DNA of 35,755 nt. It comes from a virus. A program made the translations under genes and the position numbers. The notes beneath the pieces are model-generated. The model was not told the DNA's origin. It did no database searches and saw nothing but the letters and a program-made list of their open reading frames with translations. The stretch lies in the IMG/VR virus record IMGVR_UViG_3300048833_000092, positions 1-35,755 of that record. One strand, written 5' to 3'. Positions 1 to 35,755 of this stretch are shown one piece after another; positions within the stretch are counted from its first letter, which is position 1; each line of letters begins with the position of its first letter.

Positions 1-187
1 GGAAATCGAGCCGTTCTCGTTCCTCAGCGGGCCGTAACACCCGTTCTGCAGCGGCTCGCTTCGCGGCGTGCTCGCGGCCCTCGGCTGTCGGCGTGGTCCA
101 GGCCTGCTGGCGCGCGTCCCACATCTTGCCGTCGAACGGGCTGATGGTTCCGTGAAGATCCATGGGATCTGGCTTCTGCTTGGCCAT
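1..187 (-). CDS. Hypothetical protein, C-terminus cut off by window edge
   Basis: The frame opens at an ATG on the reverse strand at 187 and stays open to the window edge for 62 codons. It begins MAKQKPDPMDLHGT and continues with a charged, Ala/Arg/Glu-rich stretch. An AAGGAGAG ribosome-binding site sits 6 nt before the ATG. It follows the ImmA/IrrE gene by 14 bp, so it is probably the third gene of the leftward immunity operon. I do not recognise the family. In this position temperate actinophages often carry an excisionase-like protein or the integrase, but nothing in the visible part proves either. Confidence 0.6.
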   Translation of the reverse strand, partial: MAKQKPDPMDLHGTISPFDGKMWDARQQAWTTPTAEGREHAAKRAAAERVLRPAEERERLDF

Positions 188-201
188 GGTTCTCTCCTTC
201 T

Positions 202-621
202 TCAGGCCGCGACGGTCGAGGCCTGCATAGCGATCCAGTCGCGGATCACGTGGATCGTGACGTCGAGTTCGTGGGCTATCGCGGCCAGGTGGGGGCCGCG
301 GAGATCCTCGGCGGCCGCGTACTCATCCGCGCTGATCAGAGTCCGTGCTGTAGCCCGTCGTGCCAGCTGCTCCTGCCGGTGAGTGATCAGCCCCCACGGG
401 CTCGGAACGTCGCCCGCGACGGCGTGCTGCAACTCGTGGGTGAGAACCGAACGGGCCTCCCTGTGGCTCATCCGCGGGGCCAGGAGGATCAGCTGCTCGC
501 GGTGCCAGTACTCGCCGCGGTGCCCGTGGCGGAGTCGACGCTCGACGACCTCGAGCCCGAGGTCGTGCGCGACCTGCCACGGGTCGTAGTTCTTGCCCAT
601 CCCCCGACGCCCTTCCGTCAC
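202..621 (-). CDS. ImmA/IrrE-family metalloprotease
   Basis: This is a 139-residue protein with the zinc-protease motif HELQH at residues 62-66, preceded by a helix with conserved Ser-Val-Leu-Thr. ImmA/IrrE proteins are cytosolic zinc proteases that inactivate a cognate phage or element repressor, usually after DNA damage. The gene directly follows the repressor and overlaps its stop codon (GTGA), which implies translational coupling and a repressor/anti-repressor pair. The GTG at 621 is used here because of that overlap. An ATG at 600 (MGKNYDP) with a GGAAGG about 10 nt upstream is an equally plausible start. The protein is short for the family and lacks a fused HTH domain, as expected when the repressor is separate. 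Confidence 0.85.
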   Translation of the reverse strand: MTEGRRGMGKNYDPWQVAHDLGLEVVERRLRHGHRGEYWHREQLILLAPRMSHREARSVLTHELQHAVAGDVPSPWGLITHRQEQLARRATARTLISADEYAAAEDLRGPHLAAIAHELDVTIHVIRDWIAMQASTVAA

Positions 622-953
622 GCGCTGTCGTAGTCGCCTTCGTCGGTCCCGTCTCGGCCTTCTGCTGCGGCCGCATAGTCATCCTGTGCTGGGGGTAGGA
701 CAACGGGGGCTGCGGCCTCTGCCAGGGCGACTAGGTCACTGGCGCTGAGCCTGAACACGTCCGCGACGGCGTCGACTTCGACGATGTTCCAGGACCGCTC
801 TCGGCGCAGCAGGTAGCCGAGCCGCCCGACCTTGATGCCGCAGGCCTGGGAGAGGGTCTTGGTGTCCATGTCCCTGCGCGCCATGAGCACCTTGACCTCG
901 GTGCTGATCGCTTGCGAGAGCCAGGACACCGCTGGCTTGGACGCCTTGCTCAT
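618..953 (-). CDS. HTH immunity repressor (CI-like)
   Basis: This is a 111-residue protein with an XRE-like helix-turn-helix over about residues 16-72 and an acidic, Ala-rich tail ending GDYDSA. It is read away from the Cro-like gene, the classical CI position, and it is followed by an ImmA/IrrE protease. The frame extends upstream to an ATG at 1007, but the ATG at 953 is preferred. A promoter with TTGCGG and TACCGT boxes places transcription start at about 953, and the longer start would overlap that promoter and the operator dyad. The N-terminal HTH region aligns with the Cro-like protein at about 18 of 59 positions by eye, including the shared Ser-Thr-Glu, Val-Ala-Asp and Asp-Leu stretches. 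It is expected to bind the dyads at 957-974 and 1003-1035. Confidence 0.8.
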   Translation of the reverse strand: MSKASKPAVSWLSQAISTEVKVLMARRDMDTKTLSQACGIKVGRLGYLLRRERSWNIVEVDAVADVFRLSASDLVALAEAAAPVVLPPAQDDYAAAAEGRDGTDEGDYDSA

Positions 954-956
954 GAC

Positions 957-974
957 GTCACGGTACGCCGTGAC
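957..974. promoter_or_regulatory. Operator candidate, dyad GTCACGG-N4-CCGTGAC
   Basis: This is a perfect 7-bp inverted repeat with a 4-bp centre, lying between the repressor start and its -35 box and covering the repressor -10 box. It is flanked on the left by the 8-bp palindrome TGACGTCA (953-960), which overlaps the repressor start codon. An inverted partner of that element (GACGTCA) occurs at 1000-1006. The symmetry and position are those of a lambdoid-type operator. Confidence 0.6.
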
Positions 975-989
975 ACGCGGAATCCGCAA
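960..989 (-). promoter_or_regulatory. Predicted leftward promoter of the repressor, leaderless
   Basis: Read on the reverse strand, a TTGCGG -35 box (989-984) and a TACCGT -10 box (965-960) are separated by 18 bp. The -10 box ends 6 nt before the repressor ATG at 953, so the transcript should begin at or next to the start codon. No Shine-Dalgarno sequence precedes that ATG. The -10 lies inside the 957-974 dyad, so a bound repressor or Cro-like protein would block it. Confidence 0.55.
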
Positions 990-994
990 TGTCG

Positions 995-1023
995 TTGCAG
1001 ACGTCATAAGCGTGATGTACGGT
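995..1023 (+). promoter_or_regulatory. Predicted rightward early promoter, leaderless
   Basis: TTGCAG (995-1000) and TACGGT (1018-1023) are separated by 17 bp. The distance from the -10 box to the ATG at 1031 is 7 nt, which would make the Cro-like message leaderless. No ribosome-binding site is present upstream of 1031. The -10 box lies between and partly inside the arms of the 1003-1035 inverted repeat. Confidence 0.55.
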
Positions 1024-1035
1024 CACGGTTATGAC
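1003..1035. promoter_or_regulatory. Operator candidate, 13-bp near-perfect inverted repeat
   Basis: The arms 1003-1015 (GTCATAAGCGTGA) and 1023-1035 (TCACGGTTATGAC) pair at 12 of 13 positions around a 7-bp centre. Each arm is itself close to GTCA-N6-TGA(C/T), so the site may hold two dimers. It covers the -10 box and the first codons of the Cro-like gene. Binding here would shut off the early operon and could affect translation initiation. Confidence 0.6.
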
Positions 1036-1249
1036 GATCAACCAAGGGGTGAGCACGGAAATCCGTGTGCTCCTCGCGCGGCACGGCCGCACTCAGGCCG
1101 ATCTCGCCGACTACCTCGGGCTGAGCGCGTTCGCCGTCTCCCGCCGCATGACAGGCGCCATCACCTGGGACGTGGGCGAGCTTCAGCAGGTCGCTGACTA
1201 CTTCCGCGTCGCAGTGCGAGATCTGCTGCCGAAGCAGGAGGCGTCATGA
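1031..1249 (+). CDS. Cro-like HTH regulator
   Basis: This is a 72-residue protein that is essentially one helix-turn-helix domain (Gln-Ala-Asp-Leu-Ala-Asp-Tyr-Leu-Gly-Leu-Ser at about residues 22-32). It is divergent from the repressor and is the first gene of the rightward operon, the position of Cro or an early activator. It resembles the repressor over its whole length, so both probably read the same operators. The start ATG lies inside the inverted repeat at 1003-1035 and has no Shine-Dalgarno sequence, consistent with leaderless translation. Its stop overlaps the next start (ATGA). Confidence 0.75.
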   Translation: MTINQGVSTEIRVLLARHGRTQADLADYLGLSAFAVSRRMTGAITWDVGELQQVADYFRVAVRDLLPKQEAS

Positions 1250-1431
1250 GCACGCCGGAGCGCATCGAGGCCGCAGGAGTGTGCCTTGCCTACGCCCTGC
1301 GGACTCTCTACGGCCTCGACGGCTCCACCGTCGAGCAGGCCGCACAGGCGGCACTCACTCCGACCGGCCCGCCGCTCGACGAGCTGGTCGCCCGCATCAC
1401 CGAGCTGCGCCGCGAGGCCGCAGCCGCCTGA
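1246..1431 (+). CDS. Small hypothetical early protein
   Basis: This is a 61-residue Ala/Glu-rich protein, probably helical, starting at an ATGA overlap with the Cro-like gene. It has no cysteines beyond one, no membrane segment and no motif I recognise. Its coupling to the regulator suggests it belongs to the immediate-early transcript. Confidence 0.6.
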   Translation: MSTPERIEAAGVCLAYALRTLYGLDGSTVEQAAQAALTPTGPPLDELVARITELRREAAAA

Positions 1432-1596
1432 GTCCCCGTCGCCGGGTCTCCCTCGACCGGCGGCGGGCTGCCTCCCCGGAGGGGCAGCGCATAACGAGCG
1501 GGTCCCTGACCGCTCCACATAGCCCCGGCGGGCAGAAACCAGTGCGCGTCCCTCTCGCCCGCCGGGGCACCTCACCCGACTTCCCGAGGAGACAAC
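1432..1596 (+). other. Early-operon non-coding leader with GC-rich hairpins
   Basis: No gene is seen in these 165 bases. They hold a perfect 12-bp inverted repeat at 1522-1533 and 1557-1568 (arm GCCCCGGCGGGC) around a 23-nt loop. A smaller hairpin lies at 1468-1487 (CTGCC/GGCAG). Neither has a T tract. They could act as a factor-dependent terminator, an anti-termination site or an mRNA-stabilising structure that separates the regulator genes from the rest of the early operon. Confidence 0.4.
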
Positions 1597-1842
1597 ATGG
1601 CCACTCCCGCACAGCGCATCTACGACGAGCGATTCTGCTCGGGCACGCCGCGCAGCGACGCCTACAAGGCTGGCTTCTACGCGGCGCTTCGCAAGCGGCT
1701 GGAGGGCGTTCCGGTCGTCCAGCCGTTTGAGTGGGGCACGGTCGGCGCCGATGCTTTCCAAGCCGGTGTGGATCACGGCTATGAGCACCTCGACTTCCTC
1801 GCCATGCAGGCCGAGAGCGCCAGCCAGGACGTGGCGTCATGA
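1597..1842 (+). CDS. Hypothetical early protein
   Basis: This is an 81-residue soluble protein with several aromatic residues, preceded by a good ribosome-binding site (GAGGAG, 6 nt before the ATG). The repeated pattern Asp-Ala-(Tyr/Phe)-(Lys/Gln)-Ala-Gly at about residues 21-26 and 50-55 suggests a short internal duplication. It opens the block downstream of the 1522-1568 hairpin. I do not recognise a function. Confidence 0.6.
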   Translation: MATPAQRIYDERFCSGTPRSDAYKAGFYAALRKRLEGVPVVQPFEWGTVGADAFQAGVDHGYEHLDFLAMQAESASQDVAS

Positions 1843-2138
1843 ACCCCGACGGCCTGCACCTGCTCCTGGCGTTCGTCGCCGCCTTGGTCGGGATCGGCTG
1901 GATCGTCGACTACCGACGCCGCGTGACGGCCGAGCGGCAGCGCGACATCCACGCCCGAATCGCCACCGAGAAGGGCCGCCGCCTCATGGTCGCCCTCGAC
2001 GAGCGTGACGCTGCCCGCCGGCACGCCGACGACGCCCAGTGGCTCGCCAACTCGATCATCACCGGCGACCACGGGTCACGCGATCGCCATCCGTCGAACG
2101 TACGAGTCCTCCACGCCATCGACGGCGGCGCCTCATGA
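1839..2138 (+). CDS. Small membrane protein with coiled tail
   Basis: This 99-residue protein has one hydrophobic helix at about residues 6-24. An Arg/Glu/Asp-rich segment follows that is probably cytoplasmic and helical. It begins at an ATGA overlap with the previous gene. The next gene encodes a second short membrane protein, so the two may act as a pair. The family is not recognised. Confidence 0.6.
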   Translation: MNPDGLHLLLAFVAALVGIGWIVDYRRRVTAERQRDIHARIATEKGRRLMVALDERDAARRHADDAQWLANSIITGDHGSRDRHPSNVRVLHAIDGGAS

Positions 2139-2317
2139 GCACCTTCGCCTGGCTCGTCCTGGTCGCTGTCCTCATGTTCGTGTCCGGACGAATCGGGTTC
2201 CTCGCCGGCCGAGAAGCCGCTGAGTCACGCGCGGCCGCCACCATCGCCGACCTCCGCGCCTCCCTCCGCCGCGCCACAGGCCGCTACCTGACCGACGACC
2301 CCAGGAGGCCGGAGTGA
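2135..2317 (+). CDS. Small membrane protein
   Basis: This is a 60-residue protein whose first 20 residues form a hydrophobic helix (STFAWLVLVAVLMF and following), followed by an Ala/Arg-rich helix. The start at 2135 is chosen because it overlaps the previous stop (ATGA). The frame is open further upstream but only as an Arg-rich antisense-like stretch. The function is unknown. It is similar in layout to the membrane protein encoded just before it. Confidence 0.6.
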   Translation: MSTFAWLVLVAVLMFVSGRIGFLAGREAAESRAAATIADLRASLRRATGRYLTDDPRRPE

Positions 2318-2478
2318 GCAAGCACACCACTGACTTCGCCGTGACCTACGACCAGCAGTACCGCTGGTGGTCAGTCAGTTGTGGTGAATGCGGCGAGTTC
2401 GTCAAGCACGAGTACTTCGCCACGGCGTTCGCGTTCGCCTTCAAGCACAAGAAGTGTAAGGGCGGCGAGGCCGAATGA
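2314..2478 (+). CDS. Short zinc-ribbon-like protein
   Basis: This is a 54-residue frame from a GTG that overlaps the previous stop (GTGA) to a TGA that overlaps the next ATG. It has aromatic residues (Tyr-Arg-Trp-Trp) and a Cys-Gly-Glu-Cys pair, then His-Lys-Lys-Cys near the C-terminus. This pattern suits a single zinc site. An AGGAGG lies about 12 nt upstream (2302-2307), with GGAG directly in front of the GTG. It is probably a small nucleic-acid or protein-binding factor. Confidence 0.6.
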   Translation: MSKHTTDFAVTYDQQYRWWSVSCGECGEFVKHEYFATAFAFAFKHKKCKGGEAE

Positions 2479-2945
2479 CGCCGCTGGAGATCCTGACCGG
2501 CGCCCTGGTCGAGGCCGTCACCCGTATCGACGATGGTCGCGAGTGGGCCGTCGCCCGGCCGTCCAGGTCCGTGTCAGCCCTGCGTGAGGCGTCTACCCCG
2601 CCCCCCGGCTGGGCCGAGTTCGCCGAGTGCGTCGAGCAACGCGAGTCCGGCGGCAACCCAACCATCCTGAACCGTCAGGGCTCGGGCGCCGCCGGCCTGT
2701 TCCAGCTCATGCCCGGATGGCGGTCCGGTGGGCCGTGGAACGTCCGTGAGCGGCTCCTGAAGTTCGGTGTCCCACGCAAGCAGGCCAAGGCCGTCCGCGA
2801 GTACCTCGCCGCCCGCCCCATCCACACCTGGCCCGCCCTCTACCAGCGGATCGTGTTCGCCGAAGCCCTCGACGACGGCATCTGGAAGCACTGGTACCTC
2901 GCCGGAAGCCGCTGCAACTCCCTCGTCCCGGCAGGTGCGCGATGA
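2475..2945 (+). CDS. Transglycosylase-like (lysozyme-fold) protein in the early operon
   Basis: This is a 156-residue protein. Residues about 45-110 show the lytic transglycosylase pattern: Glu-Cys-Val-Glu-Gln-Arg-Glu57-Ser-Gly-Gly-Asn-Pro, then Gly-Ala-Ala-Gly-Leu-Phe-Gln-Leu-Met-Pro at 71-80. Glu57 is in the place of the catalytic acid. The enzyme class cleaves the glycan strands of peptidoglycan. There is no signal peptide or membrane segment, and the gene sits among early DNA-metabolism genes rather than with the tail or lysis genes. It could reach the wall only after lysis or by packaging into the virion, or it may have been recruited for another role. Confidence 0.65.
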   Translation: MTPLEILTGALVEAVTRIDDGREWAVARPSRSVSALREASTPPPGWAEFAECVEQRESGGNPTILNRQGSGAAGLFQLMPGWRSGGPWNVRERLLKFGVPRKQAKAVREYLAARPIHTWPALYQRIVFAEALDDGIWKHWYLAGSRCNSLVPAGAR

Positions 2946-3259
2946 GCCGGTGGACCAGCCCCGACCCGTGGGAATGCGCCGCCTGCGGAGCGAGGGGCCT
3001 GGGCGGCCGTCCCGCGTACAACGCGCACGTCGACGCCGTCCATGCGGTCCGGCAGGCGACTGACCGGGAAGCACTCCTCGCCGCGCTCCAGGCTGCGATC
3101 GCTCCCGAAGGGACGCCCCGTTCCGCCAGCGAGCTCGGGGTTTCCGCCGAACGGATCCGGGACTGGGCGCGCAAGCACGGCCTTCCCTACAGCACCCACG
3201 GCCGCCTCGACACCCGGCTGATCGCCGCCTACTGCGCGTACCACCGGAGCCTGGCATGA
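2942..3259 (+). CDS. Zinc-finger/HTH-like protein
   Basis: This is a 105-residue protein. The N-terminus has Cys-Ala-Ala-Cys (about residues 12-15) followed by His-Val-Asp-Ala-Val-His (about 29-34), a C2H2-like zinc finger. The C-terminal half (Ser-Ala-Ser-Glu-Leu-Gly-Val-Ser-Ala-Glu-Arg-Ile-Arg) looks like a helix-turn-helix. It overlaps both neighbours by ATGA. It is likely a DNA-binding accessory factor of the early region. Confidence 0.6.
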   Translation: MSRWTSPDPWECAACGARGLGGRPAYNAHVDAVHAVRQATDREALLAALQAAIAPEGTPRSASELGVSAERIRDWARKHGLPYSTHGRLDTRLIAAYCAYHRSLA

Positions 3260-3585
3260 CCTGGGCATCACACGGCCAACTGTCACTGCTCGAGGACCCG
3301 CTCACCGCCCGATTCACCGAGTTCCACCACGCGAACCCGCACGTGTACGACGCAATCGTCCGGCTGGCCCGTCAGCGCAAGGCCGCCGGCTGGGCCACGG
3401 GCAGCATCGCGCAGATCTTCGAGGTCCTCCGCTGGGAATCCGATCTCGTCACCGTCAGCGACGACGGCCTCAAGCTCAACAACGACTTCCGCGCCCCCTA
3501 CGCCCGACTCGTCATGGCCAACGAACCCGACCTCGCGGGTTTCTTCCACACCCGCGCCCAGCGCACCGATTGGACGGCAGCATGA
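3256..3585 (+). CDS. Conserved actinophage hypothetical protein
   Basis: This is a 109-residue protein with the stretch Phe-His-His-Ala-Asn-Pro-His-Val-Tyr near residues 23-31. I recognise it from proteins that are common in actinobacterial phages and prophages just upstream of recombination genes. Its function is not established. It overlaps the exonuclease gene by ATGA, so co-translation with the recombination pair is likely. Confidence 0.65.
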   Translation: MTWASHGQLSLLEDPLTARFTEFHHANPHVYDAIVRLARQRKAAGWATGSIAQIFEVLRWESDLVTVSDDGLKLNNDFRAPYARLVMANEPDLAGFFHTRAQRTDWTAA

Positions 3586-4517
3586 GGCACTCACACCCGC
3601 ACCGCATCAAGAACCTCGACGGGATCCCCGGGCCGATCCTGAAGCCAGGCAGCGACGAGTGGCGGCGATCCATGTCCGCGTCCAAAATCGCCGCGGTCGT
3701 CGGCCTGTCCCCGTTCACGTCCCGCTTCGCGCTGTGGCACGAGATGGCCGGCAACGTGGCCCGCGACGCCGAGTCGACCGCGATGACTCGCGGCCACCTC
3801 CTCGAGCCCGCTGTCGCCGACTGGTTCGCCGCCCAGCACCCCGACTGGAAGATCATCCCCACCGGCACCTGGACCCACGCCGAAACCCCGTGGGCCACCG
3901 CCACCCCCGACCGGCTCGTCCTCGTCCCTGGTGAAGGCGCCCGCACCCTCGAGATCAAGACCACCAGCGTCAGCGACGACTGGGGCCCCGCCGGCAGCGA
4001 CCAGATCCCACCCGGCTACCGCTGCCAGGTCGTCTGGTCCATGTTCGTCACCGGCGCCACCAGAGGGCACGTCGCCGCCCTCCTGCCGTTCCTGGAGTTC
4101 CGCGAGTACGTCATCGAGTACGACCACGACGAGGCGATCTTCCTGTTCGAGTCCGCCGCCCAGTTCCTCGACGACCTGGAGCAGGGAAACGCCCCCGACC
4201 TCGACGGCTCCGACTCCACCTACCAGACCGTCCGCGAACTCCATCCCGACATCGACGACATCGAAGTCGAGATCGCCGACGAGCTCGCCGTCCACCTGGC
4301 CTACACGAAGGCCGCGGCCGAGGAAGCCGCCACCGCCCACACGCAGGCCAAGTCGTGGGTCCTCGACGCCATGGGTACCGCCCGCAAGGCCACCTGCAAC
4401 GGCCTTCCGATCGCGTCCCGAGCCGCCAAGAACGGCGGCACCCCGTACCTGTCCCTGTCCCGCTCTCTCCCAACCCCAGCCCAGATCCTCGCTTCCCGGA
4501 AGGAACCCGCCGCATGA
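3582..4517 (+). CDS. YqaJ-type recombination exonuclease
   Basis: This is a 311-residue protein with the YqaJ/lambda-exonuclease (PD-(D/E)XK) pattern: GLSPFTSRFALWHE at about 41-54, RGHLLEPAVADWFA at about 70-83, Asp110 in TPDRL, and LEIKTTS at 123-129 with Glu124 and Lys126. Such enzymes resect one strand of double-stranded DNA ends for single-strand annealing. The RecT gene follows with an ATGA overlap, giving a two-gene recombination system. The start at 3582 overlaps the previous stop. The C-terminal 100 residues are helical and Ala-rich. Confidence 0.88.
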   Translation: MRHSHPHRIKNLDGIPGPILKPGSDEWRRSMSASKIAAVVGLSPFTSRFALWHEMAGNVARDAESTAMTRGHLLEPAVADWFAAQHPDWKIIPTGTWTHAETPWATATPDRLVLVPGEGARTLEIKTTSVSDDWGPAGSDQIPPGYRCQVVWSMFVTGATRGHVAALLPFLEFREYVIEYDHDEAIFLFESAAQFLDDLEQGNAPDLDGSDSTYQTVRELHPDIDDIEVEIADELAVHLAYTKAAAEEAATAHTQAKSWVLDAMGTARKATCNGLPIASRAAKNGGTPYLSLSRSLPTPAQILASRKEPAA

Positions 4518-5356
4518 CCACCACCCAGCAGGCCCTCGCCAAGGTCGATCAGACCCCCACCGCGATGGTCGAGAAGTACCGCGACGACTTCGCCCAGCTC
4601 CTGCCCTCGCACGTCAACGTCGACACGTGGATCCGCCTGGCGACTGGTGCGCTGCGCCGCGACCCGAACCTTGCGCTCGCCGCCCGCCAGTCGCCCGGCA
4701 GCTTCATGCAGGCCCTCTCCGACGCCGCCCGCCGCGGCCTCGAACCCGGCACCGAGCAGTACTACCTGACCCCGCGCAAGGTGAAGGGCCAGTGGGAAGT
4801 ACTCGGCATCGTCGGCTACCAGGGCCTCATCGAGCTGATCTACCGCGCCGGTGCCGTCTCCAGTGTCGTCGCGGAGATCGTCTACACGGGCGACACGTTC
4901 GACTACCAGCCCGGCCGCGACGACCGCCCCACGCATCGCGTCGACTGGGACGCCGCCGATCGTGGCGCCCTGCGCCTGGTCTACGCCTACGCCGTCATGA
5001 AGGACGGAGCCACCTCGAAGGTCGTCGTCCTCAACCGCCACGACATCGACCGGATCAAGGCGTCCAGCGCGTCCGCCGGCTCCCAGTACTCCCCATGGAA
5101 GACCCACGAGGGCGCCATGTGGCTGAAGTCCGCCGTCCGCCAGCTCGCCAAGTGGGTGCCCACGTCCGCGGAGTACATCACCGAGCAGCTGCGCGCCGTT
5201 CAGAAGGCCCACGCCGCCGTCGCCTCCGATACCGCGACCGTGCCGCTTGGTGACCTGCTCGCCGACGCCGACGACCCGCGCTATGACGACGAGGCCGGCC
5301 TGTGCCTCGACGACGTCGTCGACGCGGACATCGTGGACGAGGACGGCGCCGCATGA
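4514..5356 (+). CDS. recT: RecT-family single-strand annealing protein
   Basis: This 280-residue protein has the RecT family pattern: an N-terminal helical segment (MTTTQQALAK), the LARRDPNL/FMQALSDAARRGLEPGTEQYYL region at about residues 55-85, and the IVGYQGLIELIYRAG block at about 99-113. RecT proteins anneal complementary strands produced by a partner exonuclease, here the YqaJ-type protein encoded just before. The acidic C-terminus (Asp/Glu-rich) may be the SSB-like or partner-docking tail. It starts at the ATGA overlap at 4514. Confidence 0.9.
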   Translation: MTTTQQALAKVDQTPTAMVEKYRDDFAQLLPSHVNVDTWIRLATGALRRDPNLALAARQSPGSFMQALSDAARRGLEPGTEQYYLTPRKVKGQWEVLGIVGYQGLIELIYRAGAVSSVVAEIVYTGDTFDYQPGRDDRPTHRVDWDAADRGALRLVYAYAVMKDGATSKVVVLNRHDIDRIKASSASAGSQYSPWKTHEGAMWLKSAVRQLAKWVPTSAEYITEQLRAVQKAHAAVASDTATVPLGDLLADADDPRYDDEAGLCLDDVVDADIVDEDGAA

Positions 5357-6138
5357 GCACGACCACCATCGACGTCGACGCCGACAGCGTCGACACCATC
5401 GCCGAGAAGCTGCAGCAGGTTGTCGAGCGGATCGGCGGCCCGGCCCCGATCGGCACCGTCAAGGTCGGCGCCGAGAAACTGATCCCAGCCTTGCGGGCCT
5501 GCCTGCCGCACGCCGCGACTGACCCCGAGCTGCCGTCGATCCGTCGGCTCCGCGTCGCCGTCAACGACGGACTCCTCGTCTGGTGCACCGACCGGTACAC
5601 CGCCGCAGTCGCCCACATCCCCGCGGACGACCTGCCGGACTACGACGGCAGCATCTGGGAGTTCGACCTGCTCCCCGAGGACGCGAAGCTGCTGGTGTCG
5701 ATGTTCACCCCGGGCAAGGACGAGGTCATCACCGTCGAGATCACCGCCACACGGGAGCAGGTCACGGTCGCTGACGTGTCCGGCCTGTTCGAGGGCCGCG
5801 TCGTGTCCGTGCCCCATCCCGGTGGCGGCGAGGCGATGCCGGCCATCCCCGCCCTGGTCCGCACCTCCCTGACGTCGACTCGCGGCAAGGGCACGGCCGC
5901 GCACTGGGTGTTCGGCGGCGACAAGTGGCGCCGCTTCACCACCAGCGCCGCCGTCCTGAAGGAGCCCATGGTCATCGAACCCGGCGTCAACAAGCTGTCC
6001 CCGTTCGTGGTGCGGCTCGGGGGGCACTTCATCGGCCTGGTCATGCCCATGACTGTCGAGGACGACGGCACGCAGCGCGACATCCGCGACGAGTGGATCG
6101 ACCGGCTGCCCGAGCGCGCCGAGGAGGCTTCCGCATGA
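5353..6138 (+). CDS. Sliding-clamp-like protein (DNA polymerase III beta fold)
   Basis: This is a 261-residue protein. The C-terminal pattern (Phe-Thr-Thr-Ser-Ala-Ala-Val-Leu-Lys, then Phe-Ile-Gly-Leu-Val-Met-Pro-Met) resembles the last domain of beta clamps, where a Met-Pro-Met motif closes the partner-binding pocket. It is shorter than bacterial DnaN (about 370 residues) and seems to have two domains. No polymerase gene is present, so it may replace or compete with the host clamp, or bring recombination enzymes to the fork. It lies between recT and the ParB-like gene with overlaps on both sides. The assignment rests on the C-terminal pattern and context. Confidence 0.55.
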   Translation: MSTTTIDVDADSVDTIAEKLQQVVERIGGPAPIGTVKVGAEKLIPALRACLPHAATDPELPSIRRLRVAVNDGLLVWCTDRYTAAVAHIPADDLPDYDGSIWEFDLLPEDAKLLVSMFTPGKDEVITVEITATREQVTVADVSGLFEGRVVSVPHPGGGEAMPAIPALVRTSLTSTRGKGTAAHWVFGGDKWRRFTTSAAVLKEPMVIEPGVNKLSPFVVRLGGHFIGLVMPMTVEDDGTQRDIRDEWIDRLPERAEEASA

Positions 6139-7256
6139 GCGACCTGCAGACGATCCCTGTCGCCAGCATCCGGCCACACGTTCACAACGTCCGCCGTGAC
6201 CTGGGCGACCTGACGGAGCTTGTCGACTCGATCAAGGGCGTCGGGCTGCTGCAGCCGCTGACTGTCGCACCGGATGCCGACGGGGACGGCTTCGTCATCA
6301 TCGCCGGCCACCGGCGTTTCGCCGCCGCGGTCCAGTCCGGCGCGGACGCCCTGCCGTGCATCGTGCGCTTCGACCTGTCCAGCCTGGCCAAGCAGCTGCA
6401 GGCCCAGTTGGTCGAGAACCTCCAGCGCACTGATCTGACCGTGATGGAGGAGGCCGACGCCTACCAGCAGCTCGAGCTGCTCGGAGTGAAGGAAGCCGCG
6501 ATCGCGAAGGCCACCGGCCGGTCCCGCGCCACCGTGCATCAGCGGCTCCTCCTGGCCTCGCTGCCCACGGAGCGTCGGGAGCAGTACGAGGGAGGCAAGC
6601 TCAGCCTCGAGGGCGCCGTGAAGTGCGCGAAGCTGCGGCAGCAGTACGCGGACGACGCCGAGATCCTCACCGCGATCGACAAGGCCGAGACGTGGGCGTT
6701 CCGTGACGGCTGGGGCATCGACCGGCAGATCGAGCAGATCCTGGAGGACCGCACCCCCAAGCCCGAACCCGAAGCCGACGACGATGACGGGGACACGATC
6801 GACTACGCCGGGAAGCGCGCCGAGCGCGAGGCCGAGTGGGAGCGTCAGCGCCAGGAACGCGAGCAGCGCGGCGCCGCATACAAGGCTGCGCGGGACCGCA
6901 TGTACGACTGGCTGTCCGGCCGCATCGCCGTGCGTGACGAGGTGGTCGCCGAGCGGCTGATCGACCTGGCCCTCGAGGTGGCGGTGCAGGGCGAGGTTGA
7001 CCGGGTGCTTCCGCTGCTGGGGATTGACCCGCCGGGGGAGGACGAGGACGTCGACGACGCCACCCTGCGGGTCAGTCGCGCGGCGAAGGCGCTGGACCCG
7101 TTCGACAAGGTGCTGCTGCTCGCCCTGGTCGTGTCCGAGGCGACGAGTGAGTACGCCTACGTGCCGGAGTACGCCCGGGACATGGCCGGGCTCGGCTACC
7201 CGCTCACCGACGATGACAAGGCCGTGCTCGGGGGTGACGACGATGTGGCGGCCTAG
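6135..7256 (+). CDS. ParB-like protein
   Basis: This is a 373-residue protein with a ParB/Srx-type N-terminal domain. It shows a SIKGVGLLQPLTVAP block (about 34-48), then GHRRFAAAVQSGADALPCIV (about 58-77) and ENLQRTDLTVMEEADAY (about 95-111). An HTH region with ATVHQRLLLASLP follows. A long Glu/Arg-rich region (about 205-255) is probably coiled. In phages such proteins bind DNA and may hydrolyse CTP or cleave DNA; their precise role is often unknown. The central acidic stretch after PKPEPEADDDDGD is low complexity. Confidence 0.8.
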   Translation: MSDLQTIPVASIRPHVHNVRRDLGDLTELVDSIKGVGLLQPLTVAPDADGDGFVIIAGHRRFAAAVQSGADALPCIVRFDLSSLAKQLQAQLVENLQRTDLTVMEEADAYQQLELLGVKEAAIAKATGRSRATVHQRLLLASLPTERREQYEGGKLSLEGAVKCAKLRQQYADDAEILTAIDKAETWAFRDGWGIDRQIEQILEDRTPKPEPEADDDDGDTIDYAGKRAEREAEWERQRQEREQRGAAYKAARDRMYDWLSGRIAVRDEVVAERLIDLALEVAVQGEVDRVLPLLGIDPPGEDEDVDDATLRVSRAAKALDPFDKVLLLALVVSEATSEYAYVPEYARDMAGLGYPLTDDDKAVLGGDDDVAA

Positions 7257-7536
7257 GCGGAAGACGAAATGGCCGGTGGTCGACACCACCACGACGGACA
7301 CCCCGACGCTGGTCCCGCCGGAGCAGCTGTGGCGCGACGTCGTATCCATCGTCACCGCCCTCGACGAACGCGACCGGGCCCGCAGGATCGCGGTCGCCCT
7401 GGAGCAGGAGAACGCTCGGCTCCTCGGGTTCTTGCAGTGGATGCGGGACGACCTCGCCCGCGGCGGCCAGGTGCTGCTGACGATCGACGACCTGATCGCC
7501 GCGATCGACGAGGCCCGGGTCGAGGTGTCTTCCTGA
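7243..7536 (+). CDS. Hypothetical protein with helical core
   Basis: This is a 97-residue protein that overlaps the end of the ParB-like gene by 14 nt. It has a basic start (MWRPRRKTK), a Thr/Pro linker, then a helical region with heptad-like Leu/Val spacing from about residue 30 to the end. A GTG three codons upstream (7234) is an alternative start. No function is recognised. Confidence 0.5.
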   Translation: MWRPRRKTKWPVVDTTTTDTPTLVPPEQLWRDVVSIVTALDERDRARRIAVALEQENARLLGFLQWMRDDLARGGQVLLTIDDLIAAIDEARVEVSS

Positions 7537-7727
7537 TGCCGGCGTTGGAGCCCGCGAAGCGAGGAAGTGGCCAGCAGGTCACGACCCAGGCGCAGCAGGC
7601 CGGATGGAAGCAGTGGACGTGCACGGTGTGCGGCCGGTCCGGTCGGGAAGTCGGGCACCGCGCGGCACGGGCCGCCTACCAGCGGCACTACGTCGACAAC
7701 CACCACGATCAAGATCCGAGGTTCTAG
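7536..7727 (+). CDS. Small zinc-finger protein
   Basis: This is a 63-residue protein starting at a TGATG overlap. It has Cys-Thr-Val-Cys (about residues 32-35) and a C-terminal histidine cluster (His at about 44, 54, 59 and 60) that fit a C2H2-type zinc site. Such short zinc fingers recur through this operon. It is likely a nucleic-acid-binding factor, but the role is unknown. Confidence 0.6.
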   Translation: MPALEPAKRGSGQQVTTQAQQAGWKQWTCTVCGRSGREVGHRAARAAYQRHYVDNHHDQDPRF

Positions 7728-8075
7728 GTGTACGAGCCACGACCAGCGCACATCAGCCCGACCGCGTGGGCGGCCATGTCCTGGCACGCCCGAGAGAAAG
7801 CCGCCATCAAGGCCCGCCGCACGGGCCGCCCAACCATCGAAACCCCGACCCCGCCGCCACCTGTGGACGACGGACGAGGGGCGGAACGGTTGTCCACAGC
7901 CGTCCTTGCCACCACTCGCCGACGAAAGAAGCCTGAGCCCATGCCTCGTGTGAAGGTCCGCGTGTACCGGATTGCCCCTGGTTGTTGGGAGGTCACGAAC
8001 GGTCTGACGACTGCGCGGACCTCGTCTGCGGAGGCCGCGTGGCGGCTCCTCACTGCCCTAGACAGGACCGCGTGA
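7728..8075 (+). CDS. Hypothetical protein
   Basis: This is a 115-residue protein starting at GTG directly after the previous stop. GAGG lies 6 nt upstream. The N-terminal half is basic and Pro/Thr-rich. The C-terminal part, from MPRVKVRVYRIAPGCWEV on, looks like a small beta-rich domain. The last segment could be an independently used start at about 7941 (ATG), but no ribosome-binding site favours it. The family is not recognised. Confidence 0.5.
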   Translation: MYEPRPAHISPTAWAAMSWHAREKAAIKARRTGRPTIETPTPPPPVDDGRGAERLSTAVLATTRRRKKPEPMPRVKVRVYRIAPGCWEVTNGLTTARTSSAEAAWRLLTALDRTA

Positions 8076-8929
8076 TGCCCGGCGGTCCCGAGCGTGTCGT
8101 GTCCTTCACCGTCGACGATGAGGGGCTCCACGCCGAGTGGCACGGCGACAGCACCGAGATGACCGTCGGCCGCTCCACCGTCAACGCCGCCGTCGACATC
8201 TACAACGCGGCAATGAACCTCGCGTCCGACCTGGAGCGGATGCACGGCGAGCAGGCCATCGACCTGGGCCAGTGGCCCGCCGCTGCGCGACTTCCTCACC
8301 GCCCTCGGAAAGGACCAGCCATGATCCGCGAGACCTGTAGCTGCGGCGCCAAGTTCAAGGTCGTCGACGAGAACGACGACGCGGAGTGGCAGGAGGCCGC
8401 CGCGGTCAAGTGGCGGGCGAATCACCGCCACGATGTCTCAAAGATTGAGCCATCAGGACACGACTACGCCGGGCCGATCACTGTTGACGACGACGCGCTC
8501 CTGGCGCTGGTAGAGCAGAACCGACGAGCCGCCAGCACTGAGCAGGCCAAGCCGCCCGCCACCAGCACAGACGAGCCGCTTGTGAAGGGTTCGGAAAACT
8601 CTGCGGAAACTACCGACGAACCGCCCCTTGGCACGCCGGTCTGGTGGGACGGCAAGTGGTGGTGCAAGGGATCCACAAGCGACTCCTACTACTACGAACA
8701 CGCGAATCAGGTCCCGAAACTGTGGGAGTTCATGCCTGGCGCTGTCGCCGCCCTCCCGCCCGAGCAGGTTGACGCCCGTTACGAGGCAGGGCTGACCGAG
8801 GGTATCCGAGTGGGTCGGCTGCACGCTGCCCGTGACGTACAGGCGCTGATGAGAGGGAAGGGCTGGGGCGACCAAACGCACACCCTCCGCGAGCTCCTCA
8901 GCGCGGCTCGCGGCGAGGTGAGCGAGTGA
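8075..8929 (+). CDS. Composite ORF, probably two ancestral genes fused by an indel
   Basis: This is one open frame of 284 codons. The first 69 codons encode a small protein (MPGGPERVVSFTVDDEG and onward). At about 8282 the neighbouring frame (8283-8324) reads LRDFLTALGKDQP and ends in TGA exactly overlapping the ATG at 8321 (ATGA). A GGAAAGGA ribosome-binding site lies upstream of that ATG. This is the usual gene junction of this operon, so a 1-nt gain or 2-nt loss in the GC-rich run near 8276-8288 seems to have joined two genes. The second part (8321-8929, 202 residues) starts MIRETCSCGAKFKV, has a Cys-Ser-Cys zinc-like motif and a Ser/Thr-rich linker, then a Trp-rich C-terminal domain. Confidence 0.6.
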   Translation: MPGGPERVVSFTVDDEGLHAEWHGDSTEMTVGRSTVNAAVDIYNAAMNLASDLERMHGEQAIDLGQWPAAARLPHRPRKGPAMIRETCSCGAKFKVVDENDDAEWQEAAAVKWRANHRHDVSKIEPSGHDYAGPITVDDDALLALVEQNRRAASTEQAKPPATSTDEPLVKGSENSAETTDEPPLGTPVWWDGKWWCKGSTSDSYYYEHANQVPKLWEFMPGAVAALPPEQVDARYEAGLTEGIRVGRLHAARDVQALMRGKGWGDQTHTLRELLSAARGEVSE

Positions 8930-9096
8930 TGAGTGAGTGCACCCGCCAGTTCGGGCGACTGAGCGTATGGACATGCCGCGGAATAGAACCACGCAAGTTC
9001 GGCGTCGAGTTCTATCCCGACCGCCACTGGGCGTTGGACATCACGTTCAACCGCTTCGTGCTGGCCCTGTGGTGGAGCGAGAAGGAGAAGCCATGA
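8929..9096 (+). CDS. Short hypothetical protein
   Basis: This is a 55-residue frame starting at a TGATG overlap and ending in an ATGA overlap with the next gene. It is rich in aromatic residues (Trp-Ala-Leu-Asp-Ile-Thr-Phe-Asn, then Leu-Trp-Trp). It starts MSECTRQFGRLSV. GGTGAGCGAG upstream is a weak ribosome-binding site. The tight packing between neighbours supports it as a real gene. The function is unknown. Confidence 0.6.
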   Translation: MSECTRQFGRLSVWTCRGIEPRKFGVEFYPDRHWALDITFNRFVLALWWSEKEKP

Positions 9097-9341
9097 CTGT
9101 CTACACATGCGAGGTCTGCGGCAAGCAGCGAGACCTCGCCCGCGACGGCGGACTCGTCGCGACGTTCACCCCAGACGATGGCGGCCCTGACGTAGTGACC
9201 GGCATCTGCCACAAGAAGCGCAAGTGCCGGTCTGCGTTAAAGCAGCGCGTGGAGCAGGCGTTCGCCGAAAGCGACGAGATCGAGGCCACTTTCACCGACG
9301 GATCGAGGCTGACCGTCGACATGAAAGAGATCGAGTCATGA
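9093..9341 (+). CDS. Zinc-ribbon-like protein
   Basis: This is an 82-residue protein. Cys-Glu-Val-Cys at about residues 6-9 and a later His-Lys-Lys-Arg-Lys-Cys (about 41-46) make a probable zinc site in the first half. The second half is an acidic helix. GAGAAGGAGAAG ahead of the ATG is a strong ribosome-binding site. It overlaps both neighbours by ATGA. Confidence 0.6.
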   Translation: MTVYTCEVCGKQRDLARDGGLVATFTPDDGGPDVVTGICHKKRKCRSALKQRVEQAFAESDEIEATFTDGSRLTVDMKEIES

Positions 9342-9541
9342 ACCGGATCACTTTCGACAAGGGCGGTGCCGTCAATGAGGTTTTCGCCAGCAACGCCACT
9401 GTCCACATCGAGGCCATGAGCGCCACCGATTGGTGGATCTGCATTGACCTGCCAGGCCATCCACGGGCACTGACCGGCTGCTTCAGCCACTTCGGCGTGG
9501 ACGAGGCCCCCGCATCGGCGTGGGCGGAGAGGAGCGAGTGA
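9338..9541 (+). CDS. Short hypothetical protein
   Basis: This is a 67-residue soluble protein (MNRITFDKGGAV and onward) with a Trp-Trp pair near its centre, probably a small beta-sheet fold. It is coupled to both neighbours (ATGA and GAGTGATG). The function is unknown. Confidence 0.55.
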   Translation: MNRITFDKGGAVNEVFASNATVHIEAMSATDWWICIDLPGHPRALTGCFSHFGVDEAPASAWAERSE

Positions 9542-9936
9542 TGGCGCATTACGTCGAGTACATCCCCGACCCGCACTGCCCGGACGACCCCGACGAGGGC
9601 GAGTTCAACGGGACGTGGACGTTCTCCTGCGACAGCGACACCACCAGTTCGTGCCGCTGGACGTCGGACTGCGACTGCGAGGTCTGGACGGGCATGTCCA
9701 TCGCCACTGACGGGTCGAGCGCCACGCACACCCACTACCGGGACGTGGACGAGATCGGGGAGGACGAGGACGAGGAGATCGACTACCCGATGACCGTGGC
9801 CCCGTGCCAGTTGCTCGTCTGGTTCGACGAGGACGACCGCGACTGGCTGGAGCCAACGCGAGTCGGCAGGCAGAAGGTGCTGGTCGAGTGGGACTACGAC
9901 TACTACGTGTTCGGCTACGCGGAGGTGAGCGAGTGA
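9541..9936 (+). CDS. Acidic hypothetical protein
   Basis: This is a 131-residue protein that is very rich in Asp and Glu (for example Glu-Ile-Gly-Glu-Asp-Glu-Asp-Glu-Glu). It has six cysteines in the first 90 residues and many aromatic residues. A DNA-mimic or a metal-binding role would fit the composition, but neither is shown. It begins at a TGATG overlap and ends in the same way. Confidence 0.55.
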   Translation: MAHYVEYIPDPHCPDDPDEGEFNGTWTFSCDSDTTSSCRWTSDCDCEVWTGMSIATDGSSATHTHYRDVDEIGEDEDEEIDYPMTVAPCQLLVWFDEDDRDWLEPTRVGRQKVLVEWDYDYYVFGYAEVSE

Positions 9937-10397
9937 TGCAGCGGGAACAGTTCAGCGCCTACTACTACTCGTTCACCGCCACCGGGAACCCCGGCGTGGA
10001 TGCCGTGCTGCGGGCCGTCGCCAAGGCAGGCAAGGCGTACCACCACACGGAGCGGTGGGCCGACGACTACGACGAGGACGGTCCCACGCAGGCCGATCTG
10101 ATTCAGGCCGCTGCCGACAAGGCTGCCTCCGACGCGGAGGCCGCTATCGCGGCAGCCGAGCAGCGAGTAAGGGATGAGGAGTTCCGTGCCGCCACGCAGG
10201 CTGCGAACGGCGTGATCCCAGCGGCGTACCGGCAGGGGTTGGAGCAGGGTCGTCGGCAGGGCCAGCGCGACATGCTCGCCCGCTGCATCGCAGCGGTGGA
10301 GGCTTCGCGTCGCCACTACGTCCTGCAAGGACGGGCAACTACCGGACATGACAACTGCCTCGCCGCCCTGCGGGGACTGGGGGGCAGCGATGCCTAG
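9936..10397 (+). CDS. Helical hypothetical protein
   Basis: This is a 153-residue protein with a tyrosine-rich start (FSAYYYSF), then a long Ala/Glu/Arg helix at about residues 48-90 that is a likely coiled coil. A Gln/Arg-rich helical stretch follows. It overlaps the following small zinc protein by 8 nt. No motif is recognised. Confidence 0.55.
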   Translation: MQREQFSAYYYSFTATGNPGVDAVLRAVAKAGKAYHHTERWADDYDEDGPTQADLIQAAADKAASDAEAAIAAAEQRVRDEEFRAATQAANGVIPAAYRQGLEQGRRQGQRDMLARCIAAVEASRRHYVLQGRATTGHDNCLAALRGLGGSDA

Positions 10398-10605
10398 ACC
10401 ACGGCGCGCCGAGATCACGAACTGCCCCCGCAACCACCACCTCGCATACGAGTACGTCGGCGGCAGGCTCCGCTGCCCCGAATGCCGCCGCGAAGACAAC
10501 CACGCCCGAGACCAACGCCGCCGAGCCGAAGCCCGCGCCGGACTCCCACCACGATCCGCCTGCCCCTACTGCCGGCACATCCCCTGCCACTGCGAGGAAC
10601 TATGA
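10390..10605 (+). CDS. Small zinc-finger/HNH-like protein
   Basis: This is a 71-residue basic protein. It carries Asn-His-His-Leu (about residues 14-17), Cys-Pro-Glu-Cys (about 28-31) and a C-terminal Cys-Pro-Tyr-Cys...Cys-His-Cys cluster (about 58-68), enough ligands for two zinc sites. The Asn-His-Leu/Cys-Pro-x-Cys pattern resembles short phage zinc-binding proteins related to homing-type HNH ribbons, but catalytic histidines are not evident. It sits just before the RusA-like gene. Confidence 0.6.
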   Translation: MPRPRRAEITNCPRNHHLAYEYVGGRLRCPECRREDNHARDQRRRAEARAGLPPRSACPYCRHIPCHCEEL

Positions 10606-10970
10606 CCAGCTCGTGGACGATCCGGCTGCCCTACTCCACCCCGCCCCTCACCCTGAACGGCCGCCAGCACTGGGCCACGAAAGCACGCGCAGTCAAGGAG
10701 GTCCGCTCGACCACCGCGACCCTCGCCCGCGTCCTCCGCATCCCCGCCTGTGAACGGATCCACGTGACCCTGCACTACATCCCCCGCGACGGTCGCCGCC
10801 GCGACCAGGACAACATCGTCGCCACCCTCAAGCCCTGCATCGACGGTCTCGTCGACGCCGGGATCGTCCCCGACGACAGCCCCGACTACGTCACCTGGTC
10901 CCCGCCAGTCATCGACCCCTGCGACTACCGCGACCCCCACCTATACCTGACGATCGAGAGGAAGCCATGA
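10602..10970 (+). CDS. RusA-family Holliday junction resolvase
   Basis: This 122-residue protein has the RusA signature: Asn-Gly-Arg...His-Trp near residues 19-24, then Arg-Arg-Asp68-Gln-Asp70-Asn-Ile and Lys77-Pro-Cys-Ile-Asp81-Gly-Leu-Val-Asp-Ala-Gly-Ile-Val-Pro-Asp-Asp. The Asp residues bind the catalytic metal. RusA enzymes cut four-way junctions and here would process recombination or replication intermediates before packaging. The length matches the family (about 120). ATGA overlaps join it to both neighbours. Confidence 0.88.
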   Translation: MTSSWTIRLPYSTPPLTLNGRQHWATKARAVKEVRSTTATLARVLRIPACERIHVTLHYIPRDGRRRDQDNIVATLKPCIDGLVDAGIVPDDSPDYVTWSPPVIDPCDYRDPHLYLTIERKP

Positions 10971-11353
10971 GCCTGCCGTGGGTCCGACTGGACTCCAACA
11001 TCTACACCCACGACAAGATCACCCTCCTCCTGGCCCAGCGTGAAGGATGGCGCGCCTACGCCGTCTACACGTTCAGCCTCGCGTTCGCTGGCGGCCACGC
11101 CACCGACGGATTCATCCCCAGGCACGTCCTGCCGATCCTCCGCGGCACCGACAAGCACGCCCAGATGCTCGTCGAACACAGGCTCTGGGAGTACGCCGAA
11201 GGCGGCTGGAGGATCCACAACTGGGAGCACCGGCAAGAGCTCGCGTTCATCTCCGAGACCAAGCGCCGCAACAAGTCCCTCGCCGGGAAGAAGTCCCAGT
11301 GCGTGCAACGCCACGGACCGGACTGCGGCTGCTGGAAGGAAGAAGTCGCATGA
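10967..11353 (+). CDS. Replisome-organiser-like winged-helix protein
   Basis: This is a 128-residue protein starting MSLPWVRLDSNIYTHDKI. The pattern of a short N-terminal strand, a helical region with FIPRHVLPIL, then VEHRLWEYAEGGWRIHNW resembles the N-terminal winged helix of phage replisome organisers (DnaD/gp1-like). The Cys/His-rich tail (Cys-Val-Gln-Arg-His-...-Cys-Gly-Cys) may bind zinc. No helicase loader domain follows, so a full initiator role is unproven. The gene lies between RusA and a 58-aa gene in the same operon. Confidence 0.55.
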   Translation: MSLPWVRLDSNIYTHDKITLLLAQREGWRAYAVYTFSLAFAGGHATDGFIPRHVLPILRGTDKHAQMLVEHRLWEYAEGGWRIHNWEHRQELAFISETKRRNKSLAGKKSQCVQRHGPDCGCWKEEVA

Positions 11354-11526
11354 CGACGGCCGAGCTCGCGCTGCTGCTGCGCCTCCACGACGGAGACGAC
11401 CGCTGCGGATGCCTCCGCGACGCACTACTCGACCTGGCCAACGACGGCACCACAGACGTCGCGACCCGGATCCGTGAATGCCTTGAGCAGCACCCATCCG
11501 GGTCCAGCTACTACCGCAACAACTGA
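11350..11526 (+). CDS. Short hypothetical protein
   Basis: This is a 58-residue acidic helical protein (MTTAELALLLRLHDGDDRCG and onward) starting at an ATGA overlap. It is the last gene before a repeat-rich gap. The function is unknown. Confidence 0.55.
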   Translation: MTTAELALLLRLHDGDDRCGCLRDALLDLANDGTTDVATRIRECLEQHPSGSSYYRNN

Positions 11527-11587
11527 ACACCCGTGTTGAACACGCCTGTTGAACGTCTGTCTAACACGGACGGACGGACGAACGGAC
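11526..11587. repeat. Cluster of short dyads and direct repeats in an intergenic gap
   Basis: Overlapping dyads AACAC-CC-GTGTT (11526-11537) and GTGTT-G-AACAC (11533-11543) are followed by a second copy of GTTGAAC (11548-11554), 13 bp after the first (11535-11541). A run of GGAC units follows (11568-11579 and 11584-11587, with GAAC between). It is the only gap of more than 100 bp in the DNA-metabolism part of the early operon. An operator or iteron-type origin would fit; neither is shown. Confidence 0.4.
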
Positions 11588-11657
11588 TAACGAAGACGCT
11601 GCTCAACTCCCAGCCGAACATCACTCTCCGTAACGCGCGCGAAGGGAACCCGCACCG

Positions 11658-12578
11658 ATGACCGAAACCAACGGCCGACACTGCGTCCTGTGCGTCCAGC
11701 GGGAAACCAACCGCCTCCGCCGGACACTCCACCGCGAACCCACCACCACGGAGATCCACGCCAACCTCACCCCACTCGAGGCCGGCCACTGCTGCACCAG
11801 CTGCGCCGCGCGGATCGTCGCCGACCTGGGCGACGTCCTGCGCCTGGCCGCCGACGCCGCGGCGTCAATCGTCCCCGGCTCGTCCACCGGCTCCGGCTCG
11901 CGCCCGGTGCCCGGCTCGAGGCCGCCGCTGAATGTCGACGCCGTCGACCCGGAGCTCGCCGCCGTGCCCGGGCACGACGCCCCGCTGCTGGTGCTGCTCG
12001 AGGAATGGGAGCGCATGATCCGCTCCGAGCGTGGCCTGGCGCCATACGGCCCCGCCAGCGCGGCCAGGAGCCACGCTGCGGCGTCAAAGGGCAAGACCGT
12101 GACTGCTCACACCGCCGTCACTCTCACGGGCGTGGTGGCGTTCCTGCAGGCCCAGGTGCCGTGGGCGACGGCCGAGCCGACGTTCCCGCTGGAGGACTTC
12201 GCCGGCGAGGTCGCCGCCTGCGTGCGGGCGCTGCGCAGGTGGGATGCCGAGTGGCAGCGCGGCAGCGGGCGCGTGGTGGACTGCCCGCATGACGACGGCC
12301 AGGGAGCCTGCGGCTACCGCTTCCGCCTCGACGGCAACGACGTCGACGCCTACTTCGACTGCCCGCGCTGCGGCAGCGAGTGGAGCGTCGACCGGCTCAT
12401 GCTCGTGGTGGCCGAGACGACCGACGCCTCGATGTGGCTCGACGCCGACGCCGTCATCGGCAGGTTCGGCATCGACCGCACCACGCTGGCCCGATGGGCC
12501 CGCACCGGGAAGATCGTCAAGCGTCACGGCCTGTACGACATCAAGCCCATCGCCCTGGCCCAACGGCGTGGTGCGTGA
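11658..12578 (+). CDS. Zinc-binding protein with C-terminal HTH
   Basis: This 306-residue protein has an N-terminal Cys-Val-Leu-Cys (about 9-12) and Cys-Cys-Thr-Ser-Cys (about 45-49) that suit a zinc ribbon. A second cysteine set follows (Cys-Pro-His near 210, Cys-Pro-Arg-Cys near 235). A C-terminal HTH reads Phe-Gly-Ile-Asp-Arg-Thr-Thr-Leu-Ala-Arg-Trp-Ala-Arg. The Ser/Gly/Pro linker near 73-90 is low complexity. I know similar proteins from many actinophages near replication genes, without a proven role. It follows the repeat cluster at 11526-11587, which could be its binding site. AAGGGAA is upstream of the ATG. Confidence 0.65.
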   Translation: MTETNGRHCVLCVQRETNRLRRTLHREPTTTEIHANLTPLEAGHCCTSCAARIVADLGDVLRLAADAAASIVPGSSTGSGSRPVPGSRPPLNVDAVDPELAAVPGHDAPLLVLLEEWERMIRSERGLAPYGPASAARSHAAASKGKTVTAHTAVTLTGVVAFLQAQVPWATAEPTFPLEDFAGEVAACVRALRRWDAEWQRGSGRVVDCPHDDGQGACGYRFRLDGNDVDAYFDCPRCGSEWSVDRLMLVVAETTDASMWLDADAVIGRFGIDRTTLARWARTGKIVKRHGLYDIKPIALAQRRGA

Positions 12579-12627
12579 CAATGTCCGATTTGCACGCTAC
12601 CGTTCTCACATTGGCGCAGTGCGCCCC

Positions 12628-12658
12628 AAGCCCCGACCACCACCCCCGGTCGGGGCTT
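12628..12658 (+). terminator. Terminator-like hairpin closing the early region
   Basis: A perfect 11-bp stem (AAGCCCCGACC at 12628-12638 with GGTCGGGGCTT at 12648-12658) surrounds a 9-nt C-rich loop. The A/T at the stem base makes it symmetrical, so it may work in both directions. It lies in the 101-bp gap between the zinc-HTH gene and the glycosyltransferase gene. It likely insulates the sugar cassette from early transcription. Confidence 0.6.
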
Positions 12659-12679
12659 CACCATCACCGGAGGAAACCT

Positions 12680-13642
12680 GTGAGGATCCTCGCCTGGGTG
12701 CACCTGTACCCGCCGGACCACTGCGCCGGCGCCGAGATGATGCTCCACGAGATCCTCACCGACCTCCAAGCACGCGGCCACGAAACCCACGTCGTCTGCG
12801 ACGCCAGCAGCACCGACGAGTTCGACGGTGTCCCCGTCACAGCGCGCAACAACCTGAACACACACCAGCGGGACACCCTCGTCGACTGGGCCGACATCGT
12901 CGTCACCCACCTCGACCGCACTCGCGACGCGATCACCACCGTCGCACGCCGACGGCCGATCGTGCACCTGGTCCACAACGACAGGCAGCTCCGCTTCCAC
13001 CGCGTCCGCCCCAACGACGCCCAACTCGTCGTCGCCAACAGCCAATGGATCGCCAAGGCCATCCGCTGGCCCGGCCCAAGCATCGTCGTCCGCCCACCCG
13101 TGCACCCCGACCGGCACCACGTCGACCGGCCCGCCGCCCAGGCCTGCACCCTGGTCAACCTCTCACAGGCCAAAGGCGCCGACACGTTCTGGGCACTCGC
13201 CCACGCCATGCCCGACCAGCAGTTCCTCGGCGTCGTCGGCGGCTACGGCAAGCAGGAAATCCCCGCCACCGTCCCCGACAACGTGACCGTCATCCCGCAC
13301 GGCCCCGACATGCGAGCCGTCTACCGACAGACCCGCATCCTCCTCGCCCCGTCCGCTTACGAGTCCTGGGGCCGCGTCGGAATCGAAGCAGCCGCCTCCG
13401 GCATCCCCACCATCGCCCACCCCACCCCCGGCCTCCTGGAATCACTCCGCGGCGCCGGAACGTTCGTCGACCGCGACGACATCACCGGATGGGCCAGCGA
13501 GATCCGCACCCTGGCCGACCCGGACATCTACGCCGCCCGCTCCCGCCAAGCCCTCGCCCGATCCGTCGAACTCGACCCCACGCCCGACATGGACCGGCTC
13601 GAGGCCGCCATGGCCTCCTGCATCACGAAGGTGAACGCCTGA
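12680..13642 (+). CDS. GT4-like glycosyltransferase
   Basis: This is a 320-residue protein from a GTG with AGGAAA 5 nt upstream. It has the GT-B fold pattern: the N-terminal VRILAWVHLYPPDHCAGAE (acceptor side, Gly-Ala-Glu) and the C-terminal ESWGRVGIEAAASGIPTIA at about 230-248, the Glu-x7-Glu nucleotide-sugar motif of GT4. It transfers a sugar from a nucleotide donor to an unknown acceptor. It forms an operon with a methyltransferase and a second glycosyltransferase. Likely targets are a virion protein, DNA or a host envelope sugar. Confidence 0.75.
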   Translation: MRILAWVHLYPPDHCAGAEMMLHEILTDLQARGHETHVVCDASSTDEFDGVPVTARNNLNTHQRDTLVDWADIVVTHLDRTRDAITTVARRRPIVHLVHNDRQLRFHRVRPNDAQLVVANSQWIAKAIRWPGPSIVVRPPVHPDRHHVDRPAAQACTLVNLSQAKGADTFWALAHAMPDQQFLGVVGGYGKQEIPATVPDNVTVIPHGPDMRAVYRQTRILLAPSAYESWGRVGIEAAASGIPTIAHPTPGLLESLRGAGTFVDRDDITGWASEIRTLADPDIYAARSRQALARSVELDPTPDMDRLEAAMASCITKVNA

Positions 13643-14157
13643 TGCCCACGTCCGTCCTCCTCGTCGCCGAACGCGCCGTCACCTACGCCGGCACCATCCA
13701 GCCGACACCGCGCCGCGTGCTCGACGTCGGAGCCGGCTACGGCAAGTACGGAGTCCTGCTCCGCGAGTACCTCGACCCGACCCCTGTCGTCGTCGACGGG
13801 GTGGAAGCATGGGAGCCCTACATCACGCCCCACAAGCTCCACGGCATCTACCGGCGGCTCCACACCTGCCGCGCCGAGGACCTCGACCCCGCCGTGGTCG
13901 CAGAGTACGACCTGGTCGTGATGGGCGATGTCATCGAACACATGCCGAAGCCAGACGCCCTGGCGTTCCTGGACCGCTGCCCCGGCTGGGTCGTCATCGC
14001 CACACCCGTCGACCACTTCGACACTGGCGAAGGCCTGCCACCCACCGAAGCGCACGTGTCCCACTGGACCGTCGCCGACTTCGCCGCCACCGGCCGACTA
14101 GACCGGCACGAAGAGTCCTACGGCGCCCTGATCGTGCGGCTCTCGCCCAAGCCGTGA
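13642..14157 (+). CDS. SAM-dependent methyltransferase, class I
   Basis: This is a 171-residue protein with motif I VLDVGAGYGKYG at about residues 23-34 (SAM binding) and a LVVMGDVIEHM segment at about 92-102, typical of small-molecule, sugar or lipid methyltransferases. It starts at a TGATG overlap with the glycosyltransferase and overlaps the next glycosyltransferase by GTGA. The natural reading is that it methylates the transferred sugar or the acceptor. It lacks the DPPY/NPPY-type motifs of DNA-base amino-methyltransferases. Confidence 0.75.
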   Translation: MPTSVLLVAERAVTYAGTIQPTPRRVLDVGAGYGKYGVLLREYLDPTPVVVDGVEAWEPYITPHKLHGIYRRLHTCRAEDLDPAVVAEYDLVVMGDVIEHMPKPDALAFLDRCPGWVVIATPVDHFDTGEGLPPTEAHVSHWTVADFAATGRLDRHEESYGALIVRLSPKP

Positions 14158-14774
14158 GACTGTCCGTGGCCGTCATGGCCCACGTCGACCGCCTCGACCA
14201 GGCGCAGCGACTCGCCCGAGCCACCGGCGCCAGCCTCGCCGTCGACGACGGCCGCCGCGGCGAGAACGCCAACGGCGACTGGGCCTGGCGCGAACACGAC
14301 CGGGACTCGGATTGGGCGCTGACCCTGCAGGACGACGCCCAACCCGTCGACGACCTCCTGAACCACGTGGCCGCCGCCCTCGAGCACGCACCCCGCACCG
14401 CCGTCTCCCTCTACGTCGGCACCGGCCGCCCCAAGCAGCCCGCCGTCGAAGCCGCCGTCCACACCGCCACCGCCACCGGAGCCGCCTGGCTCGAACACCC
14501 CACCCTCCTGTGGGGCGTCGCCGTCGCCATGCCAACCGACCACATCACCCCCTTCCTCACCTGGGCCCGAACCAACCACCTGCCCTACGACAAGCGGATC
14601 GGCGCCTACTGGCAACGCGCCCGCATCCCCGTCCGCTACACGTGGCCCTCACTCGTCGACCACGCCGACGGACCCACCCTCGTCAAGCACCCCTGGGGCC
14701 CGCCACGGGCACCGCGGCGGGCCTGGAGGGTCGGCATACCCGACCGCTGGGACACGCCCGTGGTGAGGATCTAA
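14154..14774 (+). CDS. GT-A-like glycosyltransferase
   Basis: This is a 206-residue protein with a central Trp-Ala-Leu-Thr-Leu-Gln-Asp-Asp-Ala-Gln-Pro-Val (about residues 56-67) in the place of the DxD motif of GT-A enzymes. Downstream, LLWGVAVAMP and a C-terminal region of basic and aromatic residues follow. I have seen similar short proteins called glycosyltransferase in actinophages. The start is the GTG at 14154 in a GTGA overlap. Its end overlaps the HNH gene, tying the cassette to the packaging genes. Confidence 0.55.
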   Translation: MRLSVAVMAHVDRLDQAQRLARATGASLAVDDGRRGENANGDWAWREHDRDSDWALTLQDDAQPVDDLLNHVAAALEHAPRTAVSLYVGTGRPKQPAVEAAVHTATATGAAWLEHPTLLWGVAVAMPTDHITPFLTWARTNHLPYDKRIGAYWQRARIPVRYTWPSLVDHADGPTLVKHPWGPPRAPRRAWRVGIPDRWDTPVVRI

Positions 14775-15058
14775 TGGCCAACAACCCGCGCCGAGCCAAC
14801 GGGACACGCCGTAACCGGCTACGCCGCCGCATCCTCACCGAAGAGTCCGACTGCGCCATCTGCGGCCAACCAGTCGACAAGACCATCCCCTACCCAGACC
14901 CCTGGTCACCCACCATCGACGAGATCGTCCCCGTCAGCCTCGGCGGCGACCCCCTCGACCGAGCCAACTGCCGCCTCGCCCACTTCCGCTGCAACGTCCA
15001 ACGCGGCAACGGCACCAAGCCCACACCTCAATCCGTCAAGCGGGTCCGCGCCTACTGA
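14774..15058 (+). CDS. HNH endonuclease next to terminase
   Basis: This is a 94-residue protein with Cys27-Ala-Ile-Cys30, Asp-Glu-Ile-Val-Pro-Val-Ser-Leu-Gly-Gly at about 49-58 and a C-terminal Asn...His-Phe-Arg-Cys-Asn. This is the zinc-bound beta-beta-alpha metal fold. The place just before the terminase genes is typical. HNH proteins in this position assist terminase in cutting cos ends in several phages (HK97-like). It starts at a TAATG overlap with the glycosyltransferase gene. Confidence 0.85.
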   Translation: MANNPRRANGTRRNRLRRRILTEESDCAICGQPVDKTIPYPDPWSPTIDEIVPVSLGGDPLDRANCRLAHFRCNVQRGNGTKPTPQSVKRVRAY

Positions 15059-15152
15059 CCCAGGGGGACTTCGACCTCGGGGGTCGCCCTGGCCACCTTC
15101 CGGCATAGGGCCACGTACCTCCCCGCCGTTTTTCCACAGGACAAGGAGCGTC
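15059..15152. other. Intergenic gap; candidate cos region and TerS leader
   Basis: These 94 bp are bounded by HNH and TerS, the usual place of cos in phages with an HNH-terminase pair. They contain a CCAGGG/CCCTGG stem (15060-15095 area) with an inner GACC/GGTC pair. An AAGGAG ribosome-binding site lies 5 nt before the TerS ATG. The cut position cannot be read from the sequence. Confidence 0.3.
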
Positions 15153-15473
15153 ATGGCTGAACGCCGCCGGCTCCGGTCGGTTGACAGTGTCCCGGCTCCG
15201 GAGCCGAAGCGTCCTGCCCGGAGCCGGGTGGTGAAGCCGAAGTCGGTTAAGGATGCCGCGTCGAAGGGGACGCCCCGGGAGCTTCTCGTTGCGATGCGCG
15301 ACCGGATCGCGGAGGAGCTCGACAGTCGCGCGACCTTGGCGCGGGACCTTGCCTCTCTGTCGAAGCGACTGATGGAGCTGCAGCGCGAGATCCAGGCGAT
15401 CGACGCTCGAGAGGAGCAGGAGAGCAGTGGCCGCGTCGTCCCGGACGAGTCGTTCGACGCCTCCGCCGTCTGA
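15153..15473 (+). CDS. terS: Terminase small subunit
   Basis: This is a 106-residue protein with a basic N-terminus (MAERRRLRSVDS) and Ala/Arg/Glu-rich helices (RELLVAMRDRIAEELDSRATLARDLASLSKRLMELQREIQ). It closely resembles actinophage small terminases, which recognise the packaging site and recruit the large subunit. It overlaps the large-subunit gene by 47 nt, as commonly seen. The C-terminal tail is acidic. Confidence 0.8.
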   Translation: MAERRRLRSVDSVPAPEPKRPARSRVVKPKSVKDAASKGTPRELLVAMRDRIAEELDSRATLARDLASLSKRLMELQREIQAIDAREEQESSGRVVPDESFDASAV

Positions 15474-16932
15474 GCCACGGCTGTCGGAGGCCGCGAAGCA
15501 TCTGGTGATTCCTACTGGGATCGTGACGACGGGTTGGCCGGCTGTGGAGGCGAAGGCCGCCGAGGTGGGGATCAAGTTCGACTGGTGGCAGCGGCAGATC
15601 GGTCGTGTCGCGCTGGGCAAGCGGGCGGACGGGATCTACGCGGCGACCATCGGCGGGATCGTGTGGAGCATTCCGCGTCAGGTCGGCAAGACGTACCTGG
15701 TGGGTTCGATGATGGTCATGCTGTGCCTGATCTTCCCTGGTCTGACGGTTCTGTGGACGGCTCATCACACGCGGACGACGACGCGCACATTCCAGGCGCT
15801 GCAGCGGATGGTGAAGCGTAAGGCGATCTGGCCGCAGGTTCTGGACATTCGCAAGACGAACGGGGAGCAGGAGATCCGGTTCCGGAACGGCAGCTGCATC
15901 CTGTTTGGCGCCCGCGAGTCGGGGTTCGGCCGCGGTTTCGATGAGGTCGACGTCGAGGTCTTCGACGAGGCGCAGATCCTGACGGAGAAGGCGCTGGACG
16001 ACATGGTCGCTGCGACGAACCAGGCTAGGCATCCGCACGGGGCGTTGCTGTTCTTCATCGGGACGCCACCGCGTCCCACGGACCCCGGTGAGGCGTTCCG
16101 CATGAAGCGGGCCCAGGCCCTGGCCGGGGAGGACGACATCGTCTACCTGGAGATGGGTGCCGACCTGGGGGCGGATCCTGACGATCGGGCGCAGTGGCGC
16201 AAGGCGAACCTGTCCTACCCGTTGCGTACCCCTGAGGAGTCCATGCTCCGGCTTCGCAAGAACCTTGTCTCGGTCGACTCGTGGATGCGCGAGGGGCTGG
16301 GCGTGTGGGATGAGCTGGACAAGACTCAGCAGGTCATCGCGGGTGGGGACTGGTCGCGGCTGGTCATCCCGGATGATGAGGCGCCGTTGGACAAGCCCGC
16401 GCGGTATGCGTTGGCGATGTCTCCGGAGCGGGTCGCGGCGGTAGCGGTCGCGATCCCGGGGGATGTGGCGGCGTTCGTGGACCTGGCCGAGCTGGAGAGG
16501 GTGACGGACACCCGCCGCATCGTGGACTGGCTGGTCGCGCGTTGCGGCCGCCGCATCCCGGTGATGATCGACTCACGAGACCCTGCCGCGGCGTTGGTCG
16601 GTGACCTGCGGGCGCGTGGCGTGCCGGTGAATGTCACGACGCAGAGCGATGCCGCTCGGGCGTGCACGGCGCTGGTGTCCGCGGTCGACGAGTCGCGGTT
16701 GTGGCATGTGGACCAGCCCGCTCTGCGGACGGCCTTGCGGGTGGCGAAGAGGAAGCCGCTGGCGGGTAGCGCCGGGAAGGCCGGCATGTGGGAGTGGGAT
16801 CTGGAGGACCCGACGAGTGAGGTCGCCGCGTTGCGGGCGATCACCCTCGCGCACTTCGGGTTGACGTTCGTCAAGAAGCGGACCGGGACTGGCCGGGATA
16901 GAGGATCGAGGAGGGCGGTGGTGTTGACGTGA
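15427..16932 (+). CDS. terL: Terminase large subunit
   Basis: This 501-residue protein starts at GTG with AGGAG 10 nt upstream. Walker A is Ile-Pro-Arg-Gln-Val-Gly-Lys-Thr at about 82-89 and Walker B is Val-Glu-Val-Phe-Asp-Glu at about 176-181. The C-terminal RNase H-like nuclease domain starts around RYALAMSPERVAA (about 320-332). The protein drives DNA translocation into the capsid and cuts concatemers. At the place where many relatives have an Asp before Val-Ser-Pro-Asp-Arg, this protein has Ala-Met-Ser-Pro-Glu-Arg, so the first metal-binding Asp may be missing. Confidence 0.9.
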   Translation: MAASSRTSRSTPPPSEPRLSEAAKHLVIPTGIVTTGWPAVEAKAAEVGIKFDWWQRQIGRVALGKRADGIYAATIGGIVWSIPRQVGKTYLVGSMMVMLCLIFPGLTVLWTAHHTRTTTRTFQALQRMVKRKAIWPQVLDIRKTNGEQEIRFRNGSCILFGARESGFGRGFDEVDVEVFDEAQILTEKALDDMVAATNQARHPHGALLFFIGTPPRPTDPGEAFRMKRAQALAGEDDIVYLEMGADLGADPDDRAQWRKANLSYPLRTPEESMLRLRKNLVSVDSWMREGLGVWDELDKTQQVIAGGDWSRLVIPDDEAPLDKPARYALAMSPERVAAVAVAIPGDVAAFVDLAELERVTDTRRIVDWLVARCGRRIPVMIDSRDPAAALVGDLRARGVPVNVTTQSDAARACTALVSAVDESRLWHVDQPALRTALRVAKRKPLAGSAGKAGMWEWDLEDPTSEVAALRAITLAHFGLTFVKKRTGTGRDRGSRRAVVLT

Positions 16933-18344
16933 GCAGCAATACCTCGGCCGACCGGATCGTCGTGAACGGCCTGGATGATGACGAGCAGTCGACACTCGAC
17001 GTTCTGACGAAGCAGCTGCGCGCGAAGCAGCGCCGGAACATTCTGCGGGCGTCGTACTACGACGGCAAGCGGGCTGTGAACCAGGTGGGGTCGGTGATCC
17101 CGCCTCAGTACGCGAAGCTGGCGCTGGCCTTGGGATGGTCGGCGAAGGCCGTCGATGCTCTGTCGCGCCGATGCAACCTGGACGGCCTGACGTGGGCGGA
17201 CGGGTCGCTGCCGGACATCGGGTTCGCTGAGGTGTGGAACGGGAACCGGCTGCGGACCGAGATTGGGTCGGCGCTCCACTCGAGCCTGTTGCATGGGGTT
17301 GCGTTCCTGGTGAACACGCGCGGCGACGAGGATGCGGGCGAGGTCGCCGGGCTGATCCATGTCAAGGACGCGGTCGATGCGACGGGGACGTGGAACGCCC
17401 GGCGTCGGGCGTTGGACAACCTGCTGTCGATCACGAGCCGTGACGGCGACGGGAAGGCCGACAGTCTGGCCCTGTACCTGCCGAACCTGACGATCACGGC
17501 GGAGCGTGCGGGTGGCCGGTGGATGGTCACCGACCGTTCCTCGCACACGTGGGGTGTGCCGGCGGATCCGCTGGTGTACAAGCCTGAGGTGCGGCGGCCG
17601 TTCGGTCACTCGCGGATCTCCCGGGTCACGATGTCGATGCATGACCAGGCCTTGCGCACGCTGGTCCGGACCGAGGGGCACGCGGACGTGTTCTCGTTCC
17701 CTCAGATGGTCATGCTGGGCGCAGACGAGTCGATCTTCCGGAACCCGGACGGGTCGGTGAAGGCGGCCTGGCAGGTCGTCCTCGGCCGGGTCTGGGGTCT
17801 GCCCGACGATGAGGAGGCGTCGAATCCTCGGGCGGACGTGAAGCAGTTCCAGGCGTCGTCTCCGCAGCCGCATATCGACCTGTTCACTCAGCAGGCGAAG
17901 GCGTTCGCGGGAGAGCATGACATTCCGGTGTCGTCGCTCGGTGTGACGGCGGAGACGAACACGACGACAGAGGATGGGTCGAACAACGCTGAGCGGAACC
18001 TGATCGCGGAAGCGGAGGGAGCGACCGATGAATGGTCGCCGCCGATCCTGCGGGCTGTGTTGCGCGCTCTGGCGATGGCGAACGACCTGACGGAGGTCCC
18101 CCGCCAGTGGGCATCGATCGAGGCGAAGTGGCGATCCCCTGCGTTCCTGTCGCGGGCGGCGCAGGCTGATGCGGGCGCGAAGCAGCTCGGCGCGGTGCCG
18201 TGGCTGGCGGAAACCGAGGTCGGGCTCGAGCTCCTCGGGCTGGATGACTCGCAAATCAAGCGGGCACTCGCTGAGCGTCGCCGGCTGAGCGGGTCCGCCG
18301 CCCTGAGGGCACTCGCTGAGCGGGCAGCCGCGGACGCCGGTTAG
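16929..18344 (+). CDS. Portal protein (SPP1 gp6-like)
   Basis: This is a 471-residue protein starting at a GTGA overlap with terL. It shows the portal pattern SIIPPQYAKLALALGWSAKAVDALSRRCNLDG-like stretch near residues 55-90 and a C-terminal clip/wing region ending in Ala/Arg-rich helices (LAERRRLSGSAALRALAERAA). The portal dodecamer forms the DNA channel at one capsid vertex and docks terminase. Its place between terL and the MuF gene confirms the identity. Confidence 0.88.
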   Translation: MSSNTSADRIVVNGLDDDEQSTLDVLTKQLRAKQRRNILRASYYDGKRAVNQVGSVIPPQYAKLALALGWSAKAVDALSRRCNLDGLTWADGSLPDIGFAEVWNGNRLRTEIGSALHSSLLHGVAFLVNTRGDEDAGEVAGLIHVKDAVDATGTWNARRRALDNLLSITSRDGDGKADSLALYLPNLTITAERAGGRWMVTDRSSHTWGVPADPLVYKPEVRRPFGHSRISRVTMSMHDQALRTLVRTEGHADVFSFPQMVMLGADESIFRNPDGSVKAAWQVVLGRVWGLPDDEEASNPRADVKQFQASSPQPHIDLFTQQAKAFAGEHDIPVSSLGVTAETNTTTEDGSNNAERNLIAEAEGATDEWSPPILRAVLRALAMANDLTEVPRQWASIEAKWRSPAFLSRAAQADAGAKQLGAVPWLAETEVGLELLGLDDSQIKRALAERRRLSGSAALRALAERAAADAG

Positions 18345-18347
18345 CCG

Positions 18348-19016
18348 ATGGCAACTCAGGTCGCGCTCCACCGCGCGGACCTCACCACTCTTACCGGCCT
18401 GGCGTCTACCGGGCTGGTCACCGCGATGCGCGGGGTCCCGGAAGGCGACGCCGCGGGATTCCGGGAGGCCTTGCAGGTCGCGCTGGACGACCTGGTGGCA
18501 CTGTTCGCTCCCGCGGCGGCTTCGCTCGGGGCGGACTGGTACGACGATCTCCGCGAGGAAGCGGAGGTCCGTGGCCGGTTCCAGGCGATCGTCGCCGACC
18601 TGCCCGACGCTGGCCGCACGCAGGCCCTCGCCGGGTGGGCGGTGGAACCCCTGTTCGGTGCCACCCCCGACGTTGCCGCGGTCCTGACGCGCGCTGACGG
18701 CGGCATGCAGCGGATCATTCTGGACGCCGACCGGAATACCGTCGCCCGCTCGGCTGTCGCCGACCCGCAGGCACTGGGGTGGCAACGCACCGGTGTCGGG
18801 TCATGTGCGTTCTGCCGGATGCTGATCGGTCGCGGCGCGGTCTACAGCGAAGCCACGGTCCAGTTCGCCAGCCACGACAACTGCCGGTGCTCGGCGGTCC
18901 CCGCGTTCGGCGGGCAGCCCCTACCGGTCAAGCCCTACACCCCGACGAGTCGGAGCATCACCGAAGCCGACCGCGCCCGGGTCCGCGAGTACCTGCGGAA
19001 CCACCCGGAGCTGTAA
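18348..19016 (+). CDS. MuF-like capsid morphogenesis protein
   Basis: This is a 222-residue protein. The C-terminal part carries the MuF pattern: Cys-Ala-Phe-Cys-Arg-Met-Leu...Arg-Gly-Ala-Val-Tyr, followed by Phe-Ala-Ser-His-Asp-Asn-Cys-Arg-Cys at about residues 178-186, a likely zinc-coordinating set. MuF proteins are minor head proteins delivered or assembled with the portal. Three base pairs separate it from the portal gene. No toxin domain is fused at its C-terminus. Confidence 0.85.
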   Translation: MATQVALHRADLTTLTGLASTGLVTAMRGVPEGDAAGFREALQVALDDLVALFAPAAASLGADWYDDLREEAEVRGRFQAIVADLPDAGRTQALAGWAVEPLFGATPDVAAVLTRADGGMQRIILDADRNTVARSAVADPQALGWQRTGVGSCAFCRMLIGRGAVYSEATVQFASHDNCRCSAVPAFGGQPLPVKPYTPTSRSITEADRARVREYLRNHPEL

Positions 19017-19031
19017 CCGGCACCACAGTCT

Positions 19032-19049
19032 CCCGCCCGATCGGGCGGG
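19032..19049. terminator. 18-bp perfect palindrome after the MuF gene
   Basis: The sequence CCCGCCCGATCGGGCGGG is fully self-complementary and forms a 7-bp GC stem with a GATC loop. It lies 15 nt after the MuF stop and 43 nt before the scaffold start. Without a T tract it is more likely a partial terminator or RNA stabiliser that raises scaffold and capsid expression relative to upstream genes. Confidence 0.4.
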
Positions 19050-19092
19050 CCACGCCCACGCGAGCGGCCAATCGCGGTCATGGAGGAACGAC

Positions 19093-19575
19093 ATGCCAGA
19101 TCTCGACGCACCGATCACCACGCAGGAACAGCTGGAGAACGTGCTCAAGGACCGTCTCACTCGAGAGCGGGCCAAGTTCGCGGACTACGAAGGCCTCAAG
19201 GCCAAGGCAGCCCGGCTCGACGAGCTGGAGGCAGCCAAGCAGACCGAGGACGAGAAGACGCTCCAGCGGCTGACGGACATGGAGAGCCGTGTCACAAAGG
19301 CCGAGCAGGAGGCCCTGCGCCTGCGGATCGCTACAGCGCACGGGATCACCGACGCCGACGACATCGCCCTATACCTGACGGGCGCCGACGAGGACACCTT
19401 GGCCCGGCAGGCCAAGGGCCTGGCGGAGAAGAACGGTGCTCGGGCCACTCGGGAAGCCGAGGAGAAGAAGAAGAGCGCGAACCGCGTGCCCAAGGAGGGC
19501 ACGAAGACCACCGAGCCGGCGGACGACCAGATGCGTGAGTTCACGCGCAACCTGTTCGGCCGCGGCGACGACTGA
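19093..19575 (+). CDS. Capsid scaffolding protein
   Basis: This 160-residue protein is highly charged, nearly all helical and lacks cysteines, with a long coiled region (residues about 15-80) rich in Glu, Lys, Ala and Leu. The C-terminal end is basic/acidic and ends with FTRNLFGRGDD. It lies directly before the major capsid gene, the standard scaffold location. It should guide capsid assembly and be expelled or cleaved afterward. No capsid protease gene is seen. Confidence 0.85.
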   Translation: MPDLDAPITTQEQLENVLKDRLTRERAKFADYEGLKAKAARLDELEAAKQTEDEKTLQRLTDMESRVTKAEQEALRLRIATAHGITDADDIALYLTGADEDTLARQAKGLAEKNGARATREAEEKKKSANRVPKEGTKTTEPADDQMREFTRNLFGRGDD

Positions 19576-19589
19576 ACAAGGAGAAATCC

Positions 19590-20492
19590 ATGACTGCACT
19601 GACCACCGGGTCGCTGAGCATCCCGGACCAGATCCTCGACCCCTGGCTGGGGAAGGTGAAGAACGGCTCGTGCGTGGCCGCACTGTCCGACTCCATCCCG
19701 ATGAAGTTCGGGCAGGGCCACAGCATGACGTTCGACATCGGCGAGGCCGAGTACGTGGGAGAGGGCGCCAACAAGGGCGGCTCGACGATCACCCCGACCA
19801 CGAAGACGGTGAAGCCGTTCAAGTTCCACAAGACCGTCCGCTGGACCGATGAGGTCAAGTGGGCCGACGAGGACCACCAGCTGATGGTCGTCGAGCAGAT
19901 CCTCGACCTCATCCAGCCGGCCCTGTCCCGAGCCCTCGACTTCGGGGTGTTCCACGAGCTCAACCCGTCGAGCGGCGAGGTCGTCGTCGCGATGAACGGC
20001 GGCCTGGTCGACACGACTAACAGCATCACGATCGACGACTCGGACGCCGCCTACGTGGCGCTCGACGAGGCCGACGCGCTGGTGCTGGCGGGCGGGTTCA
20101 TCCCGCGGGACGTCGCCCTCGACCCGACCTGGGCGGCGAAGTTCTCCACCGCGCGCGGCACGAACAGCGAGATGAAGCTCTACCCGAACTTCACGCTGTC
20201 GACCGCCGTGTCGGAGCTCGACGGTCACCGCGCGTCGGTGTCCAACACGGTCGGCGCTGTCGCCGTGGCGGACTCGGCGACCGGAATCGCCGGGTTCGTC
20301 GGCGACTTCTCCGCGATCCGTTGGGGCATCCAGCGGGCCATCGGCCTGGAGATGATCGAGTACGGCGACCCGGACGGCGGCGGCGATCTGAAGCGCAACA
20401 ACCAGGTCGCGTTCCGCGCGGAGGTCGTCTACGGCTGGGGCATCGCGGATCTCGACGCGTTCTGCAAGGTCCTGGCCGCTGAAGGCTCCTGA
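19590..20492 (+). CDS. Major capsid protein, HK97-like
   Basis: This is a 300-residue protein. The pattern fits actinophage HK97-fold capsids: IPDQILDPWLGKVKNGSCVAALSDSIPMKF at the N-terminus (N-arm), GEAEYVGEGANKGGSTI (E-loop), then the conserved VAFRAEVVYGWGIADLDAF C-terminus. An AAGGAG ribosome-binding site 7 nt upstream and the position after the scaffold gene support high expression. No N-terminal delta domain is visible, in line with a separate scaffold. Confidence 0.9.
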   Translation: MTALTTGSLSIPDQILDPWLGKVKNGSCVAALSDSIPMKFGQGHSMTFDIGEAEYVGEGANKGGSTITPTTKTVKPFKFHKTVRWTDEVKWADEDHQLMVVEQILDLIQPALSRALDFGVFHELNPSSGEVVVAMNGGLVDTTNSITIDDSDAAYVALDEADALVLAGGFIPRDVALDPTWAAKFSTARGTNSEMKLYPNFTLSTAVSELDGHRASVSNTVGAVAVADSATGIAGFVGDFSAIRWGIQRAIGLEMIEYGDPDGGGDLKRNNQVAFRAEVVYGWGIADLDAFCKVLAAEGS

Positions 20493-20520
20493 CCTCGATC
20501 ACAGATAGGGAGTGGCCAGC

Positions 20521-20991
20521 ATGGGCGTGTATCTCGACTTCGGTGATCTTCCCCCGGGAACGGGCCAGGCCATCGGCCTGGACGTGGAGGCGATGATCTC
20601 CGACGCTGAGGCGCTCGCCGTGCTGGCCGCTCCCTGCCTGGGAGACGCTGACGAGCTGACCGAGGCCCAGAGGGCGGCCGTCAAGGCGATCCTGCGGGGC
20701 GCCCTCATGCGGTGGAGCGACGTCGGCACCGGTGTCCGGCAGACAGAGTCCGCGGGAACCCTCAGCCAGACAACTGACACCACCATGTCCCGGCGGGGCA
20801 TGTTCTGGCCGTCGGAGATCACCAGCCTCCAAGCGATCTGCGCCGACGGTGACGGTGGTAAGGCGTTCGCCGTCGACACCATCAGCGGGTCGAGCATCCA
20901 CGCGGCGATCTGCGCGGTCAACTTCGACGCGAACTGGTGCTCGTGCGGAGCCGACCTCGCGGGTTCTCCTCTGTGGGAGACGTGCGAGTGA
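20521..20991 (+). CDS. Head-tail connector (gp6-like adaptor)
   Basis: This is a 156-residue protein. The helical region with TEAQRAAVKAILRGALMRWSDV (about 44-65) matches head-tail adaptor proteins that bind the portal. The ATG at 20521 is preferred over the GTG at 20512, because AGGGAG is 8 nt before the ATG but far too close to the GTG. The next gene begins inside its stop (GTGA). Confidence 0.75.
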   Translation: MGVYLDFGDLPPGTGQAIGLDVEAMISDAEALAVLAAPCLGDADELTEAQRAAVKAILRGALMRWSDVGTGVRQTESAGTLSQTTDTTMSRRGMFWPSEITSLQAICADGDGGKAFAVDTISGSSIHAAICAVNFDANWCSCGADLAGSPLWETCE

Positions 20992-21347
20992 TCCCCGCGG
21001 CGTTGGTCACCCACACCGCGGTCGTGTCCCGTCAGGGGACCCGCACGTCGGCGGCCGGCGACACGGTCACCGACGGCGACCCGGAGCCCGTGCGTGGTGG
21101 CCGGCACCCGTGCGTCGCTGAGCAGGTGTCCGGCGGGACCGACGCGATCGTGCAGCGGGCCCGCTGGCGGGCGACCTGGCACGTGTCGTTCGATCCCGGT
21201 GCCGATGTGCAGGTCAGGGACCAGGTTGAACTGATCGACCTTGCCGGTGGGGGTTCGCGGACGGTGACGGTCGTTGAGGTCCGCACGTTCTCCCGGCCGG
21301 CACAGGTCGCTCACGTGTGGGCCCGGTGTGAGGAGGTGAATGGCTGA
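20988..21347 (+). CDS. Head-closure (stopper) protein
   Basis: This 119-residue protein is beta-rich, with a C-terminal region of alternating hydrophobic residues (VQVRDQVELIDLAGGGSRTVTVVEVRTF). This is the usual layout of head-closure proteins. GTG start in a GTGA overlap. It lies between the adaptor and the HK97 gp10-like gene. Confidence 0.65.
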   Translation: MIPAALVTHTAVVSRQGTRTSAAGDTVTDGDPEPVRGGRHPCVAEQVSGGTDAIVQRARWRATWHVSFDPGADVQVRDQVELIDLAGGGSRTVTVVEVRTFSRPAQVAHVWARCEEVNG

Positions 21348-21625
21348 TGCGAGTGCGGATCTCCCCGAACTACACCGCGAACATCGGCCCGATCTCCACG
21401 ATCCTGCGGTCGGACGCGATGATGGACGTGTTGCGTGCTGCTGGTGAGGCGGTCGCTTCCCGGGCCAGGAGCCTGGCGCCGAGTGTGACGGGCTCCTACC
21501 GGGAGTCCATTCATGTGGTGACCGAGGCACACCCCAGTCGCGCGGTCGCGCATGTGGTCGCTGATGCGCGTCACGCGATGGTCGTGGAGGCACGGCAGCA
21601 TGTCCTGCGCCGGAGCCTGGGATGA
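21347..21625 (+). CDS. HK97 gp10-like tail protein
   Basis: This 92-residue protein has the gp10 pattern: N-terminal strand, then AAGEAVASRARSLAPSVTGSYRESIHVV (about 31-58), the Ala-Pro-x-x-Thr-Gly-x-Tyr stretch being diagnostic. These proteins sit at the head-tail interface. TGATG overlap with the previous gene and ATGA with the next. Confidence 0.75.
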   Translation: MRVRISPNYTANIGPISTILRSDAMMDVLRAAGEAVASRARSLAPSVTGSYRESIHVVTEAHPSRAVAHVVADARHAMVVEARQHVLRRSLG

Positions 21626-21993
21626 ACGTGTCTCCGGCCCCGGTCGTGCTCGAGGATCCTGAGGCCGCGACGGCGGTGTTCCTGCGTGAGCAGCTTGACG
21701 GCGATGTCCGCACCGACCTGTCGACCTGGGACGGGACGACACCGGTCGTCCACGTGCACCGCGTCGGCGGGGGCCGTGACCGGTTCGTGGACCGTGCTCG
21801 CATCGCCATCGACGTCCACCATCACACCCGGGATGCCGCGTTCGACGTCGCCTCCACCGCGCGCGCCTGGCTGCAGGCCTGGCCCGCGCTCGGCGGCCCC
21901 TGCAAGGCATCACGGGAAGAGCTCGGCCCGACCAGCCTTCCGGTCGAGAACGAACTGCCCACCGTCGCCATGACGTGGGTCGTGTCCATCTAG
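21622..21993 (+). CDS. Tail terminator protein
   Basis: This is a 123-residue protein located between the gp10-like gene and the major tail protein, the place of the tail terminator. It has the order of an N-terminal helix (DPEAATAVFLREQL), a strand with VVHVHRVGG, then DVHHHTRDAAFDVASTARAWL. The ring caps the tail tube and docks it to the head. The histidine cluster (HHH) near residue 66 is unusual but without a known role. Confidence 0.65.
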   Translation: MNVSPAPVVLEDPEAATAVFLREQLDGDVRTDLSTWDGTTPVVHVHRVGGGRDRFVDRARIAIDVHHHTRDAAFDVASTARAWLQAWPALGGPCKASREELGPTSLPVENELPTVAMTWVVSI

Positions 21994-22021
21994 TCACACA
22001 CGCCCAAGGAGGGCAGTAACC

Positions 22022-22579
22022 ATGCTCAACGCTGACAACGTGCACATCACCGAGACGGGGTACGTGTTCATCGCCCCTGTGGGATCGGAAGCCCCCGATG
22101 ACTACGACTCCAGCCTCTCGTCGGAGTGGGTTGACCTCGGTTATCTCGCACAGGGCGGGCTCACGAAGAACGCCCCGATCGAGACTAAGGACATCACGGC
22201 ATTCCAGAACGGCGAGGTCATCGCGACGATCTGCCGGTCCCCGAAGACGACCGTCGGGTTCGGCCTCATCGAGCACAACAAGGAAGCGGTCATCCTGGCT
22301 GCTTTCCCCGGTGTCGAGATCGGCCCGGGGAAGGATGAGATCACGTACACCGACCATGACGGCGGTGCTGAGGTCGCGCTCGTCATCGTCGAGGTCAACG
22401 CCAACGGTCTCGGCGAGCGCACGCATTACCCGCGGGTGAAGCTGACCGGGCGTGAGCAGATCGCGACCACCACGGACAACGAGAAGGTCTTCAACCTCAC
22501 GTACACCGCCTACCGCGAGACGGGTGGGTACGTGTGGAAGGCGTTCCTGGAGACCCCGTTGGATGACGACGGTTCCTGA
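22022..22579 (+). CDS. Major tail (tube) protein
   Basis: This is a 185-residue protein whose MLNADNVHITETGYVFIAPVGSEAP start and the pattern of beta strands (EWVDLGYLAQGGLTK, EIKTK-like IETKDITAFQNGE) match actinophage tail tube proteins. AAGGAGGG lies upstream of the ATG, consistent with high expression. It precedes a strong hairpin and the chaperone genes. Confidence 0.88.
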   Translation: MLNADNVHITETGYVFIAPVGSEAPDDYDSSLSSEWVDLGYLAQGGLTKNAPIETKDITAFQNGEVIATICRSPKTTVGFGLIEHNKEAVILAAFPGVEIGPGKDEITYTDHDGGAEVALVIVEVNANGLGERTHYPRVKLTGREQIATTTDNEKVFNLTYTAYRETGGYVWKAFLETPLDDDGS

Positions 22580-22589
22580 CCCCTTGAGC

Positions 22590-22624
22590 CCCGGCGTCCC
22601 CGACCCGCCTGCGGGGACGCCGGG
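22590..22624 (+). terminator. Terminator-like hairpin after the major tail gene
   Basis: A perfect 12-bp stem (CCCGGCGTCCCC at 22590-22601 and GGGGACGCCGGG at 22613-22624) with an 11-nt loop lies 11 nt after the tube gene stop. There is no T tract. It probably reduces read-through into the chaperones or protects the abundant tube message. Confidence 0.55.
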
Positions 22625-22652
22625 CCGGGCGGCACAGGCGGAGGAGCACACC

Positions 22653-22931
22653 ATGACGTACAACGTGGAAGCGGCCCGCGCCGAGCGGGCAGCGCAGCGC
22701 AGCACTGAGCCGTTCCAGTTCGAGTTCCGCGGCCGGCAGTGGACCATGAAGGACCGCGACGACCTCCCGGCCGTCGCCGCCACTTGGACCGAGGCCGGCT
22801 TCGTGATGAGGTTCGACCAGATCATCGTCGAGGACGACTGGCCGACCGACGCCATCTACTCGGACGACCTCACCGTCGGTGATCTCACCGGGCTGGTTCA
22901 GGCGTGGCTGGGGGCGACGCCGGGGGAATAG
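22653..22931 (+). CDS. Tail assembly chaperone, short form (gpG-like)
   Basis: This is a 92-residue protein with PFQFEFRGRQWTMKDRDDLPAVAA (about 22-45), the usual opening of actinophage tail chaperones. GGAGGAG lies 8 nt before the ATG. It binds the tape measure during tail assembly. It stops at TAG 22929-22931, just after the GGGGGAA slippery run, and a second frame continues from there. Confidence 0.8.
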   Translation: MTYNVEAARAERAAQRSTEPFQFEFRGRQWTMKDRDDLPAVAATWTEAGFVMRFDQIIVEDDWPTDAIYSDDLTVGDLTGLVQAWLGATPGE

Positions 22932-23338
22932 CCAGCGCCGTCCGCCTCCTGGAGAAGTACGGCGGCGCGATCGAAGCCGACCTGCAGCGGTACTACGGCC
23001 TCCACATCGGCGACTTCCCCTGGCCGTTGACAGCCCGGCGTCTGCGCGTCTTGGTGGAGAACCTTCCGTCCGGGTCCCAGTTCCATCTGGCGCTGACACC
23101 GGAAGACGAGCGGGCCTGGTCCATCGACACCTACATGTTCGCCAACGTGATTGATGAGCTTCGCATCAACAGGTGGCAGGCAGCCCTGATTGCTGGGGCC
23201 AAGGGAGTTAAGCCACCGCAGCCGTTCCCGCGCCCCTCAGCAGATAGGGCGGCAGTTCGAGACCCGAGGCACGTTGCCCGCGTGCTCAATCACCACGGCA
23301 AGAAGCCGCGACGCATCGGAGGGGACAAGCATGGCTGA
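22653..23338 (+). CDS. Tail assembly chaperone, frameshifted long form (gpGT-like)
   Basis: After a -1 frameshift at about 22922-22928 the reading continues as IASAVRLLEKYGGAIEAD and onward to 23338, for a fused protein of about 228 residues. The downstream part (LQRYYGLHIGDFPWPLTARRL) is the well-known actinophage T-type extension. It lacks a good start of its own, apart from a GTG/ATG-poor region near 22904. It ends 7 nt inside the tape measure gene. The long form links the tape measure to the short chaperones and is lost from mature tails. Confidence 0.75.
22922..22928 (+). promoter_or_regulatory. Programmed -1 ribosomal frameshift site
   Basis: The run GGGGGAA is read in zero frame as (CC)G-GGG-GAA, followed at once by TAG. 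Slipping back by one nucleotide gives GGG-GGA and opens the downstream frame (ATA-GCC-AGC). Phage tail chaperones use this type of G-run slippery site. A second G run (GGGGG at 22910-22914) lies slightly upstream and cannot be excluded. Confidence 0.65.
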
Positions 23339-25169
23339 CGACGTCTCCGGCGTGGAAGTTGGCACGGCGTATGTGACCGTCTTGCCGTCTACCCGCGGAT
23401 TCCACAAGGCCCTCGCTGCTGACGTGGACCAGGCCAGCGCCACAGCCGGCAAGTCCGGCGGAGTCGCGTTCGCTGGTACCTTCACGAAGGCGCTCCCTGC
23501 GATCGGGGCGGCCCTGGCAGGCGCGTTCAGCGTCCAGAAGGTCGTGCAGTTCGCGGGCCAGTCCATCGACGCCGCCTCTAGTCTCGCTGAGGCCCAGTCG
23601 AAGGTCAACGTCGTGTTCGGCGACTCCGCCGCGGCGATCAACCGGTGGGCCGAAGGTTCGGTCACCGGATTTCTGCTCTCCGAACAGGCGGCACTGGCTG
23701 CTGCCGGGACCTACGGCAACCTGTTCCAGGCGTTCGGCATCGGCCAGACCAAGGCCGCGGAGATGTCCACCACCCTCGTGGCCCTGGCCGCCGATTTGTC
23801 TTCGTTCTCGGACACGAGCGTCGAAGAAGCCCTGCAGGCCCTGCAGTCTGGGCTGTCGGGTGAGACCGAACCCCTCAAGAAGTACGGCATCGCCCTCACG
23901 GATGCGCGGCTGCGGCAGGAGGCACTCAACCTCGGGATCTACGACGGGGTCGGGATCCTCGACGCCGCGCAGAAGGCGCAAGCCTCCTACGCCCTCATCA
24001 TGAAGGACTCAGTCCTGGCGCAGGGCGACGTCGAGCGGACCGCCGACGGCTACGCGAACACGACTAAGGCCCTTACCGCAGCAGTAGATAAGGCCAAGGC
24101 CACCATTGGGGAAGGACTCATAGACGCCCTCCAGGCTGCATCAACCAGCTTGGGTGGCCCCGATGGCATGGTCGCGCTCATAGACAACGCGGCGGGACGC
24201 GTAGCGGTCCTGACGGAGGGTTTCGGCGCACTAATCGGGAAGATCGGCGAGATCCCCGCGGCCCTAGGTGACCGCCGGATGGAAGCTCTCGGCAACCTCT
24301 TTGGCGGGGTCACGGCCACCCTCCCGTTCTACGCCCCGATCAAGATGCTTTGGGACAAGTCAGGTGAACTCCTGGACCAGAAGAACGCCTGGGAGGACGT
24401 CGCCGCTGAGGCTGAGCGCGCCGCCTACATGCAGGACGTGTACGCCGGGGCGACCCGGTCCTCGGCCGTGGAGATGTCCGCCGCCGCCACCGCTGCCGAG
24501 GACTATGACTCCTACCTGCAGCAGATGACCGACCGGACCGTCGGTGCCGCGACCGGGGTCGACACCCTCCGTGAAGCACTCGACAAGTTCAACAGCAACA
24601 ACGACGTCAGACTCGCCGGCGCATCAATCCGCGAGGGTTGGCGGTCCCTGGACACGATGGGGGAGCGGGTCTGGCGTGGCAAGGGCAAGGACCGCCGGCA
24701 GGTGCAGCTCGACTTCGACCCCACGATCGTCGACGGCCGGTTCGGCACCGACAAGACCGGCGACCAGGGACGCACGTGGGCCGCCCGCATCGCCGGGTCC
24801 TACCTGGACAAGGCCGAACTCCTCGGCGGCCAGGAGGCAGAGGACCTCATCATGCGCGGGCAGCGGCGACTCGCCCGCCAGTTCCGTGAGTGGGGCATCG
24901 AAGACCCCCGCGCCTACGCCAGGTCGTTCCTGCGGCCGTCCGCGCAGCTCGTCGCCCAGAACAACATCGACCAGGCCGCACTGGACCCGGGCAACGTGTC
25001 CGACGAGTCCCGGCGGCTCGGCAGCCGCACCACCCAGTTCATCTTCCAGGGCGACATCAAGGTCGACTCCGACGCCGCACTGCGGCAGGCCGCGGAAGAG
25101 GCCCGCCGCCTGGCGTCGCTGGCCAGCCGTGGCGCCGGACCGCTCGCACCCGTGGGGGCCCTGGGATGA
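23331..25169 (+). CDS. Tape measure protein
   Basis: This 612-residue protein follows the chaperone genes, with GGAGGGG 7 nt before the ATG. It starts with a tape-measure-like N-terminus (VGTAYVTVLPSTRGF), has a hydrophobic segment at about 45-65 (ALPAIGAALAGAFSV), and a long Ala/Leu-rich helical body. At about 0.15 nm per residue it predicts a short tail of roughly 90 nm. No fused lysozyme or peptidase domain is visible, although a region near residues 440-520 (RRLARQFREWG and onward) seems globular. Confidence 0.88.
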   Translation: MADDVSGVEVGTAYVTVLPSTRGFHKALAADVDQASATAGKSGGVAFAGTFTKALPAIGAALAGAFSVQKVVQFAGQSIDAASSLAEAQSKVNVVFGDSAAAINRWAEGSVTGFLLSEQAALAAAGTYGNLFQAFGIGQTKAAEMSTTLVALAADLSSFSDTSVEEALQALQSGLSGETEPLKKYGIALTDARLRQEALNLGIYDGVGILDAAQKAQASYALIMKDSVLAQGDVERTADGYANTTKALTAAVDKAKATIGEGLIDALQAASTSLGGPDGMVALIDNAAGRVAVLTEGFGALIGKIGEIPAALGDRRMEALGNLFGGVTATLPFYAPIKMLWDKSGELLDQKNAWEDVAAEAERAAYMQDVYAGATRSSAVEMSAAATAAEDYDSYLQQMTDRTVGAATGVDTLREALDKFNSNNDVRLAGASIREGWRSLDTMGERVWRGKGKDRRQVQLDFDPTIVDGRFGTDKTGDQGRTWAARIAGSYLDKAELLGGQEAEDLIMRGQRRLARQFREWGIEDPRAYARSFLRPSAQLVAQNNIDQAALDPGNVSDESRRLGSRTTQFIFQGDIKVDSDAALRQAAEEARRLASLASRGAGPLAPVGALG

Positions 25170-25579
25170 CCACCATCACGATCGACCGTTCCGGGCTGTC
25201 CCTCGCCGACCTGGTCATCACGTCGGACGGGTCGAGCGGTATCGAGCTCGTCGACTTCGCCCCCGGCCAGAAGCAGGTCGACAACACGTATGCGGAGTCC
25301 GCGTGGCGGTCGGGCGGCAAGCTGACCCGGTCACGGGCCCGGATCACCGCCATGCGGCTCGTCGTCCGGTTCGAAGCCGACACCGCGGCGGAAGCGATCG
25401 ACGCCGCCGAGGAGCTCGTGCAGGCCCTCGAGCAGTGGGACTACACGATCACTGAGGACACCGGCACGACGCGGATCGAGTACGCCTGCATGCCCGCGTC
25501 GACCGAGCCCGGCCGTGACCCGGTCCTGCTGGAAGCGGGCATCCTCATCGTGACCGCGTCCATCCCGAGGCAGCCGTGA
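25166..25579 (+). CDS. Distal tail/minor tail protein
   Basis: This is a 137-residue beta-rich protein directly after the tape measure (ATGA overlap), where the distal tail (Dit-like) protein lies in actinophages. It has DLVITSDGSSGIELVDFAPGQ near the N-terminus. It should form the platform on which the tail-tip proteins assemble. The assignment rests on position and predicted fold rather than on a diagnostic motif. Confidence 0.6.
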   Translation: MTTITIDRSGLSLADLVITSDGSSGIELVDFAPGQKQVDNTYAESAWRSGGKLTRSRARITAMRLVVRFEADTAAEAIDAAEELVQALEQWDYTITEDTGTTRIEYACMPASTEPGRDPVLLEAGILIVTASIPRQP

Positions 25580-27840
25580 TCCGTTACGCCTCCTACGGCT
25601 ATCCGATGCCGGTCCAGTTGCCGGACGGCACGTGGGACGCCGGCGAGGCCGACTCGGTGCAGGCGGGGGAGTGGGGCGAGTTCCGGGTCGAGATCGGCGC
25701 GGTGTGGGACATCAGCACCGACCCGCCCACGAAGACCGCCGACGGTGTCGACATCACCAGCATCGTTGACACCCGTTCCCTGATCGACGCGCTCGGGTTC
25801 GCCGAACCGTGGGGGGAGACGATCGGGTCGATCCGGCTTCCCCGCCTCACCCCGTTCGACGCCCCGGACTGGCTCCGCGAGCTCGCGAACATCGACGTGT
25901 GGAGGGTCCTGCCCGCCGACCTCGCCCTCCAGCTCGGCCGCAGCGAGGTCGGGTACTGGCACGGGTTCGTCGCGTCGATCGAGCTCGGCGACGGTCCCGG
26001 CATGGCGTCGTCGGTGTCGCTGCAGCTCGCCGGCGCCGGGCAGGGGGAGTGCACGCTGCGCTGCCATCAGCCGCAGCTGCGGGACCGGGTCCTGGACGCC
26101 GGCCAGTGGATCGCCCGCGCCATGTCCGTGCAGGACTTCCCCCGCCCCTTCACCCCGTTCGTCGGGTTCCGGTTCGAGTCCGACGACACGAACATCGATC
26201 TCCGCTACCGCGGGTCCCGCGGGTCGAACGTCGCCGAGTACGTGGAGCAGGTCCTCGAGCAGGCGCAGTCCCCGACCGTGGCGTGGACGATCTCCCGCGC
26301 GTTCGACGAGGACGGCTACGTCCAGCCCCGCAAGTACTACCTGCGGCAGGTCAGCGACGAGCTCGACGGCGCGGTCCAGCAGAACACCGTGTTCCTCGGC
26401 GGTGACGGCGTGACCCTGCTGGGGTTCACGAAGGACGGCACCGAAGCGGTCAACGCCGTGTACGGGGAGGGCCTGGACCCCAAGGACGGGTCCCGGTGGC
26501 GGAACATGAAGCATCCGGCCCTGTTCCCAGCGAAGCCCGACTACCCCGACCGCACCGACGGCCCCACCTACCCCCTCGGCTACGGCGACGACGACTCCAT
26601 GTTCGCCGAGGACTCCATCACCCAGCTGCAGTACGGGCTGCGGTTCGGGGCGTGGCCGGACGTGGAGATCACCGGCGAGTGGGGAGACGACACCACCACC
26701 GCAGTCCGCGCCCTGCAGGAAGACGCCGGCGTCACCGTCACCGGCACGATCGAGGACAACGACGGTTGGGACCTGGTGTGGGAGAACACCGCGCTGATCT
26801 CCGACCTCGACGCCTCCTACGCCCGGCCCCTGTCGGAGGTCACCGAGTCCAGCAAGTACCTGTACTCGCCGACCGGGCAGGTCATCGCCGAGAACGACGC
26901 CTACGACGGGCGGATCCGCGTGGAGCGGGCGATCTCCTACGAGGACGCCGGCAAGGAACGCGCACGGCTGCACGCCCGAAGGCTCGCACGGCAGGCGCTC
27001 GACGGGGCGTCGTGGACCGGCCGCGTCGTCCTCACCTCCGACCCGACCGACGAGAACGGCAACGGCCGCTCCCGGCTCGACATCCGCGAGGGCGGCTGGC
27101 TACGGATCAACGGCATGGACGGCGGCAGCCTCGCCGACTTCTACATCGCAGGGAAGCAGGACTCCGACGAGGGCCACACGGTCACCCTGACCGTGTCCCA
27201 GAAGCCGCGTCCGTTCATGGACCTGGTCACGCAGCAGGCCCGGATCCGGGCCGTGAAGGAGGACCCCACGCGGGCCCTGTACCTGCGCCGGGGCCGTACC
27301 CGCAACCCGTGGAAAGAGTCGACCGGGTGGGACAAGGAGTCGGGTGCCGGGATCGTCCGCCCGACCGTCCTCGCGGCCGGCTGGAACGTCATCAAGTTCG
27401 TCGGCGCGGAGCGCGGCACGATCGACTCGATCCGCGCCCGCACCAGCGGCGACCCGGAGCCGTTCGTCCTGGCGATCTTCGGCAAGGACTTCTCCACCGA
27501 GACCGACACCATGGTCGACCTGCTCACGGACCTGATCCCGGACCCGATGGCGGAGGAGCCCGACGGGTACGGCTGGTGGTCCCTGGACACCACGGTCGAC
27601 ACGCTGGATTCCTGGTACTTCGTTGAGTCGTGGGGCGAGTTCGAGCAAAGGGCCGGGTACTCGCCCGGGGCGGAGACGAGCAAGAAGCCCGACGCCGACC
27701 CCCACCCGGTCACCGGGCTCCTCGTCGACGCCCTGGGCTGGCGGTTCGGGTCCGACGACGCCCCCTACCTGTGGTGCGCGGTGTACGTGGAGAACGCCTG
27801 CACGTTCCGGGCCAACATGCGCATCGTCGTCGAGGAGTAG
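25576..27840 (+). CDS. Tail-tip (hub) protein with embedded peptidoglycan-binding-like domain
   Basis: This is a 754-residue minor tail protein from a GTGA overlap, with the SLIDALGFAEPWGETIGSI region (about residues 67-85) common in actinophage tail-hub proteins. Residues about 348-392 match the PG_binding_1 pattern (ITQLQYGLRFG, then Val-Glu-Ile-Thr-Gly-Glu-Trp-Gly-Asp-Asp-Thr-Thr-Thr-Ala-Val-Arg-Ala-Leu-Gln, then Val-Thr-Gly-Thr-Ile). That domain binds cell-wall peptidoglycan, so this protein may contact the wall at infection. Trp and Tyr are frequent throughout. The C-terminal part is beta-rich. Confidence 0.75.
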   Translation: MIRYASYGYPMPVQLPDGTWDAGEADSVQAGEWGEFRVEIGAVWDISTDPPTKTADGVDITSIVDTRSLIDALGFAEPWGETIGSIRLPRLTPFDAPDWLRELANIDVWRVLPADLALQLGRSEVGYWHGFVASIELGDGPGMASSVSLQLAGAGQGECTLRCHQPQLRDRVLDAGQWIARAMSVQDFPRPFTPFVGFRFESDDTNIDLRYRGSRGSNVAEYVEQVLEQAQSPTVAWTISRAFDEDGYVQPRKYYLRQVSDELDGAVQQNTVFLGGDGVTLLGFTKDGTEAVNAVYGEGLDPKDGSRWRNMKHPALFPAKPDYPDRTDGPTYPLGYGDDDSMFAEDSITQLQYGLRFGAWPDVEITGEWGDDTTTAVRALQEDAGVTVTGTIEDNDGWDLVWENTALISDLDASYARPLSEVTESSKYLYSPTGQVIAENDAYDGRIRVERAISYEDAGKERARLHARRLARQALDGASWTGRVVLTSDPTDENGNGRSRLDIREGGWLRINGMDGGSLADFYIAGKQDSDEGHTVTLTVSQKPRPFMDLVTQQARIRAVKEDPTRALYLRRGRTRNPWKESTGWDKESGAGIVRPTVLAAGWNVIKFVGAERGTIDSIRARTSGDPEPFVLAIFGKDFSTETDTMVDLLTDLIPDPMAEEPDGYGWWSLDTTVDTLDSWYFVESWGEFEQRAGYSPGAETSKKPDADPHPVTGLLVDALGWRFGSDDAPYLWCAVYVENACTFRANMRIVVEE

Positions 27841-27843
27841 CAA

Positions 27844-28731
27844 GTGGCCCCGGTAAAGCAGGCGTACCTCGGGGCCGATTCCTGGCCGTCGACGTACTAC
27901 TGGATCCTCGGCGCGGCGGGCGGAGAGGTCGTCGACCTGCGCTCATCCGGCGGCGACTCCTACACCGTGGCGCGCGGCGGCAGCTCGGTGTTCAACGGCA
28001 GCGCGTTCCCCCTCGCGGTGAGGTCTGCCGCGATCGACGGCGCGGTCATCGTCTGCGTCGATACCGGCGCCGGGCAGGAGTGGTCCTTCGTCGACGCCGG
28101 GACGACCGCGGCCGACGTCTACTTCGACGACGCGCCGTTCGGGGACATCACCGACGACTTCACGGTCGTGTGCCTGGCCGGTGACGCCTCGCAGGTCGTC
28201 GTGTCGGACGGCACCGACTTGTGGGGCCTGCCGGTGACGGGTGGCGCGACAGCCTGGTCGTGCTCGGCCGGGACACGCTGGCTGGCCGCGTCACCGTCCG
28301 CTGATCGGTGGTTGGGGCTGTCGCCGCGCGACATGCCGACCCAGGACGCGACGATGACGCTCACGCTGCTCGACGACACCGGCACCGCGCTGGACAGCGT
28401 GACCTTCACGCACCCTGTGCACGCGACCTGGAGCGGCTGGTCCGACCCGATGTTCGGCCCGGACAACATCCGAGATTCTTCGGTGCAGTGGCTCCCGCTC
28501 GGGGGCAATCGGGTGGCGATGGTGGCCCGCGTCAACGGCGGCTCGCCCGACTACGAGGTGTCCGTCCTGATCCGGGTCGTCGACTGCACCGGCGACGAGC
28601 TGGCGTGGGAGAGCGCCGCAGTCACCTTCGCCACCACCGTGACCGATGGAAGCCTTGACCGGCTCCACCCGTTCGCCTCCGACTTCGGCGGCCAGCTCGC
28701 CATCGGCTACCGGCTGGAGTCCTTCTCATGA
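27844..28731 (+). CDS. Minor tail protein, beta-propeller-like
   Basis: This is a 295-residue protein starting at GTG with GAGGAG upstream. It shows repeated beta motifs ending in Asp-Gly-Thr or similar (for example VVVSDGTDLWGLPVTG and WLGLSPRDMPTQD), with a regular strand-turn pattern of a receptor-binding or baseplate-type beta fold. It lies between the hub protein and the tail fibre genes. No enzyme motif is present. Confidence 0.55.
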   Translation: MAPVKQAYLGADSWPSTYYWILGAAGGEVVDLRSSGGDSYTVARGGSSVFNGSAFPLAVRSAAIDGAVIVCVDTGAGQEWSFVDAGTTAADVYFDDAPFGDITDDFTVVCLAGDASQVVVSDGTDLWGLPVTGGATAWSCSAGTRWLAASPSADRWLGLSPRDMPTQDATMTLTLLDDTGTALDSVTFTHPVHATWSGWSDPMFGPDNIRDSSVQWLPLGGNRVAMVARVNGGSPDYEVSVLIRVVDCTGDELAWESAAVTFATTVTDGSLDRLHPFASDFGGQLAIGYRLESFS

Positions 28732-29006
28732 CCCAGATCCTGTGGGTCGACACGGCTGCCCTCACCGCGACCGAGTCGACCGGCGCCCCCGCCGACGCAG
28801 GCGTCATCTCCTTCAAGGGGTCCTTCGGCATCGCTGCCCTGTCCCTGACGAGCACCGTCTGCCAAGACCTAGAGGACCCCGGCAACGTCCACACGTTCGC
28901 AGGCGCCGCGCGGGTCCCCCGCTACCTGCGGCAGCGCCAGTCGCCGGCCGGGACACCGTCCCGCGTCCTACCGCCGAACCTGCGGCAACGCCAGACCTTC
29001 CGCTAA
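28728..29006 (+). CDS. Hypothetical tail-region protein
   Basis: This is a 92-residue protein starting at an ATGA overlap. The C-terminus repeats Leu-Arg-Gln-Arg-Gln twice (near residues 66-70 and 84-88) around a Pro/Ser-rich linker. It may be a small tail attachment or assembly protein. Confidence 0.5.
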   Translation: MTQILWVDTAALTATESTGAPADAGVISFKGSFGIAALSLTSTVCQDLEDPGNVHTFAGAARVPRYLRQRQSPAGTPSRVLPPNLRQRQTFR

Positions 29007-29027
29007 CCCGCTCACCCTGGAGGACCC

Positions 29028-29429
29028 ATGGCCGTCGCCATCTTCAACGACCACTTCGAATGGAACTACGCCGTCGTCGCGGGAACGTCGGGAGCCGACA
29101 CGCCCTGGGCGTTCACCGACGAGAACGGCGACCCCATCGACCTGTCCGTCTTCACCGAGGTCCGCGCCGAGTGGCGAACCTCCTACCCCCAAGAAGAACC
29201 CGCCTTCACCCTCACGACCGAGGACGGCTCCATCGTGAACGGTGGGGCGCTGGGCACCCTCACGATCACCCACGACACCGACGCCACCGCTGCGCTCATG
29301 GAAGCCCTCGGCCACAAGAAGCAGTCCTACAAGTACGACCTGATCGGCTACCACACCAACGGCAAGGACCTCATCTTCCGCGGGACCGTCCTACTCGAGC
29401 CCAACGCCACCCGTGAGGACGGTTCCTGA
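29028..29429 (+). CDS. Minor tail protein
   Basis: This is a 133-residue protein with GGAGGACCC before the ATG. It starts [19 protein letters not shown] and has a repeated strand pattern with many Asp/Thr. It resembles small beta-sandwich proteins that precede fibres in actinophage tails (BppU-like N-termini). It overlaps the fibre gene by TGATG, so the two products likely assemble together. Confidence 0.55.
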
Positions 29430-30391
29430 TGCCCATCATCGCGACGGTCGCCAAGACCGTGATCAACGCGTCCCGCGACGGCGGCAATCCGATCCAGCCG
29501 GTGACCGGCCGGACCGTCATCAAGGCCGAGTGGGCGCGGATCGGGCCCCGCGGCCTGACGGGCGACACCGGACCCACGGGACCTACAGGGCCCACCGGAG
29601 CGACCGGGGCGACAGGCGCGACCGGGCCGACCGGCCCCGCTGGGCCCACCGGGGCATCGGGCACCGCGGACGCCACCGCCTACGCCAACGTGGCCGCGTT
29701 CCCCGGCGGGGCCGACGACGGCGCGTTCGCCTACGCCGAGGACACCGACGAGTTGTACGTCCGCCGTAACGGCGCGTGGAAGAAAGTCCTCACCGAAGTT
29801 TCTACGCTCGCACAGTCGCAAGTGACCGGGCTGACGACGGACCTCGCGGCGAAGGCGTCAACGGTCAGCATCAACCGACCGTTGGCATGGTCGGGCGGCT
29901 ACATCGGTCCTCTCCACCGTGACGTGACGACAGTCACCGTGGGGAATGGTGTGCTGTACCTCGTCCCGGTCTACATCCCGTCGAGCGTCACCCTCGACCG
30001 ACTTTCCATAGAGGTCGTGACCACTCCGGGTGGAGCTGGCTCCGTCGTCCGCCTCGGCATCTACAACCACAACTCGGCCACCAACCTGCCCTCGTCGCTG
30101 CTGGTCGACGCCGGAACGGTGGACACCACCACCACCGGTACGAAAGAGGCCACCATCTCGCAGACCCTGAGCGCGGGAACCTACTGGTTCTGTGCCGTGG
30201 CGCAGGGCAGTGCTAGCCCCAACCCGACGCTACGCGTGTTCGTGCCGATCTCCAGCAACTCGATCATGGGTGCGGGTGCCGTTGGATGCCGCTACCGAAC
30301 CGGCGTCACTGGAGCCCTACCCGACCCCGTTGGCTCTCTGCTGGCTGCCGACGCCGCTAACCCCGTCCGCGTCTCTGGGAGGGTCGCGTGA
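29429..30391 (+). CDS. Tail fibre with collagen-like repeat
   Basis: This is a 320-residue protein. Residues about 38-80 form a collagen-like Gly-x-y tract ([15 protein letters not shown] and further triplets, 13 or so), which builds a trimeric stalk. After a helical joint ([19 protein letters not shown]), the C-terminal half is a beta-rich head with Thr, Ser and Val, a likely receptor-binding domain. It is a probable host-range determinant. It ends in a GTGA overlap with the next gene. Confidence 0.8.
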
Positions 30392-30570
30392 TCCACACCA
30401 TCGAAACCTACGACAACGGGGTACTCATCGAGACACGCGAGGTCGACGTCCCCGACCCCGACCCCGCGGAGGTCGCCGCCGTCAACCGCTGGCGCGGCAT
30501 GGGATTCACCGACCCCGAAATCGTCGCCATGTACCCGCACCTCGCCTACGCCGTCGAACACACGGCATAA
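30388..30570 (+). CDS. Short tail-end hypothetical protein
   Basis: This is a 60-residue acidic protein starting from a GTG in a GTGA overlap with the fibre gene: [36 protein letters not shown]-like order of strands then helix. Such small proteins often follow fibres in actinophages and may be fibre chaperones, but no function is shown. Confidence 0.55.
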
Positions 30571-30613
30571 CCGCCCCAACTGGCCACGTGAAGCCTACGC
30601 AGGAAGGACGCCG

Positions 30614-30961
30614 ATGGACATCCTGGCCGGACTGTTCGACCCAGGCGAGAACGGGTTCGACATCGCCGACATGTCCGTCGTCGTCGGCATCCTGCTCGCC
30701 GTCGGCGGCGTGGTCGCGGGAGTCGTCCGCTGGAACGCCAAGCGCGTAGCCACCGTCCGGGACCGGGAACGCGCCGAGATGGAACGCCGACTCGCCGAAC
30801 AGATCCGCGAGGCGACGAAGCCGATCCAGCCCGACGCGAACGGCGGGTGGGCGCTGGCCGACTCGATCCGCCTGACCCACGAGGTCCTCGACGACGTCCG
30901 CTACCTCCGCAAGCGGCTGGACGAACACATCACCTGGCACATCGAGAACCGGGAGGACTGA
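30614..30961 (+). CDS. Membrane protein with coiled coil, lysis cassette
   Basis: This is a 115-residue protein with AGGAAGG upstream of the ATG. One transmembrane helix (about residues 20-40, MSVVVGILLAVGGVVAGVV) is followed by a long charged helix (RDRERAEMERRLAEQIREA). This is the layout of DUF2746-like proteins located by actinophage holins. It may help lysis timing or link the membrane to the wall. Confidence 0.65.
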   Translation: MDILAGLFDPGENGFDIADMSVVVGILLAVGGVVAGVVRWNAKRVATVRDRERAEMERRLAEQIREATKPIQPDANGGWALADSIRLTHEVLDDVRYLRKRLDEHITWHIENRED

Positions 30962-30964
30962 CCC

Positions 30965-31213
30965 ATGACCCAGCCCACGCAGACCGAGCACCCGTGGCGG
31001 GCCACCGCCCGCACCATCTTTGCCGCCGCCGTCGGCCTGCTGTCCCTGCTGCCGCTCATCGCCATGACGGCTGGGGTCAGTGAGCAGGCCGCCGTCGCCC
31101 AGGTCCTCCTCGTCACCGGCGCGATCACCCGCGTCCTCGCCCTACCGGCCGTGAACGCCTGGCTGGAGCGGTTCGTGCCCTGGCTCGCCGCCGCACCCAA
31201 GGCAGGCCAGTGA
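30965..31213 (+). CDS. Holin
   Basis: This is an 82-residue protein with two hydrophobic helices (about 18-37 and 43-63), a short charged N-terminus and Ala/Pro-rich C-terminus. It directly precedes the endolysin gene, with which it overlaps by TGATG. Holins form membrane lesions that release or activate the endolysin. GGAGG lies 9 nt before the ATG. Confidence 0.75.
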   Translation: MTQPTQTEHPWRATARTIFAAAVGLLSLLPLIAMTAGVSEQAAVAQVLLVTGAITRVLALPAVNAWLERFVPWLAAAPKAGQ

Positions 31214-31824
31214 TGGCGTTCAGTGACGACCTGCGCAAGGCCCTGATCCGCGAGTTCGGGAAGGGCAACGTCGTCTTCCTGCCGCGCTGGTCGACGATCC
31301 GTAACGGCACCGACTGGCGCGGACCCACCCGGCGACCGCTCGCCCTGCTGCTGCACCACACCGCAGGCGCCGTGACCGACTCCACGAACCCGAAGCACCC
31401 CGGCAACCAGCGCGGCGCCAACAAGGGCCAGGTGGACTTCGTCCAGTCGCACTACCGGGTCCCCGCCGCCAACTTCACCCTCGACCGCGACGGCACCCTC
31501 TACGTCCACAACGCCTACCCGATCTGGCACGCCGGCCTCGGCTCCTTCAAGGGCAAGCGCCCCTGGTCGGCACTGGGCATCCCCGACAACCTCGGGAACA
31601 ACTACATGCTCGGCGTCGAGATCGTCTCCAAGGGCCGCAAGCCCGACTTCACGCAGGCGCAGAAGGACGGTGTCGCGCAGCTGCTCCGCGCGTGCGCGGA
31701 CGCCTGCGGGTGGGAGCCACCGACCGGCGCCAAGTCCCTGCTCCGCCGCCCCCGGCACAAGGACTGGACGGGCCGCAAGCCCGACATCGTCTACTCGCAG
31801 GCCGAGATCCGCGGCTGGCTGTAG
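31213..31824 (+). CDS. Endolysin, N-acetylmuramoyl-L-alanine amidase
   Basis: This is a 203-residue protein with the Amidase_2 signature. His48/His49 lie in LLLHHTAG, Glu136 in VEI, and His182-Lys-Asp-Trp-Thr-Gly-Arg-Lys-Pro-Asp191 supplies the remaining zinc and catalytic residues. It cleaves the bond between N-acetylmuramic acid and L-alanine in peptidoglycan. No wall-binding repeat is attached. The ATG at 31213 overlaps the holin stop; a GTG three nt earlier is possible. Confidence 0.9.
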   Translation: MAFSDDLRKALIREFGKGNVVFLPRWSTIRNGTDWRGPTRRPLALLLHHTAGAVTDSTNPKHPGNQRGANKGQVDFVQSHYRVPAANFTLDRDGTLYVHNAYPIWHAGLGSFKGKRPWSALGIPDNLGNNYMLGVEIVSKGRKPDFTQAQKDGVAQLLRACADACGWEPPTGAKSLLRRPRHKDWTGRKPDIVYSQAEIRGWL

Positions 31825-31826
31825 CC

Positions 31827-32024
31827 GTGGTCCACGACCGGCTCTGCCCGCTCGACCCGCTGCCCGCCGACGACTGCGAGATCTGCGCGGGCCTCAAGGC
31901 CGCCCGCGACGAGGTCCGCGCCGAGCTGAACGACACATGGCAGCACGCACTGCGGGAGAACGAGAAGCGGGCCTACGCCCGCGGCTGGCAGGACGGCGCG
32001 AACGGCAAGCCAGCAGCGCCCTGA
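31827..32024 (+). CDS. Small Cys-containing protein after the endolysin
   Basis: This is a 65-residue protein from a GTG 3 nt after the endolysin stop. The N-terminus has Cys-Pro-Leu-Asp, then Cys-Glu-Ile-Cys (about residue 17-20), compatible with a zinc site, followed by a long basic/acidic helix. Similar short proteins follow endolysin genes in several actinophages, with unknown role. Confidence 0.6.
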   Translation: MVHDRLCPLDPLPADDCEICAGLKAARDEVRAELNDTWQHALRENEKRAYARGWQDGANGKPAAP

Positions 32025-32086
32025 GAGCACCCGCGTCGGGAAGCGCGGAGGCCCGGTCGGACACGAGCGGCGACCGGGATAGACGA

Positions 32087-32118
32087 CACCCCCCATCGGC
32101 TACGGCCGGTGGGGGGTG
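32087..32118 (+). terminator. Strong terminator ending the late operon
   Basis: A stem of 13 pairs (CACCCCCCATCGG at 32087-32099 with CCGGTGGGGGGTG at 32106-32118, one G-U pair) closes a 6-nt loop and is followed by CTTCGTCGTGT. It lies 62 nt after the last lysis-cassette gene. It is the natural end of the late transcript. Confidence 0.75.
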
Positions 32119-32240
32119 CTTCGTCGTGTCAGGGTCCACGACCACCCCACGGTAAGCCGGGCACTGTTCATCGGCACGCCGGCCTGACCGCCGCTGGCCG
32201 GGGCCTTGGTGCGTCCCGTCCGCGGCGTCGTAGGGTGGAC

Positions 32241-32282
32241 GGGCGAGGGCCGTACTCCTCCCCCGTTGTGCGGCCCTCGCCC
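32241..32282. repeat. Perfect 12-bp inverted repeat, terminator or att-linked
   Basis: The arms GGGCGAGGGCCG (32241-32252) and CGGCCCTCGCCC (32271-32282) flank an 18-nt loop. It stands 39 bp before the accessory promoter. It may be a second terminator that shields the accessory genes. A structural role at an integration site is possible, but no core repeat is seen at the left edge. Confidence 0.45.
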
Positions 32283-32320
32283 CCGATTCGCACTGAGTTA
32301 CGTTTCGCGAGGTCAACCGC

Positions 32321-32350
32321 TGGACATGGCGATTTTCTTGCGTTTATTAT
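32321..32350 (+). promoter_or_regulatory. Predicted strong promoter of the accessory module, leaderless
   Basis: TGGACA (32321-32326) and TATTAT (32345-32350), separated by 18 bp, match the sigma-70-like consensus at 5 of 6 and 5 of 6 positions (TTGACA/TATAAT). The -10 box is 6 nt before the ATG at 32357, so translation should be leaderless. The region is much more AT-rich than its surroundings. The late terminator upstream makes the module independent of phage transcription. Confidence 0.65.
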
Positions 32351-32356
32351 TCACGC

Positions 32357-32947
32357 ATGGTGCACCCATCGAGTGAAGAGCGCGAGCGGCTTCTGGCGAT
32401 TGCGAGGGAGATCCGCGACACCGGGGAGGAGTCCGGCTACGCCGTCGACGAGGCCATCGCCCGGCACGAAGCGTTCTCACGCGGCCGTGCACCGGCTAAT
32501 GCGCTCGAAAGGTCGCTCATCGTCGAGGCCGCTGAGCGCGGCGCCCATGCCGCTGGCATGCATTCCAAGGCCCGCACCGGCGGCCTCGAACTGATCTCCT
32601 CCGATCGTGGGTCGGAGATCCGATACCGCGTCAAGCGCGGAAGGCCGAATAAGTCCGGAGACATCGAGTTCATCTGCGCAAGCCAGTCCTCGCTCCTCGT
32701 CAGCGACCCTGACACTCTGATCCCTTGCGAGAAGTGGATCCTCGGCTATGACGTCGACGAGAACCATGCCCTGACCGCACTGCTCGCTGGCCGCATTGTG
32801 TCTTGGACGGGCGACGGGCCTGTAACCCTGATTCTCGACAGCGTCATCGACCTGATGGAGACGCCCCCGCCTTCGGGCTTCGTTTCGACAGACGAGGGGC
32901 TGGAAGGATTCGGCGACGACTTCGGGGAGGAGTCCGGCCTCGGTTAG
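32357..32947 (+). CDS. Unknown protein, first gene of accessory two-gene module
   Basis: This is a 196-residue protein I do not recognise. Residues 1-55 are helical and charged, with EERERLLAIAREIRDTG. The middle part (about 75-155) is probably an alpha/beta domain with a Cys at about 110 and 127. The C-terminus is acidic and Gly-rich, with FGDDFGEESGLG. It has no signal peptide or membrane segment. The ATG is at the predicted transcription start and has no ribosome-binding site. It is 28 bp upstream of the XRE-ImmA/IrrE gene, in the way toxin/antitoxin or sensor/regulator pairs are arranged. Confidence 0.65.
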   Translation: MVHPSSEERERLLAIAREIRDTGEESGYAVDEAIARHEAFSRGRAPANALERSLIVEAAERGAHAAGMHSKARTGGLELISSDRGSEIRYRVKRGRPNKSGDIEFICASQSSLLVSDPDTLIPCEKWILGYDVDENHALTALLAGRIVSWTGDGPVTLILDSVIDLMETPPPSGFVSTDEGLEGFGDDFGEESGLG

Positions 32948-32975
32948 GGACGCAGCTACCAGGAAGGATTCCCAA

Positions 32976-34115
32976 ATGTTCAGCCCCACCACGGTTGGTG
33001 AGCGCGTCCGCACCCTTCGCACAGCCTCCAACCAGACCCAGGCAACTCTCGCCCAGAGGCTCCTGCTCCGAGGAGAGACGGCCAACACCCTCGTCTCGCG
33101 CATCGAGGCTGGCCGCCAGGCCCTTGACGAAGCCCTGGTGGAGCGACTCGCGAACGCACTGCAGTGCACGCCGGAGTACCTCACCAGGCCAACCAGCGAT
33201 GTTCTGGCCACGCGGCCTTGGCTGCGGGCCTACGCAGACGCGTCTCCTCGAGTACTCGAAAGCGTTCTTGCGGACAACCTGCTCGCCTATGAAGCCATCA
33301 CGCAGCTGCAACTCAAGCGAATCCCGGACGCCGTTCCGGCCTTTGCAGACGACGCGAATGACGACGACGCGATCGAGGAGTTCGCCTACTACGTGCGGCA
33401 AGTGGCAAGCGTTGCCGATGGCGCTGCAGTGGGCAACGTGATTCGTGCAGCCGAACGTCTGGGATGCGTGGTCCTGCCCCTAGACAACGAGCTCGGGCGT
33501 CACCTGGGCCTGTCGCAGCGCGTTAATGGGGTTCCCTTCATCCGGGTTAGCCGGCCGGGAGGAGGCGGCAGCCCGATTCCTGGGGACCGACAGCGGTTCA
33601 CGGTCGCCCACGAAATCGGTCACCTCACGCTGCATCACGGCCAACGCCCTCCCGAGACCGCCGATGAGGCGCGCCTCGTTGAGAAGCAAGCTCACCGGTT
33701 CGCCAGCGCGTTCCTCGCCCCAGCAGGGCCGCTCGTTGATGACTGGCAGGCTCTCGGCGGGCGCGTCACCCTGAACGCCCTCGCCGAACTCAAGAGCCAC
33801 TGGGGATTGTCGATCAAGGCCCTCGTGGTCAGGTTCCAGCAACTCGGAATCATTGGCAGCGAGCAGGCCACCAGCCTCTACAAGCAGATCTCTAAGCGCG
33901 GATGGAACAAGAACGAGCCGGTCCACACAACCAACGAGACAGCCATCTGGCTCCAGATGGCGTTGCAGACAGGTGAGCACGCCCGCTACACCCCGGCTCA
34001 ACTCAGGGAGATTTCGGGGCTGGACCCCAGTTACTTCGCTCGCTGGTCTAACTGGGACGCGGACGTTGAGCAACTCGCGGACGTCATAGCCTTCACGCCG
34101 CGTGCCTCTCGGTGA
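32976..34115 (+). CDS. XRE-ImmA/IrrE regulatory metalloprotease
   Basis: This is a 379-residue protein with two modules. An XRE helix-turn-helix covers residues about 5-75 (VRTLRTASNQTQATLAQRL, then SRIEAGRQ). An ImmA/IrrE zinc protease domain has HEIGH at 212-216 followed by LTLHH and a later EKQAHRFASAFLAPA (third ligand helix, about 236-250). Such fused proteins cut or switch a partner regulator, or act as antitoxins (COG2856 class). AGGAAGG is 8 nt before the ATG. The C-terminal 100 residues (after about 280) do not belong to either domain. Confidence 0.85.
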   Translation: MFSPTTVGERVRTLRTASNQTQATLAQRLLLRGETANTLVSRIEAGRQALDEALVERLANALQCTPEYLTRPTSDVLATRPWLRAYADASPRVLESVLADNLLAYEAITQLQLKRIPDAVPAFADDANDDDAIEEFAYYVRQVASVADGAAVGNVIRAAERLGCVVLPLDNELGRHLGLSQRVNGVPFIRVSRPGGGGSPIPGDRQRFTVAHEIGHLTLHHGQRPPETADEARLVEKQAHRFASAFLAPAGPLVDDWQALGGRVTLNALAELKSHWGLSIKALVVRFQQLGIIGSEQATSLYKQISKRGWNKNEPVHTTNETAIWLQMALQTGEHARYTPAQLREISGLDPSYFARWSNWDADVEQLADVIAFTPRASR

Positions 34116-34186
34116 CGCCGCCTCGGGTGGGTGAGGACCAGCAGCTCGTGCTCGCCTGTCGCCGTGCCTGCTGGGTTGGTTCAGGT

Positions 34187-34366
34187 CTACGCGGGCGGGT
34201 CACCAGGCCCGACCCAGTAGAACTGCCAGTCCACGTGGCCGTCGAGTCGCGGACGCGTGATGTTCTCGGGAGCAGGCGCCCAGCCCGCCTCCCGCTGCCG
34301 CGCTATGAAGTCGGTCGTCGGTTCGCTCGGATCCCAGACCAGCATCCGCATGATTGGCTCGGTCAC
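34187..34366 (-). CDS. 59-residue reverse-strand protein
   Basis: The frame runs from GTG at 34366 to TAG at 34187 on the reverse strand. GGAGG is 6 nt before the start. The protein starts MTEPIMRMLVWDPSEPTTDF, with several Trp/Tyr, and ends DWQFYWVGPGDPPA. The composition is that of a real soluble protein, not of an antisense shadow. It is convergent to the XRE-ImmA gene and divergent from the DUF3263-like gene. The rest of the 34116-34446 gap holds nothing else I can name. The function is unknown. Confidence 0.6.
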   Translation of the reverse strand: MTEPIMRMLVWDPSEPTTDFIARQREAGWAPAPENITRPRLDGHVDWQFYWVGPGDPPA

Positions 34367-34446
34367 CAGGGGCCTCCGTTTGCCTGGGAGCCTCGACGCT
34401 ACGCCGATCCGCCGGCAGTGTCAGCCCGTCGCGTCATCCTTAACCC

Positions 34447-34695
34447 ATGGCACTGACCGACACTGACCGCGCGCTCCTGGACTTCGCCGGCCGCTGGTAC
34501 CGGTACCCCGGCGCCCAGGAACAGGCCATGCGCGACGAGCTCGGACTGTCAGCCACCAGCTACTGGCGGCGGGTCAACGCCCTCATCGACCGGCCCGACG
34601 CGCTCGCCTACGCGCCGACCACCGTCGCCCGGCTCCGACGCCTGCGAGCCGCACGGCTAGGCGCCCGGTCGGTCAGAGCACCTCTGGCCGGATGA
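34447..34695 (+). CDS. DUF3263-family protein
   Basis: This is an 82-residue protein with the DUF3263 pattern: LLDFAGRWYRYPGAQEQAMRDELGLSATSYWRRVNALIDRPDALAYAPTTVARLRRLRAARL-like order, in which Trp-Tyr, Gly-x-x-Glu, Leu-Gly-Leu-Ser and Arg-Leu-Arg-Arg are diagnostic. The family is confined to Actinobacteria, looks like a small HTH protein and has no proven function. No clear ribosome-binding site precedes the ATG. Its 3' end overlaps the convergent HsdR-N-like gene by 23 bp. Confidence 0.75.
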   Translation: MALTDTDRALLDFAGRWYRYPGAQEQAMRDELGLSATSYWRRVNALIDRPDALAYAPTTVARLRRLRAARLGARSVRAPLAG

Positions 34696-35539
34696 CCTCG
34701 GCCCTCAGCACGGCTGTCACCTTGTCCGCATCTGCGTTGTGGCCAGTCTGACGACGCAGCTCCTTGCGGATCTCCTCGATGACCTTGTCGCTGAGGAGGA
34801 CCTTGGCCAGTGACTTCGGTGAGGTCGCGGCCTGCGCCTTCCACAGCTCGTCAATCTGGTGCCTCTTGAGGGCGTCACGGCTCAGGTAGAACAGGGCGTT
34901 CGCCTTGACCGCCACGGACTCATCGGACAGCAGGTCAACCTCGAGGGCCTTGTCCATCGTGACCGGTAGCCCTGGGGTCATGTGCCAGACCTGCCACACC
35001 TGACCGTTGGTCAGGATCATCCACTCGACACCCTCGTTGACGGCGTACGACTGGACCTGCCGCAGGTGCTTCTCGTTGAGTTTCTGCGCCACTCGCTTGA
35101 CCTCAATGAAGGCCATGAGTTGCTTGTCGACTCGGACGCCGTAGTCGGCGAACTCGCCCTTGACCTGGTACTCGGTTGTGAGGTCCTCGTACTTGTCGAA
35201 GCCCAGGCCGTCGCAGAGGAAGTCGGTCACGAGGAGTCTCGTGTCGCCCTCGTTCGCATCACGGGCAAGGAGGTCTGCGAGCGGTTTCTGGAACCTTCGG
35301 ACGGCGGCCTTGACTCGGTCGCGGGCCTCGGTTTCCCACTTGGGCGCCGCTCGGGGGGCCTTGGGAACGGTCACCTCGGGGGAGGTGGAGGCCTTGGATC
35401 CATCCAGATCACCCGCCGGGGCCTGCCCGTTCGGGGTGACTGCTCCGAGGGCATCGGCCGGGTCAGGCGTGAGATCGGCCTCGGCTGGGACCGCCGCGCC
35501 GGCGGCCGACCAGGTGGGAACGTCAGGACTCTCAGTCAC
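34673..35539 (-). CDS. Stand-alone HsdR N-terminal-like nuclease protein
   Basis: This is a 288-residue protein. The N-terminal 70 residues are Ala/Pro/Thr-rich and likely disordered. The following domain (about 75-220) matches the type I restriction enzyme R N-terminal nuclease: helix with TRLLVTDFLCDGLGFDKY, then TEYQVKGEFADYGVRVDKQLMAFIEVKRV (Asp...Glu-Val-Lys), then LRQVQSYAVNEGVEWMILTNGQVWQVW. No helicase motor follows, and no HsdM or HsdS is in the window. A possible role is DNA degradation or nucleic-acid binding in defence. The GTG at 35539 with AGGGGAG upstream is preferred over the ATG at 35575. Confidence 0.75.
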   Translation of the reverse strand: MTESPDVPTWSAAGAAVPAEADLTPDPADALGAVTPNGQAPAGDLDGSKASTSPEVTVPKAPRAAPKWETEARDRVKAAVRRFQKPLADLLARDANEGDTRLLVTDFLCDGLGFDKYEDLTTEYQVKGEFADYGVRVDKQLMAFIEVKRVAQKLNEKHLRQVQSYAVNEGVEWMILTNGQVWQVWHMTPGLPVTMDKALEVDLLSDESVAVKANALFYLSRDALKRHQIDELWKAQAATSPKSLAKVLLSDKVIEEIRKELRRQTGHNADADKVTAVLRAEVIRPEVL

Positions 35540-35755
35540 GGTGTCTCCCCTTCTGCAGTGACGATGCGCAAGCACACTAGGGCAAAACGGGCGCCGTAGG
35601 TCCGGGTTACACGAACCTGGCGGGGTTTCGGCGGACGTTCACGGTGATGACCGCTGGACTGGTCACTGCGCTCTGGTTGGTCGCGGATGACCAACTGACC
35701 GCGGTGCTCAGCCGGGCGATCGGCTCGGTCACGGCCCCGTGACCCGTGATCGCGG
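35540..35755. other. Gene-free right edge with several dyads
   Basis: This is the leader of the HsdR-N-like gene plus sequence of unclear nature. A possible reverse-strand -10 box TAGTGT lies at 35574-35579. Dyads are GGTT-ACACG-AACC near 35607-35619, GTTGGTC-N6-GACCAAC near 35676-35695, and the perfect GGTCACGG-CC-CCGTGACC at 35727-35744. No convincing gene is seen, but a frame at 35648-35743 is open. Confidence 0.4.

Follow-up and report, generated by a model that had tools for sequence, protein, structure and literature searches.

A probable RosmerTA-type toxin-antitoxin module with an apparently new toxin family as cargo of a phage

Two adjacent genes that follow the lysis genes of a virus record (IMGVR_UViG_3300048833_000092) raise the question of whether they form a toxin-antitoxin system, a regulatory pair or a chance neighbourhood of an ordinary phage protein and an HTH-protease. 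The whole linear record of 35,755 bases was analysed and is referred to here as the window; the host of the phage is probably actinobacterial. The evidence points to phage cargo of the RosmerTA type, with the first gene product, P0001, as the toxin of a new family and the second, P0002, as its antitoxin, a reading that we consider probable.

Layout and position of the module

The first-pass annotation had described two open reading frames 28 bp apart behind an isolated promoter, and this description holds: both reading frames are present on the plus strand with that spacing (Table 1), the promoter TGGACA-18-TATTAT is the only sigma-70-like promoter in the 2.9 kb from 31800 to 34700, for which shuffled sequences predict 0.3, and two strong hairpins, far more stable than shuffled sequence, precede it. 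Since only 6 nt separate the end of the -10 box from the ATG of P0001, too few to accommodate a Shine-Dalgarno site, the sequence can fairly be read as giving a leaderless or near-leaderless mRNA; relatives of the module share this arrangement of promoter and start codon. Hairpin I2 possibly marks the end of the late transcript and hairpin I1 possibly insulates the module on its upstream side, a terminator role that we infer, as neither hairpin carries a U-tract.

Table 1. Coordinates in the window of the module, its associated elements and further genes
Feature	Position	Strand	Description
Inverted repeat I2	32087..32118		14-nt arms, 4-nt loop; RNA fold -39.9 kcal/mol, z -6.6
Inverted repeat I1	32241..32282		15-nt arms; -36.2 kcal/mol, z -6.0
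Sigma-70-like promoter TGGACA-18-TATTAT	32321..32350	+	10/12 matches
Short inverted repeat TGCGT-N9-ACGCA	32339..32357		Over -10 box to start codon; 5-bp arms, may be chance
P0001	32357..32947	+	Putative Rosmer-type toxin (divergent RmrT, family C); 196 aa, ATG start
P0002	32976..34115	+	XRE HTH + ImmA/IrrE (M78) antitoxin, putative autorepressor, RmrA family; 379 aa, ATG start
ImmA-type metalloprotease	205..621	-	Separate protein, left end
Repressor	621..1007	-	
Cro-like HTH gene	1031..1249	+	Divergent from repressor
Glycosyltransferase-like gene	12587..13639		phrog_2170, moron category, 4.1e-10
HNH-like ORF	about 14700..15058		By eye
DUF3263 gene	34447..34695		Adjoins the HsdR-like gene
HsdR N-terminal-like gene	34673..35575	-	300 aa, right end; HSDR_N_2 2.5e-7, phrog_17239 1.8e-57

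Upstream of the module, the gene of an amidase endolysin ends at 31824 and is followed by one small conserved gene (to 32024), and the G+C content, about 0.70 across the lysis region, is lower in the module, at about 0.64-0.65. A sister phage, whose endolysin is 72% identical, keeps the small gene and carries other genes thereafter. None of 23 related phage records that share the capsid or endolysin, some of them fragments, encodes a match to P0001, while the same P0001 model detects the family in 15 of 16 genomes of the clade. The site after the lysis genes is cargo-like and the module behaves as mobile cargo; the cargo position proposed at first pass therefore stands, one small gene past the endolysin. 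The term prophage goes further than the record, which is linear and contains no match to the integrase families PF00589 or PF00239, although its left end carries a repressor, an ImmA-type protease and a Cro-like gene.

Several other genes of the window were recorded in addition to the module. The protease, repressor and Cro-like genes at the left end are likely to form a protease-controlled lysogeny switch, so that the phage holds two ImmA-type proteases. At the right end, a protein with a domain resembling the N-terminus of type I restriction HsdR is encoded next to a DUF3263 gene, and a glycosyltransferase-like gene lies between the replication genes and the terminase, followed by an HNH-like reading frame. 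The protein encoded at 5353-6135 was considered as a phage sliding clamp and rejected, as Pfam gives no support and its PHROGs family is RusA-like. The window contains no Rfam family and no tRNA. A capsid gene at 4806-5705 of a 5.7-kb IMG/VR contig (3300048586; L182) encodes a protein 100% identical to that of the window, indicating that the same phage is present in another sample.

The antitoxin and its conserved partner

P0002 is a fused HTH and M78 protein (PF13560 7.4e-8; PF06114 3.8e-12), as the first-pass annotation had proposed, and its zinc motif HExxH is intact (HEIGH) and conserved among relatives. Fourteen PADLOC RmrA models match it, with PDLC03953 at the top (2.7e-53, residues 5-336), and it thus shows the XRE HTH, the ImmA/IrrE domain and the RmrA match of a RosmerTA antitoxin. 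Additionally, it belongs to phrog_2439 (3.8e-55) and matches part of the NCBIfam model NF052239 for the spr1629/RipB antitoxin (2.1e-22, below the cut-off). P0001, by comparison, has no match in Pfam, PHROGs (best 0.065), NCBIfam, PADLOC (E up to 1, hence no known RmrT model) or PDB sequences. In RosmerTA, 'different toxins (RmrTs)' are paired with an ImmA-containing antitoxin (PMC10440598), so that a match to an RmrT model defines a toxin family and not the system.

Scans of genome contigs, viral contigs, phages and plasmids with P0001 alone (by tblastn for phages and plasmids) returned no relatives, nor did a scan of viral contigs with P0002 alone; relatives were reached only with an alignment of RmrA relatives (A1), which yielded 80 genome loci. 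Sixteen of these encode antitoxins 46-54% identical to P0002. In ten of the sixteen, the gene immediately before the antitoxin encodes a P0001 homologue (tblastn E 6e-22 to 5e-11), and the upstream reading frames of L015, L023, L024 and L026 also belong to the P0001 family. The remaining two, L021 and L027, were left out of the count because their contigs start inside or just before the antitoxin gene; the L027 genome encodes a P0001 homologue on another contig, and the L021 genome, in which the antitoxin gene begins at the contig edge, has none. The pair is therefore kept in 14 of the 14 loci whose contig covers the place, and P0001 and P0002 are adjacent partners with conserved pairing, which is what the first-pass annotation had expected a neighbourhood search to show if the genes formed a toxin-antitoxin or defence-like pair. 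Counts that include the members already known indicate that the P0001 family, termed family C, is rare: it occurs in 2 of 396 Actinomycetota genomes and, in two order samples, in 3 of 396 (one marginal) and 5 of 399. Inspection by eye of the bacterial neighbourhoods found resolvase-like proteins in L018, L020 and L023, an IS110-like transposase in L015 and a relaxase-like protein in L026. In the Actinomycetota MAG L024, the Rosmer module is immediately preceded by another XRE-ImmA-like gene and its PIN-like partner (636-2323), by eye an arrangement of stacked toxin-antitoxin pairs.

The reading frames upstream of RmrA fall into family A (32 members), family B (21) and family C (15, including P0001), plus stray reading frames. 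In a maximum-likelihood tree of 68 antitoxins, the partners of the three families form separate branches with support of 99-100, and the upstream family changes only twice on the whole tree, against a mean of 30 after shuffling; toxin family and antitoxin are thus deeply co-inherited. With midpoint rooting, the antitoxins of family B form the sister group to those of family C. Among 135 more distant RmrA loci, 40 have no upstream reading frame by a crude rule, so that the wider superfamily does not show the upstream arrangement throughout. Family B includes the PADLOC family RmrT PDLC03939, with scores of 5.8e-71 for a Streptomyces plasmid member, 2e-18 for Curtobacterium and 2.7e-12 for Gordonia phage Opie.

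Profile comparison suggests that the upstream proteins of the three families are remotely homologous, which we regard as supported but not proven. The global hhalign scores (C-B 24.0, C-A 23.1, A-B 23.0) lie well apart from column-shuffled controls (up to 8.5 overall and 7.7 for C-B) and from unrelated RmrA segments (no higher than 4.5); the local scores (24.7, 29.7 and 27.7) are above their shuffles, yet one unrelated comparison reaches 21.2. The reserve follows from the low listed probabilities among the families, only 6-28% (C-B 25%), and from HMMER, which found nothing significant between families A, B and C. By eye, families B and C have in common a tail F.PTDE.L followed by acidic residues. 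Based on the conserved pairing, the one-to-one match of upstream families and antitoxin clades, the RmrT carried by the sister clade and the profile comparison, P0001 is read as a putative divergent Rosmer toxin. Since the PADLOC RmrT models are blind to P0001, surveys that require both genes would miss this branch or call a lone regulator.

The first-pass annotation had ranked the locus as the strongest candidate for an undescribed system, but the system is a described one: the antitoxin is a PADLOC RmrA and the layout is that of published RosmerTA, so that toxin family C and the operator-like repeat described below are what looks new, as far as searched. One close counterpart is the RosmerTA type found on a Streptomyces plasmid and in Gordonia phage Opie (RmrT PDLC03939), which shares the gene order with a toxin-sized reading frame directly upstream, an RmrA-type XRE and M78 antitoxin from the sister clade and an acidic C-terminal tail of the toxin. 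It differs in that HMMER does not detect P0001 as an RmrT, in that the antitoxins are only about 30-36% identical, and in that most family B loci overlap, whereas the window genes lie 28 bp apart. Gordonia phage Kita carries a RosmerTA (RmrT-D5/RmrA-D25) validated as a toxin-antitoxin and anti-phage system with a membrane-depolarising toxin (PMC10440598); it resembles the window pair by description, as an actinobacteriophage-borne pair with an ImmA-type antitoxin, although its toxin has a predicted membrane region and Kita is not among the matches of the RmrA queries. In Streptococcus pneumoniae, RipA/RipB (Spr1630/Spr1629) is a Rosmer pair with an XRE-ImmA antitoxin, and DnaN is the proposed target of its toxin (PMC12795458); the likeness comes from the antitoxin side, and RipA, unlike P0001, has a supported target. 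ImmR/ImmA of ICEBs1 and CapH/CapP also couple an M78 protease with an HTH regulator, but keep the two as separate proteins, whereas P0002 fuses both and its partner is a protein of a third kind: neither Pfam nor PHROGs gives an HTH match for P0001, so a pair of separate HTH repressor and separate ImmA protease is not what the module encodes. Strong divergence is known for Rosmer homologues, with toxins 11% identical in S. thermophilus (PMC12322248), and RosmerTA ranks with the commonest defence systems of actinobacterial prophages (PMC10023795).

An operator-like repeat in the relatives

Eleven of 14 relatives carry an inverted repeat, TGTGACAT-N22-23-ATGTCACA (at most 3 mismatches in 16), that brackets the -10 region of the promoter. 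By shuffling, the arms reach p <=0.05 in 13 of the 14, nine of which were never equalled in 200 shuffles. In L015, L017, L018, L022 and L025 the right arm, on the ATGTCACA side, is the toxin start codon itself (ATG TCA CA, encoding M-S-H), and in L020 the left arm TGTGACAT is perfect and the right arm poor. The repeat is absent from L012 and from the module in the window, which appears to have lost it, and the antitoxins of these same two loci carry extra residues within the HTH recognition region. This coincidence fits a partnership of HTH and operator but amounts to only two cases, from neighbouring tree branches (support 81/87). The short repeat TGCGT-N9-ACGCA is a weak candidate for an operator of the window's own. 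As the operator of the relatives is missing there, autoregulation in the window is extrapolated from the relatives; for RipAB it has been stated merely that autoregulation cannot be excluded (PMC12795458).

Competing readings, fold and possible target

Some of this evidence could also be taken to describe a regulatory pair, in which P0002 is a signal-sensing repressor of the protease type and P0001 its co-regulator or substrate, together controlling phage or host genes in the manner of ImmR/ImmA or IrrE/DdrO. The PHROGs label of the P0002 family, 'transcriptional regulator', agrees with such a role, as do the XRE-M78 fusion and the conserved promoter-overlapping repeat of the relatives, and a split repressor and ImmA-type protease (205-1007) already serve this phage. 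That separate switch, however, makes a second one unnecessary, and the module lies at the other end of the window from it, is absent from the 23 related phage records, stands beside mobile-element genes in bacteria and has a sister antitoxin clade that pairs with a PADLOC RmrT; we consider a purely regulatory pair unlikely. That P0001 is an ordinary structural or lysis-linked phage protein which happens to precede an HTH-protease gene would agree with its place after the lysis genes on the same strand, but is hardly credible given its own promoter, its absence from all 23 records that share the capsid or endolysin, and its homologues in bacterial genomes, which invariably accompany one antitoxin clade and in several cases neighbour mobile-element genes. 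The structure prediction called for at first pass likewise returned no ordinary morphogenesis fold and a PD-(D/E)XK-like model instead.

This AlphaFold2 model, built with the 15-member alignment (pLDDT 81, pTM 0.74; the sequence alone gave an uninformative pLDDT of 39), has two long helices, six strands and a disordered acidic tail. Nearly all of its best 50 VIA-align alignments are to PD-(D/E)XK nucleases (Z 5.2-7.8 over 98-154 residues), among them NaeI, SfiI, EcoRV, SwaI, DpnI, HincII, BglI, BcnI and Hjc, which would suit a restriction-type nuclease effector that cuts DNA and is restrained by P0002. The best Foldseek E-value is only 0.03, a search against viral models found nothing, and a resemblance at Z under 8 may be merely a common arrangement. 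In the 15-member alignment, moreover, the catalytic D...(D/E)xK is not conserved in strands 2-3, where the invariant R91 is found instead, and E21 in the first helix is the sole acidic residue among invariant or nearly invariant columns. Nuclease activity is set back because the catalytic residues are wanting, and we judge it improbable.

Since RipA is proposed to act on DnaN, replication serves as a first guess for the target of P0001, held with low confidence. A specific version, in which P0001 uses a QxxL[FL]-like peptide to bind the sliding clamp and thereby stalls replication, the mode of action proposed for RipA, appears rather unlikely. It draws on dnaN mutations in the protein-binding pocket that suppress RipA toxicity (PMC12795458), on motif-like pentapeptides that are enriched in family A (10 of 26, 2.1 expected) and family B (5 of 15, 1.2 expected), and on QSSLL at residues 110-114 of P0001. 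Against it, the motif is not conserved in family C (1 of 13, 0.8 expected), the scoring is post hoc and self-made with matches at differing positions, and the Kita RmrT, another Rosmer toxin, depolarises membranes (PMC10440598). Peptides of the QLxLF type, four- to fivefold over shuffles in families A and B by this post hoc count (e.g. QLTLF in L083, QFVLF in L044 and QLALW in L033), may relate to the action of RipA on DnaN.

For a RosmerTA-type module, the following course of events would be expected. Bound around the -10 box and start codon, the HTH domain of P0002 would repress the module's own near-leaderless promoter and so limit expression, and the P0002 protein would also neutralise P0001. 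That the protease releases or inactivates its partner, as suggested at first pass, is a conjecture. A competing phage or another stress would disturb P0002, through loss of repression, binding or M78 function, and freed P0001 would halt the cell, thereby protecting the carrier population and stabilising the element. A bolder proposal, which we put forward tentatively and with considerable doubt, is that P0001 founds a previously unrecognised Rosmer toxin family within a single superfamily of families A, B and C, composed of non-catalytic, degenerate PD-(D/E)XK-like proteins that would, for example, clamp replication factors, and that in most of the family expression is under an operator which includes the toxin start codon. 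If this is true, a repressor on such an operator would lie over the transcription start and, at the same time, over the initiation region of the leaderless mRNA. The exact match of antitoxin clade and toxin family allows co-evolution of the two Rosmer partners to be tested, and the operator-like repeat over the start codon offers a concrete handle on how Rosmer pairs stay silent.
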